A DNA stretch of 37,277 nucleotides, taken from contig JASICF010000221.1 in NCBI GenBank assembly GCA_030044775.1, forward strand, positions 1 through 37,277, read 5' to 3'. The stretch comes from Candidatus Sulfotelmatobacter sp. GTDB taxonomy: Bacteria > Acidobacteriota > Terriglobia > Terriglobales > Acidobacteriaceae. Both the position numbers and the translations under genes were made by a program. The notes under the pieces were generated by a model. The model ran no database searches. It was not told the origin of the DNA and worked only from the letters and a program-made list of their open reading frames with translations. This document shows positions 1-37,277 of the stretch, one piece after another. Position 1 is the first letter of the stretch; every line of letters begins with the position of its first letter.

Positions 1-2
1 CA

Positions 3-89
3 ACATCTGTGCCCGTGCCGGCGCGAAAAGGCCGACCCACTCTGCTGTATTTCTTCAAACGCGAAAAAGAAACGGGAACGCCGAGTTAG
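3..89 (+). CDS. Possible 3' end of a gene truncated by the window edge (reads ...TSVPVPARKGRPTLLYFFKREKETGTPS*)
   Basis: Open frame from the window edge to TAG at 87-89 with protein-like C-terminal composition. Too short to assign. Confidence 0.3.
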   Translation, partial: TSVPVPARKGRPTLLYFFKREKETGTPS

Positions 90-272
90 GATTCGCACTC
101 GAACTGTGGAACTGCCGCAACATGCTGACCATATAAGCAACGGCCAGAAAGCCAGAAAACGCGTTGAGTTCGGTCGTGGTCAATAAGCGTAAATCGCCTG
201 ATTTCAATGGTTGACTCCGCGCCTCGCATCTCTCCACTCGAAGAGTCAACGAGTAAGGATTATCCTTGTAGG

Positions 273-2033
273 ATGTGGCCCCGGACAATCGCCATACTTC
301 TTTTCGAATGTGCTGTTTCTCTTGCGCAAGTGGCTGCCAGATCACCTGCTAAGCCTTCACTGAGCATTAACAATCTCTGTTTTGTGGATGAACTGAAGTA
401 TTCGACGATCGAGTCCGCGATTAGCGGGTGCAGCGGAACGGGCGTTGTTGTTATCCCTCCAACATACGCTGGATCGGACTCACCGGAGAATCACAATGGC
501 GTTCCTTTGTGGGATTTTCGTCATTCGGTTCGGCCGGAGGGATTCACCCCGGTCACCGATTTCGGCGCGAAGGGCGACGCCGCAAGCGGAGCCGACGGAA
601 CAAGTGAAGAAGGCTCTACTGCATTTACCGTAACTTCCGGGTCATTCAGAGCAGGCACGGATGAAGGCAAAACCATCGTCATTACTGGGGCGGGCCCTGA
701 CAATGCATCTTTGGCGACAACTATCACATCCGTGAAAAGCTCCAATCGTGTCATCCTGGCGACGGCGGCGGGCTTTACCGCAACCGGGCTGACTTATTGG
801 TATGGAACGGAGAATACCGGAGCCTTTCAGTCCGCCTATAACTCAATGAAGCCGCTGTTCCTGCCCGCCGGGAAATTCCTGATGATCGGCACGGTGAAGG
901 GATCGACTCCATTGGTTCTGACGGGATTGGGAGAACAGTCCACAATCATTGACGATGGGACGGTCTTTTACATTCGCGGGGGCGGGGGCAATTTCTTCAA
1001 CAACTTCCGCATGCAGGCAGCCACCAGACTCACGCCGGTGGCTCCCAACGATTTCCCGACTCCATATGCAGGCACGCCGGTAGCGCTAGACCGCATTGGC
1101 CAGGGTATCGGATATCAGCCTGACTTGGATGATGTAGATGTTTGGTCCAAGGTGTCAAAGCAACAGCAATCCCAACAAGTAGGACCGGGAATACTTGCGG
1201 TTTCCGATGCGACCCACATTTACCGGATTACCGGAGACCTGATTTCGATTCTGCTATATGACGTGCAGTTCTCCGAAGTGGCACTGTGCGATTTCCGGGG
1301 GGGCAAGAATTTCGTGGCTGGTATCGCTCTATGGCACACGCCTCACAATGGCCGAACGAACAAGCAAGATACGATCCACGACAACCACGTCCGATACGCC
1401 AGCTACAGTGGAATCGCTTGGGCGGGTTCTGAAAACGTCTCCATTCTTCACAACCAGACAGAAAACAATGGAGAGAGCGGGCTGAAGAACTGTTCCAGCC
1501 GCGACGAAACCTATAATACACAGGTGCAAGTCATCGGAAATCAGACACAACACAATCATTACGACGGGCTTGATTTATCGGAGGATTACCCACACAAGGA
1601 CAAGCAGCGGGCCTCATCGATCGTGTCCGGAAACACCAGCAACTTCAATGATCGTACAGGGACCTATACCGATGGCCTGGGATGGACGCTGACGAACAAT
1701 ACCTTCGAGGGCAATGGCCTCAGCGGCATGGCGCTGGATGTTTCCGATAGCGTGATCTCGGGAAATATTCTGGAGAACAACAATACGCTGCACGAACGGT
1801 TCTCTCACCAGATGTTAATCGGGACGAGTACGGCCAGCCAGAACAACATAGTTGAACGCAATCGGATCATGGGCCCTGCTGCGGCTGGGGCTGCGATTCT
1901 GTGCACGGCACGGTCTACCGGCAATAAGTTCAATGACAATGCTGCTACGGGAGGAGCAATCTTCGACTTCAGAGCAGCTCCAGCTGAATCTAGCGGAAAC
2001 TCCGACAGTAACGGGCCGTATCCTGACAAATGA
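273..2033 (+). CDS. Secreted right-handed parallel beta-helix (pectate-lyase-like) protein
   Basis: ORF 207-2033. An internal ATG at about 273 gives a signal-like N-terminus (MWPRTIAILLFECAVSLAQVAA). Contains 'FTPVTDFGAKGD', typical of pectin-lyase-fold proteins, and N-rich repeats (ENVSILHNQTENNGESGLKN, VSDSVISGNILENNN). Confidence 0.75.
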   Translation: MWPRTIAILLFECAVSLAQVAARSPAKPSLSINNLCFVDELKYSTIESAISGCSGTGVVVIPPTYAGSDSPENHNGVPLWDFRHSVRPEGFTPVTDFGAKGDAASGADGTSEEGSTAFTVTSGSFRAGTDEGKTIVITGAGPDNASLATTITSVKSSNRVILATAAGFTATGLTYWYGTENTGAFQSAYNSMKPLFLPAGKFLMIGTVKGSTPLVLTGLGEQSTIIDDGTVFYIRGGGGNFFNNFRMQAATRLTPVAPNDFPTPYAGTPVALDRIGQGIGYQPDLDDVDVWSKVSKQQQSQQVGPGILAVSDATHIYRITGDLISILLYDVQFSEVALCDFRGGKNFVAGIALWHTPHNGRTNKQDTIHDNHVRYASYSGIAWAGSENVSILHNQTENNGESGLKNCSSRDETYNTQVQVIGNQTQHNHYDGLDLSEDYPHKDKQRASSIVSGNTSNFNDRTGTYTDGLGWTLTNNTFEGNGLSGMALDVSDSVISGNILENNNTLHERFSHQMLIGTSTASQNNIVERNRIMGPAAAGAAILCTARSTGNKFNDNAATGGAIFDFRAAPAESSGNSDSNGPYPDK

Positions 2034-2193
2034 GCAGGCTTCTTTAAGGGATTTATTCAGAAGCGGGGTCTAAGTTCGCATATCGGACCGTCCTTTTAGC
2101 CACCATTGCCGAAAAATCCCGATTTCCTTCATTGAGGGTCGATGAGTGTAATCGCCTGAAGGCCCCTCAGGGCCCGGATGGCCTGCCAATCGC

Positions 2194-2199
2194 TATAAT
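2194..2199 (+). promoter_or_regulatory. Possible sigma70-type -10 element upstream of split metH
   Basis: Exact TATAAT about 75 nt upstream of the ATG at 2274. No convincing -35 seen. Confidence 0.35.
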
Positions 2200-2273
2200 G
2201 AATAAGGCTTAGTCCCCGGAATGCGGCCCAGCTAAAGGCCGAATCGAAGCCTCCTCCAAGTCATCAATAAGAC

Positions 2274-3406
2274 ATGAAAAAAGCCCATCAGCATCCTCTG
2301 GAAAAGATCCTCGACAATCGTATTGCCATCATCGATGGAGCGATGGGCACGACGATTCGGACTTACGGGATGAAGGAACTGGATATCCGTGGGCTCCGGT
2401 TCAAGGACGCGCCGAAAAGTCTCTTAAACGATGGTGACCTGTTCTCCCTGACGAAGGCAGAAATGATTGGAGACATCCATCGCCGGTTTCTCGAAGCGGG
2501 AGCGGACATCATCGAGACGAACACGTTCGGAGCCACGAGCATCGCCCAGAGCGAGTTTTTTGTGGAGGATCCGCGGGAACACGGCGGCCGAAAGGATCCT
2601 GAGTTTTACCAGAAGATTATCGACGACACGTTTCTCAGCGAGTTGACCTGGGATATCAATGAGCAATCGGCGCAGCTGTGCCGCGAATGGGCTGATCGGG
2701 TTGCAAACGCGACCTCGCGCGCGCGATTTGTGGCAGGAGCGATCGGACCGCTCACGGTTTCTCTTTCGAACTCACCGGATGCCGATGACCCGGGATTTCG
2801 GGTTGTCAGCTTCGATCAGGTGAGAACCGCTTACGCGCTCCAGGTGCGCGCTCTCATCGCTGGCGGTGTAGATGTGCTTCTGGTCGAGACCGTCTTCGAC
2901 TCTCTTAACGCCAAAGCGGCCCTTGTCGCAATCCGCGAAGTGTTCGAGAGGGATGGAAAAGAGCTGCCGATTATGATCTCGGCAGCGGTGGGACGGGGCG
3001 GCGAAACGATGATTTCGGGCCAAACGACGGAGGCCTTCTGGAACGCGGTGCGGCACGTTAAGCCGCTATCGGTGGGCCTCAACTGCTCGCTCGGTCCCGA
3101 ACCTATGTATCCGTTTCTGGAGGAACTTTCGCAGAAGGCGGACGTGGCAATCTCGTGTTATCCAAATGCCGGGCTGCCCAATCCCTTGTCGGAGACCGGC
3201 TTTGATTTGCAGCCGCAGGACATGGCCCGTTATCTCGGCGATTTTGCCCGGGGAGGGTTGATCAACATCGCAGGCGGCTGCTGCGGAAACACTCCTGAGC
3301 ATATAGCGGCGATCGCGAAAGCGCTCGAGGGCGCCGCTCCGCGAAGATTTGGGAATCGACTCAATGAAGTGTCTTTCGCGCGGCAAGGCGAGATCGAGAG
3401 TCGAGT

Positions 3407-3410
<4 letters not shown>
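2274..3410 (+). CDS. metH: Methionine synthase, homocysteine S-methyltransferase domain (N-terminal part of a split MetH)
   Basis: [14 protein letters not shown] start motif. Zn-binding cysteine motifs GLNCSLGP and [10 protein letters not shown]. Ends where the pterin domain begins in single-chain MetH. Confidence 0.9.
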
Positions 3411-6136
<2,726 letters not shown>

Positions 6137-6370
6137 ACCCGAATTCCAGATCGGCGGCCTAAAACGAGATGCCTCAATTTGATCGTGCGGAGCCTCTGCA
6201 AATGTATAGCTCCGCGAAACCAAGCGCGCCGGCGTTCGGATTGCTCCACTGGTGTTCGCCGTGGAACGGGAGCAATCGAGATTTGTTAGAACTCGATTTG
6301 CTGGCGCGCACGGTGTCAAACTGCCTGGAGTCCCCTTATCTCCTCTAGCGGTTGCGGGAGGTTTTTGCCG

Positions 6371-6592
6371 CTAGGAAGACGGCGCACTGACCTCGATATC
6401 GGCATCCCTCCAGAGAACTTCCCTGTCTGCCAAGGCCACAATGTAGGCCATGACTTCGTTCTTTCCTTCGCGGGGAAGAAGGTCGGAGTATACGCGGACA
6501 ATTTCGCCGCGCTCTTTCGTTGCCGGGTTGTGAACGATCTCTCCAACCTGGAAGCGTCTCCTGGCCGCAACTAACGTCCGTTTCCTGCTCAC
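6371..6592 (-). CDS. Small conserved hypothetical protein (VSRKRTLVAARRRFQVGEIVHNPATKERGEIVRVY...)
   Basis: GTG start at 6592 with a purine-rich upstream stretch (GAGGATTT). Protein-like composition, antiparallel to the overlapping ORF at 6365-6574. Confidence 0.5.
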   Translation of the reverse strand: MSRKRTLVAARRRFQVGEIVHNPATKERGEIVRVYSDLLPREGKNEVMAYIVALADREVLWRDADIEVSAPSS

Positions 6593-6648
6593 AACTAAAA
6601 TCCTCGACCTGTTGACACCGGACACTTTGTGACGCAAAATCCCGGTTT

Positions 6649-6769
6649 GTGGGCGGGCCACCCCCTGCGCCCGTAGGGTTAACCGAACACGCGGATCGCC
6701 AGTAGGGCAACCGAAAACGGCCCCGTCAAGAGCCTAGGTCTTGATGGGGAGGGACCCGAGCCCGCCCAC
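6649..6769 (-). other. Candidate structured RNA leader or dispersed palindromic repeat
   Basis: Perfect 10-bp closing stem: gtgggcgggc (6649-6658) with gcccgcccac (6760-6769). Internal 11-bp hairpin ccccgtcaaga / tcttgatgggg (6721-6749, one G-U). Two imperfect direct repeats (6669-6691, 6698-6719). Lies 57 nt upstream of the minus-strand gene start. Confidence 0.5.
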
Positions 6770-7133
6770 CGTTCATCTTTCTAAAGCCAGCTGGTTTGCG
6801 ACCGTGAAGCACATCACTGGGGATTGTGATGTTTGTCAATCCAAAGACATGATTGCGATTTCTTGTTTGCGCACTAAAATAGGGGGTGCGATTGCCTTCC
6901 ATGCCGGGAGGGCGCAATGTCTTTACTTGATGTTGTGGTTGCCAAAAAACGAATCGCTTCCTCCTCGAAGCACTTGAACAGAGTGAGCCGGGTGTTGTAT
7001 GAATTGCGCATCTTTCTTCCTGAGATTTAGCAGAAATCGAGCCGGGCCGAACAGCGTCAAAGTAGGACATTTTTCGAATCCCAAAGAACGCGGATCGGTG
7101 TAATTCATCCGCAGGTCATCAACAGGGAGCGGT

Positions 7134-7589
7134 ATGAAGCTTTTGAATGGCTGGAAGGAAATTGCGGATCATCTCCGTCTTACAGTGCGTACGGCGCAGC
7201 GATGGGAACAGCTGGGCCTTCCCGTCCGCCGGATATCGCAGAGCTTATGCAGCCCGGTCGTGGCCATTCCGGATGAGATCGAGTTGTGGACCCGAACCCG
7301 CAACCTAAAAACCGGCGCCGCGCTGCTGGTATCGAACAAATTTCTTGTGACTCGCCTGGCCGAATCGCGGGAAACGCACTCGAAAACGCGACACGAGACG
7401 CGAACACTGCTCGGCGAATTAGGCGCCCTGGGTCTTGAACAGCAAAGGCTGTTGTCGCTTATCCAGGCGAACTTGGCCTGGCGCCTCCCATCGCTGGAAA
7501 AGAAAAGCCGCTCTTCACGCGCGGCCCCGTGGCATGGTTTTCCTGTTGCCCCACGGAATGCGGACCGTGATGTCTTTGTCAGACTATAA
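7134..7589 (+). CDS. Helix-turn-helix DNA-binding protein (GWKEIADHL...VRTAQRWEQLGLPVRR type)
   Basis: N-terminal MerR/excisionase-like HTH. RBS-like AGGGAGCGGT just before the ATG. Confidence 0.7.
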   Translation: MKLLNGWKEIADHLRLTVRTAQRWEQLGLPVRRISQSLCSPVVAIPDEIELWTRTRNLKTGAALLVSNKFLVTRLAESRETHSKTRHETRTLLGELGALGLEQQRLLSLIQANLAWRLPSLEKKSRSSRAAPWHGFPVAPRNADRDVFVRL

Positions 7590-7643
7590 TTGACTGTTCC
7601 AAAATCGTGTTTTTCTTCTTTCGGGAGTCCTGGGAATACTTGC

Positions 7644-10284
7644 ATGCCGGGAGCGACGAAAAAATCGGCCAAGCGTCGGCGCTCCGTCGAACCGCGCAAG
7701 AATCGCGGCAATTCAAATCGTAGTCCTTCAAATCACACACCCTTGATTCGCGCCACCTTCCCGCTCGTGGCCATCGGCGCTTCCGCGGGGGGGGCTCGAA
7801 GCTTTCAGCAATCTGCTGCGTGCTTTACCGCCCGAACCGGGCGTGGCCCTCATCTTTATTCCACACCTCGATCCCACGCACGAAAGTGCGATGGTGGAGC
7901 TGTTGTCCCGCACCACCCGCTTGCCCGTCTTCCAGGCGGCGGAAGGCACCCAGGTAGCCTGTAACTGCCTGTATGTTTTGCCGCCGAATTCCGACATGCG
8001 GATCGCCGACGGCATCTTGCATCTGCTGCGCCGGGAAGCCGGCCGCGGCCAGCATATGCCGATCGACACGTTTTTCCGCTCCCTCGCCGAGGATCAGACC
8101 TCGAACGCCATCGGCGTGATTCTCTCCGGCACCGCCAACGACGGCACGCTTGGCCTGCTTGCCATCAAGAACAACGGCGGCATCACTCTTGCGCAGGATA
8201 GCGACTCCGCCAAGTACGATGGCATGCCGCACAGCGCCACGGCGGCGGGGGTGGTTGACTTTGTCCTTCCTCCCGACCGCATCGCGCAGGAACTGATCCG
8301 CATCCAGAAGCAGCCCTTGACGGAAAAGGGCAAAGACACGTTCGACGGCAATGAGCGCCTGTTGAAGGAAGTCTTCCGCTTGCTGAAAAACGTCAGCAAG
8401 GTTGATTTCATCGACTACAAGATCGCCACCATTCGGCGGCGCATTCTGCGGCGCATGAGCATCAACCGCGTGGAAGAACTCGGCGATTACGTGAAGCTGC
8501 TTCACCGCAATCCGCAGGAGATCGAAGCTCTCTACCGCGACGTGCTGATCAACGTCACCAGTTTCTTTCGCAATCCCGAAGTTTTCGAAGGTTTGCGCGA
8601 ATTTGTGTATCCGAAAATCCTCGCCAACCGGTCATCTTCCGAGCCGATCCGCGTCTGGGTTCCGGGCTGCTCGACGGGCGAAGAAACCTACTCGCACGCC
8701 ATCTCTCTGGTCGAGACGCTTTCCGAAATGCGTCTGGAAGTGCCGGTGCAGATTTTCGGCACCGATCTCAGCGAAAGCGCCATTCAGCGCGCCCGCGCCG
8801 GCGTGTACAAGGAAAGTATCGCCAACGAAGTTTCCGAAGTTCGCCTGCGCCGTTTCTTCCATAAGGCGAACGGCGGCTACCAGATCTCCAAGTCGATTCG
8901 CGACATGTGCGTGTTCGCGCGCCAAAACGTTTTCAGCGATCCGCCGTTTTCCCGCATGGACCTGATCAGTTGCCGCAATGTTCTGATTTACCTGAGCCCG
9001 ATCCTGCAGAAGAAAGTGATTCCCATTTTCCACTATGCCTTGAAGCCAAACGGATTCCTGCTGGTGGGGAGCACGGAGGGTTTGCTGGGCTCGGGTTCGG
9101 AGATCTTCGATCTTGTCGATCGCAAATCGAAAATCTACCAGAAGCGGGCAGTTCCATCTCCGGTCACGTTCGGAATGACGATCAGCGAGGAAGGACCGCG
9201 CGAACCCGGCCGGGAACGGCCGCATCAAGGTGCCAAAGATGAACTGCCGACGAAGACGCCCGCCGACGTGCAACGCGAAGCCGACCGTCTTCTGCTCACC
9301 AAGTACGTTCCCTCCGCCGTGGTGGTGAACGACGATCTTGAAATTGTGCAAAGCCGTGGCCGTACCAACCGCTACTTGGAGCTTCCAACCGGCCGGGCCA
9401 GCCTGAACCTGCTCAAGATGGCGCGTTCCGGCCTCTTGTATGAGTTGCGCGCCCTTATCGAGCACGCCCGGAAGCACGCCGTTCCCGCGTTTAAAGAGAG
9501 AGTAGTCATGGAAGATGCGAACGGCGGCGCCACGGTGCGGCTTGAGGTGATCCCGTTCCGCACCCCGGCGCGCGACCAGCGCCATTTCCTGGTGCTGTTC
9601 GAGGAGATGGAGCACACAACAATTGCCGCTCATGCGAAAGCTCCGCAGCGGACCAGGGGAGTTTCCGAGTTAAAAGATGTACAGATCGCCCAGCTCAAGC
9701 AGGAACTGGCCAGCACCAAGGAATATCTGCAGTCGATCATCGAATCGCAGGAAGCGACCAACGAGGAGTTGCAGTCGGCCAACGAAGAAATTCAGTCGGG
9801 CAATGAAGAACTGCAGAGCACAAACGAAGAATTGCAGACATCGAAAGAAGAGCTGGAATCGGCCAACGAAGAGCTGAACACGGTGAACGAAGAAATCCAG
9901 AATCGCAACCAGCAATTGGCCCAGCTCAGCAACGACCTGCTCAATGTGCTGAACAGCGCAACCATCCCCATTATCATGCTGGGCGAGGACCTGCACATTC
10001 GCCGTTATACTCCCGAAGCCGAGCGCGTTTTCGGCTTCTCCGACAATGATATGGGCAAAGCCCTGACGCACTTGCCCACGAGCCTGCAGATTCCGCAACT
10101 GGAGCGCTGGCTGCTCGACGTGATGCGCGACATCCAGATGCGGACCGAGCAGGTCCAGACGCGGGATGGGAAATCTTACAAGCTCCGCATTACGCCGTAT
10201 CGCACGCTGGAAAATAAGATCGACGGCGTGGTGCTCACTCTATTCGACATCACCGACGTGGTTGGAAAGAATAAAGGGAATTGA
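7644..10284 (+). CDS. CheB-CheR-PAS fusion (protein-glutamate methylesterase / MCP methyltransferase hybrid), frameshifted at the CheB N-terminus
   Basis: CheB part: GASAGG (Ser), PHLDPTHES (His), SGTANDGT (Asp). CheR part: VPGCSTGEETYSHA, DLISCRNVLIYL. Then a TNEELQSANEE coiled coil and a PAS domain. The start ATGCCGGGAGCG (7644) is in a different frame from 7843-10284. Removing one G from the 8-G run at 7787-7794 restores ASAGGLEAFSNLLRALPPEPGVALIFIPHLD. Confidence 0.85.
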
Positions 10285-10331
10285 TGGCCGGTGGACGAGC
10301 GGGGAACCGAAAGCCCGCACAAGAAAACAGC

Positions 10332-10667
10332 CTAGAGATCCTCGCCCAAAATTTCCAGCTGCGATTTCAGGCGTTCAAGCGCGGAAGCCAGGAAGAACGC
10401 ATCGGCCTCAGTAAGCGGTATTTTTTGAACAAAGCGCGAAATCATGTCGTAGCCTCTGCGCGCATTCATTCGATTGCGCACTTTCCTGACCTGGTTATCA
10501 TGGCTTTTCAGGGCGATATCCGCGAAGGTTAAGGCAGTCTCCACATCCACTTTGAGAAATTCGGCGCTGGCGCGCTTGAGGTCGGCGTCCGTGGCAAGAA
10601 TCTCGTCAATCGTGGGTTTCTTGGCGGCGAACCTGTAGGCTCGAGCGGCCTTCCTGGACTGAGGCAT
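10332..10667 (-). CDS. Conserved hypothetical protein, about 111 aa (MPQSRKAARAYRFAAKKPTIDEILATDADLKRASAEF...)
   Basis: Coherent helical sequence. An internal ATG at 10667 is favoured over the ORF maximum at 10775. Confidence 0.55.
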   Translation of the reverse strand: MPQSRKAARAYRFAAKKPTIDEILATDADLKRASAEFLKVDVETALTFADIALKSHDNQVRKVRNRMNARRGYDMISRFVQKIPLTEADAFFLASALERLKSQLEILGEDL

Positions 10668-10785
10668 GGCTGGTCGGATGTCAGCACAAAGAGCGAAGGT
10701 TGCCGGTGAAATACGGAGCGAGCGGACTTCAACGCGCGTGCGGGCGAGGGCGATTAACTCGCCTTCCCAACGCAAGGCTGGCCGA

Positions 10786-11241
10786 TCAGGTCAACCACTG
10801 CTTTGTTTCCCCGATCAAAATCCGCAAGGGAAAACACCCCCCGGTTGGCGGGGGGGGGACACTTTTCAAGTGAATGTTTTCGACGGTCAAATGGAGCGTC
10901 TGCAGCGTGGTCCGCAATTCCTCCCGCAGTTCCATCATCTGGTCGCGGAGGCGCACCATCTCCAGGATGCCCTCCGTAATACCGCGGGCGGGAGCGCGGC
11001 TGTCACTTATTGTCCTGGGCAAAGAAAAAACTCCACGGTAGGGACTTGCCGCAACCCAGGCATCGAGTTCAACTTTTGTGGCGACGACGGCGGCGCGCGA
11101 TTTTGCCGCAGGGCGCCGCACCGGAAGTCCCATCTCGCGCTCGTAGCGTTGCACTGTGCGCACACCTTTGCCGAGATAGCTGGCGATATCTTTCCAGCCA
11201 GCCAGAAACTTGGGTGCTTCTCCCTTTTTGTTCGCAGCCAT
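10786..11241 (-). CDS. HTH DNA-binding protein, paralogous to 7134-7589
   Basis: FLAGWKDIASYLGKGVRTVQRYEREMGLPVRRP matches the 7134 gene product. Start ATG at 11241. The C-terminus crosses a 9-G run. Confidence 0.65.
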   Translation of the reverse strand: MAANKKGEAPKFLAGWKDIASYLGKGVRTVQRYEREMGLPVRRPAAKSRAAVVATKVELDAWVAASPYRGVFSLPRTISDSRAPARGITEGILEMVRLRDQMMELREELRTTLQTLHLTVENIHLKSVPPPPTGGCFPLRILIGETKQWLT

Positions 11242-11360
11242 GGGGGCCCTCGAGCAAGAGCGATTGGAACAGCCTTTGTTCGATTCTAGTACCTTCCGCC
11301 GGGAAATGCGAATCGCAACGATTGTTGGCAATGGCTCAGCCTGAATTTCGAATCGTACAA

Positions 11361-11480
11361 GGCGTCATCCCGAAGCGCCCGCGTTCTTACCAGCGGGCCG
11401 AGGGATCTCCCGTGGCACACAGCACCGCAGCGCGAGATCCTTCGCTCCGCCGGAACTACGGCTACGCTCAGGATGACGCC
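11361..11480. repeat. Intergenic nested inverted repeat (REP-like palindrome)
   Basis: ggcgtcatcc (11361-11370) is the exact inverse of ggatgacgcc (11471-11480). ggatctc (11403-11409) is the inverse of gagatcc (11434-11440). Core reads 'cgcgagatccttcgctccgcc...ctcaggatgac'. Confidence 0.75.
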
Positions 11481-11556
11481 TGTCAACGACGAGCGAAGAT
11501 GCCATCGGAGATTCAAACTGAGCCACTACCCGATTATTCGCGGGACCACGCGCAGC

Positions 11557-11754
11557 TCACCAGGCTTTCGAGCGATGCGGCCACCGTGCCGTGAATGCAG
11601 GTTTGGGGGACGTCTGATTGTGCAGCGAAAGTCTGAGCGTTTGGCAGGATTCGTGGACCGGCAACCCGTTCTCATCCACCTTGCAGTTTTCAAGCGAGGT
11701 AGGTTTGCCACAGATCCAGCAGGTGTGAGTGGCTTTACTATTTTGGTTGGTCAT
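11557..11754 (-). CDS. Small zinc-ribbon-like protein (CWICGKP...VDENGLPVHESC)
   Basis: CxxC...HxxC metal-ligand spacing in a 65-aa ORF. Confidence 0.55.
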   Translation of the reverse strand: MTNQNSKATHTCWICGKPTSLENCKVDENGLPVHESCQTLRLSLHNQTSPKPAFTARWPHRSKAW

Positions 11755-12046
11755 AAAAAGTCTCGCCGTGCGTAATCACCGTTGCACAAGAGACCTTCCC
11801 GAGCGCTCCGAGACGGCTGCAATGTGAACTCTAGCTCCATTGTGCGCCCGTTTTGCGAGAGCAGGGCTAACGCCAAAGTGCGCCATACAGCGTTTCCTGA
11901 GCGAATGGCTCGACCCGCAGAGCTTCCATCCCACCGTTTACCTTCGAGTTACTTTCGCTTTCAGATTCCTTCGCCGGCCAAATCACTGGCGCAAATTGGC
12001 GTTCACAGGAAAAGCGAGCTGCGGGATACTGTTGCAGTCAATCTCC

Positions 12047-12310
12047 ATGGCAGCCGAACCCTCACGTTCCGCTCTTGCCTCGGCGCGTTTTCCTTCCTGG
12101 CAGCCCGCCTATGAAGCCGCTCTGCACTCCACCGATACGCGCGCGCTGTTCAAGCTGGTCGAGGTCGCGGAGTCCGTTATGCTGGTTCGCCGCGACCTCT
12201 TGAGTGGAGATTCGCGCCACCACGCCGAGTTGTATGCCCTCGAACAAGCGCTGCGCATGCTCGCCGTGATTAAGAAAGAGCGCTTGCTGTTTCCTTCGGC
12301 TTCTGTGTAG
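12047..12310 (+). CDS. Small conserved hypothetical protein (MAAEPSRSALASARFPSWQPAYEAAL...)
   Basis: Internal ATG of ORF 11840-12310. Helical, soluble-protein composition. Confidence 0.5.
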   Translation: MAAEPSRSALASARFPSWQPAYEAALHSTDTRALFKLVEVAESVMLVRRDLLSGDSRHHAELYALEQALRMLAVIKKERLLFPSASV

Positions 12311-12338
12311 GCTTGCCGCGCACGCTCTCAAGCCTTAT

Positions 12339-12701
12339 ATGGCGAAACGAAGCGATTCTCTCGAAGACCGGCTTTCCCGCTATCGGGAAATCACCATCAC
12401 GGTAACCGGTCGAACATCCGGCCGCGCCATTTCAAACCCGGTATGGTTTGTCTTCGAAGATGGAAAGCTGTACCTCTTGCCGGTGAAAGGATCCGATACT
12501 CAGTGGTACAAAAATGTCTTGAAGAACTCCAGCCTGCACGTCGACGCGCGGGGCGCCGAGGCAGATTTTCAAGTGACTCCCATCACCGATGCCCAGAGGG
12601 TCCGGTCTGTGGTTGAGAGATTCCGGTCGAAGTACGGAGCCGGCGACGTGAAGAAGTACTACTCCAAGTTCGACGTCGCGATTGTCGCGCCCGCCCACTG
12701 A
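12339..12701 (+). CDS. Nitroreductase / flavin-binding split-barrel-like (DUF2255/DUF385-like) protein
   Basis: ITVTGRTSGRAISNPVWFVFEDGKLYLLPVKGSDTQWYKNVLKNSSLHVDA resembles deazaflavin/FMN split-barrel proteins. Confidence 0.65.
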   Translation: MAKRSDSLEDRLSRYREITITVTGRTSGRAISNPVWFVFEDGKLYLLPVKGSDTQWYKNVLKNSSLHVDARGAEADFQVTPITDAQRVRSVVERFRSKYGAGDVKKYYSKFDVAIVAPAH

Positions 12702-12963
12702 CCCGGTTCCCTGGAATAATTCGCGCGCCTGATACAGGAATTAGCCCGGGCGAGACGCTGAACAAATCCACCCGGGATCGGGAAGCCGCCCGGGCAACCC
12801 AGCGAAGAGAAGAATCGACTCGCATATTGCAAACCAGCCAAACCGCGACGCATTGAAATGTTTCTCGCCGCGTTCCAGCGTGTTGCCGAGGTCATCGATT
12901 GCTCGGCGTGAAGCGGGTTATTATGCTGTTGGGGTTTTATCTCTTTTCTTGAGGAGCATTCGC

Positions 12964-14820
12964 ATGGAACGGCACCGCATTCGGTTGGTGTTTCCCGTCT
13001 TAGCACTGGCGCTGGCCGCATCCCCCGCGCTCGCCCAAGAAACCATCTCCGTCAGTGTGGATGCGACTAGAACCCAGCAGAAATTGCTGCACTCGCATTT
13101 GGTGATTCCGGTCAAGCCTGGGCCTTTAACGCTCTACTACCCGAAGTGGATTCCGGGTGAACACAGCCCCGGTGGGCCCATCGGAAATCTTACGGGCCTC
13201 AAATTCGAGGCAGGCGGAAAGACCATTCCATGGGAGCGCGATCTGCTCGATGTTTTTACCTTTCACTTGGAAATCCCCCGCGGCGTCAGTCATCTCGATG
13301 CCAATTTCGACTATATCGAAAACGACGGCGCGTCAGCCACCGACAAATTGCTGGTTCTCGAATGGAATGAAGTCGTACTTTATCCCTCAGACATTCCGGC
13401 CGAGAAGCTTGCCTACCAAGCCAAACTCGTAATGCCGGACGGATGGAAATTCGGCACCTCGCTTCCCGTAGAAAACGCGGCTGCGAACCAGGTTTTATTC
13501 AAGCCGATCTCCCTCGACTTGCTCGTGGATTCGCCCGTCATTACTGGAGAATATTACCGCAGCATCGACCTGACGCCGGCCGGCGAACCTGTTCATCATG
13601 AAATCGACATCGCTGCCGACAGCGCGGATGCTCTGAACATGAGCCCCGAAAATCAACGAGAAATGACGAATCTGGTAGCCGAATCGGGGAAACTTTTTGG
13701 CGCTCGCCACTATCGCGACTATCATTTTCTGCTCGCGCTCAGCGACCATGTCGCGCACTTCGGCCTCGAACACCACGAGTCAAACAACAGCCGCTTGCCG
13801 GAGCGAACTCTTCTCTTGCCCAGTTCTGGGGAGATGCTTGGAGGACTTCTGGCACACGAATTTGTGCACTCGTGGAATGGCAAATTTCGCCGTCCCGCCG
13901 ATCTGACCGTCCCTTACTATGAGCAGCCAATGAAGACAGACCTTCTATGGGGCTATGAGGGTCTTACAGACTATCTCGGTCCCATGTTAGCCGCTCGCAG
14001 CGGCCTGTGGACGCCCGACCTGTACCACGAGTATCTCGCGAGCATCGCGGCCATGCTGGGCCCGGGACGCCCTGGCCGAACCTGGCGTCCGTTACTCGAC
14101 ACCGCCGTCGGAGAGCCTGAGCTTGGCTTCGTTCGAGGCGGTTGGCTGGATTGGCGGCGCGGCACCGACTATTACGATGAGGGCGATCTGCTTTGGCTCG
14201 AAGTAGCAACCATCATTCATCGCGAGTCCGGCGGAAAGAAATCGATTGATGATTTTTGCCAGGAATTCCACGGAGGGCCCAATCATGGCCCGGAGGTAAA
14301 AACTTATACCTTCGACGACCTGGTCAAGACGCTCAACGCCATCGCGCCGTTTGATTGGGCCGGATTTCTTCACACCAGATTGACTTCCACTTCTCCGGAT
14401 GCGCCTGTCGGGGGAATCGAAAACGGCGGATGGAAGGTGGTGTTCAACGACAAACCTTTGAAGCTGGAAGGACACGCTGGCAAGCCTGGCGACGTCTATT
14501 CTATCGGCCTCAAGATCGGCACCGATGGGATGGTCACCGACTCTATCGTCGGCAGTCCTGCGTTTGAGGCCGGCATCTCTTCGCAGATGAAGGTAATCGG
14601 CGTCAATGGCCGCCTGTACACCCCGGAATTGCTCTCGGACGCGATCAGCTCTGCGAAAGACACTTCACAACCGATCACACTTCTCGTCGTGATAGACGAT
14701 TATTTTCGAACCTGCACGATCAATTATCACGGCGGCGCGCGTTATCCGCACCTGGTGCGCGATGATCAGCATCCGGACTACCTTGACGAGTTAATCAAGC
14801 CCCAGGCCGCGAGCCATTAG
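12964..14820 (+). CDS. Secreted M61-family (glycyl aminopeptidase-like) metallopeptidase with C-terminal PDZ
   Basis: Signal peptide MERHRIRLVFPVLALALAASPALAQ. HEFVHSWNGKFRRP zinc motif and GYEGLTDYLG. C-terminal PDZ-like GMVTDSIVGSPAFEAGISSQMKVIGVNG. Confidence 0.9.
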   Translation: MERHRIRLVFPVLALALAASPALAQETISVSVDATRTQQKLLHSHLVIPVKPGPLTLYYPKWIPGEHSPGGPIGNLTGLKFEAGGKTIPWERDLLDVFTFHLEIPRGVSHLDANFDYIENDGASATDKLLVLEWNEVVLYPSDIPAEKLAYQAKLVMPDGWKFGTSLPVENAAANQVLFKPISLDLLVDSPVITGEYYRSIDLTPAGEPVHHEIDIAADSADALNMSPENQREMTNLVAESGKLFGARHYRDYHFLLALSDHVAHFGLEHHESNNSRLPERTLLLPSSGEMLGGLLAHEFVHSWNGKFRRPADLTVPYYEQPMKTDLLWGYEGLTDYLGPMLAARSGLWTPDLYHEYLASIAAMLGPGRPGRTWRPLLDTAVGEPELGFVRGGWLDWRRGTDYYDEGDLLWLEVATIIHRESGGKKSIDDFCQEFHGGPNHGPEVKTYTFDDLVKTLNAIAPFDWAGFLHTRLTSTSPDAPVGGIENGGWKVVFNDKPLKLEGHAGKPGDVYSIGLKIGTDGMVTDSIVGSPAFEAGISSQMKVIGVNGRLYTPELLSDAISSAKDTSQPITLLVVIDDYFRTCTINYHGGARYPHLVRDDQHPDYLDELIKPQAASH

Positions 14821-15070
14821 GAGGCACCAGCCTTGTCTCTGTGATAACGCCCGGTTGTGGCGCCGAAGAGGATTGAACGTGGGTCGGCTCGATTCTCAAT
14901 GAATGCCAACCCCTGTGGCAACGCCTGACCGCGGCCTCGTTTGCTGCAGCAAGAAATCAAAGATTGCCCCTGGAGGCTTGACTACCTGGATTCTCCCGCC
15001 GGGACGAGAAGCCAACCTCCCTCGTAGACTATCTGCCCCGAGCAAGCACCGGTCGCGAACGAGGTGAATT

Positions 15071-16006
15071 GTGGTCAAGCCTTTGACGGTTGCCTTCTGT
15101 GTCATCTCCGGATTTGTAATTCTGCGGGCGCAGACACCATCCTGGCAGCCATCGCCGGGGCATATGCAAGTTCCGATATGGCCGGCGGGCAAGGTGCCTG
15201 ATACGCGGCCGGTTGCGGGGCCGGAGTCCACACAAAAAGTTGGCGACGAGCCACCCGGCGCGATTGTCGTGGGGAAGGTCTCCACGCCTACGATGACGGT
15301 TTATTCCCCGAAGGGAAAAAATAGCGGCGCAGCGGTTGTCGTCTTTCCTGGCGGAGGCTATTGGGTTCTTTACATGGATCTGGAAGGCACCGAGGTTTGT
15401 GATTGGCTGACGTCCAAGGGGATCACGTGTGTGCTGTTGAAATACCGCGTGCCGGGAAACGGGCTGTTTCCGAGATCGGGCCCGTATCCGAAATCACCGA
15501 TGGCGTTGGAAGATGCGCAGAGGACTTTGGGGTTGGTTCGTCTTCACGCCGTGGAGTGGGACATCGATCCGCGCAAGGTTGGAGTGCTTGGATTTTCAGC
15601 GGGGGGCCATCTGGTGGCAGCGATCGGCACGCATTTTGAGAAACGCTTGTACCGGGCTGTCGATGCCGCCGACAAAGAAAGCTGCCGTCCGGATTTCGGC
15701 GTCGCTCTTTATCCGGGGCATATGCTGGAGAATACCTCGAAAGAATCTGAGTTGAATCCCTTTGTCCCTGTCACGAGACGGACGCCGCCCATGTTTATCG
15801 TGCAGGCGGAGGATGATCCGGTGGACCCGATACAGAACTCGCTGGTTTATTACGCGGCGCTAAAGAGAGCTGGTGTGCCTGTCGAGATGCATTTGTATGC
15901 GCACGGCGGGCATGGCTTTGGGCTGCGGCGCTCGAACTCTCCCATTACCGCCTGGCCCCAGTTAGTGGAGACGTGGCTTGAAACAATCGGGATAACTTCT
16001 GAATAG
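15071..16006 (+). CDS. Secreted alpha/beta hydrolase (acetyl-xylan-esterase-like)
   Basis: GTG start after GAGGTGAATT. VVVFPGGGYW oxyanion motif, GFSAGGHL nucleophile elbow, GGHGFGL catalytic His region. Confidence 0.85.
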   Translation: MVKPLTVAFCVISGFVILRAQTPSWQPSPGHMQVPIWPAGKVPDTRPVAGPESTQKVGDEPPGAIVVGKVSTPTMTVYSPKGKNSGAAVVVFPGGGYWVLYMDLEGTEVCDWLTSKGITCVLLKYRVPGNGLFPRSGPYPKSPMALEDAQRTLGLVRLHAVEWDIDPRKVGVLGFSAGGHLVAAIGTHFEKRLYRAVDAADKESCRPDFGVALYPGHMLENTSKESELNPFVPVTRRTPPMFIVQAEDDPVDPIQNSLVYYAALKRAGVPVEMHLYAHGGHGFGLRRSNSPITAWPQLVETWLETIGITSE

Positions 16007-16159
16007 TCGCTCGGCGGGTCGCAAAGGTCGACAGATTTGAACGCAGGAGCAGCTTTGATTTGCGATAACTCACGACGACGCTCGTTAGACTCGGGCGAGC
16101 GAACCTCGCCGGGCGGATTCGCCAGTCGACGTAAACGATCTATCGATTTCTCGGAAAAC

Positions 16160-17461
16160 TTACGCCTGCTTGGTGAGTGCCGCGCGAATGCGCTGGCCCA
16201 CGATCACATCTTCGCCAGGCTGCAGCATCCACACGCCAACCACAAGCGTGTTTGCATCTGCCGGTATGCCCTGGTTAGGCTTCTGGCCCGTGTTCGGATT
16301 CAGTTCAATCGAGGGCGTACCCTTGCGCAAAGCAGCGACGACCTGAGCAGTGGTGACGCCGGTGACCGCCGGGTCGAAGCGTATGAGGAGATGTGGAACG
16401 TGGTTGGCGATCCGCGGGACCACCGTCTCCGTCCTCACTGAAGGGATGCCCTTCATCGCACTGGCAATTAGATCGGCGCGCTTCTGGTAGTCGCCCTGCA
16501 TCGACTCCTCCGTGTGCGCAAGAACCCAGTCGACCGCCGCTACCATGCCCACAATCTGCTCCTTCGCTACCTTCATGCCGCGGCCGATGCCCTCACCCGG
16601 ATTGTTGTTCTCCTGGGCCAGATCGGTAAGAACCTTCCTGCCCAGAAGCAGCCCGGCGTTTTGTGGGCCGCGCATTCCCTTCCCTCCGGAAAACGCAACC
16701 AGGTCGAAACCCATGCCCGTGTATTTCCATAGATTTGAAATCGGTGGCATGTCGGCGGCTGCATCCAGGTGGCACGGAATCTTGTAATCGTGGGCCACCT
16801 TCAGCCACTCTTCCCGACCGATCTGCGCGCTGCCGGCGATACCATCCTCGTCTTCTGCAGCGTTGAAGAAGTTCGTCATCACCGCGTTGCCGGCCGCACA
16901 GGCGCGCTTATATTCGTCGAGCGTGACGACCTCGGTCACCCGGGCCCCGCAAAGATACATGGCGCGGTCATACTCATAGCGGTGCGCACGCTGGACGATG
17001 ACCTGATTCTTTTTCCCGTCGATCGCCTGCGGCATGTCGAGAATATCGATGTTGTTTGCGTACTGCATGCAGGCGGCGGTCGCGAGGCTGATGGCTCCCG
17101 ACGCGCCGGAAGTCACGACCGCTCCTTCGCATTTAAGGCGACGCGCGATATATTCGCCGGCCTTCTGCTGCAGTTCGCGCAGGCGGACGGGATGCAGGGC
17201 AGACTTCTGCACCGCGACCAGAACTTCCGGGGGCATGCAGGCAGCGGTCAGCGTGGTGTAGGTGCCGGCAGCGTTGATAATCTTGGTCACACCAAGCTTA
17301 TCGTAGTAATCCTCACCATCAGACGATACCGTCGCGGAGGACAGACTCTGGGCAGAGGAAACCAGAGGCGCCGCGCCCAGCGCCGCGGCCAGCGAACCGG
17401 TCCAGCGAAAGAAGTGGCGGCGAGAGAGAAAGCCTGCTTGCGATTCGCTTGATACTGGCAT
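16160..17461 (-). CDS. Tat-exported PLP-dependent SelA-like / aminotransferase class V family protein
   Basis: Twin-arginine signal SRRHFFRWTGSLAAALGAAPLVSSAQS. INAAGTYTTL...EGAVVTSGASGAISLATAACM and FSGGKGMRGPQNAGLLLG (PLP lysine region) as in SelA-like enzymes. Confidence 0.8.
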   Translation of the reverse strand: MPVSSESQAGFLSRRHFFRWTGSLAAALGAAPLVSSAQSLSSATVSSDGEDYYDKLGVTKIINAAGTYTTLTAACMPPEVLVAVQKSALHPVRLRELQQKAGEYIARRLKCEGAVVTSGASGAISLATAACMQYANNIDILDMPQAIDGKKNQVIVQRAHRYEYDRAMYLCGARVTEVVTLDEYKRACAAGNAVMTNFFNAAEDEDGIAGSAQIGREEWLKVAHDYKIPCHLDAAADMPPISNLWKYTGMGFDLVAFSGGKGMRGPQNAGLLLGRKVLTDLAQENNNPGEGIGRGMKVAKEQIVGMVAAVDWVLAHTEESMQGDYQKRADLIASAMKGIPSVRTETVVPRIANHVPHLLIRFDPAVTGVTTAQVVAALRKGTPSIELNPNTGQKPNQGIPADANTLVVGVWMLQPGEDVIVGQRIRAALTKQA

Positions 17462-17614
17462 GCCTGTGACTCCTTTTATTGCAATGAGGTTACAACAAGT
17501 AGTGCCAGGATACAGCCCTTCCTGTAGGTCAAATTTTCCCTGGTTTCTGGCGAAAAATCTCAGCCGTTGATCAACAAGGCTCTCACTCCGCACAAAATAC
17601 AAGCTGCAGATTAA

Positions 17615-17630
17615 TGGCACGATCCTTGCA
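17615..17630 (+). promoter_or_regulatory. Sigma-54 (RpoN) -24/-12 promoter
   Basis: TGGCACG-ATCC-TTGCA, with exact 10-bp spacing between GG and GC. Located 34 nt before the STAS gene ATG. Confidence 0.8.
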
Positions 17631-17663
17631 ACTGCGCCAGGGGGACTGAGGCTGGAGAAGAAT

Positions 17664-18026
17664 ATGCGGAGCGTTCACGTAGAGAACATCGGCGACATGG
17701 CAGTCATTGAGTGTGAAGGCCGGATTGTCCGGAGCGAAGCCGCTCTTGAATTACGCAAAGCGGTCAATTTACAAAGCGATGCCCGAATCATTGTCCTCGA
17801 TTTATCGGAAGTCACCGCCATCGAAGGCGGAGGTCTCGGGATGCTCATCTTTCTGCAGCGATGGGCTCGCAGCCGCGGTATTCGGCTCAAGTTGTTCAAT
17901 CCCCGTCGATCTGTGCGTGACCGGCTTGAGCAGGCCAGTTCGATGCAAGAGTTCGACATCGTCACGCTGGACGAAATGATGGCGCTAATCGCCTGTGCCG
18001 ACAGCCGATATGCGCAAGCTGCCTGA
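17664..18026 (+). CDS. STAS-domain protein (anti-sigma factor antagonist-like)
   Basis: MAVIECEGRIVRSEAALELRKAV...ARIIVLDLSEVTAIEGGGLGMLIFLQRWARSRGIRLKLFNPRRSVRDRLEQA matches the STAS fold pattern. Confidence 0.85.
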   Translation: MRSVHVENIGDMAVIECEGRIVRSEAALELRKAVNLQSDARIIVLDLSEVTAIEGGGLGMLIFLQRWARSRGIRLKLFNPRRSVRDRLEQASSMQEFDIVTLDEMMALIACADSRYAQAA

Positions 18027-18147
18027 CCCTGTTGCATCGCAGCGGTCTGCCCATTCGGCGCGGTGATGCATTCGAGGTTGCTTCGCCAGAACCCCTCCGG
18101 CGGGAAGTCAATAGCCATTCAGCCCAAGGCTCGATCGGAGCAAAAGA

Positions 18148-19536
18148 TCAGGCTGAGCAGTCGGATAGTCTACCCACGCCGCGCGGGGTCGCCTCGGTGA
18201 AGGTCATGCGGATTCCGTGCTCGGGCCGCAAAATCACCATGGGACGCGCCTCGATGGTCTGGCCTGGAACCGTGCAGAAATCATATTTTCTGAGCAGAAC
18301 GCTCAGAATCATCAGCATCTGCAGCATGGCGTAGTTGCCTCCGATACATCCCCGGGGGCCAGCCCCAAAGGGCAAATGAGCGAAGGGCGTCAGAAGCTTC
18401 TCCTTTGCTTTGGAAAAGCGCTCCTGATCGAAAGTCTCCGCGTTCTCCCAGTATTGCGGCGAGTGGTGCACGCCATAAATAAACACAATGACCGTCGCCC
18501 CCTGGGGTATTTCCACACCCGCCGCACAGTCGTCTGCCAGAGCGACTCGGTCGACCATCCAAAATGGCGGGTAAAGGCGCAAGGCCTCCATGATTAACTG
18601 AGTCGTAAACTCAAACTTTGGAACATCGGAGTAAGTCAGAGGCTTTTCGCCCAGCACGGAATCGAACTCGTCTCGCGCCCGGTCGACGCATTCCGGACGC
18701 GAACTGAGCAGGTAGAGGAACCACGATAAGGCGTTCGATGAGGTTTCATGGCCGGCAACCAGCAGTTGCATGCTTTCGCTAAGGATCAGTTCGTCGCTCA
18801 TGCCATGGCCGTCGCTGTAGCGAGCGTCCATCAGGATCTGCAGGAGATCGTGACCTGGCGCCTCCTTGCGCCGGCGCTGGAGGTATTCGCGCAGAACGGC
18901 GAAGGCGCGGTTTCGCATTTCCCAGTGTCTTTGTAGTTCGCCCGAGACCGCAAACCAGGGATTCAGATAGGGCTGAATGGTTTGCCGAACCATGAATTCC
19001 TGCACGGTCGAAATGGCCACGCTGATGAGGTCGATGTCTTCATCCCTCAACCGCGCGCCAAACAAAGATCTAGCCACCATCGAAAAGGTAATCTTCATCA
19101 TCAGCGGGTAGATGTCAACAGGGCCGGTGCGGGCCTGCCGGTCGAAGTTCCGCAGCGAGTCGGCGAGCGAGTCCTGCATGATCGACGACAAAATTTCGAG
19201 TTGCTTTCGCTCAAAGCCCGTTTGGATAAGGCGCCGTTGCGTCTTCCAGGCTTCCCCCTCGGTAGTAAGAAGACCCTTGCCTAAGAAATGACCCATTCGC
19301 TTCTTTTGGATTTCGGACTTGTGGTAGTTCTCCGAATTGGTCTTCAGCACATGCTGAATCACAAGGGGATTGATGGTGACGATCGCTTCTTTCAGACCAC
19401 CCAAATAGATCCGGAACGTGTCCCCGAAGGCTTCGTTGTATCTGGACAAAACCTGCACCGGATTGTGGGCCATCGCGCGGGAATCCGCAAAGCAGCGAAA
19501 TCGGGAAACAACGGGGATAGGTGTTGATGAACTCAT
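18148..19536 (-). CDS. Cytochrome P450
   Basis: I-helix AGHETSSNALSW, ExxR in MEALRLYPP, heme loop FGAGPRGCIGGNYA. Confidence 0.95.
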   Translation of the reverse strand: MSSSTPIPVVSRFRCFADSRAMAHNPVQVLSRYNEAFGDTFRIYLGGLKEAIVTINPLVIQHVLKTNSENYHKSEIQKKRMGHFLGKGLLTTEGEAWKTQRRLIQTGFERKQLEILSSIMQDSLADSLRNFDRQARTGPVDIYPLMMKITFSMVARSLFGARLRDEDIDLISVAISTVQEFMVRQTIQPYLNPWFAVSGELQRHWEMRNRAFAVLREYLQRRRKEAPGHDLLQILMDARYSDGHGMSDELILSESMQLLVAGHETSSNALSWFLYLLSSRPECVDRARDEFDSVLGEKPLTYSDVPKFEFTTQLIMEALRLYPPFWMVDRVALADDCAAGVEIPQGATVIVFIYGVHHSPQYWENAETFDQERFSKAKEKLLTPFAHLPFGAGPRGCIGGNYAMLQMLMILSVLLRKYDFCTVPGQTIEARPMVILRPEHGIRMTFTEATPRGVGRLSDCSA

Positions 19537-19627
19537 ACCCTGTAGTCCCGATGTTTGCCGCGAACCAGAGGAGTTTGCATGTTTCTTATAGGAAGCGGTG
19601 GCTGCGCAAAAGATAAAACGCTCAGAA

Positions 19628-20782
19628 TCAGTTTTCGTTCCCCAGTTGCTTCAAAAGTAGCAGATGATGTTTGATCGCCCGCCTCATCGTGGGATGTTGC
19701 CGGTACGGGACGCCAAATTCCTCGGCTGTCTCCTTCACGATGCGCGTCAGCGAGGCATAGTGAGTGTGACATACAAACGGGCACAGATGATGGACGATAT
19801 GGTAGTTCAGCCCGCCGGCAAGCCAGCCAACGAGCGGCTTCTCGGTCGCATAGTCGGCCGTGGTCGCGAAGATGTGATAGATCCCGTTGTCAAACTCGTC
19901 GCGGCTCACGGGAAAATAAGTGCTGTCAACACAGTGGGTAGTCTGAAACACGAGGGCCACACTCAAACCGATGATCAAATGGGCGAGCAAGAAAGAAAAG
20001 CCGACCAGCAGAGGCGATTTCCCCATCAACACGACCGGCAAGATCAGCATGTAGGTGAGGTAGAAAGCCTTCCCGCCAAACAGTATGGCGTATTCCCGCG
20101 CCGGATGCTTGGTGTTTTTCAGATAGTCGTGGGAGGGAAAGAAAAAGCACTCAAAGTCCCTCAGGAACACATAATCGAGAGAAAATAGCGCGTACAGGAA
20201 CAGCGCGTAGATGTGCTGGAACCTCTGCAGAGGTACCCGTGGGGCGTGGGGCGTAAAGCGGAGGATACGACGCCCGGTGAGAGCGTCGTCTTCACCGTGG
20301 AGATTGATGCACGAGTGGTGGCCCCGATGATGAAGGATGCGCCACATATACGAACTGATTCCGCACAAATCGAAGACATAGTTCAGAGTTTTGTTTACGA
20401 GCGCCCGGGACGAGATGGCGTTGTGATTGCTATCATGGGCGATGTTCAGCAATAGGAATGTCTGCGCCAGCCCGCCCAAAAGGTAGAGGGCAATAAACTT
20501 CCATGAATCAGGCCGGAGCGCATAAAGAGTAATCCAGCTCCCCGCAAGCACTGCCAGGCCCGCGGCGATCTTGACTCGCATGGTACGGTCCGCCTTGGGG
20601 GAGATATTCTGATCGGCAAAAAAACGATCCAGGCGGCTACGCAAGACCTTCGGGAACGACGAGCTCCCTAGCGACTCGATAACCCGCGGCGCTGAGCTTT
20701 CCGCTGGTACCAGATCGGATATCTCCGTCTCTCGAGCAATCTCCGCTCCGGTCTCGAACCTCATCGGCGCCTCCGCGGTCAT
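19628..20782 (-). CDS. Membrane fatty acid desaturase
   Basis: Three histidine boxes: HDSNHNA, HHRGHHSCINLH, HIVHHLCP. Hydrophobic segments between them. Confidence 0.92.
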   Translation of the reverse strand: MTAEAPMRFETGAEIARETEISDLVPAESSAPRVIESLGSSSFPKVLRSRLDRFFADQNISPKADRTMRVKIAAGLAVLAGSWITLYALRPDSWKFIALYLLGGLAQTFLLLNIAHDSNHNAISSRALVNKTLNYVFDLCGISSYMWRILHHRGHHSCINLHGEDDALTGRRILRFTPHAPRVPLQRFQHIYALFLYALFSLDYVFLRDFECFFFPSHDYLKNTKHPAREYAILFGGKAFYLTYMLILPVVLMGKSPLLVGFSFLLAHLIIGLSVALVFQTTHCVDSTYFPVSRDEFDNGIYHIFATTADYATEKPLVGWLAGGLNYHIVHHLCPFVCHTHYASLTRIVKETAEEFGVPYRQHPTMRRAIKHHLLLLKQLGNEN

Positions 20783-21272
20783 GGTAAATTGGACCCGACA
20801 AGTTCACAAGTTACATGAGTGGCCCTGACCCGCGGCGTAATTGCTGCCGCGCTGTCGATCGTTTCCCAGAAGTATTTTATTGCGAGCCCTAAGAGGCATC
20901 AATAAAATTTGGAACGGACAAGGCCAACTGCAGCGCTTCATCGAGGAATCGATGACTGATGGTGTTGCCCAAATACTTTGCTAAATTTGTATGGCCCGAA
21001 GCGGGATGCCCGGTTCGCCGCGATTCATTGGTTCGTATATTATGGCGTTGCTTCAAAAGTCTCCGTGCGCCGGGTACGGCGAAATGGAGAACGTCCGATC
21101 CCCAGGTACTCGATCGGCGCTTTGTACTGAGAAAAAAAGGGCGTACATTCTCAGAGTCAGCCCACAACTTCCGTTTGCACGTTGGAACTCAATGTGTTTT
21201 CCTCGCTCGGTGGTGAGGGATGTTTCGCTTTACTGACTTGCGTTCTATTCGATCTTGGAGGATCGCTGATTA

Positions 21273-24200
21273 ATGACAGCGACAATTCTGGACCACCTCG
21301 ATAGGCTGGCAGTTGAGCACCCGACAAAGCTACTTTATTCGTACCTCGACGTAAACGGCGATCCGATCGAAACCTACACCTACGCGTCGTTTCTGCGCCG
21401 GGCACAAGCGATCGCAGGACATTTGCGAAAAGGGGAGCGCTTCGCGGCGGGCGATCGGCTTCTGCTTGCCTACCCGCCGGGGCTCGAAATGATCTGCGCA
21501 TTTTTTGGTTGCGTGCGCGCCGGGTTGATCCCCGTTCCGGTCTATCCCCCCAGTTCGCGCGGCTTCCAGAGCGCTCTATACAAGACGGTCCACATCGCGA
21601 AGGATTGCCAGGCGGCCGGAATCTTAACCAGCCGGGATTACCTTGCATCTCTCAAGACAAATCTCGCTAGACGTGGAGTGTCGGCGTCGGGCGTTGACGT
21701 AAATTACATTTCCGGTCTTCCCTGGATCGCGACGGAAGATTTCGTCGACCCGATTTCGAACCAAGCCCCCGCCGATCCTTCGAAGATCTTGTTTCTCCAG
21801 TACACGTCGGGTTCGACCATGGAGCCCAAAGGCGTGATGGTGACGCACGAAAACATCCTGAATACCTACGAGCTCGTGATCGACCATCCGTCGCCGGTCG
21901 TCGTTTCCTGGCTTCCGCAGTATCACGATATGGGGCTGATCGGGTGCTATCTGTATCCTGCGCTGAAAGGTGGCACGACATACGGGTTCGCTCCCATGGA
22001 TTTTATTCAGCGGCCCATTCTATGGTTCAATGCGATCACCGCCTACCACGCCACTGCGGCAGCTGCTCCCAACTTCGCCTACGACTACTGCTTGCGCGCC
22101 GGCAGACTCTCCAAGGAAAGCCTGCAGGCTTGTAACCTCGGCTCGCTTCGCGTCTTGATGTGCGCCGCGGAACCCGTGAAACCGGATACCTACACCCGGT
22201 TTCTGGAAACCTTTCAGCCCTACGGGCTCAAATCCGAGAGTTTCTATGTCGCCTACGGACTGGCCGAGAATACTTTGGCGGTTTCATTGGGCGGCCGCAA
22301 CATCGTCTCTGTCAACAAGCGCGCCCTGGCGCTGGGGAAGGCCCGCATGACGACCGAGGTGTCAGAAATCGGCGCCGCTACGCAAATCGTCAGTTGTGGA
22401 ACCTCGCTCCCGGGTCTCGACGTCAAGATCGTGGACCCCGAAGGACATTTCCCGCTTAAGCCGGAGCGCATCGGCGAAATTTGGGTCGCCGGAAGCGGCA
22501 AGTGCCAGGGTTATTGGAATAATCCTGAGCTGACTCTCAAGCAGTTTCGCGCACGGCTTGTGGACGATACTCCCTATGATGACGGCTACCTTCGCACTGG
22601 CGACCTGGGTTTTGTTCACAATGGCGAACTCTACGTCTGCGGCCGTATCAAGGACATGATTATTCTCCGCGGGCAGAACTATTACCCGCAGGACATTGAG
22701 AACGTGGTGGAGAAATCATCCGCCCTGATCCGCCACAATTGCGTCGCCGCATTCCAGATTCAGGAGGATAGCGAACCTGCGCTGGCAATCGTCGCGGAAG
22801 TCAAAAATCCTAAAGCGCTTCCAGAAGCACGAAAAATTGCCGCTGCGGTCAGGAATTGTCTCAACGTGGAAGTGGCGCGCATTTCCTTCATCGCGCCTCG
22901 TGCGATCCCGAGAACCAGTTCAGGAAAGATCATGCGCCATAAGACCAAGCAGATGTGGCTGCAAGATCAGTTCACCGTTCTCTCCGATTTTTCGCGGGAG
23001 AAAGACGCCGGGCAGTCTCATTCCGATATGCACTCCTCGTTCGCCGAATTGAAAGCGCGGTACAACCTGACAGGCCTGGAATCGTACAACCTGGTCGAAG
23101 CCGGCCTGGATTCCCTGGATCTTGTTGTATTCACGCATGAGCTCAAGGAACTCCTGAAAGATAAAGGCGCCGAGTTGATGGCGAGGCAGGTAGATATTGG
23201 CGTCATTCAGCGTGTGAGTGTGGCCGAACTGTTCGGACTGGCCGAACAATTGGAGCGTGCTCCTGAGAAGGCTTTGGTTCATCTGCGCCATTCCCTTGCA
23301 GCTTTCCGCGAAGAGCAGTGCGCCGCCGAGAAACAAATGATGAGCAACGACAGGAAGCTCATCTTCGAGCCACCGGCGCCTTCACCCGTGCCGGAGATCC
23401 CGGTGCTGAATCACGTGCTGCTCACTGGCGGGACGGGTTTCATAGGACCATTCCTCATTAAAAGCTTGCTGGAGCAGACACGGGCGAAGATCTATGTTCT
23501 GGTCAGGTCGTCCGATGAAAAACAGGGCAGGCAGCGATTGAGAGCTGCGATGGAGTCAATGGGACCTTGCGGAGCGGGGCTGATGGAGATGTTCGAAGCC
23601 CGCGTGATCCCAATCTCCGGCGATCTGGCGCAGCCAAAGCTTGGGCTGATGCAGGACGCGTGGGATTTCCTCGCCAGTGAAATCGACACCGTATTCCATA
23701 ACGGCGCAACCGTGAACTATCTGTTTAACTACGACCTGATGCGGGACGCGAACGTGCTGGGAACCAATGAAGTCGTAAGACTGGCGTTCGAGGGAAGGCC
23801 CAAAGAGTTCAATTATGTCTCGACCACTTTCGTGTTTGGCTGGGCGGTCAAATCAGTCTTGTATGAGACCGACTTGAACGAGAGTATGGAGCTTCTCGAC
23901 TTTGGGTATAGCCAATCGAAATGGGTCGCGGAACAAGTGGTTATCGATGCGCGCACCCGTGGACTTACCGCGCGGATTTTCCGTCCGGCTCTGGTAAGCC
24001 CTTCGGTCACTGGCGGAGGCAACAACTTCGATATTGCCGTTCGCCTGGTCGCTTTCATGGTGAATCACGGCATTGGCGTCGATACTCTCAACCAGGTCAG
24101 CTTTGTTCCCGCCGACATTGTGGCCAACAATATCGTTGCGATTTCTACCACTCCCGGTACCGCCAATAAGACCTACCATGTTGTTCGGGACGACTATTCG

Positions 24201-24674
24201 AACATGATGGATATCACCGGCCTTATTACCAAAGCGACCGGCCGGCAATTCGAAAAATTCAGCCTTCCCGATTTCGTTCCCGAGCTGATCCGGAGATGCC
24301 GTAAGGAAGATCTTCTCTTTCCACTGCTGGATTTTCTGGTGGGCTCCGTCGACAACATCTCCGCAATGGAATTCAAACGGTATGACAGCTCGTCCTATCA
24401 AATGGCCCGGGATGCCTCCGCATGGGGCAAACCGGACCCCTCCTTGGAAGAGACAGTCAACGGTATTCTGAAATTTATGTATCGCAAGGGAATCATTTCG
24501 ATCGCGGCCCGCGAGGTCAATGCCGTGTCACCCATCTGCGGGCCAGAACTGACTCTTCAGACCCATCGGAGAGGTCTCGATTGCGGTGCGGATTGTCTGC
24601 AATCCATGGCCGCCCCCGGAGATCCTGAGTGTATCGAGGAGATGCCGAAGATCGTAGCCTCGGAGCAGGCATAA
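21273..24674 (+). CDS. Fatty acyl-AMP ligase / acyl carrier / thioester reductase trifunctional protein (FAAL-ACP-TR)
   Basis: FLQYTSGSTMEPKGVMVTHENIL and SWLPQYHDMGLIGCYLYP (FAAL), VEAGLDSLDLVVF (phosphopantetheine serine), LLTGGTGFIGPFLIKSLLEQT plus YSQSKWVAEQVV (NAD(P)-binding reductase). Confidence 0.92.
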   Translation: MTATILDHLDRLAVEHPTKLLYSYLDVNGDPIETYTYASFLRRAQAIAGHLRKGERFAAGDRLLLAYPPGLEMICAFFGCVRAGLIPVPVYPPSSRGFQSALYKTVHIAKDCQAAGILTSRDYLASLKTNLARRGVSASGVDVNYISGLPWIATEDFVDPISNQAPADPSKILFLQYTSGSTMEPKGVMVTHENILNTYELVIDHPSPVVVSWLPQYHDMGLIGCYLYPALKGGTTYGFAPMDFIQRPILWFNAITAYHATAAAAPNFAYDYCLRAGRLSKESLQACNLGSLRVLMCAAEPVKPDTYTRFLETFQPYGLKSESFYVAYGLAENTLAVSLGGRNIVSVNKRALALGKARMTTEVSEIGAATQIVSCGTSLPGLDVKIVDPEGHFPLKPERIGEIWVAGSGKCQGYWNNPELTLKQFRARLVDDTPYDDGYLRTGDLGFVHNGELYVCGRIKDMIILRGQNYYPQDIENVVEKSSALIRHNCVAAFQIQEDSEPALAIVAEVKNPKALPEARKIAAAVRNCLNVEVARISFIAPRAIPRTSSGKIMRHKTKQMWLQDQFTVLSDFSREKDAGQSHSDMHSSFAELKARYNLTGLESYNLVEAGLDSLDLVVFTHELKELLKDKGAELMARQVDIGVIQRVSVAELFGLAEQLERAPEKALVHLRHSLAAFREEQCAAEKQMMSNDRKLIFEPPAPSPVPEIPVLNHVLLTGGTGFIGPFLIKSLLEQTRAKIYVLVRSSDEKQGRQRLRAAMESMGPCGAGLMEMFEARVIPISGDLAQPKLGLMQDAWDFLASEIDTVFHNGATVNYLFNYDLMRDANVLGTNEVVRLAFEGRPKEFNYVSTTFVFGWAVKSVLYETDLNESMELLDFGYSQSKWVAEQVVIDARTRGLTARIFRPALVSPSVTGGGNNFDIAVRLVAFMVNHGIGVDTLNQVSFVPADIVANNIVAISTTPGTANKTYHVVRDDYSNMMDITGLITKATGRQFEKFSLPDFVPELIRRCRKEDLLFPLLDFLVGSVDNISAMEFKRYDSSSYQMARDASAWGKPDPSLEETVNGILKFMYRKGIISIAAREVNAVSPICGPELTLQTHRRGLDCGADCLQSMAAPGDPECIEEMPKIVASEQA

Positions 24675-24813
24675 AACGATCACGGGTCAATGGTTCAATG
24701 GTTGAATGATCGGGAGCGCAGGATTTCGAAAGCGATGATCGCCCGTCGGGTGGCGACAGGCCAGTTCGGATGAGCGTGCTCGCCCGGGCCACGAAAGGTC
24801 GCTTCGGGTCCGC

Positions 24814-25647
24814 CTAACGCTTGGTGGCAGTTCCCTTTTTTGAGTCTGCGGCCGATGTCTGCGGCCAATCCGGCGAGGCCAGTTCCGTGCGCCACACTGG
24901 CCCTCCCGCGTAAGACAGTGTTTCGGACCTCAGAACAACTGGGGCTTCGCCGCCAAGAACCCAAATCTGCGCATCCGGCGGTTGCTTTCCTACCATGGGC
25001 GCGACCACGCCGGCGACGCCTCCCAGATCGATCTTCCCGACATAATGCATGGCCTTGCGACTAATTCCCCCCAGGGAAAACGGCTCCGTCCCTTCGGCGT
25101 TCACGACAATCTTCACCAGCCTCGGCTTCGGCGCAGCAACCACCATGGGAATCTCAATCTGCTGCGTGCCGGCGGGGATGTTCATCAGGAGCGTAGGAAT
25201 CAAACCATTACCCAGGTCGGGCGGCAGCGCGAGGTGCTCGTTCGCTACTTTCTGTTTGCCATCTTTGTCTGCGTAGCGAACCGTAACCTGCCCCGTGGCG
25301 CATCGCACCGAGAGATCGCTTGCGTTCTTGAACGAAGGCCCATTCTGGACCATGTGATAGGAGATGAGCCGGAAGGCGCCGCGCTGCGAAAAAACCGTGG
25401 TTTCCTCTTGCCGTGAACCGTCCTTGAAGTGAAACGCGACTTGAGTGGTGACTTGATCGCCGCGAGTGGTTTGGATTAAATCGCCGGCCGCGATCACCAC
25501 GCCATCCAGCGTGCTGAGCACCAGAAAACCGTGAATCATGCCTTCCCTGTAGCGCACCGTGACCGCAGACGATGACGCCGCAACGCTCGAAAGAATACAA
25601 CTGGAAGTCAGCAGAACACCGAGAATGCGGGAACGCAAAACCATCAC
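24814..25647 (-). CDS. Secreted hypothetical protein, about 277 aa
   Basis: N-terminal signal-like ILGVLLTSSCILSSVAASSSA. Beta-rich remainder; no family recognised. Confidence 0.7.
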   Translation of the reverse strand: MMVLRSRILGVLLTSSCILSSVAASSSAVTVRYREGMIHGFLVLSTLDGVVIAAGDLIQTTRGDQVTTQVAFHFKDGSRQEETTVFSQRGAFRLISYHMVQNGPSFKNASDLSVRCATGQVTVRYADKDGKQKVANEHLALPPDLGNGLIPTLLMNIPAGTQQIEIPMVVAAPKPRLVKIVVNAEGTEPFSLGGISRKAMHYVGKIDLGGVAGVVAPMVGKQPPDAQIWVLGGEAPVVLRSETLSYAGGPVWRTELASPDWPQTSAADSKKGTATKR

Positions 25648-25789
25648 CTCTTGTGCCCAACGCCAAAGAAAAAAGGCGGCACAGTCCTTCGATGCGAGGG
25701 CTGCATGGGTGGTTTATCGCTGAACGTATCGACGCGCTAGGTCGGAGCGTCAGCATTCGGCGGGCGCGACCCCTGCATGCGTGGCCGCG

Positions 25790-26692
25790 CTACTTCTTAA
25801 ACGCGAGCTTCTCCGTTATCCGCTGGCCCGATTCCAACGTGCCTGTGGTGGATAGGGTCATCTGCTGCCCATCTGCGGAAACCTGCCACCGATCCGTTTG
25901 AGTGACTTGATCATCCCGCCGGTAAGTCGCATCCACCGTGTGAGGATCGACAAGTTCAAGCGTCACGGTATCGTTGCGCGAGTTTTTCAAATCGTATTGC
26001 CTTCCGTCAAAACGGGCGGTATAGCTATAATCGCCCAGAAAACGAACCCCACCGTTTCCGTCCGGCTCGATCTTGAGCGCCATGCCTTGCCGCAAACGGG
26101 TCTTGCTGAGATCTTGCGTCCACTCGCCCACGAACAGATCGTTGGCCATCTTCGGACCTCTGCTTCGCGTCCACACGGTGATCTGATCGGGGTGGCCCGC
26201 GGTTGCGGTGGTGCTTACTAGCTCTTTTCCGTCCTTCGAAAGTTGTTCGCGAACCGTCGCCACAACAGTTCCGTCCTTTTTTTCCTGCACCTCCGCCTGC
26301 CTCTTATCGATCCTGTGCAGAACAATTTGATTGAACCCGAGATTGCCGGGGGCGGGCGAATCGTGTCCGTTCCGAGTCGCGGTGAAGTCGAAATGTTTTT
26401 CGCCGGACATGACTACGTGCACTCCGTCGTGCAGGTGGGTAATCGAGAGCCGGTTCGGAGGATCCATGCTGGACTGCGCTGAAGCCAACGTCCAAGCGCC
26501 AATGCGAGGGTCTGGCGCCGCAAGTTGCGCCACCGCAGGTCGTACAGCGGCAAGCAGCGCGAACGACTGCAAGAAACGAATTGATTTTCCTAAGCCGATG
26601 CGAAAGTTTAGCAGATTCGGATAGCTACTTATGTGATTCCTGCGCAAGTGCAGGCTCGCGGAAAGTTTCAGGGACGGCGCTGGTTGTGACAT
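25790..26692 (-). CDS. Secreted hypothetical protein with lipocalin/beta-barrel-like repeats (start uncertain)
   Basis: FLQSFALLAAVRPAVAQLAAPDPRIGAWTLASAQSS reads as a signal peptide plus mature start. Two similar halves (RIGAWTLASAQS, FVGEWTQDLSKT). Confidence 0.65.
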   Translation of the reverse strand: MSQPAPSLKLSASLHLRRNHISSYPNLLNFRIGLGKSIRFLQSFALLAAVRPAVAQLAAPDPRIGAWTLASAQSSMDPPNRLSITHLHDGVHVVMSGEKHFDFTATRNGHDSPAPGNLGFNQIVLHRIDKRQAEVQEKKDGTVVATVREQLSKDGKELVSTTATAGHPDQITVWTRSRGPKMANDLFVGEWTQDLSKTRLRQGMALKIEPDGNGGVRFLGDYSYTARFDGRQYDLKNSRNDTVTLELVDPHTVDATYRRDDQVTQTDRWQVSADGQQMTLSTTGTLESGQRITEKLAFKK

Positions 26693-28949
26693 GATGAGTG
26701 CGATGCCTGCGCGCCGTTTTTGGCTTTCCGGGATTGTTCTCGCTGCAGTCGTTGCACTTCTTCCGTTCTCTTTTCACGCCGAGCGTCATTTGGAGACAGC
26801 AACCCGCGTCGAGGGTAGCCAGGCTGCAACCGTCCAGCAAGAACTGTCTAATCGTTTTCGCTCGCCGTTCGTGGACCAGGTCGTCCTGGTCGTTGAAGGA
26901 CTCCCGCCTGCGGCTTCGGAGGAAGGCGGCCAAGCGTTAGAACCCATCGTCAGAGCGTTAAGGGACCAACCGGGGGTTTCGGGCGTGGTCTCTTTTCTAG
27001 ACTCGCGAGACCCGATCTTCCTGGGACGGGGAGGGGGAACGTTTGTGATTGTGGGGCTCATGTCGGCCGGGGGTCCGGTGGAGTTTCTTGTCCCACAGCT
27101 TCATCAGTTGGCGAGCTCGCTTGAAAATCAACTGCGTAGCCGTTATCCGGCGGTTAACCTCGAACTCACCGGCGAGATTCCACTGAACTTCGACATTCGG
27201 AAGGCGAGCGCCGACGACGTGGAACGCGGCGAAAGTCTGGTGATTCCCGCGACCCTCGCACTTCTGCTGGTGGCTTTTGGAAGCCCGATCGCTGCCCTGA
27301 TTCCACTGGCGGTTGGCGAGCTTGCCATCGCGACCACGCTGGCGATTACGGGATTCCTGGCGCAGCGCTGGCACTTGTCCATTCTGGTTCAGAATTTGGC
27401 CACCATGCTCGGCCTGGGCTTGGGCATCGACTACGCGCTCCTCATGGTCAGCCGTTTCCGGGAAGCGATTTGCGCCGGAAACGACGGACCCGCCGCTGCG
27501 GTTATTGCGGCACATCAGGCGGGTCGCACGCTCGTAATTTCAGCCTCAACCGTAGCCATCGGATTTCTAGGCCTCTTGACGGTTCCGATCAGCGAAATCC
27601 GCTCCATCGGTATCGCGGGATTCCTGGTGGCGGGAATGAGTGTATTACTCACAAATACGCTCGTTCCGGCACTGCTGGCGTTGCTCGGTCAGCGGATTAA
27701 TCTCGGTCGACTGCCCTTTACTCCAAAGTTGGATGCGGATGGGGCCGCGAATACGGGAAAAAGCTGGCGACAATGGGGAAAATTGATTGTCGCGCACCCC
27801 TGGCTGGCCCTTTTTTTGGCAGGCGCCCCCTTACTTCTCCTCGCCTGGCAGATCAGGCGACTTGACACCAGCGTTCCCCAAGGAGATTGGCTTCCGCCGG
27901 CGGCGGAATCGGTCCGTGCCCTCCACACCCTGAGAGCGATGGATCGGGAAGGCGTGGTTGAAGCTTTGCGCATCATTATCGAGCTTCCGGCGGACTCCAT
28001 TGCGCAAACCGACTCCGGGTGGAATGTGCTTGATCGTCTCACTAAGCGCCTCGCCAGTGACCCTCGTTCAGGCCGCGTGATTTCTATCACCACGATTGCG
28101 GAAGGCAACCGATCCTCCCTCAGTGACCTGTCGCGCGAGACGCGCAGAACCTTTCTGAGTGGTGACGGAAAAGCGGCGCTGCTTGAGGTGTTACCCGCGA
28201 GCTCGGTCTCCCTTCGCGACCAGGTCAATTGGGTGCGGGAGCTTCGCAAGACCGGCGCTCTAAATCTCACGGGAGTTCCCGGGGCAACGCTTCTGGTAGG
28301 GGGCATCCCGGCACTCAACGCAGATTACGAAACGATTATCAGAGACCGCTTTCCGTCGGTGATGGCGCTTATCGTCGGTGGAACGCTGTTTGCGCTGCTC
28401 TGCGGGTTCCGATCTATTTTCGCCGCGCTGAAGGCCATCGCACTAAATCTGATCTCGGTCGCTGCGTCCTTCGGAGCATTGGTCTTCGTTTTCCAAAACG
28501 GCCACGGAAGCCGCTTCCTTGGAGTTCCTGAAGGCACCGGCAGCGTCTTTCCTCTTGTTCCGATCGTCACCTTTGCAATCGTTTTCGGATTAAGCATGGA
28601 TTACGAGGTATTTCTGGTTGCACGCGTGCTCGAGGCCAGAAGGAGCGGGCTCAATGAAACCGATGCGATCCCCGAAGGTCTGGCTAGAACCGCAGGCCTG
28701 ATTACAAGCGCCGCCGCGATCATGATTGTGGTATTTGCGGCATTCACATTCGGAAGTTTTTTGGTGGTCAAGATGATCGGATTTACATTGGCGGTCGCGG
28801 TATTGATTGACGCCACGCTCGTTCGTGTTGTGATCGGCCCCGCGCTCCTTCGGCTTGCGGGCGATTGGAACTGGTGGCCTGGCGGGCTTCGCAACAGCGC
28901 CAGCTTCGGACCCGGGGCAAGTCGCAGAATACCCACGGGGCGGGAGTGA
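26691..28949 (+). CDS. MMPL/RND-family transporter
   Basis: GLGLGIDYALLMVSRFREA and VFGLSMDYEVFLVARVLEA signature motifs. Two repeated membrane halves with extracytoplasmic loops. Confidence 0.88.
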   Translation: MMSAMPARRFWLSGIVLAAVVALLPFSFHAERHLETATRVEGSQAATVQQELSNRFRSPFVDQVVLVVEGLPPAASEEGGQALEPIVRALRDQPGVSGVVSFLDSRDPIFLGRGGGTFVIVGLMSAGGPVEFLVPQLHQLASSLENQLRSRYPAVNLELTGEIPLNFDIRKASADDVERGESLVIPATLALLLVAFGSPIAALIPLAVGELAIATTLAITGFLAQRWHLSILVQNLATMLGLGLGIDYALLMVSRFREAICAGNDGPAAAVIAAHQAGRTLVISASTVAIGFLGLLTVPISEIRSIGIAGFLVAGMSVLLTNTLVPALLALLGQRINLGRLPFTPKLDADGAANTGKSWRQWGKLIVAHPWLALFLAGAPLLLLAWQIRRLDTSVPQGDWLPPAAESVRALHTLRAMDREGVVEALRIIIELPADSIAQTDSGWNVLDRLTKRLASDPRSGRVISITTIAEGNRSSLSDLSRETRRTFLSGDGKAALLEVLPASSVSLRDQVNWVRELRKTGALNLTGVPGATLLVGGIPALNADYETIIRDRFPSVMALIVGGTLFALLCGFRSIFAALKAIALNLISVAASFGALVFVFQNGHGSRFLGVPEGTGSVFPLVPIVTFAIVFGLSMDYEVFLVARVLEARRSGLNETDAIPEGLARTAGLITSAAAIMIVVFAAFTFGSFLVVKMIGFTLAVAVLIDATLVRVVIGPALLRLAGDWNWWPGGLRNSASFGPGASRRIPTGRE

Positions 28950-28961
28950 CGCTATCGCGTC

Positions 28962-29996
28962 TCAGTCTTGATAACGTCGATGGCGTGCCTCCTCGCTGGA
29001 AGCACGGATCGCACTCAGCAGCGCGTCCAGAAACTGATGCGGCGTAGCGAAGATATGATCGACCGAAGCGAGTTCTTTCCGCCGCTTGGGTGAGGAACGA
29101 CCTGGGATGTGTTTCTCCTTGCGTGGCACCCACACAGTTTGCATGCCGGCTTTCTTAGCACCTTCAAGGTTGCCAGGCGTATCTTCTGCCATGATCGTTT
29201 CGATCGGCTTAATCGCATCCGCCGGGTCGCGGCTGTTGTTAATCGCCGCAAGCACTTTCTCATAAACCTCCGGCTTCGCTCCCTTCCGATAGGGAGAAAT
29301 CTCTTCTATCCCAAAAATATTAGGCTCGGGAATCACCCCTCCGAGGCCAAGCTTTTCCAGCTTTTGCATCGCCTCTCCCTCTCCCTGCTTGAAGGAATGC
29401 GTGAGCAGGGCGACCTCAACCCCAGCATTCGCTAACCTGCTGATGGCGCTTGCCAATTCGGCGTCGGGCCGGATGAACCCTGTGCCCATACGTCGGTTCC
29501 ACAGTTGCGTGATCCCCTTATCTCCTTCCACAATTTTTTCCTGCAGTTTGTCGGGTGCAAATCTTGCCTTTTTTCCGCTCTTGCGGTCCTGAAGCAGCCT
29601 TAGGTTGTACGCCAGAGCGATCATCTCTTTGTAAGGCGGGTCTCTGTAAGTTCGGTCAAGGGCGTGGCCCGGATCAGTATCTTCTTCCTCCTCCGTTAGC
29701 TGCGTTGCGTTCCGGCGGCGATAATAAACCTCCAGCATCCCAAGGACGGATGCGCGGGGGAAACCCTTACATTCCAGGCCTCCCGCCAACTGGCTGATGC
29801 ACCGGGCCAACACGTCATCTGGATTCTTGTTCGCTTCTTCTTTGGCCGCTTCAATTAATTTCTGCGCTGTTTTCCTTCGGAATATGGGAAGGCCGTATTC
29901 CTTTTTTATCTCCCGCCAAGCCCGCAGGACGGTGTTTCGGTAGGTCTTGCTATAAGGGTAGAGAAAGCAGTCGAGGTCCAAAATAACGAGCTTCAC
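28962..29996 (-). CDS. HAD-superfamily hydrolase
   Basis: Motif I ILDLDCFLYP, ALLTHSFK (motif II position), IMAEDTPGNLEGAKKAGMQTVWV (motif IV). Confidence 0.8.
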   Translation of the reverse strand: MKLVILDLDCFLYPYSKTYRNTVLRAWREIKKEYGLPIFRRKTAQKLIEAAKEEANKNPDDVLARCISQLAGGLECKGFPRASVLGMLEVYYRRRNATQLTEEEEDTDPGHALDRTYRDPPYKEMIALAYNLRLLQDRKSGKKARFAPDKLQEKIVEGDKGITQLWNRRMGTGFIRPDAELASAISRLANAGVEVALLTHSFKQGEGEAMQKLEKLGLGGVIPEPNIFGIEEISPYRKGAKPEVYEKVLAAINNSRDPADAIKPIETIMAEDTPGNLEGAKKAGMQTVWVPRKEKHIPGRSSPKRRKELASVDHIFATPHQFLDALLSAIRASSEEARHRRYQD

Positions 29997-30242
29997 TTTC
30001 TCTCGAAAAGGCTTAGGGTTGTGATGGGCTCTAATACTTATGGGCTCCGGCGCGCAGGCCTGAAATTGTGCACAGCCTAGTGATCTGTTCAGCTCCCAGC
30101 TATTCTAAAGTGAGGAGGGCCCATCGGAGAGCCCACGAACTTACGAGACGGCAGCCTCTGTTTCTCGAGGGAGGTGTCAGGCGCTGCAAAGAAGGGTCGT
30201 GCGAGCACCTCTGGTCTACCGCTACAATGTTCACACCTCAAA

Positions 30243-33200
30243 ATGAACCGGAACTCCTTTCGCTGTCTCATTCCATTTCTTCTGATTTTTCTTTGCTTCG
30301 GTGTGAGGCTTCGTGCGCAAGCCGTCTCGCCTGATCTCTTCAGCGGTCTTAAATGGCGGCTGATCGGCCCCTTTCGCGGAGGACGCTCTGTCGCGGCCAC
30401 CGGAGTTCCCGGCGATCCCAACACGTTCTACTTCGGCGCGGTCGATGGCGGGATATGGAAGACCACTAACGCAGGTGTGACGTGGACGCCGATATTCGAT
30501 AACCAGCCGGTCGCTTCCATCGGCGCTGTCGCCATCGCGAATTCCGATGCGAAAGTTATTTATGCCGGCACCGGTGAATCGGATATCCGCTCTGATCTTG
30601 CCTCGGGCGACGGGGTCTATCGCTCTTCCGACGGCGGGGAGACATGGCAGAATGTCGGTCTGCGCGACACCCGCCAGATCAGCCGCATTGTTGTTGATCC
30701 GCAGAATGCGAACACCGTCTACGTTGCCGCGCTCGGGCACGCATACGGCCCTAACCAAGAGCGTGGTGTTTTCAAGTCCTCGGACGGGGGCTCTCATTGG
30801 ACTAAAGTCCTCGACCAAGGAGCCGAAACCGGAATCGCCGATCTCGCCATCTCCACTGAGCACCCGAATATCCTTTTCGCGGCAACCTGGGGCACGCATC
30901 GGCCGCCCTGGAGCACCTACGCGCCCATCGATGGGTCCGGCAGCGGCATCTTCCGCTCGCGGGACGGCGGCAATTCCTGGTCGCGGTTGACCGGCTCCGG
31001 CCTTCCCGACGGCGACTGGGGTCGACCTGCCATCGCAGTGTCCGCGGATGGCAGGCGCGTTTATGCGTTGATCGACGACCGCAAGAAATCCGGGCTTTAC
31101 CGATCCGACGATGGCGGCGATACCTGGACTCTCAAGAACTCTGATTCTCGTCTCACCAGCCGTGCCTGGTATTTCGGGAACATCACCATCGATCCGCAGA
31201 ATGCCGACGTGTTCTACGTGCCTAACGTTGCGCTTTATCGCTCCGAAGATGGCGGCCAGACCATCTCAATCGTTCGCGGCGCCCCAGGCGGCGACGACTA
31301 TCATCAGCTTTGGATCGATCCTAAAGATTCGGCGCGGATGATTCTGGCCACCGATCAAGGCACCACAATCAGCGTTGATCGCGGCCGGACCTGGAGCACC
31401 TGGTATAACCAGCCCACCGCGCAGCTCTATCACGTTATCACCGATAATCGGTTTCCTTATACGGTGTTCGGCGCGCAACAAGATAGCGGCAGCGCCGCGG
31501 TTCTCAGTCGTACAGACCATGGCCAAATCACGACCCGTGACTGGTTTCCCGCAGACGGCAGCGAGAGCGGATATATCGCGCCCGATCCCAGGGATCCCAA
31601 CATTTTTTATTTCAGCGGGACCTACGGCAGCGTTTCGCGCTTCGATCTTCGCACCTCATTCAGCCAAGACGTTACGCCCTGGCCGATGCCCACATTCGGC
31701 GTCGATATCGCCCAGCGCAAGTATCGCGATCCCTGGACCCCGGTTCTCGTTTTCTCTCCAGTCGACAAAACCAGCCTCTATCTCGGCACGCAATTCGTAA
31801 TGAAAACCACCGACGGGGGCCTGCACTGGCTGACGGTCAGTCCCGACCTGACTGGAGCGCGAACGACCACAGAAAAAGCTAAAGGCCCGCCGACAGTTGA
31901 AGACGCCAAGCAGCGCGGATATGGCGTGGTTTACACGATTGCCCCGTCGCCGCTCGATTCCAATTTGATCTGGGCTGGCAGTGATACGGGACTCATTCAT
32001 CTCACCCGCGATGGGGGGAAGAACTGGAAAGATGTCACGCCGAAAGGAATCAGCGACTGGTCGAAGATCTCCATGATCGAGGCCTCGCACTTCAACCCTG
32101 CCGCAGCTTATGCGGCGGTCGATCGGCATCGCCTCGACGATCAGACTCCGTATCTGTGCCGCACCGCCGACTATGGGCAAACCTGGCAGCTCATCACCGA
32201 GGGCATTCACACTCCGGCATTTCTCAACGCGGTTCGCGAAGATCCGCGTCACAAAGGCTTGCTGTTCGCGGGCACCGAGTTCGGCGTTTACGTTTCTTTC
32301 GATGAAGGCGATCACTGGCAGTCCTTGCAGCTGAATCTGCCGATCACTTCCGTACGAGATCTCGCCATTCACGGCGACGATCTCGTCATCGCCACTCACG
32401 GCCGTTCCTTCTGGGTCCTGGACGATATCGCGCCCCTGCGCCAGGTCGCGCCTTTGCAGACCGTCGGCATATGGCTTTTTCGTCCGGCAGCCGTGGTTCG
32501 CGTAGACAATGCCGGTTTCATGGGGACTCCGCTGCCTCCCGAAGAACCGACGGCGGAGAATCCACCGAATGGCGCCGTAATCGATTATTTTCTCCCTTCA
32601 CCCGCAGAACGCCTGACGCTCGCAATCTTCGACAAGCAGCATAATCTCGTGCACAGCTTCTCGTCCGAAGAACCGCGGCAAGATCGCCACCCGCCGGTTG
32701 CCATTGCTGAACGCTGGCTCGCAAAGCCGCAGGTTCTCGACAAATCTGCCGGCATGCATCGATTTATCTGGAATCTGGCCTGGGGTTCCGAACCCGGTGA
32801 TTCAGCCGATGAGGAGGAGCATGCGCTGCGTGGCCCACGCGCCGCGCCCGGAGATTATGAAATCCGGCTCACCGTCGACGGCAAGAATTTAACTCAGCCG
32901 CTGTACATCACGATGGACCCGCGATCCACTGCCACTCCGCAGGATCTCGCCACGCAAGTCAGGCTCGGGCGCCAGATTTTTTCCGAAGCTCTCGAGTGCA
33001 GGAAAACGCTGGCGGCGATCCGAGCATCGCAGAAGCAGATTTCCGACCTCGAGACGAAGTTGCAGCAGCACGCCGATCTAAAGGCGACTGCCGACGCTGC
33101 TCTTGATGAACTCAGCTCCATCGTAAACGGCGACTCATCCAAGCAGCTTGGCCTGGAGAAGGCGAACACGGGCCTAGCCGCTGCCCTGCGAGTGGTCTTG

Positions 33201-33392
33201 AGCAGCGACCGCCTCATTCCCGCGCAAGCCCTTGACCTCGATCGCGAATCGAGCGCCGCGATGAAGGTTGCGCTGAGGAAGTGGAATGACTTCAAATCGA
33301 AGCGCCTGCCCGAGCTAAATCACCAACTCAAGGACGGGAACCTGCCTCCACTCGCGCCGACGGACGACCGTACGTCCTCAGCCAATCCGTAA
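30243..33392 (+). CDS. Large secreted BNR / sortilin-like beta-propeller protein (glycosyl-hydrolase-like, VPS10-type repeats)
   Basis: Repeats such as GIWKTTNAGVTWTP, GVYRSSDGGETWQNV, GVFKSSDGGSHWTKV, GLYRSDDGGDTWTL. Signal peptide CLIPFLLIFLCFGVRLRAQ. Confidence 0.88.
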   Translation: MNRNSFRCLIPFLLIFLCFGVRLRAQAVSPDLFSGLKWRLIGPFRGGRSVAATGVPGDPNTFYFGAVDGGIWKTTNAGVTWTPIFDNQPVASIGAVAIANSDAKVIYAGTGESDIRSDLASGDGVYRSSDGGETWQNVGLRDTRQISRIVVDPQNANTVYVAALGHAYGPNQERGVFKSSDGGSHWTKVLDQGAETGIADLAISTEHPNILFAATWGTHRPPWSTYAPIDGSGSGIFRSRDGGNSWSRLTGSGLPDGDWGRPAIAVSADGRRVYALIDDRKKSGLYRSDDGGDTWTLKNSDSRLTSRAWYFGNITIDPQNADVFYVPNVALYRSEDGGQTISIVRGAPGGDDYHQLWIDPKDSARMILATDQGTTISVDRGRTWSTWYNQPTAQLYHVITDNRFPYTVFGAQQDSGSAAVLSRTDHGQITTRDWFPADGSESGYIAPDPRDPNIFYFSGTYGSVSRFDLRTSFSQDVTPWPMPTFGVDIAQRKYRDPWTPVLVFSPVDKTSLYLGTQFVMKTTDGGLHWLTVSPDLTGARTTTEKAKGPPTVEDAKQRGYGVVYTIAPSPLDSNLIWAGSDTGLIHLTRDGGKNWKDVTPKGISDWSKISMIEASHFNPAAAYAAVDRHRLDDQTPYLCRTADYGQTWQLITEGIHTPAFLNAVREDPRHKGLLFAGTEFGVYVSFDEGDHWQSLQLNLPITSVRDLAIHGDDLVIATHGRSFWVLDDIAPLRQVAPLQTVGIWLFRPAAVVRVDNAGFMGTPLPPEEPTAENPPNGAVIDYFLPSPAERLTLAIFDKQHNLVHSFSSEEPRQDRHPPVAIAERWLAKPQVLDKSAGMHRFIWNLAWGSEPGDSADEEEHALRGPRAAPGDYEIRLTVDGKNLTQPLYITMDPRSTATPQDLATQVRLGRQIFSEALECRKTLAAIRASQKQISDLETKLQQHADLKATADAALDELSSIVNGDSSKQLGLEKANTGLAAALRVVLSSDRLIPAQALDLDRESSAAMKVALRKWNDFKSKRLPELNHQLKDGNLPPLAPTDDRTSSANP

Positions 33393-33508
33393 CCGGAACC
33401 TTACGGTTGTAACCGCTTAGTTAAAGTCATTCCGGCGAGATGGGCCTCGTGTACGCCGCAGCAGAACAGGTTCCCGGGCACCACGTTTCCTAGGGATTTC
33501 GTTTTCGC

Positions 33509-35263
33509 CTAGAAAGACTTCGGAAGTACGGCCGTTCCCTCCTGCTGAACCGATTGCAAAGCATTGGGATTCAGGCCCAGCGCTTTAAGGATCGTTGGCG
33601 CGACCTCCATGGTCTGCACCGGCGTGGTCACGGTGGTTGCCGTGAACATGGGATTCGAAAGCAGCATCATGACGTTGGTGTCATCATGCGCGAAGCCGCC
33701 GTGCTCAGCCAGCTTCTTGGTGCTTCCAGAGTAAGTAACGCCGATATCGGGGGTGGTGACGATGTCGGGCGTGCGCGGATCGCCATCCGGCGGTAGCCCC
33801 GGCGCGTTGTAAAGCTGGGTGATGCCGGCTCCCCAGAACATTTCGCCGATGCCGGCAATGTTGCTCGTAGAAGGCGATTGGGTTTCGATCATGCTCACAA
33901 CCTCTTCCGCCGTGCAGTGCTTATCGAGCCACACGAGCGAGACATCGTCTTCCGTAGGACCGAGGCCGGTCGGGTTAAGCGGGGATTCGGAGTAGGGCAA
34001 GCATCCCGCGTTGGCTGCAATCGTGGCAGGAGAAGTGGAGATCGGGTCGCCGGCGAAGGTCGATATCCCCAAATAGCGCGACGAATCAATCGGACTCTGG
34101 CCGTGCTTGGCGGTGACGATGATCAGGGTAGAGTTGAGCAATCCGTCTTTTTGTAGCGCGGCGATCATCTCTCCGATGGAAAGATCGACGAACTCAATAT
34201 TGCGCAGGAGAGCGGTAGTGGGCGTGCCCTGCCCGTCTGTGTATCCGCCGGTTACGGTTGGAGTGAGGGTTTGTTCGATCAGCTTTTGTCCGACGCTCAC
34301 AGCCTGAAAATTCATTCCAAAGACGGAGGGGACGGGAGCCGGCGAGGTGCCGTTGTGGTTCTTGCCATTAATCTCGTTGAGAATGGCGTTGACCTTGAGA
34401 GTGTCGTAGCACTGGATATTCTGGAAGCTGCTGGTCCATGTATCCGATGAGGAAACCGCGCTCTGGTCAGGCAGCGGGTTACAGCTGACGGGGCCGGCAT
34501 TGACGCCAGGGAGAGCGACGGGAATCGAGTTGATCTCGGGGGCGTAGTAGTCGTTAACGTTGGTGCCGTTACCGGGACCGTTCACTGAAGAATACGACGG
34601 ATGCTTGTCGGACCACGCCGTGTAGCCTCCGGCGGCGTGGATGACGCCGAAGATGGTGTTGGTGCGGACGAAGTTCCAGGGATAAACGGGAGCGCAACCC
34701 TGGGCGGGATCGCGCACCAGGCGCTTGGCATCGATCGACTGAACTCCGCCATCGACGCCGGTGGGCGCGCCACCGTTGAGCAGTGTCTGGTTAATATCAA
34801 TTCCTTCATCGTACTCGGTAGTGGTTCCGGTGGGCTCTCCATAGGGCACGCAGGGGCCGGCAGCAAGTCCGTCACCGGTTGTCTGGGCCGGAGCGTCCAG
34901 CGAGCGATCATAGGCATCGTCGTAGAATGCGCCAACGCTGCGCGGAGAGCCGCCGGTCATGAGGGCCATCAATCCGGGAAATGAATCGGAGGGTTCGGAT
35001 GTGTACGCGAAAAGATAGTCGACGCCGGTGGGCTTGAGGCTGGCCAGATTCGGGCAATAGGGCTGGCCGCCGTTGACGCCGGCAATTCCGTTGGCGCAAT
35101 TGATGAAATCAAGGGCGTGCATTCCGTCGATGCTGAGGAGCAAAACATGCTGGATGGAGGTGGGACTGCCGGTGCGATTTCCGGTCTGCGCGAAGAGGGT
35201 TGAAGCCGCTAAAAGCAGGGTGGCGGCGCAGACTCCCAAACCAAACGTGAGAGAGCGTGTCAT
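33509..35263 (-). CDS. Secreted alkaline-phosphatase-superfamily phosphodiesterase (type I phosphodiesterase / nucleotide pyrophosphatase-like)
   Basis: Signal MTRSLTFGLGVCAATLLLAASTLFAQ. VLLLSIDGMHALDF, PSDSFPGLMALMTGG nucleophile region, IIVTAKHGQSPID, EHGGFAHDDTNVMML. Confidence 0.85.
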   Translation of the reverse strand: MTRSLTFGLGVCAATLLLAASTLFAQTGNRTGSPTSIQHVLLLSIDGMHALDFINCANGIAGVNGGQPYCPNLASLKPTGVDYLFAYTSEPSDSFPGLMALMTGGSPRSVGAFYDDAYDRSLDAPAQTTGDGLAAGPCVPYGEPTGTTTEYDEGIDINQTLLNGGAPTGVDGGVQSIDAKRLVRDPAQGCAPVYPWNFVRTNTIFGVIHAAGGYTAWSDKHPSYSSVNGPGNGTNVNDYYAPEINSIPVALPGVNAGPVSCNPLPDQSAVSSSDTWTSSFQNIQCYDTLKVNAILNEINGKNHNGTSPAPVPSVFGMNFQAVSVGQKLIEQTLTPTVTGGYTDGQGTPTTALLRNIEFVDLSIGEMIAALQKDGLLNSTLIIVTAKHGQSPIDSSRYLGISTFAGDPISTSPATIAANAGCLPYSESPLNPTGLGPTEDDVSLVWLDKHCTAEEVVSMIETQSPSTSNIAGIGEMFWGAGITQLYNAPGLPPDGDPRTPDIVTTPDIGVTYSGSTKKLAEHGGFAHDDTNVMMLLSNPMFTATTVTTPVQTMEVAPTILKALGLNPNALQSVQQEGTAVLPKSF

Positions 35264-35401
35264 AGGTGTTTCTCCGAAGGGAGGATTTTGGGAACTATTT
35301 TTAATAGTAAGAATCGAGATTGCAGGCGAGGTGACGGCTATGTTGCGGCGAGGTAAAAATCTGTAGCAAAAATCCTCAACACCCACAAATGATGCCGAAA
35401 T

Positions 35402-35430
35402 CAAAAGGGGCCGCGAGGCAGCCCCTTTTG
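35402..35430 (-). terminator. Intrinsic-terminator-like hairpin between the tandem phosphodiesterase genes
   Basis: Perfect 10-bp inverted repeat caaaaggggc (35402-35411) / gccccttttg (35421-35430), 22 nt past the stop of the upstream minus-strand gene. Confidence 0.7.
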
Positions 35431-35452
35431 ACGATTACAGCATCTGCAGTAT

Positions 35453-37165
35453 TTACTTTGCCAACTGACTGGTCACTTCCGGCAGAACCGCAGTACCTTC
35501 CATCTGCACAGATTGCAACAACGCTGGATTCAATCCGAGCGCGCTCACCATGGTCGGAGCAACCTGGATGGTGGCGGTCTCCGAAGAAACGGTTTGCGGC
35601 GAAAAACTCGGGTTGGCGACCAGCATCATGACATTGGTGTCATCGTGCGCGAATCCGCCGTGATCGCCAATCATCGCCGTGCTGGCCGAGTAAGTCATTC
35701 CAATATTCGGCGTAACAATAATGTCTGGCGTTCTGGGGTCGTCGCTGGCTTCCCAGCCTCCGACGTTATAGTTAGGCGCAAGCGTCGCGCCGTAGAGAAT
35801 TTCGCCCATTCCAATTTCTGTTGCATCCGATTCGAGGATATTCACTGCGTTTTCCACAGGAACACCTTTCTTCAACCAGAGCACCGACACATCATCTTCG
35901 GTAGCGCCGATGCCGGTGGTGTTCAGGGGCGACTCGGAATAAGGAATCAGACTCCCCAGTAGGGTTGCGGGAGTATCGCTGCCGTTCGCGACGTAGCGAG
36001 TAGGATCGATTGGCGACTCGCCATGCTTGGCAGTAACGATGATCAGAGTATTGTTGTAGATGCCGTTGTTTTTCAATGCGGCGACGATATCGCCGATGGC
36101 GGTATCGACGTATTCGACCTCCTCGAACAATCTCTGACTGGGCAGCGCGGCCGCATTCTGATACCCACCGGCGCCGACATCGGCTTCATTGACCGATTCG
36201 CCCACGTAGACAGACTGGAAGTTCATGCCGAAGACCGCCGGAACCTGCGCCGGCGCGCCCATATGGGTTTTGCCCTCAATCTCATTAATCAGCGCGTAGA
36301 CTTTGATCGCGTCGTAGCACTGGATGTTTTCGAAGCTGGCATTCCACGCAGATGTGCCGGCTGGATCGCGAATCGGATCGCAGGGTATGCCGGTAACAGT
36401 TTTTACTCCTGGCAACGGGACAACGGTGGAATCCACTTCGGGAGAATAATAGTCATCCAAACCGTTGCCGCCGGGACCGCCTACAAACGAATAGGAGGGA
36501 TGCTTATCGATCCAGGCCGTATATCCTCCAGCGGTGTGAATTACGCCGAAGGCGGTGTTAATCCGAATGAAGTTCCAGGGATAAACCGGAGCGCAGCCGT
36601 TCTGCGGGTCACGTTCGAGATGCTTGGGATCGATGGAAGCGATTCCACCATCGGTCAGCGAAGCTCCGGGAGCACCGCCGTTCAGCTTGGTGTCGTCAAA
36701 GTCGATGCCTTGGTCGTTGTCAGTGGTAGTTCCGGTCGGCGTGGCATAGGGCGTGCACGGGCCGCCGGCAAGGCCAGTGCCAGTCTTCGATATCGGAGCG
36801 TCCAAGGAACGGTCGTAGGCAACGTCATAATAGAGACCGGTCGATTTGGGTGTGCCGCCAGAAGCCAGGGCCGCCATCCCAGGAAATGAGTCCGAGGGTT
36901 TTGACGAGGTGACATTCACATAATTAATGCCGGTCTGGCTCAAGGTGGTCAGGTTAGGACAGTAAGGATCGCCGCCATTGATGCCAGCGATGCCATGGGA
37001 ACAATTGTAAAAGTCGACTGCGTGCATTCCGTCGATGCTGATGAGCAGGACGTGTTTGATCTTGCCCGACCCGGCGGTGCCAGCATCTGCCGCTATCGCG
37101 TAGGTCGATGAAGCCACAGCCATTGCGAGCAACACTCCAGCGAAAGCACTTCCCTTCAATTTCAT
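35453..37165 (-). CDS. Secreted alkaline-phosphatase-superfamily phosphodiesterase, paralog of 33509-35263
   Basis: Signal MKLKGSAFAGVLLAMAVASSTYAIAA. Shares VLLISIDGMHAVDF, PSDSFPGMAALASGG, IIVTAKHGESPID, DHGGFAHDDTNVMML and the C-terminus LQSVQMEGTAVLPE. Confidence 0.87.
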   Translation of the reverse strand: MKLKGSAFAGVLLAMAVASSTYAIAADAGTAGSGKIKHVLLISIDGMHAVDFYNCSHGIAGINGGDPYCPNLTTLSQTGINYVNVTSSKPSDSFPGMAALASGGTPKSTGLYYDVAYDRSLDAPISKTGTGLAGGPCTPYATPTGTTTDNDQGIDFDDTKLNGGAPGASLTDGGIASIDPKHLERDPQNGCAPVYPWNFIRINTAFGVIHTAGGYTAWIDKHPSYSFVGGPGGNGLDDYYSPEVDSTVVPLPGVKTVTGIPCDPIRDPAGTSAWNASFENIQCYDAIKVYALINEIEGKTHMGAPAQVPAVFGMNFQSVYVGESVNEADVGAGGYQNAAALPSQRLFEEVEYVDTAIGDIVAALKNNGIYNNTLIIVTAKHGESPIDPTRYVANGSDTPATLLGSLIPYSESPLNTTGIGATEDDVSVLWLKKGVPVENAVNILESDATEIGMGEILYGATLAPNYNVGGWEASDDPRTPDIIVTPNIGMTYSASTAMIGDHGGFAHDDTNVMMLVANPSFSPQTVSSETATIQVAPTMVSALGLNPALLQSVQMEGTAVLPEVTSQLAK

Positions 37166-37277
37166 ATAGGCCTCCAGATGAAGAGAAGTATCAGCTTCCA
37201 CAGATTACGGAAGGGTTAAAGATCTGTGAAAACTTATTCATGAATAGTCAATTTGGCCAAGTCAGAAGGTGTCATGC

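Follow-up and report, generated by a model that had tools for sequence, protein, structure and literature searches.

Five genes in the genome of a Candidatus Sulfotelmatobacter form a discrete, patchily distributed unit that encodes a cytochrome P450, a desaturase, a fatty acyl-AMP ligase (FAAL) fused to an ACP and a thioester reductase (TR), a lipocalin-like protein and an MMPL transporter. This cassette is probably a dedicated lipid-making and exporting unit, in which a fatty acid would be activated by the FAAL, loaded on the ACP, desaturated, oxidized by the P450, released reductively and exported by the MMPL transporter.

A discrete five-gene unit in Acidobacteriaceae

The features of the cassette (Table 1) lie in contig JASICF010000221.1, whose 37,277-nt sequence, analysed as a whole, is referred to as the window.

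Table 1. Features of the cassette and of its immediate surroundings in the window
Feature	Coordinates	Strand	Evidence or remark
Cytochrome P450, 462 aa	18148..19536	-	PF00067, 288 bits; heme Cys motif FGAGPRGCIG
Membrane fatty acid desaturase, three His boxes, 384 aa	19628..20782	-	PF00487, 98 bits (cut-off 29.7)
Divergent intergenic region, 490 nt	20783..21272		promoter role presumed
FAAL-ACP-thioester reductase, 1133 aa	21273..24674	+	PF00501, PF07993, TIGR01746
277-aa ORF of unknown kind, outside the conserved unit	24814..25647	-	window and L096 only, among loci checked
Secreted protein, two lipocalin/FABP-like beta barrels, 300 aa	25790..26692	-	AlphaFold2 and Foldseek; 27/28 cassettes
MMPL family transporter, 752 aa	26691..28949	+	PF03176, 226 bits (cut-off 20.5); 28/28 cassettes

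The three ORFs of the original prediction (P450, desaturase and FAAL-ACP-TR) were confirmed exactly in position and strand. The divergent gap of 91 nt was wrong: this is the distance between the P450 and desaturase genes, which share a strand, while the spacer between the divergent FAAL and desaturase genes has 490 nt (~320-530 nt in most relatives). The spacer presumably holds promoters. Several 8-10-mers of this region, ATGTTAGC and GGATCGCTGA among them, are shared with relatives, and this more often than in shuffles; since the loci are related, the sharing was left uninterpreted.

A sample of 300 genomes of the window's family was searched with each of the three proteins. FAAL-ACP-TR, P450 and desaturase were found in an identical set of 38 genomes, never one without the others. 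Such co-occurrence is not due to chance: it would be vanishingly unlikely if the genes were independent, though related genomes are non-independent draws. Conserved co-occurrence, on which the original prediction had staked its case, is thus strongly upheld, and the view of the three genes as one functional unit is supported. FAAL and P450 also show correlated pairwise distances (0.73 within the family and 0.82 across phyla), which kinship of the organisms could partly explain.

The order P450-desaturase-FAAL-ACP-TR-MMPL and the orientations were the same in all 28 loci examined, and a lipocalin-like ORF was located between the FAAL and MMPL genes in 27 of them. Genes outside the five-gene block were common to only 4 of 351 locus pairs; hence the five genes are the unit, a discrete block situated in many genomic places. 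The locus had been described as a minimal standalone pathway. Neither acyltransferase nor PKS/NRPS was detected among the main window ORFs scanned; the conserved lipocalin-like and MMPL genes bring the number of genes from three to five.

Cassette-bearing relatives belong to Edaphobacter, Granulicella, Terriglobus, Bryocella, Terracidiphilus and Candidatus Sulfotelmatobacter MAGs; the named strains are Bryocella elongata DSM 22489, Terracidiphilus gabretensis S55 (locus L145), Edaphobacter lichenicola and a Granulicella sp. A contig labelled Verrucomicrobia (CAJCIP010000011.1, L137) has a 78% identical cassette and is probably a mislabelled MAG of the window's family.

The 277-aa ORF between the FAAL and lipocalin-like genes has no Pfam match; its copy in L096 is 86% identical, and it was absent from the other cassettes checked. 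At the same cassette position, locus L076 (12753-15731) has a gene broken into two ORFs, which on our own reading of the sequence may be TonB-receptor-like. Elsewhere in the window, methionine synthase is encoded by two overlapping genes (a homocysteine methyltransferase part and a pterin/B12 part; 2274-6136, + strand), and a fusion protein CheB-CheR-PAS is encoded at 7843-10284 (+ strand).

Domains and active sites of the encoded proteins

Domain matches bore out the ligase and the reductase predicted for the 1133-aa protein: a fatty acyl-AMP ligase (residues ~1-575; AMP-binding PF00501, 217 bits) is followed by a putative carrier with the GLDSLDL motif (Ser614) and a thioester reductase (~714-1037; NAD_binding_4 PF07993, 200 bits; TIGR01746, 232 bits vs a cut-off of 213 bits). 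The best PDB matches of the ligase were FAALs (7r7f, 3kxw, FadD23 and FadD32, about 220-357 bits), while 4CL and other CoA ligases in PDB reached at most 96 bits. The FAAL-specific insertion, whose role is described in PMC11837247, is present: in an alignment made up of FAALs only, the stretch of residues ~338-372 shows no more than small gaps against LpFAAL and 7r7f. By sequence kinship, we assign the ligase domain to the FAALs and not to the acyl-CoA ligases.

The carrier domain gave no Pfam PP-binding match at E<=0.001; its Ser614 is invariant in 20 family proteins and in all 34 proteins of the alignment with 33 outgroup proteins. Ligase Lys552 is conserved throughout the aligned proteins, and the reductase motifs TGGTGFxG, S[ST]TF and YxxxK are kept in 34 proteins from six phyla, with minor variants of the glycine motif. 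Judged from these residues, the active sites of FAAL-ACP-TR are intact. PPTases for the ACP are encoded in the window's own genome.

FAAL domains of the FAAL-ACP-TR architecture form a supported clade (99/99) separate from plasmid-borne PKS/NRPS FAALs, in a tree with a small reference set of seven plasmid-borne FAALs as outgroups. The original prediction is supported in that they group apart from the PKS/NRPS FAALs included. A plasmid search returned FAALs of 34-40% identity only, none covering 80% of the query.

The predicted desaturase and P450 on the strand opposite to the FAAL gene were also corroborated by Pfam matches and motifs. Conservation of the desaturase His boxes HDSNH, HHRGHH and HIVHH is broken only by single exceptions, one in the first box and one in the third; the AlphaFold2 model of this protein has a mean pLDDT of 54.

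For the lipocalin-like protein, the AlphaFold2 model (25 relatives) shows two beta barrels, with pLDDT ~82-97 from residue 61 on; the N-terminal stretch before them is of low confidence. The hydrophobic N-terminal segment of the protein resembles, in our own reading, a signal peptide. In Foldseek searches single barrels matched fatty-acid- and bile-acid-binding proteins (probability 1.00); the E-values were about 0.01-0.03, and the two-barrel protein may bind lipids. The MMPL transporter could be classified neither as an MmpL3 equivalog (250 vs 1400 bits) nor as an HpnN equivalog (72 vs 752 bits).

Relatives in other phyla

With the family alignment we scanned a named genome collection holding one genome per species (84,980 species). 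Full-length FAAL-ACP-TR proteins of 44-56% identity were detected in Bacteroidota, Gemmatimonadota, Verrucomicrobiota, Planctomycetota and Calditrichota (phyla according to record titles). Among 33 outgroup loci, the FAAL gene had a P450 gene nearby in 20, a desaturase gene in 20 (nine at 43-49% and eleven at 28-32% identity), a sulfotransferase gene in 11 and an Sfp-type PPTase gene in 10. MMPL and lipocalin-like genes were not near the FAAL gene in the loci examined outside the acidobacterial family; we therefore infer transport for one family only.

The P450 appears to be tied to the FAAL across phyla. Cassette-associated P450s elsewhere are 37-46% identical to that of the window, vs at most 35% for non-cassette P450s in its own phylum. 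A P450 of 39-46% identity was found in 12 of 14 tested outgroup genomes, in five of them unlinked to the FAAL gene. Only two of 149 Bacteroidia genomes (a sample drawn around one of these two) had FAAL-ACP-TR, and the same two had the closest P450s. The pair L174/L175, basal among the loci, lacks a P450 in the neighbourhood of the FAAL gene, and the whole genome of L174 gave no P450 at E<=1e-20; its locus has a glycosyltransferase.

The nine outgroup desaturases at 43-49% are closer to that of the window than any non-cassette acidobacterial desaturase in the sample (at most 38%). The desaturase of Flavobacteriales is only 28-32% identical to the window's, and those genomes of Gemmatimonadota, Verrucomicrobiota and Calditrichota that were examined had none; the desaturase thus lies outside the universal core.

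Seven flavobacterial loci (L152, L155, L161, L163, L164, L168 and L173) contain a second desaturase, a sulfotransferase and the same type of membrane protein (~250 aa, no Pfam match); all except L173 also have a PPTase. In its gene content, this version of the locus resembles a biosynthetic cluster for a sulfated lipid. An apparent 1585-aa 'FAAL-P450 fusion' in L170 was rejected, as the FAAL match lies in another frame of an overlapping ORF.

Proposed pathway and alternatives

Gene content, intact active sites, co-inheritance and adjacency were shown above; the order of reactions, the substrate, the product and the transport would be as follows. The FAAL domain would use ATP to activate a free fatty acid, which it would load on the fused ACP. 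The desaturase would add a double bond and the P450 an oxygen, either while the chain is bound to the ACP or after its release, and the TR domain with NAD(P)H would release the chain as aldehyde or alcohol. In Acidobacteriaceae only, the MMPL transporter would move the product out with the help of the periplasmic two-barrel lipocalin-like protein. Outside this phylum, different finishing enzymes accompany the enzymatic core: in many cases a sulfotransferase and once a glycosyltransferase. The recurrent sulfotransferase and the glycosyltransferase of L174 suggest that a released or introduced hydroxyl is conjugated there. The originally predicted route (activation, desaturation and/or hydroxylation, reductive release) is kept as the most likely one, and export is added to it. 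More tentatively, at somewhat less than even confidence, we propose a hitherto undescribed class of PKS-free lipid pathways in six phyla, in which a FAAL-ACP-reductase fusion and a dedicated P450 clade would produce a fatty alcohol or aldehyde that is oxygenated and in many cases unsaturated; according to lineage, sulfation, glycosylation or export would follow and give a new envelope or signalling lipid.

Known FAAL-ACP loading modules (JamA with ACP and desaturase; CylA; HapA; olefin synthase) resemble the cassette in acyl-AMP activation and loading of a cognate ACP. They pass the chain to PKS/NRPS, whereas in the cassette the fused reductase would release it, and a P450 and an exporter are present. 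The Jam-type module has a separate FAAL, desaturase and ACP feeding PKS/NRPS; with ACP and TR fused to the FAAL, and PKS/NRPS absent from the scanned ORFs of the window, we rejected the assignment of the cassette to acetylenic loading modules of this type. Carboxylic acid reductases (A-carrier-R) have a similar three-domain layout and reductive release. Here, however, the adenylation domain is FAAL-type, and the score against the model of this family, NF041592, is far below its cut-off (144.6 vs 1300 bits). Mycobacterial FadD23/MmpL8 and relatives also combine FAAL activation with MMPL for an envelope lipid (PMC9989471); the mycobacterial locus uses a PKS, in place of which the cassette has TR, P450 and desaturase.

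Alternatively, the cassette might make not an envelope lipid but a diffusible secondary metabolite, i.e. a signal or antimicrobial fatty alcohol, an aldehyde or a polyunsaturated or acetylenic lipid. Patchy distribution, changing genomic position and a dedicated exporter would all agree with this, as would the pairing of FAAL and desaturase known from Jam-type loading, where JamA works together with a desaturase while the chain is on the ACP (PMC11837247). We hold this to be rather unlikely: there is one desaturase only and no PKS/NRPS, and a lipid would account just as well for the wide occurrence in many phyla with interchangeable finishing enzymes. The envelope-lipid and secondary-metabolite readings would look alike in sequence.

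The original prediction had considered that the fatty alcohol or aldehyde might feed ether lipids of Acidobacteria; this is not supported and seems improbable. A parallel is ElbD of Myxococcus xanthus, a single protein that likewise unites ligase, ACP and reductase domains (PMC9131029). Yet the domain order of ElbD is FAR-ACS-ACP-acyltransferase (PMC9131029) and not FAAL-ACP-TR, the cassette has no acyltransferase, and no desaturase or P450 is described for the ElbD operon, while the cassette has both; an ElbD-type ether-lipid enzyme was rejected on domain order and lack of the acyltransferase. Iso-diabolic acid is described as a main constituent of the membranes of most Acidobacteria (PMC10087280); the cassette is present in only 13% of the family genomes (38/300), and a conserved MMPL transporter would be needless on an inner-membrane ether-lipid route. 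One lead in the other direction is that T. gabretensis, a carrier of the cassette, is reported to have 16.9% of a likely iso-diabolic acid isomer, while its closest relatives are without it (PMC12935467).

TR domains are able to yield fatty alcohols, from which a wax synthase could make wax esters or storage lipid. This fate is highly improbable: no more than 4 of the 38 genomes with the cassette have the wax synthase PF03007, vs about 44 of the 262 others, and it was not found in the window's own genome (80% complete).

A 2025 review divides FAALs into stand-alone, didomain with ACP and PKS/NRPS-embedded classes, and in its main text neither 'reductase' nor 'P450' occurs as a word start (PMC11837247). 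An earlier description of the cassette or its product was not found among the titles and abstracts searched, in a library with few subscription journals or preprints. FAALs are known mostly as starters of PKS/NRPS lines; here the FAAL would pass the chain directly to a reductase, and one P450 clade follows the FAAL across phyla. The presence of the cassette in named strains means that the product can be sought directly, and the enzymatic core may be a marker for a possibly unrecognised lipid class of soil and aquatic bacteria.
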